From: Anadara kagoshimensis
Lineage: Eukaryota > Mollusca > Bivalvia > Arcoida > Arcidae
Assembly (NCBI GenBank): GCA_021292105.1
Contig: CM037870.1
Span: 46,208,576-46,272,575, forward strand
DNA length: 64,000 bases
Direction of reading: 5' to 3'
Shown here: piece after piece, positions 1 through 64,000 of the stretch
Layout: the number at the start of each line of letters is the position of its first letter
Position numbering within the stretch: the first letter of the stretch is position 1
The notes under the pieces: model-generated
Told to the model about the DNA's origin: nothing
The model's database searches: none
The model's input: the letters and a program-made list of their open reading frames with translations, nothing else
Translations under genes and position numbers: made by a program

Positions 1-785
1 GGCAATAAAATGTAAGCCATATATCCGTATGGCCATATTTTGTCTAGATTTTAAAGACAATGAATTATTAACATTATTATCATGGGCCTCATTATTAATC
101 GATAACATATGACCAGTGGTATTTTTTACAAAAATAAATTATTTTTCCATATTTCATTTTAGTTTATTTATTTGCCTATTTTCAATGTAATTGTTGCACT
201 ATCTTTGGTTGTGCTGTCTTTATAGTTTTTCATATTTAAATCGGGTATTTTTTTATTTACGTGCCCTTTTTAAAAATGATTTGTTGTTGCAATATCTTTA
301 ATGTTTTTTATAAAAATGATTTTAACGCCTTTTTCCGTTTTAACGTTTTATATTTTATTACAAAACCGATAAAATTAACATTTTTATACAGCCAGACATC
401 GTTTATAATGTCAACATTTCAAAGTATCCTATATATAATAAAGAATAATGTTTCGAAAAATGTTTGATTAACCAAAACCATTACTAATAATGTTAACCAA
501 ATTGCATATCATTCCCGTTTTAATTGTAGATGTATAAATTATTACCTTTACTATTTATTATCTAGAATATGAAATAGATTAAATGATATATGTTGAAAGA
601 TAATACTAAGTCATCAAAATACATCTAGATAGTAATTTATATTAAGATATTTATGACAGATTTATTTTATTATCTTTCAACATTATTGTATGGATTTAAT
701 TGAAGAAATGAGAAAAAAACAAAACAGATTAAAAAAAGCAAGAAACTTCCTCGACTTTTTTTCTCAAATGTCTCTAGCTTTTCAT
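1..785. other. AT-rich stretch, nothing recognised
   Basis: Very AT-rich sequence. The longest open frames are under 100 codons, low in complexity and not recognised. No RNA gene or inverted repeat was seen. Confidence 0.5.
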
Positions 786-789
786 TTTC

Positions 790-2565
790 GCATTGATAGT
801 TTGGAAGTATGTTATTTGATACACAGGCTTATATCTACTGTAAATGTTCATCAAGTAGGTCATTATGACATATATTTAATATATCAAAGTGTTTACCAAA
901 GCAACCGTCAAACGCCTCCTCCGCGCTGCAAGTTCGACAGTAACTTAAGCGAAAACATAAAAATGAATATGCATTGAAGCTTTTTCTTAACAAACTCCGT
1001 TTAATAAACTACAAACAAAATACTGTAGAAGAATATAGTGGCTCTCTTATGTATCTTTCCAGAGAAATTTCCTTCCCCTTTGGTATACTTTCCCTACAGG
1101 CGGAACCGTGAAATTTCTTACCACAAAATAGAGTTTAGAGGATCAAAACCGCGAACGTTTCCTGTCGCTAATGTTTCTTCTTATGCAACAGAAGCGCTTC
1201 AAGCAGCATCAGGATGCTACCATCGATTGTATAGGGCAATCTGAAAAAATATTTGCACATATATTAAACTGTTTTCAAGGTCAAAAGGATACAATTAATG
1301 ATATTTGAAATCGTAACAGCGTTATTACAAGTATATAAATATGAACTAAAAAAGGAGTCCTAAGATTAAGCTTTGTAGAACGTGTCACAAAACCCCCTAA
1401 TTATCTCCAGTTCGATGGATAGATTGATCTAGTCGTGGTATGGACAATAATTAAAAGGAAAGGATGTGCACTTGAAACAAAACCTGAAATAATTTCTGAA
1501 TTTAGGGTCACAGTGATGATAAGTCAGCCTTTTTCAGTAGACTAAAAACGAAAATTATTTGTAATATCTATGATGTTTACAAAACTTAAGCTAACTAAAT
1601 TTCTTCATCATGGGCAAATATCAAAAAATAAATTTCCATGAAACAGAAATTTCGAATTCATTTAATTTTAAAAAAAATGAATGGAATTTTGAAGCTATTA
1701 GAGACGAGATTGAAAATAAAATTTTGGGTATTCATGAACGCATTGAAAATTTTGCAATTATGTTACTAGTATTTGATACACAGGCTTATATCGAAAGGGC
1801 ATGTTCAACAAGCAGGTCCTAATGACATCTTCAATATATCTAAGTGTATCCCATAGCAACGGTCAGACGCCTCCTAGCCGTATTGCAAGTTCGGCAGTAT
1901 TTCAAGCGAAAACATTAAAATGAATATGCATTGAAGCTTTTTCTTAAGAACTCCGTTTAATAAACTACACACAAAATAGAAAAGCTTTAAGAAGCATCAG
2001 GGTGCTATCAACGATTGTATAGGACAACGAGAAAAAAATATTTACACATATATTAAACTTCAACTCAATGTGAACATACTACAATTATTGATGCGAGAAA
2101 TAGCGAATGCGTTATTATGACAAGTATATAGGATTCAAAACAAAAAGGGTTCTGAAAACTAGCTTTGCAGACAGTGCAACATAACAAATCCCTTATCATC
2201 TCAAGAACGCAAGCTGGAATAATTTCTGAATTTAAGGTAATAGTGTTGCTGAGTCAGCAGAAAAAAAGGAAACCAAATCGGGATAATTAAATGAATCATT
2301 GTTACATTGCTATGACCAAACTTCGGTTAAAAGAATTTCTGAATCATGGACATTTATCAAAAATTGTATTTAAATCAAATAGAAATTACATTTACACTTA
2401 CTTTTTAGAGAATTTCAATATAATTAAAGGAATAGTGGACTCGTGTAATATGATACACAAATGTGATACACACACTTGGCAATACTATAACAAAATATAT
2501 CAGACAAAAATACAATTCTACATAATGATTAAGATAACGGACTTCTTTTATCATGTTTCAGGGTA
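790..2565. repeat. Decayed tandem duplication, 2 to 3 copies of a 0.7-0.9 kb unit
   Basis: The segment from about 790 to 1530 recurs from about 1740 to 2260. Shared strings include a gatacacaggcttatat block (near 820 and 1780), an atgaatatgcattgaagc block (near 963 and 1920), and a block around gcatcaggatgctac/gcatcagggtgctat (near 1206 and 1994). The first copy carries about 160 extra bases (1025-1190), or the second lost them. A third partial copy (2285-2565) resembles 1560-1800. The open frames inside are short and not preserved between copies, so I see no gene. Confidence 0.6.
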
Positions 2566-2599
2566 AAAGTGTGCGTTAATGTCCGGTATACGAAAGATT

Positions 2600-3560
2600 A
2601 AACCATAATAGGTAACATTTCGGTATTCAATTCAAGCATAATTCGTCACAGTAAATGAATTTTTATTCCAATTCTATAGCGCTACATTTCTTCACAAAAC
2701 CATATAATGATATTTTTATGGTGTAACTGAAAGCGATTCTTTTTTGAAATTGTAATCGTTTTTTCATTATTAATCCTCTCAGGACTTTTATAATATCGGT
2801 AACATAATCCCAATTACCTATCGATTGTTCGGCAGTATATGGTATTTTAGAAACATTTACTTTGTTCTGTAAAAGTTTGTGTGTGAAGCTGTTTAACGTT
2901 GGTCTATTGAATAACTGTATCATTGTTCTTTCCATTAATGAACAAAATACGTGTACAAATGTATAAACATTCCGTGACTGTGTTTTTATATATATTGTTT
3001 TATATGTATTTTTCAAAAGACAAAACCTTTAGTCAATTGTTTACTTATTTAAAAGATTTCTTTTTCGTAATGCTGCATTGCATTCCAAATTTCCTGATAA
3101 TGTATTGCACGACGGATAGTCTGTGGTTAGTGGTTTTCCTGAAGCATCCTCTCCAGTCATTGAAATACCTATCCAGACATGCTAAATGTGTCAGGCTGTG
3201 ATATAACAAACAGCATTTACTTGACATTAGTCAACACAACGTGGACCATAAAATAGTATGAACAAAATAAATACATAAATGGATCAGAAACGAAAAAACC
3301 CACATTGAACCAATTATTAAAAAGTCTTTTAGGTTTTGGATGGCCTTTAACCGCTCAGCATTAAAAAATAAAACAATAATTAGTCTTATAAGGATGCCAA
3401 TAACCAATAGATGTCATAAATCTTAGGAGCACGGCAGATTTTGCACATAATTTGATAATTTGAGATAAAAAGGTTACCTTATTTTATTCCATGTGATTGT
3501 ATTTTAACAAAAGGGTTTCACATTTAATATTTTGTTCGTATGATTTGAATATTGTAGAAA
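2600..3560. other. No gene recognised; overlapping open frames on both strands
   Basis: A 117-codon frame on the minus strand (2663-3016) overlaps a 92-codon plus-strand frame (2923-3201) and a 60-codon minus-strand frame (3045-3227). None shows a motif or signal peptide that I recognise. They could be relics of an exon or chance frames. Confidence 0.3.
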
Positions 3561-3570
3561 TCAAATACAA

Positions 3571-3712
3571 AACTGCTAGTCAAAGTTCAAATTGCAATCC
3601 CAAAAACACGAGTAAAACCATCAAAACAGGCAAATTACAATTAACTGTCACTAAGCAAGTGGGTCTGGGTGCTCTGAACCTCTTGAGTAACTACCTATCT
3701 TATTTCATATTG
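3571..3712 (-). mobile_element. Degenerate 3' tail of the RT element
   Basis: On the minus strand this reads as a badly decayed version of the tail seen at 13629-13826. The order of landmarks is kept (a caatccc block, an aaactg-type block, a gggtgctc block), but many bases differ. It is assigned only by comparison with better copies in this window. Confidence 0.35.
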
Positions 3713-3719
3713 GAATTCA

Positions 3720-4350
3720 TATAACTTAGATATCGACATTTTGATCGAGCATTAACACTTTAGGATTATATAATCAGACGCCTCAATGTGTGTTTATCCA
3801 CGTCCATTGACGTCCCATCTGAACATCTGGTTTTAAATTATTTTGACAAAAACTATTGACAGTCATTATAATCCGGTCTAAGTATGGAAAGTTTTAAATA
3901 GATTAGTGTTAGATGGGTTAATGCATTATATTTCAAAAAAGCAATTCAATTTCTAGATTAAATGTTGTACTGTTGGGAAAGTAATGATGCGTCATGAAAC
4001 ATATAGAGGACAAATTACTCTTTGAATGCAGTTTCCAGTGGAGACGCCACATGGTGTAGACAATGATAAAGAAACACATTATGTTAACTTATTGGAAAGC
4101 AAAGTCACATTCTGCTATAAATCTGTTACATAATTTGTTAAACATACATGTCCCGAGTGTGAAAGAGAGATTATATTTTGCCTTAAACGCATTCCAATAA
4201 TGTTGATTCTAAAAACTTCAAAATACGTATAAATCTCAGTATTACAGTTACATCCATCCTTTTATTTTATTTCAAAGTGAAAACATTCACCAATGCAGAT
4301 CTCTAATTCATCTTCTAACTGCTAGTATTCAATTATTAATTATAATTTTT
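3720..4350. other. Nothing recognised
   Basis: AT-rich sequence without long open frames, inverted repeats or RNA-like structure. Confidence 0.4.
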
Positions 4351-4353
4351 GAA

Positions 4354-4427
4354 ATACAGTATAACCTGTGTATAAAGACCATCCAAGGGACTGGACAAAA
4401 GTGGACTTTACAGACAAGTTGACTTTT
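4354..4427. mobile_element. Short MITE-like copy (AGTCAAACCTG-end family)
   Basis: The left end, tacagtataacctgtgtata, and the inverted right end, aagtggactttacagacaag then ttgact, match the ends of the larger elements at 56573-56711 and 63570-63723. Almost all the interior is missing. The family is defined here only by internal comparison. Confidence 0.45.
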
Positions 4428-4880
4428 TATTTTAGAGTGTCACCTCTTATGAACAAGTAAACATGCACTGTTGATACCGGTATACTAATAGGTGAAAAAT
4501 ATGTAGTACTTGTTAAATTTGTTTTATTAATTATTTTTAGGTGTGCCTCATACATAAGTAGTAGACAGACACCCATGAAATAGTTAACACATTTAACTAA
4601 CTTTATGTTCTTATTGGCATTGCACATAGAAAACTCGATAAAGATGCATTTTTCCTATTTAAAGAAACACTGACAGGAAAAAGTCACAAAATTCTGAATA
4701 CATAACAACGCAGTCTGGAACAATCTGGAACAAAACCGTTCTTTAAAAGTTATTCAACAAAAACCACCGACTTAAATTTCCAGAAATACCAGAATACAAG
4801 AAAGCCTTTACAAAATACCGAAGAATGACAATAGTACACATAAAATTACCATCCATTAGTGAAGCTAGGTAAATACCTTT

Positions 4881-4926
4881 CAACACCGGTCAATACTTTT
4901 CAACACCGGTCAATACTTCAACATCG
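4881..4926. repeat. 20-bp direct repeat, about 2.3 copies
   Basis: The unit caacaccggtcaatactttt occurs twice back to back and a third time partially. It is short and probably arose by replication slippage. Confidence 0.75.
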
Positions 4927-4987
4927 TTAATTGTTGGATTTGTTAAACTATCAACACGATTTTAATTTCCTTACGGTAACCTAATAA

Positions 4988-5150
4988 CTAGCTAGAGAGA
5001 AGGTGCTTACTCTTCCAGAGCACCCGGTCTGATTTCCCTACTGGAATATAACGTGTTTAAATTTCTTTGTCAGTTTTCAAGTTTTTATTTGCTTTAGGAC
5101 TGTGATTTGGACATGGACTGATAGGTTTGCTTTTGATTTATCAACAGGTT
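4988..5150 (+). mobile_element. 3' tail of the RT element
   Basis: It contains the landmarks of the recurrent tail in order: the ctagctag block, the stem-loop ggtgcttactcttccagagc followed by acc, a ccctactggaa block, and the final gtgatttggacatgg block. No RT coding sequence is attached, so this is a 5'-truncated copy or a solo tail. Confidence 0.7.
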
Positions 5151-6453
5151 TCTAAACTTGGAATTCGAAAGTTATATCATCATCATTTATTTAATTACTT
5201 TTTACGATAAATGTCAGTAGTTATCACTGAGGGTTATAACTTAGGCACTTAAAAGATGTTTAGACTCGGCGTGCAGACATTGCATGGATATGATGATGTT
5301 GAATCATATGTATAAAGTCTAATCAATCCGACACAATACGCCATTAATTGGTTGACAATGGACACATACCGGTGTACCAATTATTTCATCATATGATTGA
5401 AGAGGGTTTAGAAGATTGTGACAAATTCTAGTGTGGAAATACCTTCATGCCTGTACTAATTTTGGTGCAATGGCGTTTATTTTTCGTAGACCATTTATGT
5501 AGTTGTTACTGTCTTACAGTCATTTGTTCCTCCACGTTCTTAGTTGTTAATTTTCCCGTCGTCAAGTTCATGCTTGTTCATATATTTCTAATAGCATTTA
5601 TCAGACGTTTGCTTCTGCATTTTATGAGTATGCTAATTATAATTATTATATTAAATTTAGGATTTAATTGAAAATTTTATTTTGAGGAACTCCAAACATT
5701 TTAAATGATTAACACGTTTTATCCCTATTTCTGAATTTTAAAAGGCATTAAAAGTGTCGAGCTTAAAACAAACACAACGTTTGTAATGCCAAAATTCAAG
5801 TCAACAACACAAATAGCATTACGTAAACCACATTTTAACATGGTGTATCATCGCTTACAAAAGTAAGCATATATGGTTCACGTTAAAACACTATAAAATG
5901 GAACTGTTTGTGCATTTCTGTAATTTAAAAGTTGCATGTGCACTTGCATTAATGGTTTTGAAAAATACACTTCAGACAACCGTTTAATACTTAAAGTCAA
6001 TTAATGAAGTGATCGATAACGTTCCGATAAAAGCTTCGGTAATGCAGTTTTAAGATAAAAGTAAATTTTTAAAACAATTTTTGCTACCAATGCATTGAAA
6101 ACGTATAAATGAGCATTCACTCAGGAAATGTAAAACAGCAAACAAAATGTAGCATATAACTTTCTTTAAACGGGTCTTCATAATTTAACGACCGTATAAG
6201 CTGTCTCATGATACATTTGATTCCTCAACCATTCTTTAAAAATGTTCCACATCAAGTATATAAAGCTAAGAGTAAGTTTTTTTCATAATCATCTGTCAGA
6301 CGGTTCTTGTTTTTATTATGCAGTAATCGTAAACAGATAATAAATATCATATAAATAAAGAAATCAATAAATGTTATCTGTGATTTCTGATAAATTAAGA
6401 AAAATATCTCGCCATTCTGCGATATTCTGACATCATTAGTATTGTTTTACTGG
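5151..6453. other. No gene or repeat recognised
   Basis: A 74-codon hydrophobic plus-strand frame (5447-5671) is the longest. It has no clear family signature and its composition fits chance in AT-rich DNA. Confidence 0.4.
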
Positions 6454-6665
6454 CAGTTCAGGCCTGTCGAAAGTTTAATCTAACACTACGCTTACAAATA
6501 AGTACAGAATTGACAGCTCATCTTGACTCTACGTTAGCTACATATTGACAGCTTTTCTACAGCTGCTGTCTATCGTTTTAAGGTCAGTAGGTATCGATAT
6601 CTCGGTCATTCAGCAGACGTACTTCGACTACTTTTTAGTGATAAATTTTCGACAGGTCTGTACTG
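6454..6665. mobile_element. MITE, CAGTWCAGRCCTGTCGAAA ends, copy 1
   Basis: The left end, cagttcaggcctgtcgaaag, is matched in inverted orientation by the right end tttcgacaggtctgtactg. The element is about 212 bp with no coding capacity. A second member in opposite internal orientation lies at 21721-21922. The target duplication is not clear in either copy. Confidence 0.7.
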
Positions 6666-7237
6666 TAGCTGTATAATTGATTTATAATGTTTGATGGGAA
6701 ACCTAACTTATCATTATTCCCTGATACCGTGACATTGAAGTTAGTATTGTTTTACAACCATACTTGTATAATTGATTGATTATGTCATATAGACGGAGGC
6801 GATTTTGTAATAAACCTATAGTCTTTTAAAAAATAAGCAGATGTCTTAACCACGACAAATCTGAAAGTAATAATAAAAATAATAACGTGCCATTTTTATT
6901 GTTATTTTATATATTATTTCTGTATATTTCATTATTTATTTCCTTTGATTCGCATAGTAATGTTGACTCTATTTTAACTATTTGGTGTAGCCGAATGACA
7001 TGTAGTTTTTCCTTTAGATAGATAGCATGGCATGTGTTGAAATAGCAAGGGCAATGATAATATTGTAATTTTCTTCTATCTTCTAGCTTTGCACTGTAGA
7101 TGGAAGTAATATGATCAATTTTTATGAAACCTGTTTATATGACAAACTGATAAAAGACTATTGTGGAAATGTTGTCAGCACTAGAGGCGACTTATCCAGC
7201 GGTCGAACTGTTTCCAAATGTAATGATACTTAATGTT
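6666..7237. other. Nothing recognised
   Basis: AT-rich sequence between a MITE and the tandem array. There are no open frames of note. Confidence 0.4.
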
Positions 7238-7779
7238 GTTTTTCTATCATGATGAGATAGATAATACTGTGCTATGAAATTTACACTTCAAATTTTCCCG
7301 GATTCTAACTGATGGAGACAAATTACACCACATAGAATGACAAAGTTGAAATGATACAAATGATCTTGATATGTTCGGTTTAAAACGGATGATAAATGTA
7401 CGCCTCAAGTGCCTAGCGATTTAAAGTAAAATGCAATGGAAAACCTAATCTGTAAAATAATTGAAATGCCTAGAAAATAAGATAGATCACAAAACAACTA
7501 TAAATGTACAACAGAAATTTATTCAATTAGATTTGAATTAAATATAGATTTTATTACCATTTTCTTTCGACCATACACCCACTAAAGAAAATTGGTGAAT
7601 CAAATGGCAAATACATATTTCCCCTGTAATTCAGTAAAGAACCTATAATAAACATAACCATAAGCGAAACTTTTCAATTAAGATACTGTTTGTCGGTTTT
7701 AGCCAGCAAAAGTCTATAGTAAACATAAAAAAAGTAATTTGCGATGAGAAATGTAACCAGAATAAATTACAGATATTAA

Positions 7780-8652
7780 GAGTCATTCTCTGTAAGGACC
7801 AAACTCCTCTGGAAATCGCATGTCACTGATTTTGAAAATATTTTACCTAAACAATAGGTACATATAAGAAACCAAGAAAAAATTATCAAACTTAGATTTT
7901 TATGTACCGTTTCCATGGTAACCAACCACTAAGAGGCCAATCTCTGGAATGTCAGTCAATTTTGGGTACATATCAAATATGCCGCTAGAATAAGCCATTT
8001 ATGATAGTGATCTTGCATATTTTGTTTTTATTCGGAACTTTGATGGTCATCCTTTTCTTTTTCAAGTCAAAACTGTATGAATTTACAAGTTTTTATTTAT
8101 TTTACTCACTTTTATCTCAAAAAAGCTCTATAAAATGACCTAAACTAGCTGTACTTTGAGATTGATTATTTTGAAAACGCGGGCACTGGAAATATATCAC
8201 ACACATTCAAGTTATTGAGGAAAGTAGGCTAAACAAAATAAAAAAAAATTAGAGTGGTACTTTTTTATTAAAGAACATAAATCAGTTTCAAAGTTACAGC
8301 AGTAGCCCTAGTAGGGCCCTTTTTTAAAAAAAAGAATTATCTCCCCTTATTTAAAAATTTCTCTTTTTGATATGTTTCATCTTGTATATGTCAAACATTT
8401 AATCATTTAGTTATTTTTTTAAAAATATGTATATTTATTATATATATTTTGATTAAAATTTGGTCAATAAAGCACGAGAAATTATATTTGTAATGAACTA
8501 TTTTAATAAACACTTGAAAAATTATTTGGATTTCACATGTTTAACAATAGGTTCCCTTCATCAACAGATTTAGCTCCCTTTATTTAACAAGATGTGGTGT
8601 TTCTTTTCTGTTTATTGCACTTTTTTCAATTTCTTGAAAAATATATAATTTT
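7780..8652 (+). repeat. Left arm of the foldback element
   Basis: It is the inverted counterpart of 9514-10585. Readable matches include the tagtagggcccttttt region (8309 area against 9837 area), the gcgggcactgga region (8179 against 9968) and the ggttcccttcatcaacagat region (8549 against 9578). The arms differ by scattered substitutions and one large indel, so the element is not recent. Confidence 0.8.
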
Positions 8653-8694
8653 TTATACTCACAAATATAATGGTTTATTATTGTACGTAGGAAA

Positions 8695-8736
8695 CACTAC
8701 TGATGAGGAATTGTATTCCGAAACGGCCGTCTAGTG
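8695..8736 (+). ncRNA. Type I hammerhead ribozyme motif with intact core
   Basis: The full hammerhead core can be read. Stem I is cacta (8695-8699) pairing with tagtg (8732-8736). The conserved CTGATGA box is 8700-8706. Stem II is ggaat/attcc (8707-8711, 8715-8719) with loop tgt. The GAAA box is 8720-8723. It is followed by C, a four-base linker and the GTC cleavage triplet (8729-8731). Stem III is minimal (A-U and C-G pairs), as described for hammerheads in Penelope-like elements and animal retrozymes. Cleavage is predicted after C8731. Two decayed relatives lie at 20406-20449 and 40329-40374. Cleavage has not been tested; the call rests on pattern and pairing. Confidence 0.75.
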
Positions 8737-9094
8737 CTGTAAAAATTAAAACTGGTATAATATGTAATTATAGATATTTACATTTTAAAAAAAATGATTT
8801 GATTATGTAATTGATTACGAAGCACTGAAACATTGTAATATTCGTATATTTTATAGAAATTTTCTAACATCTGTTTGATGAATTTGGTCAAATTTTGTTG
8901 ACTGCTAACACTGCTTTGTTATTTACAGTGTTTCATTTTAAACTTAAGCACTCTAACTTCCTACAGTTGTTTCAGCTTCAAAAATAAGGATCCAATTAGT
9001 ATTATATTGATCATAACTTATGTTAACATGCATCTATTGTAATCTATTAGGGCCTTCAATGAATAAACCTAACAGCTTTTTCTATCATAATATA

Positions 9095-9246
9095 TACCAC
9101 TGCGGTAGCTCAGTTGGTAGAGTGCTCTCTCTGTAAGTAGGGGGTCCTTGGTTCGAACTCGGACAGGGGCTGACCCAAGACCAGAAATTGGGTAGTGAGT
9201 TCTTTCGCCAAGCACCGAACGTTAAACACCATTACTCAACACACCT
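9095..9246 (+). mobile_element. tRNA-headed SINE, internally deleted copy
   Basis: It begins with a tRNA-like head: an A-box region gtagctcagttggtagag and a B-box region ggttcgaactc. After the shared gctgacccaagac segment it jumps to the 3' end gttaaacaccattactcaac, lacking about 200 bp present at 24818-25169. It is flanked by 13-bp target duplications, ctatcataatata at 9082-9094 and ctatgataatata at 9247-9259, differing at one base. It lies in the centre of the foldback element, so it inserted after that element arose. Confidence 0.85.
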
Positions 9247-9513
9247 CTATGATAATATAAAAATAGAACATATTCAAAAATATCTCCAACTAAAGTTTTA
9301 AACTATAATAGTCAAAATTAAATGACAAGACCATGTACACGCAGTTAACATGTTTTAACCAAATTCGCCAACCATATATAGCAATATTTATGATATTTTA
9401 GTGATTTGTAATCAGTTACATAATAAAACCATCTTTTGTAAAAACTATAAATATGAATTAGTTTCCAACAAAAAATTAATAAATCATGATATTGATGAGT
9501 TAAAAAAAAATTC

Positions 9514-10585
9514 ACGGAATTTAAAAAAGTGCAACAAATAGAAAACAAGTATATTTTTTGTTAAATAAAGGGAGCTAAATCTGTTGATGAAGGGAACCAA
9601 CTGCTAAACATGTGAAATCCAAATAATTTTTCAAGTGTTTATTAAAATAGTTCATTACAAATATAATTTTTGTGCTTTATTGCCCAAATTTTAATTAAAT
9701 ATATATAAATAAATATACCTATTTTTAAAAAAACAACTAAATGATTAAATGTTTGACATTTACAAGATGAAACATATCAAAAGAGAAAATAAATACCATA
9801 TTTTTAAATAAGGGGGATAATTCTTTTTTTAAAAAGGGCCCTACTAGGGCTACTGCTGTAGCTTTGAAACTGATTTATTTTCTTTAATCAAAAAGTACCA
9901 CTCTAATTTTTTGATATTTTGTTTAGCCCATTTTCCTCAATAACTTAAATGTTTGTATTATATTCCCAGTGCCCGCGTTTTCAAAGTAATCGATCTCAAA
10001 GTTCATCTAGTTTAGGTTATTTTATAGAGCTTTTTTTAAGATAAAAGTGAGTCAAAATAAATGAAAACTTGTAAATTCATACAGTTTTGATATGAAAAAA
10101 AAGGATGACCATCAAAGTTCCGAATAAAAACAGAATATGCAAGATCATTACCATAAATGGCATATTCTAGCGGCATATTTGATATGTACCCAAAATTGAC
10201 TGAAATTCCAGAGATTGGCCACTTTTTTTGTAATTTGTGTTTTTTATTGCCCCAGACATTAAATAAGGGATGGTCAAGTGCCAGGGTTGGGGCCACTGGG
10301 TTCACTTGCCGGGTAACATAGGACAGTTTGACATACATAAGATATATATATATATATAATTGTATAGTATTTGATCATTCTAGGGATTAATCTAGATTTT
10401 GTAGTAAGGCAGAGACTGGCCTCTTACTGGTTGGTTACCATGGGAACGACAATTTAAATTTTTGCAAAGAGCTTTTCATTTTTGTTTTTCTGTGTATTTA
10501 ATAATTATATGCAATATCATCAAAATCTGAGACATGTGATTTCCAAAATATAGCCAAATCGTCTGGTCCTTACAGAGAATGACTC
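9514..10585 (-). repeat. Right arm of the foldback element
   Basis: Inverted copy of 7780-8652. It is about 200 bp longer because of an extra block at 10221-10421. A 100-codon minus-strand frame (10036-10338) spans this block and looks like chance. Confidence 0.8.
10221..10421. mobile_element. About 200-bp insertion in the right arm
   Basis: The left arm lacks this block. It is bounded by cagagattggcc (10209-10220) and cagagactggcc (10410-10421), a 12-base near-duplication expected of an insertion. It contains a short TA run near 10341-10360. No terminal inverted repeat was recognised, so the type is unknown. Confidence 0.5.
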
Positions 10586-11544
10586 TTAATGATGAGATGT
10601 CCTATAGCATCTAATAAAGACGTTCTGACAACCTAACCGATTGACTTCCCCGGACCAACTGCAAACCTTGCTTCAAAAACGACAAGGTCAATAATAATCT
10701 AACTACTCACGACCCAAATGCCTAACCTTATATCATAACCCGGCTGTCTCATTATCAACCACTTTTGCTTGGTAGTTTAATTTTATTTATTTATTATTTT
10801 TTTTTGTAATGACAAGTACACTTTTCCATGTAAAAATTGCTTTCTTCTTCTAACATTTCTCAACCAAGCGTAAGTAACTTACCACTTAATCCAAAACACT
10901 GAAATAAGGCTACTTCCACTCCTTTGACACTGGCATATATACTTTAACGTAAATTGCAGAGTGATATTATAAATCGATGTGTTTATTTCAAATCATGAAC
11001 TTTTTATATTATTTATTTAGTTTTTATTTTATCATGGTGTATAGATAATACGATGCTATGAAACAAACATTGGCGTGGTTTGCTTCAAAATTGCCCTGAA
11101 GCAAACACTAAAGGAGACAAATTACACCATATTTAATGACAAAGTTGAAATGATCGGAATGGCCATGAAATATTTGCTTAAATATAAGCCTAAAGTGCCT
11201 GGCAATTTAAAGAACTATGCAGTGGGGTAACCAAATCTGCTTCATAATTGAAATGCCTAGAGAATAAGATTGTTCGCAAAACAACTACAAAAACAGTTAT
11301 TATTCAATTAGAATTGAATTTAATGCAATTCTTTCGGTCATAGACCGACTAAAAAATTGGTGAGCAGAATGGCAAAAACATATTTTTTTCTGTAATTGAG
11401 TAAAGACAAACCTTAAGGGAAACTTTTCAATTATACTTAGTTTTTGTATACTATAGTGGGTTTGTAGCCTGTAAAAACTATAGTGAACATAAACTAGAAA
11501 ATTGCGATGGAAAATGTGGACAGAATAAATTACAGATACTATCG

Positions 11545-11640
11545 AGAGATTCGAATCCATGACTTAGGTCATGTAATAAAACTTACACTTAATAGAGGTG
11601 CTGACAACCTAACCGATTGAGTTACCCGGACCAAATACAA
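11545..11640 (-). other. tRNA-like promoter head inside the array unit
   Basis: On the minus strand this reads as a tRNA-like head: an A-box-like taactcaatcggttagg followed about 60 bases later by a B-box-like ggattcgaatctc. The acceptor arms do not pair, so it is not a functional tRNA gene. Related but more decayed versions are in unit 1 (about 10600-10660) and unit 4 (about 14365-14420). The repeated unit may have captured, or be built on, a tRNA-derived SINE. Confidence 0.45.
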
Positions 11641-12385
11641 TCCTTCATTAAAAACGACCAGGTAAATAATATATGTAGTATCTGTCCAGAGTAGGGATTA
11701 GGGAATTTCATAATCAGATGGTTCCAAAATGTTTTTGTATTGTCGAGTACACTTTTCAATCTACAAAATTTTTTTTACTCTTTAAAATTTCTCAACCAAG
11801 TTTCTGTAACTTACTACTTAATTCAGAAAAAAAGACTCAAATGCTTTCATATATTTGCCACTGGTGTATGTCTACTAAAATGTTAATTGCAGAGTGATTT
11901 TATGATCGATGTGTTTTTCCAAATCACGAACCTTTTATATATTCCAATGTGTTTTATTTATTAAGTGTTGTATTCCGTATCACGATTCGATAGGTAATGT
12001 AGACCTTTTAAAAAATAAGGGAGCATATTACCATCAAAATTTCCCCTGGAGCTACCACTTATGTAGACAAATTACAACACATAGGATGACACAGTTAAGA
12101 TGATCCATATTGTCTTGATATATTCGGTATTAAACGGGTAAATGTACATCTCAAGTATCTGGCAATTTAAAGTAAAATGAAATAAAGACCCCAATTTGCA
12201 AAATAATTGATATGCCTAGAAAATAAGATTGATCGCAAAACAACAACAAAAACAAATATCTAGTCAATTAAAATTGAATAAAATACAGCTTTTATTTCCA
12301 TTCTTGATTTATTTTCAAAGCAAAAAAATCTTTCATTACCAAGTGGTCCCAATATATACCAATTTCGCTTAGTAGATGTTTTGTA

Positions 12386-13389
12386 CAGTGATTACGGCAG
12401 TAACGGATCATTAGTGCAATATTCACTGCTCTCCGAAAAAAACATCACCGCCGATTGTAATTTTTTGGTACTATCAATTGACATTCCCCCACTCTTTCAA
12501 TTTATCACTAGATAATAAAAATCGTCCGACTATAAGTATGGACAATCCACGCGTTTTGTATCCCATGTATTTAGGTCAGTAACGAATCAATTTGTGAGTA
12601 GCGGATCACGCCACCTAGTGTCAAGAGAACGATAGGGGATCAACTCAAAACATGATTAATTTGAGTTTCCATCATGCAATTGCAACAATTCCAAATCATG
12701 AAACAATATAAAAGAATTTTAGTGGTAATATCAACAAATAAATAACAAAAACAAATCATCACAAGGTTTCTGATATGAATGTAAAAATGAATTAAGTCAA
12801 TAAACATTGTCTTGAATACTGAAATATAAAAGCAAAGAATATTGAAGAAAATAAAGAAAAATTGTACCTTATAAGTCATAAATATTATGACATACTGTTG
12901 TCCATGAAAATTTTATTCTGACAAGAACAGTATGTACATACAATGATACATATTGGAAGTATACAGCAGCTGATCCGTTATTGCCGTACTTGCACCCTTC
13001 GGAACACTGGTTTATTTTTTATTGTCAAGAACTGTAACGCTCAATAAAAGTTTATGTCGTGAAAAAAGACATATTAACGTTTGTAAATGGCTATTGCAAT
13101 CATTTCAAGTTACCTTTGAAAGTATTGAACACGTTGTCCAAATCGAAAGTAAGTGTTTGGAAAACACATCCGTGTCGTTGAGACGCTTATGGCATTCGCA
13201 TTAAAAAGTCGAGAATTGACGAATTGGGACGTTTATCAAAATAAATTATACGTAGAATGAAGTAAAATTATCCGCTTTACAGAAATATATCAGAGTTTTA
13301 TTGGTTTCTCGTAATGATAGGGTAAAAATTAACTTTATTTCAAAAAATGATCCGTTACTGACTAAGATCCGCTACTGCCGTAATCACTG
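12386..13389. mobile_element. 1.0-kb non-autonomous TIR element in TA
   Basis: The termini are cagtgattacggcagtaacg at the left and, inverted, ctgccgtaatcactg at the right. Both are flanked by TA (12384-12385, 13390-13391), as for Tc1/mariner-type insertions. Subterminal motifs related to gtaacggatc recur in both orientations (about 12405, 12577, 12589, 12970, 13349, 13366). The internal frames (79 codons minus at 12640-12879; 60 codons plus at 13022-13204) show no transposase features. It interrupts the third array unit. Confidence 0.85.
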
Positions 13390-13628
13390 TATTGTCGTGC
13401 ACACTATTCTATGTACAAATTGATTTTGTCCTTTTTAATATTTGTCAACCAGGTGTCTACAAAAATCGGGAAAAACACTGAAATGTAGTCGTCTTCAATT
13501 CGTTTGACAATAGCATAAACCTAAACGTAAAATTCAGAGTCATGTTATAATCGATGTGTTTTTATTTCAAATTATTAATTCTATTTCAACTTGTTTTATT
13601 TACTTAGTTATATATTTGACGTTCCATT

Positions 13629-13826
13629 GTTCCATGTTCCTTTTACACAATTTTGATTACACACGTGGCGGGTGTAGCTAGCTAAAGAGGAGGTGCTTAC
13701 CCTTCCGGAGCACCCGACCTCACTTCCCTGGTGGAACCTAACTTGTCAGTTCCAAAGTTTTTACTTTGTTTCTGGATGGTGATTTTGACATGGATTAGTT
13801 TGTTTTTGATTTAGTACTTCTATCAT
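13629..13826 (+). mobile_element. 3' tail of the RT element, well preserved
   Basis: This is a good reference copy of the tail. It runs through gattacacacgtggcgggtg, gtagctagcta, a stem-loop (GGTGCT and AGCACC around tacccttccgg), cctcacttccctggtgga, a tttactttg block and gtgattttgacatgg. The preceding RT coding part is absent. It lies within the tandem array, between the spacer and core of unit 4. Confidence 0.8.
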
Positions 13827-14602
13827 CCTTAGATTAGTATTCCGATGCTATGAAACTTGTATTATTCTTAAAATTGTTCCCGAAGTAAACATTGATGGAG
13901 ACAAATTATACAATATAGAATAACAAATTTGAAATAGTCATGAAACATTCGTTTTTCAAACGGATGATAAATATACGCCTCAAGTGCCTAGCGATTAAAA
14001 GTAAAATGAAATGGAAAACCTAATCTGCAATATAATTGAAATGCCTAGAAAACAAGATTGATAACAAAACAACTATAACAACAGTTATTTATTCAATTAG
14101 AAATGAATTAAATGCAGCTTTTATTTCCCGTCTTTCGGTCATAGACGTCCTGAAGAAAATTGGTGAACCGAATGGCGAATACATTTTATCACTAATTGAG
14201 TACACAACGTATCATAAAAACACACCATAAGCAAAACATTTCAATTATACTTTATTCTTTTATACGTTTGTCGGTTTATAGCCGGCAAAAGTCTATATTT
14301 ACACAAACAAGTATATGACGATGAAGAATGTAACCATGATAAATTACATATATTATCAATGAGGTTTGAACCTATGCCCTATGACATCGAATATGCTTAC
14401 ACATAATAGACCTGTTGACGTATGTTTCTTCAGACGACATACGGCTCTACACCGCAATTAAACTATAAGCTCAGTGCGTAATATTTTGAATAGAAGCAAA
14501 TACATCAGAAGGTCGCGCACCATTCGCTGAATCTACGAAAGAACGTACATCACAGTATTTGATCCAACCTTTTCATAATATTTCCTATAATATAAAATAA
14601 AC

Positions 14603-15195
14603 ACACCAATCAATATCCAAATCACAATCCCAAAGCAAAGTAAAAACTTTAACACTGACAAATTAGTTTACACAAGTGAAGAAGTGAGGTCCAGTGCTCC
14701 GGAAGGATTAACACCGCCTGTGTAGCTAATTACACCCGCCAATTTTGAAAATGAAAATAAAATGAACACGGAATTATAGGACGTCTAATATATCCAGGGT
14801 AATTGTGAATACAGAAACATTATACTTATCAACAATATTGTGATCACGGCCATATAACGTTTTGAGGGCCTGCAATATTCCCGTGTCAACAATTTATTTG
14901 TAACAGCCTCTTCCGTTGAACAAAGTTCCTGTAATGGGAATACGCTCTACCGTACCGTATAAAATGTGAAACAAATACACCATAAATAGGTGTATTGTTG
15001 CATAGAAAAAAAAGTTGACAATAAAAAATTAAACTCATCACGTTTGTCATACAGTTTAAAATGCAGGCTTACGCTGGCGACACAATTAATGTATAAGTCT
15101 TAATATGATGCAGAACTTGAGGAATCAGTTGTGTCGTTAATTTCAAGCTCGTTAGATAATATGGCATTCACATAATCTCTCAAATTTAGAATTCA
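14603..15195 (-). pseudogene. RT-element fragment: C-terminal RT region plus 3' tail
   Basis: Reading on the minus strand from about 15195, the translation follows the stretch after the RT active site (words like ELEI, DTTDSSSSASY, and YDKRDD in the better copies), then the region near LLTQGYCK, then the nucleotide tail ending about 14603. Stops and frameshifts are frequent and the YIDD active site lies outside. It is a dead, 5'-truncated copy. Confidence 0.7.
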
Positions 15196-16804
15196 ATGTG
15201 TATAACTTCCATTACTCTCCCAAAGTAGAAGTTATGTCAATGATTGGTCAAAATGTGTCTTTTTGTCTTATTTTATCAGTTCCTTGTGTTACATTATATG
15301 CTGTTTCAAATCTACAAAGGTCTGTCTATCTTCCATTTAATGACATGTGTATTACGTCCTATTGAATGCAATATAAGGCTAAAGGCAAGAGTTATTGTGG
15401 GACTTATTGGTTCCTGTGAAACTGTTTTATATATATAAGCTACCCGTAATTGAACTGAATTGGATGAACTACGAGTGATGAACAAATAGAATTTCGAAAA
15501 AAATGAATATTTTCTGACATAGTTGAACTGAAACAAAGATTCATTATACACACATATACACCGATGATACGAGATTCTTGTCAAATCAGTTTTGAAGAAA
15601 AGTCTAAATACGAAGTTGTTCGTCAAACAGGTTCGAGTGAAGTTATATAATTATTATGGGTCCTTCTCTGTGCTTAAAGCAACTGATCTTCAATGTTATT
15701 GCACATGGAGGGTGATCTGGTAATGTTACGAGTATCTACGTTCAGTGTGTCTACAATCATCATTGCCTGAAGAAAAAAACATTGCGTTTTTTGAAGCAAT
15801 GCTAAAGATGCTAGGTATACAGCTTCGTGTTTGGTATTGGAAACGAGAAGCAATAAATGGAAATTTTAAAAGAGCATACAAGATTTTTTTTAAAAGTATA
15901 CGCATGTTAGGTCATTATAAAGCACATTTGTAAAGATAATGTTAAACATTTATTGCCTTTGAATGAGGGAGATATGGACATTCTTTCACCCGCAGAGGGA
16001 GACTTCCCGAGGAAAATAGGACTTGTTAAGAGTAAAAAATGTTCATATCTCCCTAAGACGAAGTCAATAAATTATTTATACCGAAAGAAAACTATGGTGA
16101 TAAGAAAGACAGAAAGAAAGAGAAAGAAAACGAAACATGCATCGAGTTAACAAAAATGATTTTAAAATAAGACGTTATGGTGTGTTCCTAATTAGGGATC
16201 CATAACAGGAAAATATAAGATTTTTTTAGCCATGTGGCTGAGCTCATCCAATCAATCGTCAGTATTTATGAATGAGGTATTATAATATATAGAAGATCCT
16301 ACATTCGTGTTTATGTAATATTAAATCTATTAAACGAGTTTAATAATTCAATACTGAGTACTGTGATATTTTCCTATTTCTTACGTTGAAAAAGATGCTT
16401 GATGGTCATCTGAATGACTTGAAGTGACTTGGTGGTGCTGTACACGTCTATAGACGTTTTAAAGCCCGACAACTATTCTCCTTAAAAGTTTAAGCTTTCC
16501 GGATATGAAGTGTATGTGTATTAGAGGGCAATACTTTAGAGAATTAAATAAGGAATAACGAACAATACATTTTCTTGATGTTTCCATTCTAATTGGCATT
16601 GTATGGTGACGTACGTATGGAGAAAAAGTGTGTATGATGTAGATTGCGTTTGTTACAGTTTCTTTGTTGTCAATTGAGAAATTCTACTAAAGGAATATAA
16701 ACGGTTTATAACTAATAATGTATATTATTTAGAAATGATCAGCGTATTTAATTGTTTGCATTTTTTAAGTCAGATAAGACATAAATTAAAGTCAAACACA
16801 AACA
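15196..16804. other. No gene recognised
   Basis: The plus strand has two adjacent short frames in different phases (15745-15933 and 15953-16150, the latter very rich in Lys and Arg). The minus strand has a 104-codon frame (15312-15626). None has a recognisable motif, and no convincing splice pattern links them. Confidence 0.35.
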
Positions 16805-16942
16805 TACTATTCCATGCCCGAATCACAATAAAAACTTTGGAACTAACAAGTTTGGTTAAACACATGATCTTCCACTAGGGAGGTGAAGCCGGTTGCTCCG
16901 GAAGAGTAAGCGCCTCCTGTTAAGCTAGCTACACCCGCCACG
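16805..16942 (-). mobile_element. 3' tail of the RT element
   Basis: A minus-strand copy of the tail (ctagctacacccgcca at its inner end, aatcacaat at its outer end). The stem-loop has one substitution in each arm. No RT coding sequence is attached. Confidence 0.75.
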
Positions 16943-17708
16943 TACGTAAGCTGTTTAAACAACATGTCTTCTGAGTCATTCCATTAAATGCACCAAAACT
17001 GGACAAAACTGCTTGTCCATAAAAACGTAAGATCAAGGTTATATTAGCAAATGTCGTACATAAGCCATCTCCAAAATCACTTATTTTTCTGAGTTTGAAT
17101 AATTTTATATATATAATTCTGAAAACGGTTGACTATAAAAAGTTTAAGAATGTTTTCGACCAGAACTACACTCTCAAGTAAGATAAACTAAAATCTGAAA
17201 AGTTTACATATCTGCTTTGTTTGAAATGTTATTTTGTAGAAATATCTGCATCTTTCTTTATAAATTAATACGTATTGTTAGCACAACCATAAAACTACTG
17301 TAAATGTATTTTTGCAGTGTACTAATTTTGTTTTCGCTTACTTCACATTCGTTTGTAACGCCAAAAATTAATACCGAGCGAAAATTAAAGTATGCTTATA
17401 CTGTTATAGTCCACATTTAAAAAACAACGAAAATAAAGCTACGCGGAAATGTCCAAATTTAAAATAAAGCTACGCGGAAATGTCTAAATTTCATAAAGCT
17501 CGAAATAAGTACACGCAAAACTAAATACGTTAACAGTAATCATAAATGAATTGAAACTCAAAAACGCTTCCAAAACAGCGCGGTCAAAGCCGATACGCTT
17601 CTAGAGGCTGTTAAACCAACTTTTGAATTTAAATACATTTGACTTATACAAACACCAGTTGGTACAAATACTTGTCACAGGATAACATCTTTTACTACAC
17701 ATTTTACT
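16943..17708. repeat. Mostly unremarkable; contains a 31-bp direct repeat
   Basis: At about 17433-17494 a 31-base unit containing aaataaagctacgcggaaat is repeated in tandem with one or two differences. The rest shows no gene and forms the downstream flank of the receptor gene. Confidence 0.55.
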
Positions 17709-17714
17709 TTTATT
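17709..17714 (-). terminator. Candidate polyadenylation signal of the receptor gene
   Basis: The minus strand reads AATAAA about 360 bases beyond the receptor stop codon. Other AT-rich hexamers are near, so this is only a candidate. Confidence 0.25.
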
Positions 17715-18075
17715 TAAACAACATTAATCACATTCATTTTCAAATAATAAAATATTGAAAATATGTCGTTTGAAAGTTTTGGAATTTCTGTTTCGAACAA
17801 GTTCTCTGTTATATTATGCACAAAATGTTGTCACATGTTTTAACCTGCATAAATATTATTTTGTATTTCGCTGATTTTTTTGATAATTGGATTTTTAAAA
17901 ATACCAGTCAAATAACAGTTTGAAATATGTGGATAGTAGAAATACCAATGACCATGACATAAAAATGACAATAACGTTTACTTATTTACAGTCTATGCAA
18001 ATAATTCATGCCTAGGTCAATGCTTTAATCACAGGAATAAACTGCTTCCTATTCGTCCATTTTTTCTCCAATTGT

Positions 18076-19338
18076 TTACGTACTCCTACTTTTGCAGATT
18101 TCTTTAAGCTGTTGTCTAAAATCCTTATTCATAAAAGCATAAATAAATGGATTTACTACATTGTATACAAAATACATATTAAACAATACAATATTAGATG
18201 GTATAGCGTTGTACTTCATAAGCCAGGCTGGTAAGAAAGCGAATATAAAGACAGAAGCTACAATAGATAACATGAATGCTGTTTTTATGTTGTTAATGAG
18301 TATCTTCTCCTGTTTAGCTCGGACAGAATTTTTTACTTTCTGGGCATTTTTAGTATGATTTCTAGGTTTAAGGCACTTTTCCCTATCTTTGTCATTTTCC
18401 CCATTACTTTTTTCCTTTTCTAAGTTAGTTTCTTCGGCTGGAGTCGTACCATCATGGCTTAAAAATATAACTTCCGTATTTTCATTTTCACTCGGTGTAT
18501 GTGTTTTGAAAGCACAACATGGGAACGATTCGGTACGTAACCGTTTTCTTCTTCTGGCTAAGATAAAACGGTAGAGAACAATATATAGTATGATAACAAT
18601 TACACAACAAATAGCATAAAACGAGGAATAAATTCTTTGGTATATAGTTGCGAAGTTTTGTCCTAGTATTAAGGAATTCGCAGTACATTTACCGGTGTTA
18701 TACGGCTGTTCTGTTATATTACTCAGATCAATGCTTTCGTTTCCGCTCAAATGTGACAGAAGTTGTTTTATCTTCCATTTTAACGTTTCTGTGTCATCTG
18801 GGTCGTCGGTTTCTTTCGGGAGTTCGTAACTCGTGTCCCTTTTCGGATCATATGTATCATTGTTTTCAATGATATTATTGAACAGATTATTTTTATCCAA
18901 ATATACTCCATAATTCAAGGACCACACGAGTCCAAGCAAGAATGAAAATAATCCAAGGCAAGACACGATAACTCTCGCTCGGTATATATTCATTAATTTC
19001 CAAAACGGATGGCATATGCAGAAATACCTGTCAACTGCAATAGCAACCATTATGAATGCCGAAAACGGGATCGTTGTCGCTATCATAAAATGATATAATT
19101 TGCAAACGACGTCGTAAGACACGTGGAATTTCAGAGCTTCCATTGCGATAGTGAACGGCATTGTGATCAGACATGTTACAAAATCTATGACAGCTAGTGT
19201 CAGAATAAAAACCGTCGATGTCAATTTCTGCTGAGATTTAGAAAATCCGAACAGCACCAGTCCGTTACCTACTATACCGACACTAGAAAATATGGCCAAC
19301 ATTGCAATGCATGCGTACATTTCCGCAGAATACGCCAT
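18076..19338 (-). CDS. Class A (rhodopsin-like) G-protein-coupled receptor, orphan
   Basis: An uninterrupted 420-residue reading frame with all hallmarks of a seven-helix receptor in the plasma membrane. TM1 is about residues 10-32 with GN at 24-25. TM2 has the LAVID motif with D52. TM3 starts after C79 and ends in DRY at 103-105. W139 lies in TM4. TM5 is about 236-258. TM6 is about 351-375 with P370, but the usual CWxP tryptophan is replaced (FAFLP). TM7 ends in NPFIY at 396-400, followed by helix 8 (NKDFRQQL). The N-terminus is only about 8 residues. Extracellular loop 2 is long (about 80 residues), carries the partner cysteine C218 and N-glycosylation sequons at N160, N200 and N207. Intracellular loop 3 is long (about 95 residues), charged, and rich in Lys, Glu and Asn. 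A stop codon lies in frame 12 codons upstream, and the first Met is taken as start; M7 is possible. The ligand is unknown; it looks like the peptide or amine-type orphan receptors expanded in molluscs. Confidence 0.95.
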   Translation of the reverse strand: MAYSAEMYACIAMLAIFSSVGIVGNGLVLFGFSKSQQKLTSTVFILTLAVIDFVTCLITMPFTIAMEALKFHVSYDVVCKLYHFMIATTIPFSAFIMVAIAVDRYFCICHPFWKLMNIYRARVIVSCLGLFSFLLGLVWSLNYGVYLDKNNLFNNIIENNDTYDPKRDTSYELPKETDDPDDTETLKWKIKQLLSHLSGNESIDLSNITEQPYNTGKCTANSLILGQNFATIYQRIYSSFYAICCVIVIILYIVLYRFILARRRKRLRTESFPCCAFKTHTPSENENTEVIFLSHDGTTPAEETNLEKEKSNGENDKDREKCLKPRNHTKNAQKVKNSVRAKQEKILINNIKTAFMLSIVASVFIFAFLPAWLMKYNAIPSNIVLFNMYFVYNVVNPFIYAFMNKDFRQQLKEICKSRST

Positions 19339-19441
19339 AACGGTTTCACTACTTTTGTCGTGGGCACTGTGTTAGATTTCTTTGAAGTATTATCTTTGTT
19401 TTATTTTTGATCGAATGCCCTTATTCCACATATTGCCACTC
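19339..19441 (-). other. Probable 5' UTR part of the receptor exon with splice acceptor
   Basis: On the minus strand the sequence just upstream of 19441 reads ttggtttatttttag followed by G, a good pyrimidine-rich 3' splice site. This suggests that the coding exon begins at about 19441 and that an upstream non-coding exon exists. The upstream exon was not located, and transcription starting inside this stretch cannot be excluded. Confidence 0.4.
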
Positions 19442-19698
19442 CTAAAAATAAACCAAAAGAATACCAATTAGAACAAAAATAATAAGCGCATACTAGTAAG
19501 CCAAAGTTATTGTTCTATCAGCAAATGTTTAAGGGGTCAAATAACATAACAATTTTGCGCTATTGGTTTATCCATAGAAATCATAACTTTAGACTTGTCA
19601 GTAATTACCATTTTGTCATACTGTTAGGTGCCTTCGAGAGCTCCAAAGTTAAATTCTATTTCAGTATCGCAATGTCTTCAAATCTCATCATGTGATTA

Positions 19699-19942
19699 CT
19701 CATTTGGTAGAGTGCTCGCTCCGTAAGTGGTAAACATTCGGCATTACGAAATGGGAATGAGAACTTTAAAAATAAACGAAGTCTCGTGTCACGGTAGGCT
19801 TGGCATGATAAAGAACCCTGTTGTATATTTCCTTTAGCGAAACACACAGGCAAAATTTCTGCACCTTCGCCTATAGCTGGCGACTTCTCGATATAGGTGA
19901 AAAATTCTTGACTGGGACATTAAACACCACTGCTCAACTCAC
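19699..19942 (+). mobile_element. SINE, 5'-truncated within the tRNA head and internally deleted
   Basis: It shares the body and 3' end (ttgactgggacattaaacac) with the full copy at 24818-25169. It starts inside the A box and lacks the B box. It is flanked by a perfect 10-bp duplication, catgtgatta, at 19689-19698 and 19943-19952. It lies upstream of the receptor gene. Confidence 0.85.
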
Positions 19943-20234
19943 CATGTGATTAGCGTGAAATTGCAATTTCCCGGTACAAAATCGACATGACAAGAAACTG
20001 CGTGTCAATTTGATGAAACAATACCATTTCCTGTTTGACGTCAAATTGTCAGGTACATTTCATATCCGGGTATGAAATTAAAATTCTAGACACTATTCAC
20101 ATATTTTATACTCACGAAATTTATCCCTAATTATATTGGATTTGACTACGGCCACGGACACTTCATTCTCCTGTGTATTTTATATTTTATTAAGTACTGA
20201 TATATTCGTCTAAAATCAGTTGAGAAAAAACAAA

Positions 20235-20362
20235 CATATAAGTCCATATCCAAATCAGAATCACAAAAGCGAAAAAAGAAAAACTTTGAAACTGACAAAT
20301 TAAGTTAAACACGTGAACTTTTACCACGAAATTGAGGACTGGTGCTCCGGAAGGGTAGAACA
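20235..20362 (-). mobile_element. 3' tail of the RT element
   Basis: A minus-strand tail copy that keeps the gtgctccggaagggta half of the stem-loop, the aactgacaaattaagtt block and the caaatcagaatcac end. It is truncated at the inner side, about 45 bases before the degraded hammerhead motif. Confidence 0.7.
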
Positions 20363-20405
20363 TTCGTAAGTAAATAATCATAACTAATTCTGTTTTAAAT
20401 TTGAA

Positions 20406-20449
20406 CCACTACACAGTCGTTTCGAAATAAAATTCTTCATCAGTATTGC
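20406..20449 (-). ncRNA. Degraded hammerhead ribozyme motif
   Basis: On the minus strand it keeps CTGATGA (20437-20443), GAAA (20420-20423) and the following C, with a stem I 3' strand tagtgg. Stem I has one mismatch, stem II is weakened, and the cleavage triplet reads GTG instead of GTC. It is probably inactive. The flank after the motif (attaaaac-like, then atttac) resembles the flank of the intact motif at 8695-8736, suggesting common descent. Confidence 0.5.
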
Positions 20450-20541
20450 TCAAACCAAAATTATAGAAATGATGTTGAAATGAGAAAAATGTATTTTACG
20501 AAATAACAAGTGACAACGTACGTGTTACAGCGACGTATATA

Positions 20542-20794
20542 TAGGTAAACAACATTGACCTGTCCGTTCGACCTTTTATTATGAATATTCATATAGGAGG
20601 ATCCATCCAATACATGGGTAGTGTCAAGATCAATTTAATACACACACAGTGCACAATTTTACTTTGAGATGAGTATATCTCATGATGTATAAAAAATAAA
20701 CACCTCTGCTCCCTACACATAGATGCACTTGGTCCGTGATAACTATTTTAATTAAAGGTCAAGCGGACAGTTCAAAGTTGTTTGCCTTTACCTG
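20542..20794. mobile_element. MITE, ACCTGTCCG family, copy 1
   Basis: The left end, taggtaaacaacattgacct then gtccg, is matched inverted at the right by cggacagttcaaagttgttt followed by gccttta. It has no coding capacity. The family is shared with 20949-21187, 31988-32204 and the tandem block after it. Confidence 0.75.
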
Positions 20795-20948
20795 TATAAG
20801 CATTTGTAGCTTACCTTGATATTCACATCACTGCTTTATGTCAATTACAGCATCTTACGTGGGAATGGAGAATACCTGTAAAAACAATTAATAGATCTTA
20901 GAACAATTTTACTTTAAACCTGAAACTGAAATTAGATATTAGATTAAA

Positions 20949-21187
20949 GGTATAGACAAACAAGATTCACCTGTCCGTTTGACATTTAATTAAAATATTT
21001 ATGATGAACGAGTTCATTTATTTATAGGGTGTATAGATTCCGTTTTTATAATGTGAACACTTATCAAGTGTGATGTGTATATATAATGGTTAATTGCGAA
21101 CCCTAATATTACCTTGTATTGGATGACCCTTCTATTTGAATATTCCTAAAGAAAGGTCAAGCGGACAGGTCAATTATGTTTACTATA
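20949..21187. mobile_element. MITE, ACCTGTCCG family, copy 2
   Basis: The left end, ggtatagacaaacaagattc, and the inverted right end, gcggacaggtcaattatgtt, are diverged versions of copy 1, about 150 bp away in the same orientation. There are no open frames. Confidence 0.75.
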
Positions 21188-21720
21188 TAAGAAAATTGTA
21201 AAAGCAATGGATTGACAACTAACGAAAATGTCATGTGCCATTTTTGTTCAATTCATCAAATAAACTATTCAAATTTTGTTTTAAAAGATAGCACAACATT
21301 TGTCTTGTAATACTTTATGGAAATCTTTTTATAAAAAAATCAAAAGTAAGCACTTGACAAAATCATTCAGGATATTCACATTACACATATACTTCATCCA
21401 ATAACAAAAATATAGTAATAGTGTAAGAAAACTGAAAAATTCCTCCAACACTATGTGGGAATAGGTTTACCGACTGACCCAAGGACACTCGAACTGTTGA
21501 CTACACGAACGTTCAAGTGTAAAAATATAATTCTTTATTAAATGAGTACAGTCTGGAAGACTAATTTGTTAAGCAATAAAGTAAAGACAGTTAGATACAC
21601 TTTATTTTTACACTCCACTTGACCAATATATTGATACCAATAAAAACTGTATTATTATCAGTCTGATTTAGTGCGTAAATCTGATGTCGTACATTAATGG
21701 AGTAGTGAAGCATCTTCTAC

Positions 21721-21922
21721 AATACAGACCTGTCGAAAGTTTAACACTATGCTAACGAAAATGGGTCAAAGCTCAGCCGCCGAGATGTGAAAAGCTAGTA
21801 TCGAAAAACTGCAGAGGTACAGATAGCAGCTACCAAAAGGTACCTAATGATGGACAGGGATAAGCTGTCGATTTGGCACTAATTTGTTAGCTTGCTGTTA
21901 ACTTTTCGACAGGTGTGTACTG
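21721..21922. mobile_element. MITE, CAGTWCAGRCCTGTCGAAA ends, copy 2
   Basis: The left end, tacagacctgtcgaaagttt, is matched inverted by aacttttcgacaggtgtgta at the right. Its interior aligns best with the reverse complement of 6454-6665. Confidence 0.7.
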
Positions 21923-22945
21923 TATAACTCATGGGCAGTTAATAGAAAAATATATTGATGATTCTTTGGTAGATAGATGACACTGAGAGTAAATTGAAAA
22001 CGTTCCCGTACTTAAAGAACACCAGATGGCCTGCGGTCCAAAAGATATAAACTAGTAGATTACGGAGAAATCTAGGCATGATTCCATATTCCTGTAGCAT
22101 ATAAGAGATACTAAACTAATGCATTATTTAGCTATATAACTACATTGATTACGTTACCTTTAATTTTACACGACTACACAGCTCATTACTCAAACTGTTT
22201 GCAATGATAATGATTTTTATCAAAACGTAATGTCGACATCTATTACAGCAAATATTTTTAAGTTGTATTCGGAAATTACGATGTATTATTCATTTTTATT
22301 TATTTATTTTTCTTTAAATGTATTTTTATCTTTTTAACAAGAGTCAGTTTTAATGCCATTAACCAACTTTAAAAGTACACATTATTTCAAACATACAAAG
22401 TGAACAGAGAAAATTGCTGAACATATCGTTATGACAGAGCTCCCTAGAGTTCAACATATATAACAAACAACATTTACAAAAAGAAAAGTCGTTTGATAGA
22501 ACTTCCATCAATTGACAAATTTCGAATGTGTATAAATGAAAAGTACGCCTATTGAACTGATGTCAATAAGGTGTGTTTTTCACTTTCAAGGGAATTGTTT
22601 AATAACATTTACTTTTGTTTTCGCAAGATTACATCATTGACATGTGTTTTGAAAGGATGAAGATGAAGCTTTGTACAAAATGAAAGCTCTAAAAGCACAG
22701 TGCAAATTTAAAGATAAAAAACAACGGTCCATTATATGACATTTAGAGTGCAAGTAGTTTTCCGTTACGTATTTAATTTTGGAATTAAAAACATACATTT
22801 TCTGTACATTGCGGAAATACAATGCACATTAAATTCCATCTTTCTCTTTATTTTCGGAAAATGAAATTCAAAATCGTATTCGAAGTCTGTGTTAACATAT
22901 ATCGTTTCAACTGTAACCAGTGATCGACGGTAGTTATGTAGAGTC
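21923..22945. other. No gene or repeat recognised
   Basis: Minus-strand frames of 62 and 68 codons (22634-22971) have no recognisable features. Confidence 0.35.
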
Positions 22946-23430
22946 TTGAAAGAAGACTGTCGCCAAATCATTCAACTCAACATACAGATATATAGATGAC
23001 ATTCTGTCTCTTAACAATCCCAAATTTGGAGACTATGTAAATGTCATCTATCCTAGTGAGCTTGAAATATAAAACACGACTGATTCCTCAAGTTCTGCTT
23101 CATATTTAGACTTATACCTGAATTATGACGCACTCAAAAGGCTACATTTGAAACTTTATGACAAACGTGATGACTTCAAATTTTCTATTGTCAACTTTCC
23201 TTTTTTATGCAGCAATATACCTGCTTCTCCTGCTTATGGTGTATTTGTTACCCAATTAATACGCTATGGTAGAGCTTATTCCCACTAAGGGGACTTTGAA
23301 CAACGAAGTAGGCTGCTTGCAAATAAATTGTTGACTCAGGGATATTGCAAGCCTAGGCTTATCAAGGCCCTCAAAAAATTTTCTGGATTGTGATTCGGAC
23401 ATGGGTTAGTGTGTTTGTTTTTGATTTTCA
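22946..23430 (+). pseudogene. Reverse-transcriptase fragment with YIDD active site
   Basis: The translation gives TYRYIDDILSLNN-type RT sequence, with YIDD at 22989-23000. It then passes ELEI, YDKRDDF, IVNFPFLCSNIP, SPAYGVFV and QLIRYGR-type stretches up to LLTQGYCKPR. The aspartates needed for polymerase activity are kept, but stops (for example after ELEI and in the SYLDL region) and frameshifts destroy the frame. It then joins directly to the last part of the 3' tail (ggattgtgattcggacatgg), so the stem-loop part of the tail is deleted. This RT type is common in mollusc and cnidarian genomes; its class is not settled here. Confidence 0.8.
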
Positions 23431-24714
23431 TTTGAAATTATACTTAAACCACACAACTGGATACTATTTTGTCGATATATATACAGTGCCCGTCCAAAGT
23501 AAAACGTATTTAATCATTATGTGTTTTTCTGTCCTCTCAAAAAGGGTAAAATAATTTGCTATATAATAATACGTTATGTCAGTTGACTGCAAAAACCTTT
23601 TATCACATCGTCTTTGCTTGGTTTTTGTAACTTGTAAGGGCACTTTTGCTTGTTTTCAAGTTGATACAACCGACTTCAGTTTTTTATTACCTTGAATTTA
23701 AAATTAATGTCTAAACCGTAAAGAATGATCATTTTCACTGTCAACTACTGTCATCCTTCAAGTTGTGCGTCATTTGATTTACGTTTAAGGATAAGTTATC
23801 ACTGATTATACGACAAATTTTGACATTATGATACATATAGATTGATCTCCTTAACCAGATACAATGTGTAAATTACGGAGAATCTCGGGATAATTCTAAG
23901 ACATACATGTAAATGGCATTAATGTTAGCTCTGTGAGACACATACGCATGCCTCAATAAAAACTAGTTTTAATAGTCCCAGGATATTCCAAAACAGCTCA
24001 TTATTCCGTCATCCGGGAGTAAGAAAATCAAGAACTCCTCAGACATGCACTTCACGTAAACTAGAGTTAATCTTAAGTATGCATTATCAGTAACCATAAA
24101 AATCTAAAACTTCTTATTTCCAGAAGACATTTTATGTTCAACATGTATGTTAAAATTACTACAAATAAGATACAGGTTTTTTCGAAATAAAATGATTTTC
24201 ACGCAAAATGTTAAAATCAAAGATAATAATGTTTTATTGCTGTAGTTGATAATAATTTCAATACAAAACTTTTAAGATGAAGAATAAAAGCAAATTACCG
24301 AAAATAAGAAAACCCCAGGTGATTTAATAAAACAAACTTGATATCAGATAATAGTGTTTTTATGTAAGCGTATTATCTTTAGGGTTCTCAATAGTATGTA
24401 GTCTATATAAAGATACCAAATATGAATCAGACACTAATACACTAATTAAAAAGATACGAAATGGGATGTTATAGTTTCAGATTGGGGTTGAATACTGAGG
24501 CTTTTAACAGAAAATATCTAATATGTTTCTACTTAATAAAACACACATAAAAACTAAATTCACGTTTTAGATAGCATAATAAAATTGTTTTTTACTATTT
24601 TTTTTTTAATTAGGCTTATTTTTACAATTTTGAATAATATATCTTTAGGGACTGACTGTAAAAGTATGTACAATTGTTTTGACTCTCCAAAGTGCTTTAT
24701 TAAAAAACAAAACT
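23431..24714. other. No gene recognised
   Basis: AT-rich sequence with short homopolymer runs. No open frame, inverted repeat or RNA-like structure is convincing. Confidence 0.4.
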
Positions 24715-24817
24715 ACCGGTCCAAGTTAAAATCACGATCCAAAAAGCAAAGTACTTGAAAACTGGCACATGAAGTAAAACACGTGATCCTCCACTCGGCT
24801 TCACCTCCTTGGTTGAA
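24715..24817 (-). mobile_element. Partial RT-element tail facing a second, oppositely oriented piece
   Basis: A minus-strand tail runs from about 24715 to about 24796. It abuts a plus-strand tail piece (cttcacctccttggttgaa) that continues after the SINE at 25170-25225 (gttcacgcgttt, then a ttccag block). The two pieces are head to head. The SINE at 24818 splits the plus-strand piece. Confidence 0.6.
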
Positions 24818-25169
24818 ACCACTGCAGTAACTCAGCTGGTAGAATGCTGGCTCTGTCAGTGGGAGGTTTTGGGTTCGATTTCCCGACAGGGTCTGACCAA
24901 AGACTGGAAAATGGGTAGTGACTGTTCTTTCACCAAGCACTCGGCATTACGAAAGGAAAGTCGCGGTTCTTCTGATTCGGATGTGAACTTAAAATAAACG
25001 AGGTCCAGTGTTACGGTGGGCTTGGCACACTAAAGAACCCTGCTAAATAATGCCATCAGCGCAACGCACAGACCAAGATTTCTGCACTTTCGCCTATATC
25101 TGGCAACGTCTCGATATAAGTGAAATATTCTTGACTGGGACGTTAAACACCATTTCTCAACTCAACTTC
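24818..25169 (+). mobile_element. Full-length tRNA-headed SINE (RUDI/V-SINE-like)
   Basis: The most complete copy, about 350 bp. The A-box region is gtaactcagctggtagaatg and the B-box region is gggttcgattt. The body contains gcactcggcattacgaaagg, gcttggcacactaaagaacc and tcgatataagtgaaatattc, and the 3' end is ttgactgggacgttaaacac. It is flanked by perfect 9-bp duplications ttggttgaa (24809-24817, 25170-25178). Pol III transcription from the A and B boxes is expected, with mobilisation by a partner LINE. Resemblance to the molluscan RUDI family is from memory. Confidence 0.9.
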
Positions 25170-25265
25170 TTGGTTGAAGTTCACGCGTTTACCTTAATTT
25201 TCCAGTTTTTAAAGTGTTATAATCATTGGATACAATATGTGTTTCGCCTCCTCTTGTTTTCTGTT

Positions 25266-25266
<1 letters not shown>

Positions 25267-25296
<30 letters not shown>
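25267..25296. repeat. Poly-T tract of 30 bases
   Basis: An uninterrupted run of thymines. No retroposed sequence was recognised next to it on the minus strand. Confidence 0.9.
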
Positions 25297-25297
<1 letters not shown>

Positions 25298-25573
25298 ATA
25301 GTTACAACGTCTATTTGGTTGAAATAGTTATTATAAGGTACGTGTTTGTTTCAACTAGAAACTTCAATAAGGATATGTGTAAACCTACTTCCTATAGAAA
25401 CCCAAGTAAAGATAACACGACTATGTAGACTTGTCAATTATTAATCACAACTATTCAATATTATAAATGAAGAAATATATAAAAAGATAAAATACTTCTT
25501 TGTGTCAAACAATGAGTTTTCCATAAAACAGCAATATTCTTTAAACTTGCAGCCAAAGCATAACACAAGACCC

Positions 25574-25709
25574 TGAACTGTCTAGAAATGGCGTTTATAG
25601 TACCAAAATTTCCACTGTCGTGCATATAGAACTGAATCATTATGTTGAGCTTAATTTGTATGGTATTAAAAGTTTAAACAATATAAATGCCATTGGACTA
25701 GACAGTTCA
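25574..25709. mobile_element. MITE, TGAACTGTMTAGAAATGGCG ends, copy 1
   Basis: The left end, tgaactgtctagaaatggcg then tttatagta, is matched inverted by tataaatgccattggactag then acagttca. It is non-coding and shares its ends with 48605-48785. Confidence 0.75.
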
Positions 25710-26185
25710 ATTGTTTTATTTACGCATTTCGCGTCTTTTAAAATCTGATTTTGTTTTTTCTAAATGTTAAACGAAATTTTATAAAACAATATTAAAAGTA
25801 ATTGCAAATGGAAATAAAACCAATTTGATTTGATTTCATTATATTAACCACCTCATATTTTTTCAATAAAATTATTACTAGTATTTTGTAGATTTCAAAT
25901 AGTGAGATTCAATTTGCTGTTCATATAAATACTTAAGCGAATTATTCAAATTTTCCATCATCTCACATAAAAAACTAATGTTATTTAGCCACTAACTAAC
26001 ATACCTTTTAGATATTGTGTAACTCATCTAAAAACTCTGAATGGTCACGTGGTATGATGTTAAGTGTTCTTTATATCTTTACATTTTTATGATTAACCTG
26101 ATTGATACGTGGGACCTTTTGTTTTTGGTATTTACACAAAATATTAAGTTTGCAATCTGCTAATGTACACATATTGTAAGATTTG

Positions 26186-26186
<1 letters not shown>

Positions 26187-26230
<44 letters not shown>
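26187..26230. repeat. (CT)n microsatellite
   Basis: A pure CT run of about 22 units. The open frames that cross it on both strands are artefacts of the repeat. Confidence 0.95.
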
Positions 26231-26235
<5 letters not shown>

Positions 26236-26428
26236 GTGTTTTGAAACTGTAAAGTCGAAACAAGATGATATAAATAGTATATACAGTGGTCCATGTAACT
26301 GCAATGAATGTAGTGACATTGTCAAATGCCCCCTCACCGTAAACCATTTCAACTTACCTACTGTAGATATGGGGACGAGGCGATATTTGTCCCCATGTGG
26401 TTGATAATGTCCTCACTAAGACGGTGGT

Positions 26429-26493
26429 AGTGTCATATTATAATTTGTATAAATATTCCATGCAGAATATTCTAAAATTTATAATGTGACAGT
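26429..26493. mobile_element. Small palindromic element, TGTCATATTATAA type
   Basis: agtgtcatattataattt faces aaatttataatgtgacagt across a short spacer with a further gaatattc palindrome. The termini match the 99-bp element at 42081-42179. Confidence 0.55.
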
Positions 26494-26502
26494 AGATCGA
26501 AT

Positions 26503-26552
26503 GCTCTCGCTCTCTCTCATTATCTCTCTCTCTCCCCCTCTCTCTCTCTCTA
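26503..26552. repeat. Imperfect (CT)n microsatellite
   Basis: A CT-rich run with interruptions, about 270 bp from the pure (CT)n tract. Confidence 0.9.
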
Positions 26553-27689
26553 AGCGAATGCGAGAAATGTATGTTTTAATATTTTTCTATATTTCAATGT
26601 TTCTTTTATAATACTGTGCCAAATCTACGCATGGTGGAAATTTCCACATATATTTTAATTGTATGGAAAATCCCCAACATAAGCTTTTGCTGAATCACTT
26701 TACTAAAAGGAAATATTTAATGATGTTTACTGTCTGCAATAAACAAGAACGATATTACTTATGCAATTGTCGAATCCAAGTAATTCAAGATGGCAATTTG
26801 CTTACATTCATATATATATGTATTGTTTGTTTATAATTTTAGTTTTATCAGACATTTTTGTTCATCTTATTAAAAGGTGTCAGCTAACAACCATGATAAC
26901 TTTATCATGATTTCCCTGAAACGAAAGTTATTTCCCTTTGTTTAAGCACTTATTATCATCGCTAGCTAGCAAATTTGCTTGTTTTTTGGTCAAAATGCCT
27001 ATTGTGAATAGCGAATATTAAAAATAGTATTTGAAAGCATTGTTAAAACGAGCTAGATTTCCTAGTAAAATTATCAAAAAGAAGTTACTAGGCTTGGTTA
27101 TTTAAAAGTGAAACCAGAGGCTAGAAAATTGACCTGATTTATTTAAGACATATCTTTATTTTAGTGTAAATGTACAATGTCCGAATTACCACTAGTGCGT
27201 TTATTTCTTTACTGTAACGAGCTGCTCCATTTTATTTTACTTATTGAATAACAGTGTAAAATCAGTGATGCAAAACATGTCACATTTAAGGATTCCCTTG
27301 ACTAATTGATCCATATATATTTGTTTCATGAAATAGTTTATTAAAGTGTTATTTTATCGTACTAAAAGCGCTGTCACATACGTCTTGTTTTACTGACATA
27401 TATTTTGATTCAAGATGACATTTTTCAGCCGCTTAGCACAATTATTTTATAAGGCGTTGGATAAAAGTCCTTCTATATTTTATTTGAAAGCTTTTACCAG
27501 ACCTTATGTTTGGCTTCTGCTTGCGGTCATTATGTCCAGAAATTTGTAAAGCTTCTTTCTAAAGCTTCTACTTGTCCACCACTTGAGGCCATAGAGTTAT
27601 ATTGACTTCAAAGAAAGTAATAAACAACACCGTTACTCCAAGTTCCATTGTACTAAGGTGCCAATCAACATAGAAAGCCAAATCAGCAA

Positions 27690-27693
<4 letters not shown>
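26553..27693. other. No gene or repeat recognised
   Basis: AT-rich sequence with no supported feature. Confidence 0.4.

Positions 27694-27736
<43 letters not shown>
27694..27736. repeat. (GA)n microsatellite
   Basis: A pure GA run of about 21 units. The plus-strand frame starting at 27692 begins inside it and is not a gene. Confidence 0.95.
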
Positions 27737-27738
<2 letters not shown>

Positions 27739-28908
27739 ATTCATTGAGATTCAAAATACATTAGATCAAAACCACTATACTGTAAAAACATTTATTAAGG
27801 TAAACAATATTAACTTGCAACAAAACACCCAAAATTTAAAACCAATCCTTTCAGATTCAATTAAGGAAAATCAAATTATAAAGAAACAATACTTTTTTAT
27901 TAGAAATAACAGAAAATATGTTACGCTGTCACTTTAAAAATGGCATATACGGGCTTATAATTACCAAAGTCACATGCTAAGTCTAACATGTATCCATATA
28001 TATCATCATCAACAATGCTGAGTTTCATTTCCGACTGATTCTAAATTTAATAAAACTGAAATTGCACACCTTCAAAATCAACTTAATTAAATGAACTCAG
28101 TCCTATTTTCTGATTTTGATAGAAACATATAATGTTGTAGATGCATACGGTACATGTCGTGTTACTGGATATTTTGTACCGTCGGATATAATAGACTTTT
28201 CATTTCTTGAACATCTCGCATAACAACTTTTAACGTTTTAAATGCTATGAATTTACATTGTATTCAATTGAACGGTGACGAAAAATTTATCCCTTAGATA
28301 TTCGAAAAGATTCTACGCGATTCAAGCGTATTAAAAACATTAAAAATATAATTCCGATGAACATTGCATTTGAAAAATGGTATCAGTATTTATTAGAAGA
28401 GCCCATAAATTCACTGAATTTACGATAGAAGTTTAAAATTTTGTAGAACTTACCTTTTCCACCAATGTCAGTGCAACATTCCCCTCAAAAGTATGACAAA
28501 GTGCAAAACAACTGAAACAGGTTGTACAACAACTTCGAATACTTTTTTGTAGTTTCTTAATAATTTCGAATTGCCCTCAAGTAGGCGGTTAATATATCTA
28601 GTAATAAACTGATTCAAGGACAATGGTTGTTGGGCTGCAAAAAACCAATGATAATAGCACTATTGGGGTTGTGATATTCCTATTTCTGAAACTCGTGTCG
28701 AGTGTCTAATTACCCACAGAGGGGTGATTTTGTATTTTTAGTTAATCAATGAATTATTGCCTAACCAGCCGTTTGTCTCGAGGGAAATGTTTGATCTTTG
28801 TGCCGTAAAAGCACCGTACATCAATTTTTTTATTCCTTATATGTTGTCTTTGTTCAATATTCAAAAGCAAACCGTTTTGAAATCAGAGTGGCTGAATACC
28901 GGTATACC

Positions 28909-28910
<2 letters not shown>
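27737..28910. other. No gene recognised
   Basis: No supported feature. The 110-codon frame at 28757-29089 is extended by translation of the TA repeat and is not credible. Confidence 0.4.
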
Positions 28911-28950
<40 letters not shown>

Positions 28951-28979
28951 TATATATATATTATATATATATATATATA
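28911..28979. repeat. (TA)n microsatellite
   Basis: A nearly pure TA tract with two phase shifts. Confidence 0.95.
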
Positions 28980-29184
28980 ATGCTGCAGCGGGATCAATTC
29001 ATCAATCTATTGGTTATAATTTGACGTTGGTTGATTTGATGAAAATCTATGTCGTTGTCAACAGTAATGTTCATACTTATTGCAGTTAAAGGACATACAC
29101 TGAGCAGATGTAATCAACCCAAGGTAGTGAGAACTCTTAAAGCAATACACCATTGTCATGTTTAATGTATTGTACAAAAAGGAC

Positions 29185-29310
29185 TGATGCCTTGGTGGTT
29201 GAACGATCTAAACAGCATAGGTTCGAATCCCACTCAGGCAAATTTTTAAGTGAGAATGTATGTTAGCTCGCTTTAAGAAGGTATGGGGTTTTCTCAGGCC
29301 GCTGACTTCA
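29185..29310 (+). mobile_element. Possible second SINE type with tRNA-like head
   Basis: An A-box-like tggtggttgaacg is followed about 30 bases later by a consensus B box, ggttcgaatccc. The downstream part does not match the main SINE of this window. Cloverleaf pairing is poor, so it is not a tRNA gene. No target duplication was seen. Confidence 0.45.
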
Positions 29311-29398
29311 TCGATATGAAATTCTGAATCTTGAATATAAGAAGTCTTAACTTGCGTAATATATCAAGAACACTTCAACCAATTCATATTAAAGACAA

Positions 29399-29665
29399 GG
29401 TCTCGGTTTCACAATCGTTGCTCAAGATTTCCCTTAACTTAAATTAAGGGAATTGAAACAATCTCTTACAAAACTACAAATTAAATTTAAAAACAAAGTT
29501 AGAATTCAGATGTTATAAGCTTGACTTGATCTTCAGAATAACAAATTTAAACATCACTAAGTATCTTAAATAATGTTAAAATCAAAAATTTTCAAAGATT
29601 TGAGATTTTTCTAGTTTTATGTTCAGGGAAATCTTAGTCATGAAATGATTGTGAAACTGGGAACA
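29399..29665. mobile_element. MITE, GGTCCCRGTTTCACAATC ends, copy 1
   Basis: The left end, ggtctcggtttcacaatcgt, and the inverted right end, atgattgtgaaactgggaac, flank an AT-rich core in which aagatttcccttaactta is partly repeated inverted. Copy 2 is at 53238-53486 and a relic is at 43155-43330. Confidence 0.7.
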
Positions 29666-30150
29666 GTTACCAGTATACGTGTAAAGTGTTTCATCTTATA
29701 CAGATTTTATCAATCCTAGCGTGTAATAAAACCACGAACTTTCAAATAATGAACGCACACTATACCAAATTATCAACTGAAACATCGAAGTTTTTGAAAG
29801 TGCGTTTGGCCTTAGTGTCAGAGTGAAATTCCTTTATCATCGAAAGAGGCAGTCCTAATCATATTTATAAAAAGCTGATTGATATTCTAAATAACAAAGA
29901 CGGTAATTTTTATGACAGGATAACAATACTACAACTGTTTTATTGAAAGATTTGTCATTTATAAAATGATAATGTACCATATATCATAGATGCACAACAA
30001 TATTTATTCAGAAACATAATCATCTCCGTAACTTGATTTATTTAGTGATATCAAATGATTATTTAATATCAGTGCATAAACAACGGATTTTGCTGATACC
30101 CTTTCTTATATACATTTATGATATGATCATGACCTCACATTATATGTTGC

Positions 30151-30192
30151 TTCACGTCGCATCGGCTATTTTTCAGCTATTCGCGACGTGAA
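30151..30192. repeat. Short GC-rich inverted repeat
   Basis: ttcacgtcgc and gcgacgtgaa are perfect 10-base arms separated by 22 bases that pair further in part (ggcta/agct). It could form a hairpin; function unknown. Confidence 0.6.
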
Positions 30193-30229
30193 CTACTTTA
30201 TTAATCTCTATGGGATAATTTATGAACTA

Positions 30230-30443
30230 GTTCGTGTATACATGTGAAATGCGAGTGTGTGTTATGGTCTCCCTTGTACCAGCACACACTCAGGGCGACT
30301 TTAATGTGCTAGCTCAACGAGTCAGTATGCCGCAGACAAGCTTACCACTCCCCAGTCATATTATACGGACACTGGGTATACCAGTAAAGGTCAACAGCCA
30401 GGAAATTCACTGAGCGTCTTATCCATTAGGCCACCGCAGCCTC
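30230..30443 (-). mobile_element. Possible SINE with tRNA-like 5' half
   Basis: On the minus strand it begins ggctgcggtggcctaatgga then taagacgctc, which looks like the 5' half of a tRNA with a good A box. No B box is evident after it. The remainder has higher GC than its surroundings. It may be a decayed SINE of a type different from the main one. Confidence 0.45.
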
Positions 30444-31676
30444 AAGCTCCTGTCTTACATTATAATTACAACATCTAAACTGTGTAAGATCTATCTTCAG
30501 TTTATATGTAAATAGCTAAAACAAATGTAAAAAACTATGCCATGGGCTTAACTGTTTAACCTTTAGTCTTTGAAGGCTATTTCAAGAAAATATCAAAACC
30601 GAAAATCTTATGTCTAAATCTTTGCATGCATTCAATATATCGCAAGTTTTTTCCTAAAATGACCTCATGATCCTAACCTTCTACATGCAGAAATAACAAT
30701 ACTTCCAAATGTGAATAACTGTAATGTGGTGTAAAATTTTCCAAAGTATTCCCAACATAATAAAGCCAAAAAAAATATTATAAACCGTATATATATTAAT
30801 ATATTAATGTTAATTTGGTAATCGTTTACCAGCGGCAACTTTATATCCGGGTGCAAAATAAAGACTTTCAATTAAGATCATGTGGATAAAAAGCATTAGA
30901 GATTATTTTACGGCTTATCGTATCACTTAAATTGGTGGAAATTTGTTTTTCATCATATGTTGTAGGAAGTCTACACCATAATGATCTAATATAAAGGCTT
31001 ACATATCACACTTTGTAATATTCCCCTAAGACACTTTACATCATCGTGTTACATAATCTTATCAAATAGCATAGCTTATCTTTCCGCAAAGCACTTTATA
31101 CCATCAAGTTACATATTATATATTTTTCATCACCTACCAACTTGAAAATCACATTTTTATACTCTCCCTTATGACCTGTTCTGCATAGTGTCCTAATTCT
31201 ACTAGGAGGTAAGGTATCAACCGAAATCATTTCCTAAATTGTTACGATCCATGGTTTTCAAATAAACGGTTAGTAATAGAAATCAAGATTAAATTATCTG
31301 AATGAAGACTCAAATTAAAAATTCAATTATTAAAGCTTTCAATGGTAATAGGAACGCGATTTTACTGATAACTTAAACCAAAATAGATCGAAAATAGAAC
31401 GGAAAAAACTAAGTGCTCAACTGTTTTAATTTTGTTAATAAATAAACTGATTTGAGATACGGCATTCTAATCGATTATATTTTAGGTTTTATATTAAAAG
31501 GTCTTGGATTGTAATACACATCCTAAGTAGGACCATTTAAGTGTATTTTTAAAAGGTCACGTTATAGCATTTAATTAAAAAAAAAACTCACTCGTACCTG
31601 TACCAGTTCGTATGCTTTAATTAAGCCATCTATTGCCTTCCCATTGTCCCTGTTCCTTACAATCTAAATTTTGATT
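30444..31676. other. No gene recognised; weak 60-bp duplication
   Basis: Around 31020-31130 a block with cactttacatcatcgtgtta recurs diverged as cactttataccatcaagtta. Otherwise nothing is supported. Confidence 0.4.
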
Positions 31677-31785
31677 TCACACGTGGCGAGTGTAGACAGT
31701 ACCTACCCTTCCGGAGCACCCGGTCTCCGAATTTTCACTTTGCTTTTTTGGATTGTGATTTGAACATGGACCGGTATGTTTAAGG
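31677..31785 (+). mobile_element. RT-element 3' tail with internal deletion
   Basis: It keeps the cacacgtggcgagtgtag start, the cttccggagcacccggtct part of the stem-loop and the ggattgtgatttgaacatgg end. About 50 bases between them are missing. Confidence 0.75.
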
Positions 31786-31987
31786 GTGATTGATAATATA
31801 CTGTGTATTCCAATGCCTCAATTTTGTTTATCTTGCCACTATAATTTGTGCCATCCGAAGCTTGTACTATGCACTTGGTTTCATTGGTTATTGATATGGT
31901 TTAGCTATTTAATATGAGCCAATAGAATTATCTGTCCCAGTATAGCAGATAAAACATTACCAGTTGCAATTAAAGTTACTTTTGTAA

Positions 31988-32204
31988 TAGCTAAATTAGG
32001 CAAATTAACCTGCCGCTTGACCATTTAATATTAATACGGTCGAGTACATGTATTTTAGGAACACAAGCGTTTAATTTGTCTACATGATTGAGAACACTAT
32101 TTTATGAGTATTTAATTCAGAATCCAGTATTGGATAGGCTTTCCTATATGAATATTCTTAATGAATAGGCCAAGCGGACGGGTCAATGCTGTTTGCCTAT
32201 ACCA
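31988..32204. mobile_element. MITE, ACCTGTCCG family, copy 3
   Basis: The left end, aggcaaattaacctgccgct then tgacc, and the inverted right end, ggccaagcggacgggtcaat then gctgtttgcctata, identify it with 20542-20794 and 20949-21187. Confidence 0.75.
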
Positions 32205-32635
32205 CTGAGAAACCTCGAAAACGAAGAAATATTGTAAATAAACGATAAACACATATTAGAACAAATGTCGAGGTAAAAAATAAATGTTTAAACTGAACAC
32301 TATACAAGTATTGGATTGATCCTAAATAAATAACCCTCATGAAAGGTCGAACAAACAGGTCAATGTTGTTGGTCTATACACATCCCCAAAACGAAGGAAT
32401 ATTGTACTCACACGATATATACATATTAGGACAAATGTCTAGGGAAAAATAAATGTTTTAACTGCGAATACTAATACTATCTAAGTATTGAATTGATCCT
32501 CAGAAAAATCTTAAAAATGGTCAAGCAGACAGGTCAATGTTGTTGGTCTATATACACTTCAAAAACGAAAGAATATTGTACTCACACGATATATACATAT
32601 TAGGACCGATGTCTGGGGAAAATAATAAAAGAAAA
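32205..32635. repeat. Tandem repeat of about 175-180 bp containing the MITE end
   Basis: A unit starting near 32218 (acgaagaaatattgta) recurs near 32391 (acgaaggaatattgta) and near 32567 (acgaaagaatattgta). Each ends with a copy of the ACCTGTCCG-family right end (caggtcaatgttgttggtct in the last two). The third unit is partial. The MITE end has been amplified with its flank. Confidence 0.75.
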
Positions 32636-33149
32636 AACAGAAGCCTAACATAATAATAACAGGAACTCTCTATACATAATGGTACTTATACTATTGTATC
32701 GGCATATCAAAATTCAATTATAACACAAGGTCATCGTAATTCATCGTAATTGCAACATAAATCGATACTCGTGTATCTTTTTTCTTGTTATAATATCATG
32801 ACATTTCAACAAGATAATTGTCAATTGATACAATGAATAATTTTTAAATCTGTTGTGTTTTATTACCTAATTAAAATAAAACAACACATATAGAACGACG
32901 TCGACCTCTACATGTCAGTTGTAAGTCATTCTTCTCTAAATATATCAGTTTCAAGTGCTATTGCAGGTTTTACGATTCAAGACAACTTCTCGTTTTCAGA
33001 CGTTTTAAGGATAATTGTAGAAAATTGTATTCTGTATAAATGTATAGTGAGATTAAATATTTTCACTTAATCTAATAAGCATTTTGGTACATAATTGACT
33101 GTATGGTTTCCAAGACCAAGGAAAAAGGTTCATATCATAAAAACAAACA

Positions 33150-33256
33150 TACCAATTGATGTTTATATCAAAAAGTCAAAGCAAAGGAAAAACGTTTAAA
33201 ACCGGAATATTAAGTTGAACACGTTAACTTCCACCAGGGAAGTGAGGCTGGGCGCT
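33150..33256 (-). mobile_element. RT-element 3' tail, truncated
   Basis: A minus-strand copy that keeps the accagggaagtgaggctggg block and the outer end. It stops at gcgctacg, before the stem-loop is complete. The 96-codon minus-strand frame at 33196-33486 ends in this repeat and is not considered a gene. Confidence 0.65.
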
Positions 33257-33647
33257 ACGACATATCCTTTTCCCACAATATCAGAAATACAACATACCAT
33301 TATTCTCACACCTGTGACATGGAAATCCTTTATTTTTACCCATGTGGGATTTCCTTGTCTCACCCTAGGGTTGAGACAGGCTACACGCTGAATTTTCCGC
33401 GCAGTTATACCTGATCTGGATTTATCATTGAGATGACTTGAGAAAAGTTCCGAAGTCAACCAACAATTTTTCAACGTCACAATCACTTACACACGCTTAA
33501 TTATGACTTCATAATCATTTTACGTGAGAACGTCAACAAAAATCGATTACGTCAATTTCAGCAGGCACTGATGGTGACATGAAAACTGAATATTTGATAC
33601 ATTTTTTGTTTACAAATCATGTTTTATGTTGCAAATGTGTGAGAAAA

Positions 33648-33784
33648 AGAATCCTACACCAGTAACAGGGTAAGACAGAGATATCTCAAACTCGGATGAA
33701 TATTCTAAAGCTCGTTCTGGACAAGAAAATATTCATTCTCGTTTGAGATATCTCTGTCTTACCCTGTTACCGGAGTTAGATTCT
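33648..33784. mobile_element. Long hairpin element, AGAATC...GATTCT type, copy 1
   Basis: Inverted arms of about 57 bases run from agaatc (33648) to gattct (33784) around a loop of roughly 22 bases, with a very well matched core (gtaagacagagatatctcaa and its complement). It is followed by attaatc. Copy 2 at 36809-36961 has the same ends and following bases but different arm sequence. Confidence 0.75.
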
Positions 33785-34354
33785 ATTAATCCTATTTTAT
33801 TTCAATATCTAGATCTTATTTAGTTTGGTGTCATTAAAGTGTATGGTTGTTAACAGAAACACGTCAGTCCCGCATTAATTGTACACATTTATGTGGGCCA
33901 TCACCAAAATTATCAATCATTATTTTATTATCGTTATTTTTCCATTTTCAATTAAAATTTCACTATCTTTTTCTTAGATTTTTGCGTCTAAAACAACTAT
34001 CCCGTATTCCTTGTCACATAATGCAGCTTTTGTAATTTCAACATATGCATCAAGGATAAATTGTAATTGACTTAACAAATGGTATTGCTGCATATTGAAT
34101 ACATAACGGACCCAACTATTTCCTTGCAAAGCGACAATGTTTACCGACTCGTTCTAGTGGAATAAAATAAATCAAAAGAGATCAAGATCCTTCAATAAAA
34201 ATACATAGATAAGACATAGATCCTACAATGAGAATTCTATGGACAATGCTAATGACATAATTACTTGAATAAGTTTTTTTGCCGTGACTGTCATCTGTTT
34301 AGCGTATATAATATCAATTCTATCAGTTAACAGTGTTTGTGTTAACGTCAGTTA

Positions 34355-34452
34355 GTTGAGCACCCGGCCTCACTTCCTTAGTATACGTTTGATAGTTTTC
34401 AAAAGTTTTACTGTACTTTGTGATTGTGATTTATACATTGATTGGTATTTTT
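34355..34452 (+). mobile_element. RT-element 3' tail, truncated
   Basis: It starts in the middle of the tail (gagcacccggcctcacttcc) and runs to the gtgatttatacattg end. Confidence 0.7.
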
Positions 34453-35944
34453 ATCAAGGAATTTTAATATTTTAGACAGCTCTTTACTGTTTACCTGTTT
34501 ACTTGTTGGGTCGATGATGATATTTAAGTAACTACGTTGTGAAACAATTGGCAAACATCTTTAGATTCAAGATTTTAATCCCCATATTTTAAAAATCATT
34601 TCTCAACTGTGGAAAAGCCGTTTGCTTCTCCTTTTGTCAAATACAACAGAAAATAATTTGAGGCAATCGTATAGTAAATAATTATACTTTTACAAAAAAT
34701 AAAGAAAGGAAATGAATCTGTAATTGAGAATGTGCTGACAAGATTGCTGACTTGATAATGTAAAATCTTGAATAGTTATATGCGATGAGGGCATGATCCA
34801 ACTAAAAATGAAAGTGAAAGACAATAGTTTATAGTTTTCAAAATCCGCAATTTAAATAGCGTTCATATCCTAGTTCAAACTAATCTCAGAATTATATTCT
34901 GTTACCATCACAAGTTGTCAAATCCAGTCATTTTAAGGCTGTGCATAGTTACTAGGCATTATCAAATATGACAAAAAGGTAATTTTCATGAGCGAAGTGG
35001 ATAATCCAATGACGTTATTAACAATGTCATATTCTGTCTAGAAGATATATTAACAATAGCTAAATTAAGCAGAAATATCTCGTTTATAACAATATTCATA
35101 GTTCTGACAAGTATGTCCCATGTGGAATCTAGCGCACTTGTTGTTATTGTAAACCAATTAAATTTGATTTTATGTATCATACAATCATCATAATCAACTT
35201 ATACTCGCGGTAATATTTGATCTAAGACGTTATGGAAATGTACTGTTGCTACACAAGTATAATTTATATCCATAGCAACCAGAATGTATGATACAGGTTA
35301 TCAACCTAAATCATCAACCTTAATTAATAGGTTGGTAGATGGCTTTTGGTGTGGTATTCTTAAGCTGAGTCTGTCCAATATACATTTTCTAGTGACTTCA
35401 AAGTGAACGGAATTATAAATAATGAACAGTTGTATACAATTAAATAAAACATTGGTAATTTTGACCATTTCTTTTAACAGAACTTTTCTTCCGAATAAAG
35501 ATTTATATATAGAAAATTTAAAATAATTACATGTTTAAAAGCTTTTAAAGATATTTCTGCAGTTTACAAAACCTTTTACATTTTCCCCCGAAAAAATTAG
35601 AAGTTAAAATTAACTCTTTTAAAGCAACTTTACCAGATTCCATTTTAAAGAAATTGCATACAAAACATTACAAGGATGGCAAATAACTAATCAGTTCAGT
35701 TGTTATTTAAAATATAATTCAGTTCTCCTTTGGTTATTGTAGTTTAGATTCTAAAAGTTAAAAGTTGAATTGAAAACACTTTTATCATGAAATATGGAAG
35801 AAAAATCTGTGCCTGACAAAACCGTTTTTTTTTAATGGAGACAATGTAGCTTTAAAATTTGAAACTGAAAAACATAATTAATTGTCAACGGAAAAAGGCA
35901 AACGCAAACGAGAAAACTTAACATTACAAGATAAGAATAAAAAC
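34453..35944. other. No gene or repeat recognised
   Basis: AT-rich, with only short unrecognised frames. Confidence 0.4.

Positions 35945-35998
<54 letters not shown>
35945..35998. repeat. (GA)n microsatellite
   Basis: A GA run with one phase shift near 35969, followed by a short TA run. Confidence 0.95.
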
Positions 35999-36001
<3 letters not shown>

Positions 36002-36808
36002 GTATATATATATTGTTAGAGACCACTGATTTAATTTCAAAATTGTTGACATTTGGTTTAAATGTTTAGTGGTTGGATTATATTATTTAGATGCCTCTAA
36101 CCATTCCAATTGAAAGCCTTAAACTCTGGCACGAGACATAGTTCTATTGTTTCTATTGGCTGAAAGGAAATATCAGGATATGTTTTCATATTCTCTTTAG
36201 TAATGTTTCTGGAGTCTTCACATATTAAATGTATGTGTACAAATGAATTACATTTGACGCCTCAAAACGTAATTAATAAATCCACAAGGGCCACAAAAAT
36301 ATACACATACAATTCATTTATTAACTGTTTGCAATGTTTAAGGATAATTACTTTTGATTCATAAATTCTACTACGTTATCAAAGGGATCTAGTAATGTGA
36401 TTAACAAAAATAAAACTTCCCACGTGTACACAATGGAACAGCACACAAAACATACAAAATTATACTGGTATCTATTTAGAGACGCATGACTATTATATCT
36501 TGCACGTTAAGTTCCCTTACCAAATACATAATTAAACTTTGCACCAATAATCAACTACAAATGATGTTTTTAAATTTACTGAAAGGTGACAAGTAAACAG
36601 ATGTTGTCGATGGAATGTTGGACACATGATACATGCTGAAGATGATATTTTTTCGATCTTCCTATGTTTAAGATAGAGATTTCCGCTTGAATAAACGATT
36701 GTAGAAATTTCTATCTTCACCTCCACGTGCGTTTATCTACACCTACGGATTTTCAGTGACGTCACAATCAAAGGACAAGTCGAAAGTTGTCATAAAAATG
36801 GAAGAAAA

Positions 36809-36961
36809 AGAATCAATCATGAGTTTATCCATGTAAGAAAGAGAAATTTAACCCTCGGGGTTGAATATCTCTGTCAGAGACTCGGCAAGCCTCGTCTCTG
36901 ACTGAAATATTCAACCCCGGGTGAGATTTCGCTATCTTACATGGATACTCATGAAGATTCT
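36809..36961. mobile_element. Long hairpin element, AGAATC...GATTCT type, copy 2
   Basis: Nearly complete inverted arms of about 70 bases run from agaatcaatcatgagtttat inward to gtcagagac, with a loop of about 11 bases. The same end hexamers and following attaatc as at 33648-33784 show it is one family. A TGACGTCA palindrome lies about 55 bases upstream (near 36756). Confidence 0.75.
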
Positions 36962-37194
36962 ATTAATCTTATATCGTTCACACATAAACACTGGCTTCAT
37001 CTATGTAACAAGTTATTCAGAGATTCTTCTTTTATATAAAATGTTACAAAAAGCTCTAAAATGAAGTAGATTATTGAGGCTGCTTGAAACATTTGCCACA
37101 CTTAATAACTAATTCTAGTTAGAATACATTTACTATGAGGATATTAATATACTACCATTTTAGATAATAATAAACCCTTTTATCAACGCAATTC

Positions 37195-37350
37195 ATACCA
37201 ATCCATGTCCAAATCACAATCCCTAAGGCAAAATAAAAACTTTCATACTGGTAAATTAAGTTATACATGTAGCCTTCACCAGGGATATGAGGCCTGGTGT
37301 TCCTCCATTCCGGGATGGTAAACACCTCCTATTAAGACAGTTACAACCGC
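37195..37350 (-). mobile_element. 3' tail of the RT element
   Basis: Minus-strand copy with ccatgtccaaatcacaatcc at its outer end and agttacaaccgc at its inner end. The stem-loop is disrupted by substitutions. Confidence 0.7.
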
Positions 37351-37789
37351 AAAATAAATTAAAAAGTTGCATTTTAGAATTGAATTTATTTATTGATTTG
37401 CAATGACATAAAAACCTAATATTTCCTGTAACGTCCATACCTTCATTTCAACAGTTGTCTAATGACATCATTCAATATTTAGAAAGAATTATATTTTTGA
37501 AGCACTCTCTATATCACTGTCCGGCTTTCGCTCTTAAGTTGCTCGAAACATAATGTGTCTTTATTGTATAAAACGGGTGATTTAATTAGCGGATGGTATG
37601 TGCCAAAATTGTTTTATCTTTGTCTATGATATGTTACTTTTCAGTAAATATCAAAATAACTAATTTTTACAGTTCACAAACTCGAGATCAATTTAAAACT
37701 AGAAGCTGTCACATCACTGTGTTTTACAGTATATACCATATGTAAAAATATATTAAATTCATATCAAATTCAAATTAGAAAATGCAAGT
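37351..37789. other. Nothing recognised
   Basis: AT-rich spacer. Confidence 0.4.
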
Positions 37790-38985
37790 CGCCTACCTCA
37801 GAGCTATCAGGAAGTCTTCAGACAAATAGGATCGTTATCGTCTTTTCCTTTTAAGATCATGATTATTTAATACGAAAGGAATAATTCATTTTCTGTTTAA
37901 GTGTTGCCAAGTAAATGTGTTTATGTGTTTACCCATTAAATTGTCATTAGAAATATCTTAAAACGTCATTTTTGAAGTCACAAAAAACACCAAATCATGA
38001 TATATATCGTTGATTACTTCTGGCCATCATGATTTAATAAGTAACTATTTTCAAGGTCATTTTTCTACATAGAGATTAAAATCGTGAATCTAAAGATTTT
38101 AGCCAACTGTTTTGCAATGTGATAACTGAAATATCATCACCGACGCAAGAAACCTACCCAAGAGTCTTACAGGTATGTATATAAAGGTATAGAAAAACAA
38201 TTTCGCCTGACAGCTTGTCTTTTTTTTCAATGAGAAAGGAACACTGCAATATCTGTGTCATCGTTGCTAAGTAACTTTGTGTAACAACGTGTTAACACAT
38301 CTATCTGTTTTAAAATGACTTTAATGTCATTTAAAAGTCATAAAAATCGTGCATAATCATGATATATATTGTTGGTTACTTCCGATCATTTGAATTTGCC
38401 TTTTTATGCCTCTATTCTATATAAACATCACATATTACAAAAATAGAGATTAAAATCATGACTCTAAAGATCTTTGCCAACTTTTTGTAACGTGATAACC
38501 AAAACATAATCAATTCAAGACAAAAACCATAAAAATGAGTCAAACATGTTTAAAATCCTAAATTATAATGGAAGTTACGTACCCAAGAGTCTTTCCGGTA
38601 CTTTATAGGCAGTATAGAAAAAAACTTAATCTCTTCCCAGCAGCTTGGTATTCTTCAATGGGAAAGGAGCACCTCATCTAATGTGTGAGCGTTGCCAAGT
38701 AACTGTTATATAAACAATGTGTTTACACATTTAATTGTCATACGAAATGCCTAAAAACGTCATTCATGAAGCACACCTTATCATTATATATAACGTGGGT
38801 TACCTCTGACTATCAAGATTCAATTTGTTGACTTGCTCCACTGTTGTAAGGATTATCTTTCTCAATTAATGTTTTGCACATATAGGCCAGCATATATTTA
38901 TAAAAAAAATAAGTTTGACACGAATAGATCAATTTGATATCAAAGATTTTTGCAAATATTATTTTGCAATTAAATAACCATATTT
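37790..38985. repeat. Three-copy tandem repeat, units of about 360-430 bp
   Basis: Landmarks recur in order. A gttgccaagtaa-type block is at about 37902, 38264 and 38690. A block with taaaacgtcatt is at about 37960 and again, as taaaaacgtcat, at about 38752. An agagattaaaatc-type block is at about 38071 and 38444, and a cccaagagtctt block is at about 38157 and 38581. The copies are strongly diverged. No frame is kept between copies. Confidence 0.7.
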
Positions 38986-40328
38986 TTTATTTGTTTTTAA
39001 TCCACTAGTACAAAGATAAGCAGGTGTTCATGCGGGCGTGCTATCGCTAAATACATAGAACATTGTTTATATCTATTGCAGTACCTTTTTACGGCTAACG
39101 TGGTTTATTGGCAATACTGGCATTTAAACTATCATTATTAAGTCGTCATTTAAAACTTTCATCTACCCTGGTTAATACGTATAGGGAGTTCAAAAACGAA
39201 ATTTGTCACTAAACACAAAGCAAAACTTAAAAAAACAAGAATTATACACGGACAAAAATGCAATTCTAAACGCTATCATGAATAAATCAGAAAGGAAACA
39301 GAGGGATGATTTTCAAATGACCTGATTGTAAAGTAGAAGCGGTTATGGCTATATAATAGGTACCAATTAGTCATTAGTTAGTTAACCACATTAGTAATAA
39401 GGGTCTTGAAATTGCTTAATATTTTTATTATGTTTTTAAAACATTATTACTAATTTCTTAAGTTCGTTTGTTAGCTGTTTCGTATTTTTTATGACCTTGG
39501 CTTTTGTAAAGTACATGTGATCAGCCACAATTTATTTTTCAATTGATTCCATTTTGTTTATTCCTTTACATTTTTATTATCCATGAACGTTTGACTTTAG
39601 GGTTCTAATACAAAATTTAAATTGATATCTATCAAAGTTTCTTTTAATGTCTTGAGATCGTAATTGAATAATTAATCCATAAATTATTCATTGTATATTC
39701 CATGAGGAATGGTTTATCTTTGTGACAATATAGGTAGGAGAATATGTGACTTAGTTCCATCATTGAAGTTTTATATATAATTCATACATGTGTATGTGGA
39801 CTGCGTGAAAATTCATCATTAATTCACACATGCCTTACACTTCAACCACACAGAGGATTACAACATGTTCTATGGGCACAGGGTGTTCTGTATCTAACAG
39901 GAGAAAGGGCATTAGTCTTATATATTTATACATTTCGTGTTATACGTATCATTTATTGAATACTCTAAACAGCGACTAAGTCGAATTTATTAACTATTTA
40001 TACGTGTCCTGAACTATTCAGACACACTGGGAATAGTAGCATATTTTATGAGGAGACTACTGACTACTGTCTGTATCACAATAAAAGCGAGAGGACCTCG
40101 CAACTACATTATATATATCAGACATTGCAAGATGTCCAGGGAATTTTAATTTTTCACATGTGTTTTTAAATAAAATTTCAATCTATACGTGGTATCAAAA
40201 TGGTTTGAAAATGCTCGGAGAATAATGCCCTTACACACAATACTATCATTTAATTGGTAAATTCAAATTCATTGAAAACAACTTAAAACAAACTGAGCAT
40301 TATTACTAAACTTTTTTTTATTTTGCAA
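38986..40328. other. No gene or repeat recognised
   Basis: AT-rich sequence without supported features. Confidence 0.4.
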
Positions 40329-40374
40329 CACTAGATGGTCATTCATTTCGGAATAGAATTCCCCATCAATAGTG
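40329..40374 (-). ncRNA. Degraded hammerhead ribozyme motif
   Basis: On the minus strand the two stems are intact: stem I cacta/tagtg and stem II ggaat/attcc, identical to the motif at 8695-8736. GAAA is kept (40346-40349). The CTGATGA box reads TTGATGG, the base after GAAA is T, and the linker before the ATC triplet is longer. It is probably inactive. The conserved stems with mutated core support descent from the same ribozyme. Confidence 0.6.
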
Positions 40375-40590
40375 GAACTAAACAGCAAAACCAATCGAAA
40401 AACTAAAATAAGTAAGATTAATTTAAATAGGTAAAAGACCAATAGTACAAAAAATTAAGAAATTACTAGTAGTTAATCACTAGAACCACAAATAGTTTTT
40501 AATCTCTGGTTTGACTGGAGATGTAAATCTGACAGTCACTACAATCAATGTTATAATAATATAATTACTACCAATAAAACCCAACACAAT

Positions 40591-40612
40591 GTGTGTGTGT
40601 GTGTGTGTGTGT
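40591..40612. repeat. (GT)n microsatellite
   Basis: About 11 GT units. Confidence 0.9.
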
Positions 40613-41289
40613 GCGAAAAAACTATTATCTGCTATATATTACATTAGGATTGAAAGTTCACTGGGATGATTGTAAAATGGAATGAAAAGTATTATTTATA
40701 GGTACAATAGTCTGTTCTCAGTTCTACAATAGAATTAGTTAAACCGCACTTAAAAACATTTCAAGGGTAATGTAAACGTACTCACATATGTATAAAATAT
40801 TTGTTATAAAGTACAATGTATGTTTTTATAGTTATTATTGTAAATACAAATTAGCATCTGAAAATAAGTAGATTAATAATTTGAGTTTCTATGCTGAATG
40901 GTTATACCGAGTGAACTGTCCTAACAAATTAGCAATTGGCAGATTGTGTGAAAGTGTACGAGGATTATAATTAATGAACTTTTATTACCAGGAAATTACT
41001 TAAAGACTAATTTAGATGTTGTCCCAATTGAAATGACAACCAAGGACGTTTCAGACACAGATATGGAAATTTAAAACACGGCTTTTATGGCGTCTAACTT
41101 GTATCTATACTGTGTATTAATACATATGTTAATTTGAATAATATTTTGTTGATTTGTTGGTCGTAATACTTATTGCATCTACGATTTGTCATGGTTTTTA
41201 ATAGAGACATATAATCGATTCGACCTGAGGGATAAAAATATTTGTTTTCCATGCCGACGCTTGGACTAAATCCAGGTTGTAACTCGGTA
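40613..41289. other. Nothing recognised
   Basis: AT-rich spacer upstream of the RT pseudogene. Confidence 0.4.
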
Positions 41290-42432
41290 TTGAGAAAATG
41301 AATCTAACATCAAGGATGAATTTTTCTACACTTCACAACATTATCCTCATTAAAAATTAAAAGAACGTCTAAAACAAATTATTTACTTGTCATTCTTTTA
41401 CAAACGCTGATAACCAAAGATACAAATATCTAGGGCTGAATAGCGATTCTGGTAATTTTGTCAAGCACCTTACGGATTCGATTCAACAATATACTGAAAA
41501 AACCATCAACAAAATGTTACAGATTTTGATAGAAACATATTTATTGTGTTTGGTAATATAGTTATCCAACAAAAATCAGTGAATGCCATAAACTGTGCAC
41601 AATTGTTTGCTGATTTATTTCTTTATTCGTATGACGGAGTATTTATACAGAACTTTGTTAAACCTGGACAGGAGACTGTCGCCAAATCCACATACAGATA
41701 TATAATTGACGTTCTATCTATTATAAATTCAAAATTTGAAGATTTTATGGATGTCCATCTAACCCAGTGAGCTTGAAATGAAAGATACGATTGATTTTTT
41801 GGGTTCTGCTTTTATTTTTTACGTGTATCTCAAACAAAAGACTGCATTAGAAGCTGTATGACAAACGTGATGACTTCAATTTTTCTGTTTTCTTTTCTAT
41901 GTAGCAATATACCTGCTTCTCCTGCTTATGGTGTATTTGTTTCACAATTAATACGCCATGGTCGAATTTGGTCAGATGATGGAAACTTTGCGAAACGAAG
42001 TCAGCTGTTTACATATAAATTATTGACACAAGGATATTGCAGGCGTAGGTTTATCAAGGACTTCATAAAGTTTAATGGTTCTGTCATATTATAAATTTTT
42101 TAATTTTCTGAATTAAATATTTAAAAATTAATAATATGACAATTTCATTCAGAAAATTAAAAAAATTATAATATGACAGTTCACAAGTGTGATATTTCTG
42201 TATCTAAAATTACCCTAAACATATTTGAGGACCCATATTTTCATGTTCCTTTCATCCCCAATTTTAATTATATTTGTAACAGCTGTAGCTAGCGAAACAG
42301 GAGCTGCTTATCCTTCTGGAGCACCCTGTTTCACTTTACTAATAGGAATTTTAGTTTTTAACTTGTGTCAGCTTCAAAGGTTTTACTTTGCCTTTCGATT
42401 TTAATTTGGATATGGATTGGCATGTTTATATG
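41290..42432 (+). pseudogene. Longest reverse-transcriptase pseudogene, with 3' tail
   Basis: The translation in shifting frames follows an RT from the finger region (YKYLGL, then TDSIQQYTEKTINKML) through a palm segment (INCAQLFADLFLYSYD, where the family has a GTNCAP-type motif) to the active site. The active site reads YIID (41699-41710) instead of YIDD, so the first catalytic aspartate of the pair is lost. Later segments are YDKRDDF-like, SNIPASPAYGVFVSQLIR, and LLTQGYCRRR. It then runs into the 3' tail (gtagctagcgaaacaggagc and onward). A 99-bp palindromic element splits it at 42081-42179. Frameshifts and stops make it dead. The 5' part of the element is missing. Confidence 0.8.
42081..42179. 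mobile_element. 99-bp palindromic MITE inside the RT pseudogene
   Basis: ctgtcatattataaattttt at the left is matched inverted by aaaaattataatatgacag at the right. The arms are about 33 bases, with TT on both sides as a possible duplication. It interrupts the RT pseudogene, so it is the younger insertion. Confidence 0.75.
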
Positions 42433-42585
42433 TGCTGGTTAATATATTTTAAGATCACATTTACAAAACAAGGATTGATTTTATGATTCTAATTCTCTCA
42501 TGTCAAATATATTTCTGTTTAGCCTTTATTGTACAAATACTGAATAACTGCGCAAAAATATTATGTTTGAATTTTTAACAAATGT

Positions 42586-42618
42586 TGACGTCACAATCAA
42601 AGTAAGATTGTGACGTAA
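42586..42618. repeat. Inverted repeat with a TGACGTCA palindrome
   Basis: tgacgtcacaatc faces gattgtgacgtaa across 7 bases. TGACGTCA is the binding site of CREB/ATF factors in animals, but here the site may simply be part of a repeat, since gacgtcacaatcaaag also occurs at about 36758 and a related string at about 33471. Confidence 0.5.
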
Positions 42619-43154
42619 TAATGCTTGTAGTTTGTCGTTACCCTAGGGTAATACAGTGTATAGAAACATCTTACACAGGTAAAACGCAGGACTGTCTTCT
42701 TTTATATCTGACCGATATTTATCTCGACTTCCTCGTCCTTTTTCTGTGTTATACCAGACATAGAAGAATATGTATAGTGACAGAGTTAAATTCATTAATT
42801 ATATACACGCGTCTTTTACAATATAAACACATTAGGGATTAGATTATCATTTGGTATGACGATAAACATGGTTACATTGACTAAAAGGAGACATTATTAG
42901 CTTCAAAGCCTGAAATAATTGTATCAGATAGATAGATGAGATGTATTTAGGGAAATAGTCGTATTATCTAAGTGTAAACTTAGGCACGTGTATCTTGGGT
43001 AAATACATGTTGTTTTTTTATTCTACTTCCAGCTTTAGTTAAATATTATTGAGCAAAATGGCAGTGTAAATACTCTGCATACCGCATTCATTGTATGTTT
43101 ACAACTTGTGGTCGAACAGAATGTAAATTATCTTAAAAAAAATTATCAGAAAGA

Positions 43155-43330
43155 ACCTGGTTCATGCTTTATAATCATGTCTTATCTAAAATTTCCTTTT
43201 ACTTTAATTTACAAATTTTTGAAACATTTTTGAGAAAACTAAACACGTGCTATAAGCTTGGAGTGATCTTCAAAATAACACCTTAAATGCTTGAATGTCT
43301 TACAAATGAACTGTTTTTGGTCTCAAATTT
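43155..43330. mobile_element. Relic of the GGTCCCRGTTTCACAATC MITE family
   Basis: Internal strings gctataagcttggagtgatc and ttcaaaataacacc align with gttataagcttgacttgatc and ttcagaataaca in the copy at 29399-29665. The termini are decayed. Confidence 0.45.
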
Positions 43331-44549
43331 GCCAGATTTAACAAAAATCCTGATACTCCCAGATGCGTAATCCCTTGACTTAAAAATTATCCTTGCTGCT
43401 GACCAATACACCTTACTACCATAGCAACTTTGACCTTTGTTCAAGGCTATATATGCTACCTAACACGCTCTTTGACCAGAACTATCTATATGAAGACTAT
43501 CTATTGACAACATAAATTTTGGTTTATAACTTACCTGTAATATGCCAATCATACGGAAATAGATCCCAGTGAAAGGCAAGGTTCCATCATTTATCGCCCT
43601 TTTATTCAAAATATTTTCTTTCGTCAAGTGGCAAATTATTTCATATTAATTATTGGTTCATTCGTTTTTAATCAAATAGCAATGTTATATTGTTTGATTC
43701 CGAACAAAGCCATACACATTTTTCATATTTAACATACAATAGAGTTTAAGAACTTGTTTAGATTTTTTTCTGTATGGCCACGAGAAACCTTGTTGTAACA
43801 GCTAATTCAGTCCGACAATAGGGTCTGGTTAATTAATTAAATAAGATTTGTTTGAATTAAGAAATAAATATTTCATCAAAATAATTTCCGTTCTCATCTT
43901 TCTTACAATTATTGTAGTCAAAGTTTGATGTATGTTAGAATTCCAACGTTGTTTCTTAAATTTAATTTGGCGTTTTATCGGCTAATATTACATTGTGGTT
44001 ATCTAACATTGGACATAGATTGATATGTTTATTGTTATTGTAATTGTAACGCATTATGAATTTCTATTTCATTTATAATTGACTTCAAAAATGTCATCAA
44101 TAATATGAACTAATATAAGATGGACTCCCTCAAGCAATATCAAGGAGGCAACTTGTACTCCTATATGTTTTAAAAGTTGCGATTGCCGGTAATGTTTCAG
44201 CATACACCACGTGTTACCTTGCCCTTTTTAGAATTAGTTCTTGATTGAAAACTATGCTTCATCCATGAATAATCACGGATGTTTCATGTGAAGTTTCATG
44301 AAATTCCTCGGAAGTTGTGTCCCTTTCCTGAATTAACATAGACGCACAGACAGAATATTGATCCCTATGCTGTATACGCATAACAACATTTACAGGCTAA
44401 GGATATAATCACTAGTTCATTTAAAAAGGAAATAATGACAAAGAAAGCGTCAAAGAATCAAATTCAATAGACGAGAGCAGTTGAAAAATCAACAACATAG
44501 TAGTTAACGAAGAAAATGTGAATGCCTGATGATATTGATCCTAGAGTGC

Positions 44550-47490
44550 CGTTCTTAATATCAACCCCTGTGAATACCTTTACTTTTTGCTCAACATAAC
44601 CGCCCATTACTCTAAATATCAAGCCTCATCATGACTTTAACTTTATGTTCAAGATAAACTTACCTTATACCTACCTTCAGCGACGGATATTTGAATGTCA
44701 TTTGGTTGACATATATTATACAGAAAAAACATCCTGTTTACACAATTAGAGTCAAAAACTTATGGAGAAAAACATCCAAGCCAAATAACAAATAACTAAG
44801 TTATTCCTGATCAGGAGTGCTCATCTTTGTTAGATTGCGGAAATCATTGCAAATCAAAAGGTGCTACAAACACTACCCACCCTACTTCCAAACATTATTG
44901 TGTTTATAATTAAAAACATTCCCAGATAAAATAACTTTCTTACTAAGCAAGGATTGTCTATAGATGCGATCCCAAAGGAAGAGAATCTGAATTTCGAATG
45001 TCTGTTCAAAATCTGTATTTGAAAAAATGCAAATGAACTTGAAAATACACGTTGCCATGTAAATTGTACAAAATAACGATAAATCTAGTTTTATTACTTA
45101 TTCTTCTAACAGCTGTACAATATTGTGACAAGAAGTTTTGTTTATGAACAAGGGTAATTCTAACGGATTAAGCGTGCGCCGGCGTGATTACACATTCGGC
45201 GATATCCTTCTTATACCTATTTCCGTTTTTCTAAATCCCGTCCGTGTTTATAAACACTGTAATCAGATCATGGACTTATCCATGGCCGAAACACGATCCA
45301 GAAGCAAAGTAAAAACTTTGTAACTGACGGGTCAGGTTAGACACGCGAACTTTCACCACGGAAGTGAGGCCGGTGCGTCGGAAGGGCAAGCACCTCATGT
45401 TTAGCTAGCTAGACCCGCTACATGTGTAATTGTGTGAAAAGAACATGTGACCGTGGGATGTCAAATATATCCAGGACAACCCTGGATACGGAGACATCAA
45501 GCGTACCAACAATATTGTGATGGAGGCCATTAAAGTTTTTGAGAGCCTTGATAAGCCTAGGATTGCAATATCCCTATTAAACTTTTTGAGGGCTTGATAA
45601 GCCTAGAATTGCAATATCCCTGAGTCAACAATTTATTTGCAAGCAGCATGTTTCGTTGTACGAACTCCCCTTAGTTGGAACAAGCTCTACCATATGCAAA
45701 GCGTATTAATTGGAAACAAAAACAACATAAGGAGGAGAAACAATACTACATGTATATTAAAAATACTACATCATTGCTGCCATTTAATTTAATTATTTTT
45801 GTTGAATTAGTGTTTTGCATTGTACTTGAAAATCTGTATCTTTTGTGTCAATAAACAACATTATAAAATGTTGTTAGAAAGGAATAAAATGATGTATTCA
45901 TCTTTAATCAGAGAATGTATAACTTGCATTTTACAATATATATATTGGAACTCATTTTACAAAAGATGAAATTCTAATCAAGGGGTGTTCTTGAGTTTCT
46001 CGGTATCAATTTAAAATAGGAAGAATTAAATCTTGCGCTATACAGTTTAAAAAAACAAATTACAATACAATTTATTTATTTCTATGCTTATTAGAAACAC
46101 CATCACCGATTTGATGAAACTGTACAAATTATGATAGCAATTAGACATGTTCGACAATTGCTACTCCCTAATAAGTGCATTATTAACACCGAAGAGGGGA
46201 ATGTTTTACATGCAAAATGACTAAGCAATTTTGCTTGTATTCAACAACCTTGAATCTTGAATAACATGAATTCAGAAGGTATTTACCTCCTTAATTTGTC
46301 CACCAAAATACCTTGTATTAAAGTTTCTACTACTGGTATCGATTTGGATATTATTTCATTACAACTAATCTGTCTGATGCAGGATAACTGGTTTTTGAAG
46401 TTAACAATCAAAATCAAACATACTAATATTGTCAAATTTTCTAGAAATGTAAATTTATTGTAAGAGCTATATAGAAGAGATTATCGTTTATATGATAGTT
46501 AACAAGGGAAAAATTAATGTATGATAGATGCCCTTTCTATAGAACAGTTATTTAAAAAACACATTTCTAAATATCAACCCTGTGATGACTTTACCTTGTA
46601 TTCACCATAAATTAACCCTCCTCCTACCTCCAGCGACAGATACTGGAATGTCATTCTGATTGATGTTTATTATATTAGGCAAAGAAAATGTCATTTTTTC
46701 GTGATTTAATTTAAAGAAAACATATCGAGAAAACATTGAAGCATATAAATCATATATAACTATTTTACATTTGATCAGAAGCGCATTTTTGTAATAGAAT
46801 TAGAAAAACATGTTTCAAAATCAACATAAAAACCGCCAACATACACTACTATCATTACAAGCAAATTCATTTAATAATACATTTTTTCATCCTTGCTCAC
46901 TAAGCAAGGGTTGTCTGTAGATGACATTAGGAAAAAGAGATAAATTTCGAATGTCAAATTCCGATTACCCAAAAACGTCAACCTCGATGATGTTGACAGC
47001 AGGAAAGCAATGGGTGTTCAAAATTGATTGAAAACAATACATATGACCTTGGAATTATCCAGCGCCATATAAATAGAATAAAATATGCAAATGTAAGAAA
47101 CTCGACTTTCACTACTTCATGTTCTATATGATCTATACAGTATTTGCAAGACATTTTGCAAAAAACTGTTGCAAAGAAGGGCGTAGATGATAAAGTTTAT
47201 GTTTACAATAAACAATTTCCACTCCTTAATTAGCGCGTGTTTAACACCGAAAGAAATAACGTCTTACATGCGTAGTGACTGAGCTGATTTTTACGTATTC
47301 AACAAACGGGGGTTCTAAATATCACGTCTTCAAAAATTATTTACATTAGAGATGTGCGCACCAAAATCTCGAAAACCCCCACACGCTGCTACCGATATGG
47401 ATTTTTGATTACAACGAATCTGTCTTATGCAGAAAAATAAGATATCAGTATTTCTTAGAAACGTAAACATTAAAAGGCTATTATAGAAGA
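44550..47490. repeat. Tandem duplication of a roughly 1-kb block, interrupted by an RT element
   Basis: Block X (about 44550-45060) recurs at about 46557-47110, with ctaccttcagcgacggatat against ctacctccagcgacagatac and ctaagcaaggattgtctata against ctaagcaagggttgtctgta. Block Y (about 46140-46470) recurs at about 47220-47490, with attaacaccgaagagg against tttaacaccgaaagaa. The order X, Y, X', Y' implies a tandem duplication. The RT element at 45245-45715 sits between the first X and Y. No frame is conserved. Confidence 0.7.
45245..45715 (-). pseudogene. RT-element fragment with internal 47-bp duplication
   Basis: The minus-strand 3' tail (45245-45420) is followed by RT C-terminal sequence up to about 45715 (LLANKLLTQGYC-like, then RLIKALKKF-like). 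The stretch gataagcctaggattgcaat with its surroundings (about 45532-45579) is repeated immediately (45580-45626). It is non-coding. Confidence 0.75.
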
Positions 47491-47747
47491 GCAATGCTAA
47501 TAGGAGTGTTTATTTGTCACAGTTGTTATTGAATTAAAGAAGGAATGATGATGAAGTTAATATCAAAAGAGGATATAAACATCACCCACTTACACTAGCT
47601 TATTTATAAATTATTTCTTCATAAACAACAAGAAAGTAAGTCAAGAATGATCTTACAGGTTAAATCATTATAAAAATGACGATATAAAAACTCTGTTTTA
47701 GAATTGTGAAAAAAATTCTGATTAAATCTCAATGAAAATCAAACATA

Positions 47748-48200
47748 CCAGTCCATTGCAAATCATGATCCCAAAACCAAAAATAATTAAATTAGATAAT
47801 TGATTGTCTACCGGGAAAGCGAGGAGAATGTTCCTGAAAGGTAAGCACCTCATGTTTAGCTAGCTACACCATCCATATGTGTAATCAAAACTAAGGATAA
47901 AAGTTTAAAGGGGGAATCAACGTCCCATTCAAGAATATTTCACTTATATCGAGAAGTCGCCAGCTATAGTCGAAGGAGCGGTAATTTTCCTGTGCTCTGT
48001 GCTGATGGCATCATACAGCCGGGTTCATTATCGCGCCACGCATACCAAGACTTAGGACCTCCCTTATTTTAAGTTCCCATCCGAAAGAATCGTGATTTTA
48101 ATTTCGTAATGCCAAACGCTTGGCGAAAGAACAGATACTACTCAATTTTAAGTCTTGGGTCAGACCCTAAGGATGAAAGGAGCATGTAATTGTTGGAAAT
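47748..48200 (-). mobile_element. RT-element tail split by a SINE
   Basis: The minus-strand tail reaches gctagctacaccatccatat at about 47877 and continues as gtaatcaaaactaaggat. After the SINE it resumes as ggatgaaaggagcatg, matching the uninterrupted order at 60693-60720 (gtaatcaaaattgtgtgaaa, then ggaacatg). Confidence 0.75.
47904..48166 (-). mobile_element. SINE, 5'-truncated, inserted in an RT element
   Basis: Minus-strand copy of the main SINE. It has the gggtctgacccaagac segment, the tcgatataagtgaaatattc segment and a gggacgtt 3' end. The tRNA-like head is missing. It is flanked by 13-bp duplications ctaaggataaaag (47891-47903) and ctaaggatgaaag (48167-48179) with one difference. Confidence 0.85.
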
Positions 48201-48604
48201 CAAATTTCAGTGTTATGTTGATATTTTCAGTTGCTATTCAAATAAGTTGCTTACATAAAACATTGCATTCGCTAATTAGGTTACCTCTGACATCTATGGT
48301 ATGCCCAAGTTGCACAGTGGGAATCATTTCAACTTTCGACAAAATGCTGGTGATGTAACCGGAAAGTTTTGATGTCACGGTGGTACCATATCTCACAAAG
48401 CACTATCATGTATTTTTGTCATTTAATATGACGTCGTTTCATTATAATTTATCTGAAACTATTTTATTGTCACCAGAAGCGATGATAGAATTAAAGAAAT
48501 GTGAATCTTACGTACTCCAATGTACAATGCATATGATATATAACGCGCTCTGATGTTATTTAAGTTAGGAAATGGTAGAACCTAAAATCACTTATCTTAA
48601 TAGA

Positions 48605-48785
48605 AAGATAACCTTTTACTACCGAACTGTATAGAAATGGAGTTTATAGTGGCATAAATTCCATCGCCGTACGCAGGGCTTTGAATAACGCGTGCTTCCG
48701 CGCAATGGTAACGTTTTGTGGGAAATGAATTACATCACCATAAACGCCATTTCTATACAGTTCAGCGGTTAAAAAGGTTATCTTA
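48605..48785. mobile_element. MITE, TGAACTGTMTAGAAATGGCG ends, copy 2
   Basis: The left arm, aagataaccttttactaccg then aactgtatagaaatgg, is matched by the inverted right arm ending cggttaaaaaggttatctta. The arms exceed 45 bases and flank a relatively GC-rich middle. It is related to 25574-25709. Confidence 0.8.
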
Positions 48786-49992
48786 TTTTATATTTTGCCT
48801 TTTAAAAGAATCTTACTTTTGTTTAAAATCCTAAAAATAATTAACTTTTGTTGCCTGTAAGGTCGCTGGAACAGCCTAAATTGACGTTACCCGTCTATAC
48901 ATAGGAAAGTATGAGTGACGCCACGTTATTACTAGTTATTGTGGTCCGTATAATCACATTTGGTCTGAAACTGAGTTTGTTATAAAAAACATTGCAAATA
49001 AACGTATTTTGAAATAGATACCATAGAAGGGCCTACTGTGTTGTTAGATGATAAAATGATATTAAACTGATCTTTGTAATACATGTTCAATAGCTCTAAA
49101 TTATATTTATTCTATTTATCTGTTTGAGATAATATCTAACTACTGGTGATTTATGTTTTGCTGTCCCTGTAAACAATTATTTGTTTATATATGTTTTTTT
49201 ATTATACATATCAATATGTTAAATTCAAACAGCATATACATCAATAGTATTGTAACAGTATGCCTCATTTCATTTGACATGTCGACGTTTAAAAAGATGA
49301 AAAAATAAAACATATAATATATACACGAGCTCTATTGATTAAACTATTACCCCGGGGCGTTTCCTTATATATGTTCTTCATATCACATGTATCATTACCT
49401 GTAATATATAAATGCATATATCCCAACAGTACAATAACTTCTTATTAGTGAGTCTGATGTCAAACCTACAAATGTATAATGCAATACTATGTATAGTGAT
49501 CAGACACATTTCAACATTTTATTGCCTCCCATTTTTAGTTATATATTCCCTTTATGTGTGTGGGATACTGATTAAACGTGTTGAATTATTATGTAATGAA
49601 ATGAAATACTGAAATTACATCTAAATAACATGAACTTGGCTATAGATAGGGATTCGACAGTATAATAGGAATGAAATCTATTTTTCTTTTTGTTATGAAA
49701 GTATGAAAGAATTTGACATTTTGCACACTGAATATTTTGCGTAGTATAATAAAAGGGAGAAAATAGTTCCGTTTCTCATAGTTCAATTGATTTAAATTTT
49801 CAACACAAAGCAACAATTTAAACAAAATAACGCCTTAGTAAGTACAAAAATTTGCATCGCAATGGCGTAGGAATTCAAATGTCTCTGTATACCGTCCATA
49901 ATGAGATGGCGTCAACGAGACCCAATCCATTCATGCAAACGTAACAGAAAAGGTCTGACCAATCAAAATGCTTGAAACGAAGGGGAATTGAA
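48786..49992. other. No gene or repeat recognised
   Basis: AT-rich. Frames of 66 and 61 codons (49412-49612 plus, 49640-49825 minus) are not recognised. Confidence 0.4.
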
Positions 49993-50058
49993 TTATGTCA
50001 TGTGTTACTTTTGAACTTTTATGAAATAATATATATTCAAAAGTTGCACATGACATAA
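49993..50058. repeat. Inverted repeat, 23-base arms
   Basis: ttatgtcatgtgttactttt then gaa faces ttcaaaagttgcacatgaca then taa across about 20 bases. It could be a small MITE or a hairpin. No other copy was seen. Confidence 0.65.
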
Positions 50059-50749
50059 CTATAAACCGATCACAAAGACAACAAGATACATATCACACTA
50101 TGAACGCATAACGAAACGTGTCACCTGAAACTAAAAGTATAGCATATCACCTCCTGCTTTGATTTTGTTACATAGAGGTATGTCTATAGGAAATGTTTAT
50201 TCTCTATGACATAGAGATCTTATATTATTGACCAAACGATCTAACTGACCGGCTCCTATCCCAGCCTAGTTACAAATCCGATTTTGGAATGATCCTGGTG
50301 CGTGCACGTGATGTTTTCTTTCAGTTCTCTTGCCGAACGTTGTTGATTTTCCGTGGAAATCTGGTTCCCAACACCATTGTAAAACTGACCGCCCTGTCAT
50401 TATAAAGGTGAGAGATTCAATACATGGGCGTAAAATAAAATTACTCCACTGTACTCTTTGGTAGAATATGACTCCACATCAGAAGTAACATGGTACATAA
50501 TACACAAAACCATAACCTACTTTAATAAGTTATGCAACTTCTACCGAAGAGTGCGTTTGTTTTATTAACACATATATAAAAAGTGTTTCGTGTTTTTCAG
50601 GAACTAGAGCAAGGGATCATATTAAATTAGCTTGTAATGTCCACATTCTTATGTTATGCAATATTGTTGTATTGGATAATACATAGATTTACATAATTGT
50701 CATTCTAAGGACATACACATATATAAACATCGTTATGTTTAAGCCTCGG
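50059..50749. other. Nothing recognised
   Basis: No supported feature; slightly higher GC around 50250-50400. Confidence 0.35.
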
Positions 50750-51171
50750 TTGTTTAACATATACACATGTTTGTTTATAAGATCTACTTAATTTAATGAT
50801 TTAAGTAAACATATTCAGATTTTGCCTTTTTTGCCCTCGTTTGACAAAATAAGACTTTTTCATGGTCAGTAGTTGTTTTCCAGATGCGAGTACTAGTGTC
50901 ATATATATTGACAACCAAGAAAACAAAAATAATATTTGGTTTACAACTACGTTTCCTGTTTGTTTATAGGACCTAGTAGTAGATGTCAGTTTCATATAAA
51001 TTGACATCCAAGATAGAAACTAGCATTTGGTTTACAAAGAAGGTTTCTGTTTGTTTATAGGACAAACTTAATTATAGGGTTTAAGAAAACATATTCAGCT
51101 TTTGCTTTATTCGTTCGACAAAATAAGACTATTTCATGGTCTACCAGATGCCAGTTATATATATATATATA

Positions 51172-51220
<49 letters not shown>

Positions 51221-51900
51221 ATATCCAAGAAAAAGGAGTTGGTTTGTTGCAAAGGAGTTTTATCTTTGTTTATAGAACTCTCACAATGATAGAGGGTTTA
51301 AGTAGACGTAGATGCCAGTTTCATATAAATTGACATCCAAGACAAAATAAAACTAGCATTTGCTTTACAAAAGAGTTTCATGTTTGTTTATAGGACCTAC
51401 TTAATGATAGAGGTTTTAAGAAGTTATATTCAGATTTTGCTTTACCCGTTTGACAAAATAAGACTATTTCATGGTCACTAGTTGTTTAGTAGATGCAGGT
51501 TTCATATATTGACAACCAAGACAAAACAAAAATAGTATTTTGTTTGGTTTCATATATTGACAACCAAGACAAAACAAAAATAGTATTTGGTTTACAAATA
51601 TTTTTCATGTTTGTTTATAGGACCCACTTAATGACAGGGTTTTAGAAAACATATTCAGCTTTTGCGTCACTCGGTGACAAAATAATACTTAATTCCATGG
51701 TCAGTAGTTATTTACCGAATGCCTGTTTCATATATATTGACAACCAAGACAAAACGAAAATAGTTTTTGGTTTACAAAGGAGTATCATGACAAAATAATA
51801 TTTTATTTCATGGCCACTAGTTGTTTACCGGATGTAAATTTCATATAAAGTGTCATCCAAGACAAAACAAATATAATATTTGGTTTACAAAGCAGTGTGA
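50750..51900. repeat. Tandem repeat array with irregular unit length
   Basis: A module recurs: tgtttataggacctacttaa, then a gttttaagaaaacatattca block, then ttgacaaaataagac, then atttcatggtca, then atatattgacaaccaagaca and tttggtttacaaa. Module starts are at about 50771, 50961, 51052, 51270, 51385 and 51611. Some modules lack internal parts, and one block (near 51505-51585) is duplicated on its own. Short minus-strand frames arise from the repeat. Confidence 0.75.
51156..51219. repeat. (TA)n microsatellite within the tandem array
   Basis: TA tract with two short interruptions, located where other modules have a single atatattga. Confidence 0.95.
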
Positions 51901-53237
51901 TGGCAATTTCTTCTGAAACCTTATCTCTTTTCCTTGATATTCTGTAATTGCACAATCAATTGTCTATTATGTAATTTCCGATGTTAATAAAACTATTCAT
52001 CATTGTCAGTCAGTGGTCTAGCCATATTGGTTTATAAGGCGTCCGTAAAATCATTATTTGCTACTATCTAAATATATATCAATCAGTCAATGTTCTGTTC
52101 TAATTACTCATTTAAAAATGTCAGTTACTTGGAAGAACGCGCTAAACAATGTTTGTCGATATTAGTTAATTGGCGTTTTATTACATAAATCTACCAAAAC
52201 CAGCGTCTTCTATCATAAATGGAAAATTTTGTATGTTAAACTACATATGAAATGAAAAACAGTCTAGTTATCAAAAATATGACACAATACAAATGAGTGA
52301 TTTTACAGTCAGGCAATAAAAGAAAAACTGATATTCGGACCACAGAAAAAAATCCGGATTAGACGGGCACGGCAACATGTCCGGTGGTGTGGCCATAATA
52401 CTATGCGCGTCCTCCGTCAATCCCAATTATTTTCATTGTTGTTAATTCGTGTTCCTGTTGTTTTTGTAAATTGCCAAGAGCATGTACTTCAGCTAAAATG
52501 TATATGATTTATTACTGATCATATTGTTCCTTTAAATGTTATATGAGTGGCTGTAATGATGTTGATGCGGATTTAAACAATAAGTCATTACCTCATAACA
52601 AATTAACTGTTGACTTCTAACCAAACCATATTATTATCTAGTAGGTATTTACCCATGTACATTTTGGATATTGCTTTCAGGGTCATTGGCACACTAGATA
52701 CCCTTGTGGATGGGAAAAGAGATTGATCATTTGACTACATGACGTTTTTTCAAAGTGTTGAAAAGAAACCCAAAGGACCGAACTATATTTTAAAAAGTTT
52801 TTTTTTTATTTTATCATGAGACATTTATAAAATAGCGCCATGATATTGCGTATTAATATCTCCACGTATATTTATCGCTGGTCATTTGGCTTGAACTTTC
52901 CAATATGATTCTTTGGCCAAATTTAACGACAAAATTGTTATTTATGTTTAAATATAAATGATGCAATTTTAAAAAAAAATTATTTTGTTTTATAAATTTG
53001 TCGATTTATGTTAAATTACACTTAATAAAGCTAATTTTTATTTCAGGTCATTTCCTGCTATTTATTTATTAACCGTAAAAGTAATAATGACTTATAATTT
53101 TGCAAAATTAAAGGTGAAAGGCGAATGTACAGTTGAAAACTATTGAAAACGACCACAAAATAGCTACTCTTGCATGTCCCTAGTCGTATCTAGCTTCAGC
53201 GTTATTGCTGTATCTTATTGAGAAATATGCTGTGGCT
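51901..53237. other. No gene recognised; one GC-richer patch
   Basis: Around 52340-52430 the composition becomes GC-richer (gggcacggcaacatgtccgg and flanks). A minus-strand frame without stops crosses it, but shows no motif. It may be an old exon or repeat. Confidence 0.3.
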
Positions 53238-53486
53238 CCAGGTTCACAATCATTCCTTAGCTAAGATTTCCCTTAACTTAAACCTGACAAAATTTAAAAT
53301 CTTTATAATTTTGTTGATTTTTAAGATATTCAGGAATTTAAGATGTCGTTTTTAAGATCACCTCTAGATTTAAACATTTGTATTTAGCAAAAATATTACC
53401 AGTAGTTTTAAAAATAGATAACCAAATGTTGCTAAATTTAAGTTAAGAAAAATCTTAGCTAAGCAAAAATTGTGAAACAGGGACCT
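53238..53486. mobile_element. MITE, GGTCCCRGTTTCACAATC ends, copy 2
   Basis: The left end, aggttcacaatcattcctta then gctaagatttcccttaactt, is matched inverted by aagttaagaaaaatcttagc followed by attgtgaaacagggacct. The terminal inverted repeats are about 40 bases. It is non-coding. Confidence 0.8.
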
Positions 53487-55844
53487 GAAATCATTCGCCT
53501 TAGGTTTTTAGAACCTTCAAACATTGCAACTTGAGCAAGTAAACACTTTCTTTTAACATTTTTCCTTAAGAACTATTATTGTTGTTCAAGTGAAGTTAAA
53601 ACATTTTAAAAATTTTAAAGTGTCAACAACACAATATCCTAAGTTTTGATTGATTTTACCTTGTATTTACAAATATTAAGTTTAAAACCGTAATTTGGTT
53701 TGTTGTAAATTATTGCGTCTGTTGCTCGGTTCTTGATAATTTTAATCTTTAGTGCAACAACATACATGCATAAGAAATAAAAGATGGTTTTGAGTACAAA
53801 CAAAAATAACACTCTTATAAAGAAAACAAGTTTGATCGAATAATCTACTTTCATAATTATTTATATTAATAAAAACTATTCATTTCAACTGAACACTAAA
53901 TTCCATGTTATAAAATATTTGAAATAATAATTTTCATAAAAACAGAACACCTATGACTTTTAAATTAAATCAATAGTCAATTAAATTTGAGCATAAATAC
54001 CAACAAGGTTGCCTTATCAAGACCCAAACATGATTATGATGTCAGTTATTGCTAAAGTCTATGTAAATTTGCTCCAAGTTTTTCGAAGATTAAACTTTTT
54101 ACTTTAGCTAATAAGTAAAATATTTTTCTTGTTATACATTATTCTGTTTTAAACATCAAACTCAATTAAATATAATCAATCTGAAGCATGTTATTTTAAA
54201 CATTAATTTAAATATGTTCTCAAGTTTTGTCAATCATTGGTTTAACTAATCGAGACTTGAACAAATGACTTTATATTAGATATATTCAACAAAAAAGCTA
54301 GCAATTACAAAAACATCTGACCTTAAATCAAGCATTTTAAATTATTGTATTTTTCAGATAAATTAAAAAAAGATATACATGTTGTTTGAAAAAAAAATTC
54401 AATCGCAAAGTCGAAAAATAACTCGCACAAACATATCGGCCCATGTTTTATCTTCAGTTTAAAATATTTTACAAACTACAAACATACCTATATAAATAAG
54501 AAATAAAAAAAAATACTTGTATTTACTCGTAAATACATAATTGCATCAGACTTACAAATAGCGACTTACCTTAATTCGCAAGCTGTTTAACTCTTTATAT
54601 TCTAATAGTGTATTCCAAACAATGTAGAACGTCAAGTATTATTAAATGGTGCAGCTACAGGCGTGGATCTATCGATCATATAAGATGTTTATATATCACA
54701 TGTATCTATATACATGCTCTCCTCTGAAGCTGTATGACGACGTACGATCGAGGATAACTTGGTCACCTGCAGAAATATAATGTGTTGCATTCAAATCAGT
54801 ATGTTAGGTATGAAGGCATGGGTATAATGCGTAGGTAGAAGTTAGAAGGCGCTCCTTAACAACCATCTACCTGCATTACTGCTTACCTTTTAAAATTTTC
54901 CAGATTGTTACAGGAGTGCTATAAAACCTTACTTCAGATATATTGTTACCATTAACATACAGATATTAAATCCTTTAGATTTTTAAATCAGCAACGTTTG
55001 TCTGTACCTTTTTAAAACTGTAAGCATCAATGCTATCACTGTAGAGAAAATATATATATCCAAATCTAGTCAACAGGTATCAGTTCCAAATGTATGATTT
55101 ATTTTGCTTAATTATAACATTGCTGTTGTATGACAAGTTATTGTATGACCTTTTTAAGAACATTGTTTCCTTAAAGCATTTTCATTTTTGCCTTGGTTAT
55201 TGACAACGTTAACTCTGTGCATGCCAATATAACCACACCGATTATAGTTTAAGTCATTTGCAAATTTTATTATGTGTATCGTTATAATCACTTCACCGAA
55301 TCCATTTAATTTCACGCGTTTTAAGCTCAAAATGTTCATTGATCAATGAATGAAGACAACAGTGAAATGTATTTTGTATTCCATTTGAATTGTTAACAAT
55401 GTTATTGTATCTCTCGATTCCTGCTAAACTGCTTTCATTTTCACTTTTCTTATATAGATACGAAGTCGCAGAAAATACAGGAACCCTCCCATTACTAAGG
55501 GTATACGTTCATTTTGAATTCATATATGTCTTGTGTGTTTTGATCCTGTAACTTAGACAAGTGTTGATTTAACCTCACCATATCCAGAGTTAAAGACGAC
55601 AATTGCTTTCAAAGTAAAGTATCCATATCAATATCTATCCTTGTTTTCTTTCTTTGTGTTCATTCTAGCATAGACTGGATTACCAAATACATATTTTAGC
55701 TTCAAGTAGTTTTTTCTATTTTAATAACATATGCAACATAAAATTAACCACCCATGGCAAAGTACGAAAAAAATAACAGCCCAATAAATCATATTAATAT
55801 AGACCATAGACTTGACTTTTAATACCGTTTTATTGCATTTTATT
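53487..55844. other. No gene or repeat recognised
   Basis: A long AT-rich stretch. The short frames (53639-53854, 55154-55339 and 55721-55924, all minus) show no recognisable features. Confidence 0.4.
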
Positions 55845-56285
55845 AACGTGATGACTTCAAATGAAACAGTTGAAGCTGTATGACAAACGTGATGACTGCA
55901 ATTTTTGTCTTTTCTATGTAGCAATACCCCTGCTTCTCACGCTTATGGAATAATACGCTATGGTAGAGTTTGTTCCACTTCAGGAAGCAAGTTGCTTACA
56001 GATAAATTGTTGACGCAAGGATATTGCAAACCTTGGTTCAACAAGGTACTTTTAAAGAAGCTTTATAGCCGTTATTACAATATTGTTGATAAGTATGATG
56101 TTCCTTTTATTCTCAATTCTGATTACACATGTGGCTGGTGTAGCTAGCTAAACGGGAATTACTTCCTATTCCAGGGCATACGGTCTCACTTCCCTGGTGG
56201 AAGTTCACGTGTTTAACATATTTTTTCGGTTTCAAAGTTTATACTTTGCTTTGGGATTGTGATTTGGACCTGGATTGGCATGTCT
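55845..56285 (+). pseudogene. RT-element fragment, C-terminal RT plus 3' tail
   Basis: KLYDKRDDCNF-like sequence is followed by LCSNTPASHAYG, a deletion, IIRYGRVCS, KLLTDKLLTQGYCK and YNIVDKYDVPF, then the tail from gattacacatgtggctggtg. The link from RT sequence to tail is continuous here, so this copy defines how the coding end joins the tail. A short block near 55850 repeats the gtgatgacttcaaat string. Stops and deletions make it dead. Confidence 0.75.
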
Positions 56286-56572
56286 GTTTTTTGATATTAT
56301 ATATAATCATACCATTGTTTGCTGCAGATTAAAAATTGTCTGACGTGACTCAAAAACAAATGAATTACTACAACTACAAAAAACAAAAATAGATCCAATA
56401 CGGCTTTATTCGCGGATCATTTTTAGTTCAAATTCATAATAAATAAATAAGAGAAATAAGGTGTATAGTCATTCAACATATCAAACCGCTTGTACTGAAA
56501 AAAAATCCTTAATACATATTTTACAGAATATGCGCTTTTCATAATATTCTGTTCTAGCTACAAATTGTTAAG

Positions 56573-56711
56573 TACAGTCCAACTTGCCTTAAAGGCCACC
56601 TGCTTATAAAGGCAAGTAGGTTGTTCTGTATCCTGTATATAAAGATACCTGCCCATAAAGGTCACTTTTACTGGTTCCCTTCGGTGGCCTCTATAAACAG
56701 GTTTGACTATA
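56573..56711. mobile_element. MITE, AGTCAAACCTG ends, copy with full length
   Basis: The left end, tacagtccaacttgccttaa then aggccacc, is matched inverted by ggtggcctctataaacaggt then ttgactata. The TA at both ends fits a TA duplication. Related copies are at 4354-4427 and 63570-63723. Confidence 0.75.
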
Positions 56712-56928
56712 TTTAAAATTTCATCTTGCACCTTAGTCCAGAATACAAATACCAGTTATCTGAGAGACACGGGTCTTATTTGGCCCTTTCGTTTTTGTTT
56801 TTGTTTAAAAAATCGTCAATCAAGACAAATTGGAACATATCGAACCACAAACAAGCATCCAGATGTTTGTGACTCTCTTAATATTCCCAAAGAGATTGGT
56901 GTCACGGGATATTTATTACAATAATCAA

Positions 56929-56931
<3 letters not shown>

Positions 56932-56973
<42 letters not shown>

Positions 56974-57009
56974 TGTGTGTGTGTATGTGTGTGTGTGTGT
57001 GTGTGTGTG
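56932..57009. repeat. (GT)n microsatellite
   Basis: About 39 GT units with two interruptions. The open frames through it on both strands are artefacts. Confidence 0.95.
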
Positions 57010-57057
57010 AAAAACTTCTATTACAATTTACACTACTAAGTGATGTTACTAAGTCAT

Positions 57058-57131
57058 CCATCCTGTTTCGATAAACACCTTCAAATAACAAAGGGGATCC
57101 GTCGATCCCGTTTTAATAAACACCTTCCAAT
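57058..57131. repeat. Short direct repeat
   Basis: catcctgtttcgataaacac then cttcaaat recurs 46 bases later as gatcccgttttaataaacac then cttccaat. Confidence 0.6.
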
Positions 57132-57315
57132 TAATTGTTTGGTGACTTGGTAACGAGAAAGAAAACGTGTGATTATAAAACCTAGCTGTAACAACAAGAC
57201 AATGGTTTTTCGGTACGACCCCATTTTCTTCCTACACCAAAAAAATTACATGTACAAGTTTTGAAAAAATATTTTTCACAGATATTTTCAACATGGCTTA
57301 ATTTCTGCATTAAAA

Positions 57316-57603
57316 ATGAAAAAATTTGAAGTGTGGTTGGTCTTTCTTATTTCTATCATTCCGCTAGTCAACTCAAGGATGATACTAAACTCTTCTTGCC
57401 ACTATGTCACAATTAGCTTTAGTAATAGTAAGTGTGGAGAAACGATTCTTTACAAGCACTCAAAATTCTCTCATATCAAAGTGTTCAGCTCTTGGATAGC
57501 GGAGGAAAGCGGGATATCAGACGAAAGCCGCCACATGCAAGTGGACTGGAAAAATGTTATTCTAGAATCGTCCGTATGGGATTCGAGCATAAACTATGAA
57601 TGA
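57316..57603 (+). CDS. Putative small secreted protein (or first exon), unrecognised
   Basis: A 95-codon frame starts with a plausible signal peptide: two lysines, then a hydrophobic core WLVFLISIIPLV and a cleavage-like site after NS at about residue 20. The mature part (about 75 residues) has two cysteines (28 and 40), a sequon at N25, and no family motif that I recognise. The ATG context (aaaaATGa) is acceptable. Splice-site-like sequences follow (a gtaagt at about 57719 and an acceptor at about 57799), so it might belong to a small multi-exon gene. Short hydrophobic frames arise by chance in AT-rich DNA, so confidence is low. Confidence 0.3.
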   Translation: MKKFEVWLVFLISIIPLVNSRMILNSSCHYVTISFSNSKCGETILYKHSKFSHIKVFSSWIAEESGISDESRHMQVDWKNVILESSVWDSSINYE

Positions 57604-57799
57604 CAATGAATGGTCCGTAAATGGGTTCTAAGACCACTTGGCCACAATTGCGTAGTAATGATATAGGAAACAATGTTCTTTTAACCTTTGCCGTTATTGT
57701 GGTTGCTCTGTGCACCTGTAAGTACAAATCTATTTTCCATTATTGTAGACGTTGGTTGATGATTGTGTGTTTTTGATTAAAATGTTTCTTTTAATTCAG

Positions 57800-58118
57800 T
57801 ATTTACGTATTTACATTCCATTCGACTGGGATAATAGTAACAAAAATAATGAGATATTTTCCCGCAATTATACCGAATGATAATAAATATGACCCATTGG
57901 TTGCCAAATTGAATGAAATGCCAATACACGATTTTAAAACACAGGATATTAAACATAAAATGTGTTTAGCTGAGATAATTATATCTGTTAATTATGTTGT
58001 CTTATTGTATTTTAGGATTTTTGAAATAAAACAGAAATACATATTGTTGAAATGCACTAACATCATTCGCAGGCAGTATGACTGCTGGTTCGTAAGGAAG
58101 CGCAGTAAGGACCTCTAA
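57800..58118 (+). CDS. Possible exon following a good splice acceptor
   Basis: The sequence tttcttttaattcag ends at 57799 and looks like a strong 3' splice site. The next bases are open in one frame for about 105 codons to the stop ending at 58118. The encoded segment contains a hydrophobic stretch (IIISVNYVVLLYF) and a basic end (RRQYDCWFVRKRS). A second acceptor-like string (ttgtattttag) lies at about 58014. No family was recognised, and linkage with 57316-57603 is speculative. Confidence 0.2.
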
Positions 58119-58205
58119 AAGATTTTTTAATAATCCGTTCACAAGGATAAGCAATTCGTTCTTTCGAATTATAATTCGGATTACTAATCGTTTCCCCTGA
58201 TTAGA

Positions 58206-58243
58206 AATTTGTTCCCACGAATTATAATCCGTGGAAACAAATT
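58206..58243. repeat. Short hairpin
   Basis: aatttgttcccacg faces cgtggaaacaaatt with one mismatch and a loop of about 10 bases that is itself near-palindromic (aattataat). A B-box-like ggttcgaatca follows at about 58280. Confidence 0.6.
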
Positions 58244-59544
58244 ATTAAATTTTATAGAGGCCCTAACTGCGCTTCCGTAGGTTCGAATCATAATCGACAG
58301 GATAAATGACTCGCGTTTCAGAATAAGTGAGACGCGTTACATACGTACAATTACCATTGTATAACATCATTATATATTCATTACTCGGATAAAAGTTTAC
58401 ACAATTTGACCAGCGTTTGAACTAGGATTTCTTACTCCAGTCAACATTTTAAATAAGAAATTAGCACTTTAGCGACAGATGTGTTGTACTTCAAAATGTT
58501 CTTAAAATGTTTTGAATAATAATATCCAATGGCTAGCATCAAGTGTTGTTTTTCCAGATATTTAAGAAGACGAGAATAGAAAATGAACAAAACAACTCGA
58601 TAAGAGAACTTTATATATTTATTTATATAGATTTCAATGACCTCTTGTGTTATTATGGTCTTATACAGATAAAAACAAAATATATAAAATGCATACCAAC
58701 AGTTTATTGTAACAATATGTTCAGTCACAAGAATTTTACGAATTGAAAATCAATAATACATAAACTTTTCCGAAACATAAGTTAAGCAAAGAACAACTTA
58801 ATCTAAGAGATCATGTGCTATAATTCGAATGAAAGATGACAAACACGGCTTCTTGTTGTTTTTTATCGGAATATGTCTGTAGATACTGAAAACAGTTTCT
58901 TGCGTATCAACTCGTTTCCAATCAAAAATATTATTTGTAAAAAAAATCACTAAAGCCTTTTTTCTTCCTTTTTTCAAGTCAGATTTTGAAGTATTCGCGA
59001 AAAGCTTATTATATTATGTCTTTAATTATTGTCACATGATAGATTGAAATGCTTAACGTCCTGACAGTTTTTCGTTGATGTGTCATATTTAAAACTAAAA
59101 GGAAAAAAATAAGCTTTGTAATTTTTTTAGTTGTTATGGATGCGTTAAACATGTCAAAGTATAATTTTTATAAAGTATGGAAGATATATCGAAAATAGCG
59201 TGATGCAAAGCGAAAATATGAAACCTTATTGCAGTGATTAAGATTTACAGGGACCAACTAGCCCATGTCTTCTAAAATAAGTCTTGGTCCCCTAATTATT
59301 TTTTTATAATTATTAGCTATTAATTACTATTAAAATTCTTTTCTAAAGTGAGCTGCACAGACGACAACTCAAAAAGGTTAAGATTCATCACTGAATTACC
59401 GTAGGATATGAACGTGTTCTCAAAAACACGAACGCGTCGAAAATTCAATATTAGCCTATGCTCGTTGAAGGGTGTCCTGGACATACATTTTCGTTCACAT
59501 CATATTTATAAACGTATTGCACTTATGCTGTTTTGACATGTTTT
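58244..59544. other. No gene recognised
   Basis: Opposite-strand short frames at 58441-58746 overlap each other and have no features. Confidence 0.35.
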
Positions 59545-59775
59545 TTGTGCCAAGCACTCGGTATTACGAAATGAAAAATACGGTTCATGCGGATCGGAAC
59601 ATAAAATAAAATAAAGAGATCCCGTGCCATGGTAGGCTTTGCACAATAAAAGACCTTGCTGTATAATGTCATCAGCTCAACGCACAGGTAAAATTTTTGG
59701 ACCTTCGGCTATAGCTGGCGGCGTCTCGATTTAAGTGAAATATTCTTGACTGGGACGTTAAACGTCATTACGCAA
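59545..59775 (+). mobile_element. SINE, 5'-truncated
   Basis: It starts at gtgccaagcactcggtatta and runs through the body to ttgactgggacgttaaacgt, parallel to 24925-25150 of the full copy. The tRNA-like head is missing and no clear target duplication was found. Confidence 0.8.
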
Positions 59776-60542
59776 TAACTCTGTACAAAAGGAGGGGAGG
59801 TTATATGTGACGCAGAATATCATGCGACATATACATGTAAGTATCTCTTTAATACTTTGAAACCTCTGTGTTACATTCTTATTAGTGTTAATAGCTCATT
59901 CCTTTATGTATTTCACGCCATGTGATTGCAATCGACTCCACGTCTACGGGAAAATATCCAGTCTATTAAAATGAATAAGGATATTAAATGAACATGTTGT
60001 TATGGAAACGGAACTAAACTAGCAATTATATTTTTAAAATTTCAAAAGGATCAAGTTTTCTAATAACTATCTTTTACTAACTGCAAATTTATTAAATTGC
60101 TATAATAACGGTAGGCGGTTATCAATTGTTCTTTTACATGAACAGACTTTATTTCCATGTCAGCTCGATTGAATAAGAAACATTTATATAACAGCATCCT
60201 ATATTAGATTATACAAGCTCGTGTGAGTTTTAATTTTGTAAGTAAGACTATTCCAGTAAGGGTAAACTTTGCTTTCTTAACACGGTTCTACGACTTCTTT
60301 GGGTATTCGAATAAAGTTGCAGTCTTGTACAAAAGTCAAACTGGATTTGTCAGATTTTAAGGATCGACATATGGTCAACCTTCAACCTATGAGAACAATT
60401 CCATATACCGGTGTCAAGACAAACTAAATTTAGATTACAGATATAGTTTATCGGTTCAATTAAATACTCTGAATCGGATAACTTAATGAAGTCACTTTGC
60501 ATATTTGCATATCTACCATCTTAATTACACATAGAAAATTTC
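59776..60542. other. Nothing recognised
   Basis: AT-rich spacer. Confidence 0.4.
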
Positions 60543-60808
60543 TAATCCATGCCCGAATCACAATCAAGAAGCAAAGTAAAAACTTTGGAACCCACAAGTT
60601 AGGTTAGACACGCGACCTTCTACCAGGGAAGTGAGGCCGGGTGCTTCGGAAGGGCAAGCAGCTCCTGTTTAGCTAGCTACACCCGCCTCGTGTGTAATCA
60701 AAATTGTGTGAAAGGAACATGGAACTATGAGACGCCAAATATATCCAGGGCAATCCTGGGCATAGAGACATCAAACTTATCCACAATACTGCGATGCCGG
60801 CCATATAA
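60543..60808 (-). mobile_element. RT-element 3' tail with a short piece of its upstream region
   Basis: A well preserved minus-strand tail (ccatgcccgaatcacaatca to gctagctacacccgcctcgt) continues through cgccaaatatatccagggca toward the RT end and stops at about 60808. Overlapping 76- and 63-codon frames here are not genes. Confidence 0.75.
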
Positions 60809-61486
60809 CTTAGAAACTGGAATTCGATATACAAATACAGCCGTTTCTCCATGGTTTACGTTTTTGACTAGAAAAAATGGAGCTGCAGTAAAAGAGTTGT
60901 GGTTTAAAGCCTTCACATAATACAGTATTTTTTACCATGTAGGATTGAATATTCATTGCTCAAAATGTTCTTTGAATAAACGAAATAAGAGCATTTATGA
61001 TTGAACGTTTTTAATACAACAACCTATCAGAGTATACAAAAAATGTAAAATTACCCTTGGACCAATCAGGACATTCTAAAACAACGATGAGACGACATAC
61101 AAGAATTTTAAGTTACCTTACCATGAGAATCGTCTAAGGATGAAAATCTAACATGAGACTCATCGGAACATACCAGTATAAAGTAAAACTACAATGAAAT
61201 CCGCCACAAAAAATATAAATAGCCACGAAAACCATCAGAGCACACCAGCAATACAATTCAGCCCAATGTCTTAGTAGGAAATGTGTAATAAACATTTAGG
61301 TCAGGTCTGGACTGAAGAGTGGTCGATTTAGCCATTTAATTGTTTGACATCCCAAGATGCTAATGCATGGAAAATCATGCAAACGTTTCCATACGAAATA
61401 TCAAAACTTGAAGCTTTCTAACGGTGTCACCAAGCTAAGGTGGGCTATTATTCAAAATTAAGGTATCCACAGAAAATGATCAATCC
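60809..61486. other. Nothing recognised
   Basis: No supported feature. Confidence 0.4.
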
Positions 61487-61790
61487 CTTTGTGAGTGCAT
61501 CAACTGGTCTACCTGACCGTTGAATTCTCCATTAAGTTGTAGTCCCAAGTTTAAATTAAGTTTTTTGCCCCTTTTGATTAGGCAATGCCACAATAACAGG
61601 ATCCCCTGATCGTTCATTATATTAATATTATTAAGGTCTCCATTGGGTGATCCGACCCTTTGTGATAACATGAACTCGTCGACCTGAACGTGACATTTGC
61701 ATCCATGTTTAAATTCAGCTGACTATTTTGCCCTTTTTGTCAATACAACTATAACAACATACCTCGGTCATTCACCGCTTACAAGTACAA
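61487..61790. repeat. Two-copy tandem repeat, about 172-bp unit
   Basis: ccctttgtgagtgcatcaac with following ggtctacctgacc and gtttaaattaagttttttgc recurs as ccctttgtgataacatgaac, gtcgacctgaac and gtttaaattcagctgacta. A minus-strand 63-codon frame in the first copy is broken by stops in the second, so coding is unlikely. Confidence 0.65.
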
Positions 61791-63569
61791 ACTAGTGCAA
61801 AACATATTATAGATTTTATTGTCTAAATACGTAAAAAGGTTTAAATAACATCTGCTGACAGGGTACACTATTTTATTAATTTTCTAACTTTTATAATTCA
61901 TGATGAGGAAAGGATATAACTGAACCGATTGTAGAACGTGTGGACTAAGTTACAAATGGATAAACTCTTTGACATATAACATATTAATAAACGTGTTGAC
62001 TAGATATAATTTATATGCTATTGTCATTCAATCATAAATAATATGAACAAAACACCTGCTACTCCTTGATAGAAATGGAAACTGAACACCTACCTTGGAC
62101 GTGTGTTAGATTTATGCTCATACTCATAGAGGTCTTTTTCATTTTTCTTCGTACAAACATACATATCGAATTTAATCTTTTCGCGATTCCTATTATACCT
62201 ATTTTAAAGTGTGTAATTTAAGAATGGTATATTTGAATAAATTGTATGTTATAAATGTACATGGAACATCAATATATTTTGTGTTAACATATTATTTTCT
62301 ATTTCGGTTTCGATGACTATTGCATTTCTAAGTGAAAAAAAGGGTTCTTTAATTGAAAACTAGCTTAGCAGGAGTTATCGCTTCACGTGTCTACCACAAT
62401 CGTTGTCATCATCAGTTTGATTGAAGATGCCCATCTAGTCGATCATCATGAAGTCTAAAGTGATCTAGTAATTAGACTATCCATATCATACAATTTGCAC
62501 GGTATTATAACAGTTATTAATAAATAAAAAATATGTTTAAACACCACCGTATAACTGATACAAGACATCATTGATGAAGAATCAATACGCTCAAAGCTAA
62601 AACACACACACACACACACACACATTCTTGATTGAATTATATAATCACATCATAATATATTAGGCATTTATATTCATCTGTTATATCAAATGTTGTGTGA
62701 AAGATTGTGAATTCTTAAGAATAAAAGCACATTACAACGTAAAAAAATATCAATACGCAAGCAGCGGAACTGAGCAAAAGCGTATTAATAAGAGAAACAG
62801 CCTAGCAAGGCAAGTAAAGACAGTTACATTGGGAACAAATCCTTTAGATGAAAACAAGATATAATAATATACTCGTGTCTAAAGGCATTTTTCGGAATTT
62901 TTATAGATGTCATAAACCAAACTCGATGAAAACCATCTAAATGTTTAGTATTAAATCTAGTGTACAATTTCAACTTTGTATTTTTCCAATCAAAAATTTA
63001 ATATTAGCACACTACAAGTTGAAATATTATATGTATTGTAGAATGGTGCAATAGAAATAACCACACAACCCTGGAATATTTATATCAATATTATTGGTTT
63101 TGTATGTTTATATAATCCATATACGATAATGGTCGCTGTAACAAATGTTTAGTCTCTTGCCATAAAAGGAACAAGTCACTATGTTGTGACAACAAGATAA
63201 TATTTTTCTTGTATGGCCTTAATCTGCCACCGTTGAAACGTATTAAATTGAATGATAAAAAACTTTCCATTATATTTTGTTACTCGCTTTTCCGGACACT
63301 GGTTCATTTCCAGGTTACTACATTTGATTAATCGTTAGGCGGTAAACATTTTTGTTTAAAAAAAACTTTTTTCTATGGTTACTGGCAAGTAAAGCACGGT
63401 GATTTGTTGAAATCAGAAAATTGGTGAATATAGTACATGTCCTTTAGAAACTCTCTTTCAATTGACTTTCCAATCATAAATCTAATTTATAAGTCTTTTA
63501 TAACAATGGTAAACACTAATTTTTCATGGAAATTACCTAAAATATGAAATATTTAGTATGTTGACTACA
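61791..63569. other. No gene recognised; one (AC)n tract
   Basis: A (AC)n microsatellite of 12 units lies at 62601-62624. The remainder is AT-rich with no supported feature. Confidence 0.45.
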
Positions 63570-63723
63570 TACAGTCCATTAAAGCCATCTGAGGAAACTA
63601 TTTTAAAAGAAATGTTTTTATGGGCAGGTTCAACATGAATAGAGATCAATTTAAATAAATTTTACTCGATATTAAAAGCATGTGGTCTTATATAGAGTTG
63701 GCCTTTAAGGCAGTTTGACTATA
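63570..63723. mobile_element. MITE, AGTCAAACCTG ends, third copy
   Basis: The left end, tacagtccattaaagccatc, and the inverted right end, ggcctttaaggcagtttgac then tata, match the copy at 56573-56711. The interior is AT-rich and non-coding. Confidence 0.65.
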
Positions 63724-64000
63724 CCTGTATTAGATTTGTTATTCTGCAAAATCATGTTATTTTGAAGAAACATAGTGCCTTCATTATAATCAATGGAAAC
63801 AACCTGAATGTTTAATACAGTCTGCTTTGAAATATGACACTAACAAGCTTTAACACCCAGTTGTCTCATTCCAGAAGGAAAGAGTTTAAAAAAAGGAAAT
63901 TCGATCGAAATGTTCAATATTAATAAGTACTGCCAAACATTATTCTAAACAAGACTAACATGAATTACTGGTAATTGTTCGTGTTTGCTGGATTTGAAAT
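63724..64000. other. Nothing recognised
   Basis: AT-rich end of the window. Confidence 0.4.

Follow-up and report, generated by a model that had tools for sequence, protein, structure and literature searches.

A 5'-truncated hammerhead retrozyme inside a TTAA-flanked foldback element of Anadara kagoshimensis, and a family record suggestive of target-primed reverse transcription

Introduction

Among the systems already described, the closest are the metazoan non-LTR retrozymes; those of the mussel Mytilus galloprovincialis are repeats about 350-390 bp long, in which a total of about 5,000 hammerheads has been reported (Cervera and de la Pena, 2020; PMC7229834). The family analysed here resembles them in its type I hammerhead and its thousands of copies, apparently also in lacking LTRs, and is likewise built of short tandem units, of 339 nt as against the mussel's figure (PMC7229834). 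A tandem repeat unit of about 170-400 nt is found in the family (array L040), whereas the copy that led to it is part of a single unit and differs from a typical member in being a lone truncated end; target-site duplications, which exceed 4 bp in such retrozymes when present, reach at least 6 nt in 5 of 36 copies here, the longest being 30. LINEs or Penelope-like elements (PLEs) are named as candidate carriers of retrozymes in the Discussion of PMC7229834, which leaves the choice undecided, and the string "truncat" is absent from the main text of that paper, in whose consulted passages no fixed 3' end, truncation gradient or TT preference was found. Among the titles and abstract openings covered, in a body of literature with few subscription papers, none describes animal retrozymes that combine a single fixed 3' end with truncated 5' ends.

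PLEs encode a reverse transcriptase and a GIY-YIG endonuclease, for which both a 73-nt copy and a 339-nt unit are too short. The hammerhead repeats of schistosomes include the Smalpha elements. Schistosome hammerhead satellites and W-elements, as described in PMC8490949, are like the present family in having hammerhead repeats with full and partial dispersed copies, and hammerhead-bearing PLEs, as described in PMC11167929, are like it in having a hammerhead near the 3' end of inserted copies and in forming tandem copies. For the anole PLE of the latter study, reverse transcription begins at an internal position and the preferred targets are AT-rich ATT sites, two features that the present family appears to share; its main substrate in vitro is unprocessed RNA (PMC11167929). 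The element that hosts the copy studied here has the long inverted arms and adjoining TTAA of TTAA-target foldback elements; it differs from them in that a ribozyme rides in one arm, as a passenger only.

Results

The hammerhead motif

The window, that is, the whole stretch of 64,000 nt that was analysed, contains a single match to the hammerhead core pattern; 2 of 100 dinucleotide shuffles contained one (mean 0.02). The motif and its palindromic centre are placed as follows.

8695..8736, + strand: type I hammerhead ribozyme (sequence; core pattern; Rfam RF00163, 22.9 bits, cut-off 34)
8723..8730, + strand: ACGGCCGT, a self-complementary palindrome containing the minimal stem III (sequence)

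Read directly from the letters, stem I pairs cacta (8695-8699) with tagtg (8732-8736), the core consists of CTGATGA (8700-8706), GAAA (8720-8723), C (8724) and GTC (8729-8731), and stem II is ggaat-tgt-attcc (8707-8719) with a 3-nt loop, so that every core element and both paired stems claimed in the initial annotation are present and correctly placed. Cleavage is predicted between C8731 and T8732. In full units of the family stem I extends to as many as 7 pairs (AGCACTA/TAGTGCT), the sixth of which is replaced in the window copy by an A-C mismatch that lies at the edge of the copy.

The covariance-model check that had been proposed was run with Rfam RF00163 (Hammerhead_1) and gave an end-to-end alignment of 22.9 bits (E 0.0013, 161 nt searched), below the gathering score of 34 bits, so that there was no hit above threshold, an outcome that, together with a lack of cleavage, had been named beforehand as refuting the motif. 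RF00163 was not listed for the motif in either of two whole-window scans, and the minimum-energy folds of 51- and 71-nt segments were not the full hammerhead (z -0.69 and -0.95); such unfavourable free folding does not support the motif. Despite the Rfam score under the cut-off, the motif was accepted as real because of its homology to a unit of a tandem array elsewhere in the genome (74/76 nt). As judged from its sequence, it is confirmed as a complete type I hammerhead with a minimal stem III, the type assigned to it at the outset, which family homology and the tandem units support.

The window copy

The stretch 8692-8767 aligns with positions 264-339 of a unit of array L040, on another contig, with 74 of 76 identities, and the window copy corresponds to the last 73 nt of a unit only.

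8695..8767, + strand: 5'-truncated retrozyme copy, unit positions 267-339 (identities with the L040 unit; edges from the arm alignment)
8732..8767, + strand: 36-nt stretch between the cleavage site and the fixed 3' end of the family, ending ...CTGGTATAATATGTAA (16-mer counted 9,724 times genome-wide, against 0 for the reversed control)

The base at 8695 may belong to the target site, in which case the insert would start at 8696 rather than 8695, and no target-site duplication was seen at this copy in the arm alignment, where the relatives differ at that place. If transcribed, the ribozyme of the window could still cut in cis, as predicted, and a lone copy of this kind cannot release a unit-length circle. 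The source suspected at the outset, a retroelement that carries a ribozyme and resembles the animal retrozymes, is supported by the core counts and the tandem units given below.

The window holds further, older retrozyme fragments on the - strand at 20392-20469 (81% identity), 40316-40374 (77%) and 52746-52792 (81%), and a weak match at 502-525 (-; E 0.21). The fragment at 20392-20469 has GTG instead of GTC at the cleavage site and is therefore probably inactive.

The foldback element that hosts the copy

The element surrounding the copy had been described as a foldback at TTAA, and this description holds: TTAA adjoins 36 of the 41 listed ends of the foldback family (the window's place is counted twice, as the window and as L009).

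7780..10585, no strand assigned: TTAA-flanked foldback element, host of the insertion (inverted arms; family ends)
7776..7779, no strand assigned: TTAA, left end of the foldback (sequence; family ends)
10586..10589, no strand assigned: TTAA, right end of the foldback (sequence; family ends)
9445..9482, - strand: mate arm at the corresponding place, with no insert (junction 9460/9461; arm alignment)

A genome search with window positions 8480-9670 yielded 30 foldback loci, one of which (L009) is the window itself. Two of the 16 aligned arm sequences carry the insert, namely the left arm of the window and L010, and 14 are without it, the mate arm included. Likewise, among 59 arm rows, compared by gap length with their alignment listed in part, a gap of 95 nt occurs only in the window (also listed as L009) and in L010, the other 56 rows giving values of -5 to 58. 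In the mate arm the sequence ...GGAAAC is followed directly by the downstream sequence, uninterrupted at 9460/9461. The distance from the window to L010 is about 1.5 Mb, within one contig, and the two are 98% identical and match in their outer flanks; because L010 shares flanks outside the foldback, it is a duplicated segment and not a second insertion. Absence of the insert from 14 of 16 arms, including the mate, marks it as a secondary insertion that is no part of the foldback.

The motif thus sits in the inner part of the left arm, outside the central loop, and not in the centre of the foldback, where it had been placed at first. The proposal that the foldback captured, or derives from, a ribozyme-bearing retroelement survives in part: origin of the ribozyme in such a retroelement stands, and derivation of the foldback from it does not, given the 14 arms without a ribozyme. 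An arm of an older TTAA foldback has almost certainly received, at 8695-8767, one 5'-truncated copy of a highly abundant non-LTR retrozyme. Since the genome contains thousands of retrozyme copies, one inside another repeat is expected, and the ribozyme within the foldback is a case of chance nesting rather than the unusual combination that it had been taken for.

Near the middle of the foldback lies a tRNA-like stretch (9100-9173) with A- and B-box-like motifs. An A-box-like match is found in 28 of 30 foldback loci (L009-L038, L009 being the window), for which reason the stretch seems to belong to the foldback element rather than to a later SINE insertion; ARAGORN found no tRNA in the window. 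One foldback copy (L011) is without the usual TTAA and is flanked on both sides by one and the same sequence, longer than 20 nt. Elsewhere in the window, long hairpins at 33662-33770 and 15966-16056 gave microRNA-model matches far below the cut-offs and are probably short inverted-repeat elements.

The retrozyme family in the genome

The genome searched comprised 1.115 Gb in 36 contigs and contains 9,641 core-pattern matches (4,818 + 4,823 on the two strands), against 633 (461 + 172) for the reversed pattern. Many of the first 100 matches listed are identical to the window core, and several are spaced at about 339 nt. The search for tandem copies that had been suggested was also run, and such copies exist: array L040 consists of five tandem units of 338-339 nt that are 98.2-100% identical to one of them, and with full units at L039, L051 and L052 this reference unit shares 92.9-95.0% identity. 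A tandem unit of 339 nt at 97% identity was counted toward the retrozyme assignment, and no LTR-like arrangement was seen at the sampled copies. The window copy and its family are members of the already known animal non-LTR retrozyme kind. Three pairs of copies have similar flanks (L083/L086, L076/L085 and L088/L091), which indicates that some copies multiplied inside larger repeats and were not inserted separately.

The integration record

The sampled loci, all within the first 9 Mb of one contig, had been selected by core or by tail and so are not a random sample. The exact 16-mer tail ending in GTAA occurs 4,956 + 4,768 = 9,724 times in the genome and its reversed control not at all. Twenty tails were fetched, these being the first without an intact core at the expected distance, picked by eye against the listed core places (10 further ones were judged by eye), and in BLAST every one of the 20 aligns with the retrozyme as far as the tail; the match spans at least 37 nt in 18 of them and 26 and 24 nt in L069 and L071, of which 16 are the search pattern itself. 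On these samples and counts, a single fixed 3' end characterises the family, 36 nt beyond the point of ribozyme cleavage.

The 5' ends are variable and form a truncation gradient. Allowing at most 2 mismatches, 20-mers from unit positions 11, 146 and 316 match the genome 2,619, 11,058 and 21,780 times (reversed controls 0, 0 and 104). The sampled loci contain 15, 28 and 49 aligned pieces that span the respective 20-mers, and the 20-mers themselves were counted 12, 23 and 44 times; as they are found in most of the covering pieces, sequence decay explains little of the gradient. In five copies (L060, L072, L077, L078 and L093) the 5' end falls within unit positions 280-283, where stem II of the ribozyme has its loop. 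This is possibly a preferred stop of the reverse transcriptase, a pattern noticed afterwards in a small sample.

After removal of similar flanks, 46 termini were reduced to 42, which include two tail-like matches (17-18 nt) and one inner tail of L052. TT follows 27 of these 42 termini (26 of 43 in another tally), against a background of 12.8% (p ~1e-14), and 15 are without it. Among the 36 copies with enough left flank, a target-site duplication of at least 6 nt was found in 5 and not in the other 31; over 500 shuffled pairings the number averaged 0.86 and peaked at 4. The longest duplication, at L048, is 30 bp. Copies longer than one unit were found at L039, L040, L051 and L052 (4/42), and also at L093. 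Their 5' unit is truncated in all but L040, and extra nucleotides stand between the units in L051 (18) and L052 (27); such tandem copies could alternatively have arisen by unequal exchange. L043 and L062 are internal deletions and not copies of more than one unit.

Two possible signatures of the copying process were pursued and dropped. Ligation scars, that is, internal deletions ending exactly at the cleavage site, were first suggested by four local copies (L055, L062, L088 and L091, the last two with similar flanks), and are not supported, the end points being scattered: there are 112 deletion forms genome-wide, 100 of which were listed, and among the first 31 of the listed ones GTCTA is kept in 9, TAGTG without a preceding GTC is seen in 7 and neither in 15. 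Head-to-head pairs, considered as possible evidence that both cut strands are used for copying, fared no better. The L093 pair is 87% alike apart from an identical stretch of 58 nt, the two copies at L049 are 93% and 79% identical to the unit, and from this unequal similarity both pairs look like separate insertions.

Penelope-like elements of the genome

The GIY-YIG family gave 50 genome matches among the best candidates scored, and the long frames in four of these loci, recognised by eye, are presumably PLE polyproteins. One PLE family of the genome carries a hammerhead, with 19 exact copies, and the anatomy of a hammerhead followed by a short tail is common to the retrozyme and this PLE (L082, L094 and L095). 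L094 and L095 are near-perfect palindromic pairs that comprise little more than the PLE hammerhead and tail. The head-to-head palindromes of L094, L095 and L082 are 97.9% identical over 190 nt, 97.6% over 211 nt and 99% over about 4.9 kb, respectively. A tail common to the retrozyme and an autonomous partner was considered and rejected: the retrozyme tail sequence has no match in the four PLE loci, and all 20 fetched tails are, by BLAST, retrozymes, two of them (L069 and L071) on short matches.

Discussion

The single 3' end, the truncation gradient, the following TT and the copies of more than one unit suggest target-primed reverse transcription from one internal site. Taken as a whole, the best explanation is a truncated retrozyme nested in a foldback element, its family having spread by target-primed reverse transcription, to which we assign a probability of roughly 0.85. 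Retrozyme RNA would be reverse-transcribed at a nicked genomic site by the enzyme of another element, and copying would begin at a fixed internal site, mostly stop early and sometimes pass the unit boundary, a course of events that we consider likely. At the window copy the enzyme would have stopped just after the whole ribozyme had been copied.

Two rival readings concern the window itself. The motif could be a chance match to the hammerhead consensus, as the Rfam score under the curated cut-off, the absence from the whole-window scans and the unremarkable folding z-scores might suggest, but the near-identity with the array unit amounts to homology, which refutes chance, and the excess of genomic core matches over those of the reversed pattern tells against it as well; we regard it as vanishingly improbable. 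Scarcely more credible is that the foldback element had the ribozyme as a functional component from its ancestor onwards. Its location inside the foldback and its presence in L010 would fit, but the great majority of aligned arms, the mate arm included, are without a ribozyme, the 95-nt gap is limited to the window and L010, and L010 is a duplicated segment; the arms without it rule out the ribozyme as a foldback component, unless each of them had lost it exactly and independently.

Two others concern how the nested retrozyme and its family spread. Satellite-like spread through DNA recombination or DNA circles, without reverse transcription, would account for the near-identical tandem units of L040, but is at odds with dispersed single copies, one fixed 3' end and graded 5' loss, and with the 30-bp target-site duplication at L048; it appears quite unlikely. 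As to the enzyme, LINE-mobilised elements commonly show a fixed 3' end, truncated 5' ends and variable target-site duplications, which fits a LINE as carrier; the hammerhead-plus-short-tail anatomy common to the retrozyme and a PLE of the genome speaks against a LINE indirectly. With this parallel anatomy but no tail match in the four PLE loci, a PLE is about as likely a carrier as a LINE, and we propose either one tentatively, a Penelope-like enzyme being the foremost candidate.

The copies also bear on the template of the proposed target-primed reverse transcription. Self-cleavage is expected after unit position 303, a linear cleaved monomer would therefore start at 304, and copying from 339 would give at most 36 nt. 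The window copy and most of the 42 exceed this length and cross the cleavage site, so that the template was not the linear cleaved monomer, provided that copying starts at the fixed end. Religated circular RNA is a reasonably probable template, and an uncleaved multimeric transcript is a plausible if less favoured one; the preference of the anole PLE for unprocessed RNA in vitro calls for caution about circles. More speculatively, animal retrozymes may integrate by target-primed reverse transcription of circular RNA from a fixed internal site a few dozen nucleotides beyond the hammerhead, catalysed by the enzyme of a PLE whose copies in this genome have the same hammerhead-plus-tail anatomy. 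If true, the thousands of truncated copies would document that reaction, and the relation of retrozymes to PLEs would mirror that of SINEs to LINEs.

For the window, the ribozyme and the foldback amount to chance nesting only, and the copy itself is ordinary; it is the integration record of the family that is of wider interest. With regard to the return of retrozymes to DNA, the genome of this species holds a measurable record of the process, in which the one 3' end, the truncation gradient, the TT preference and the copies of more than one unit limit the mechanisms that are possible.
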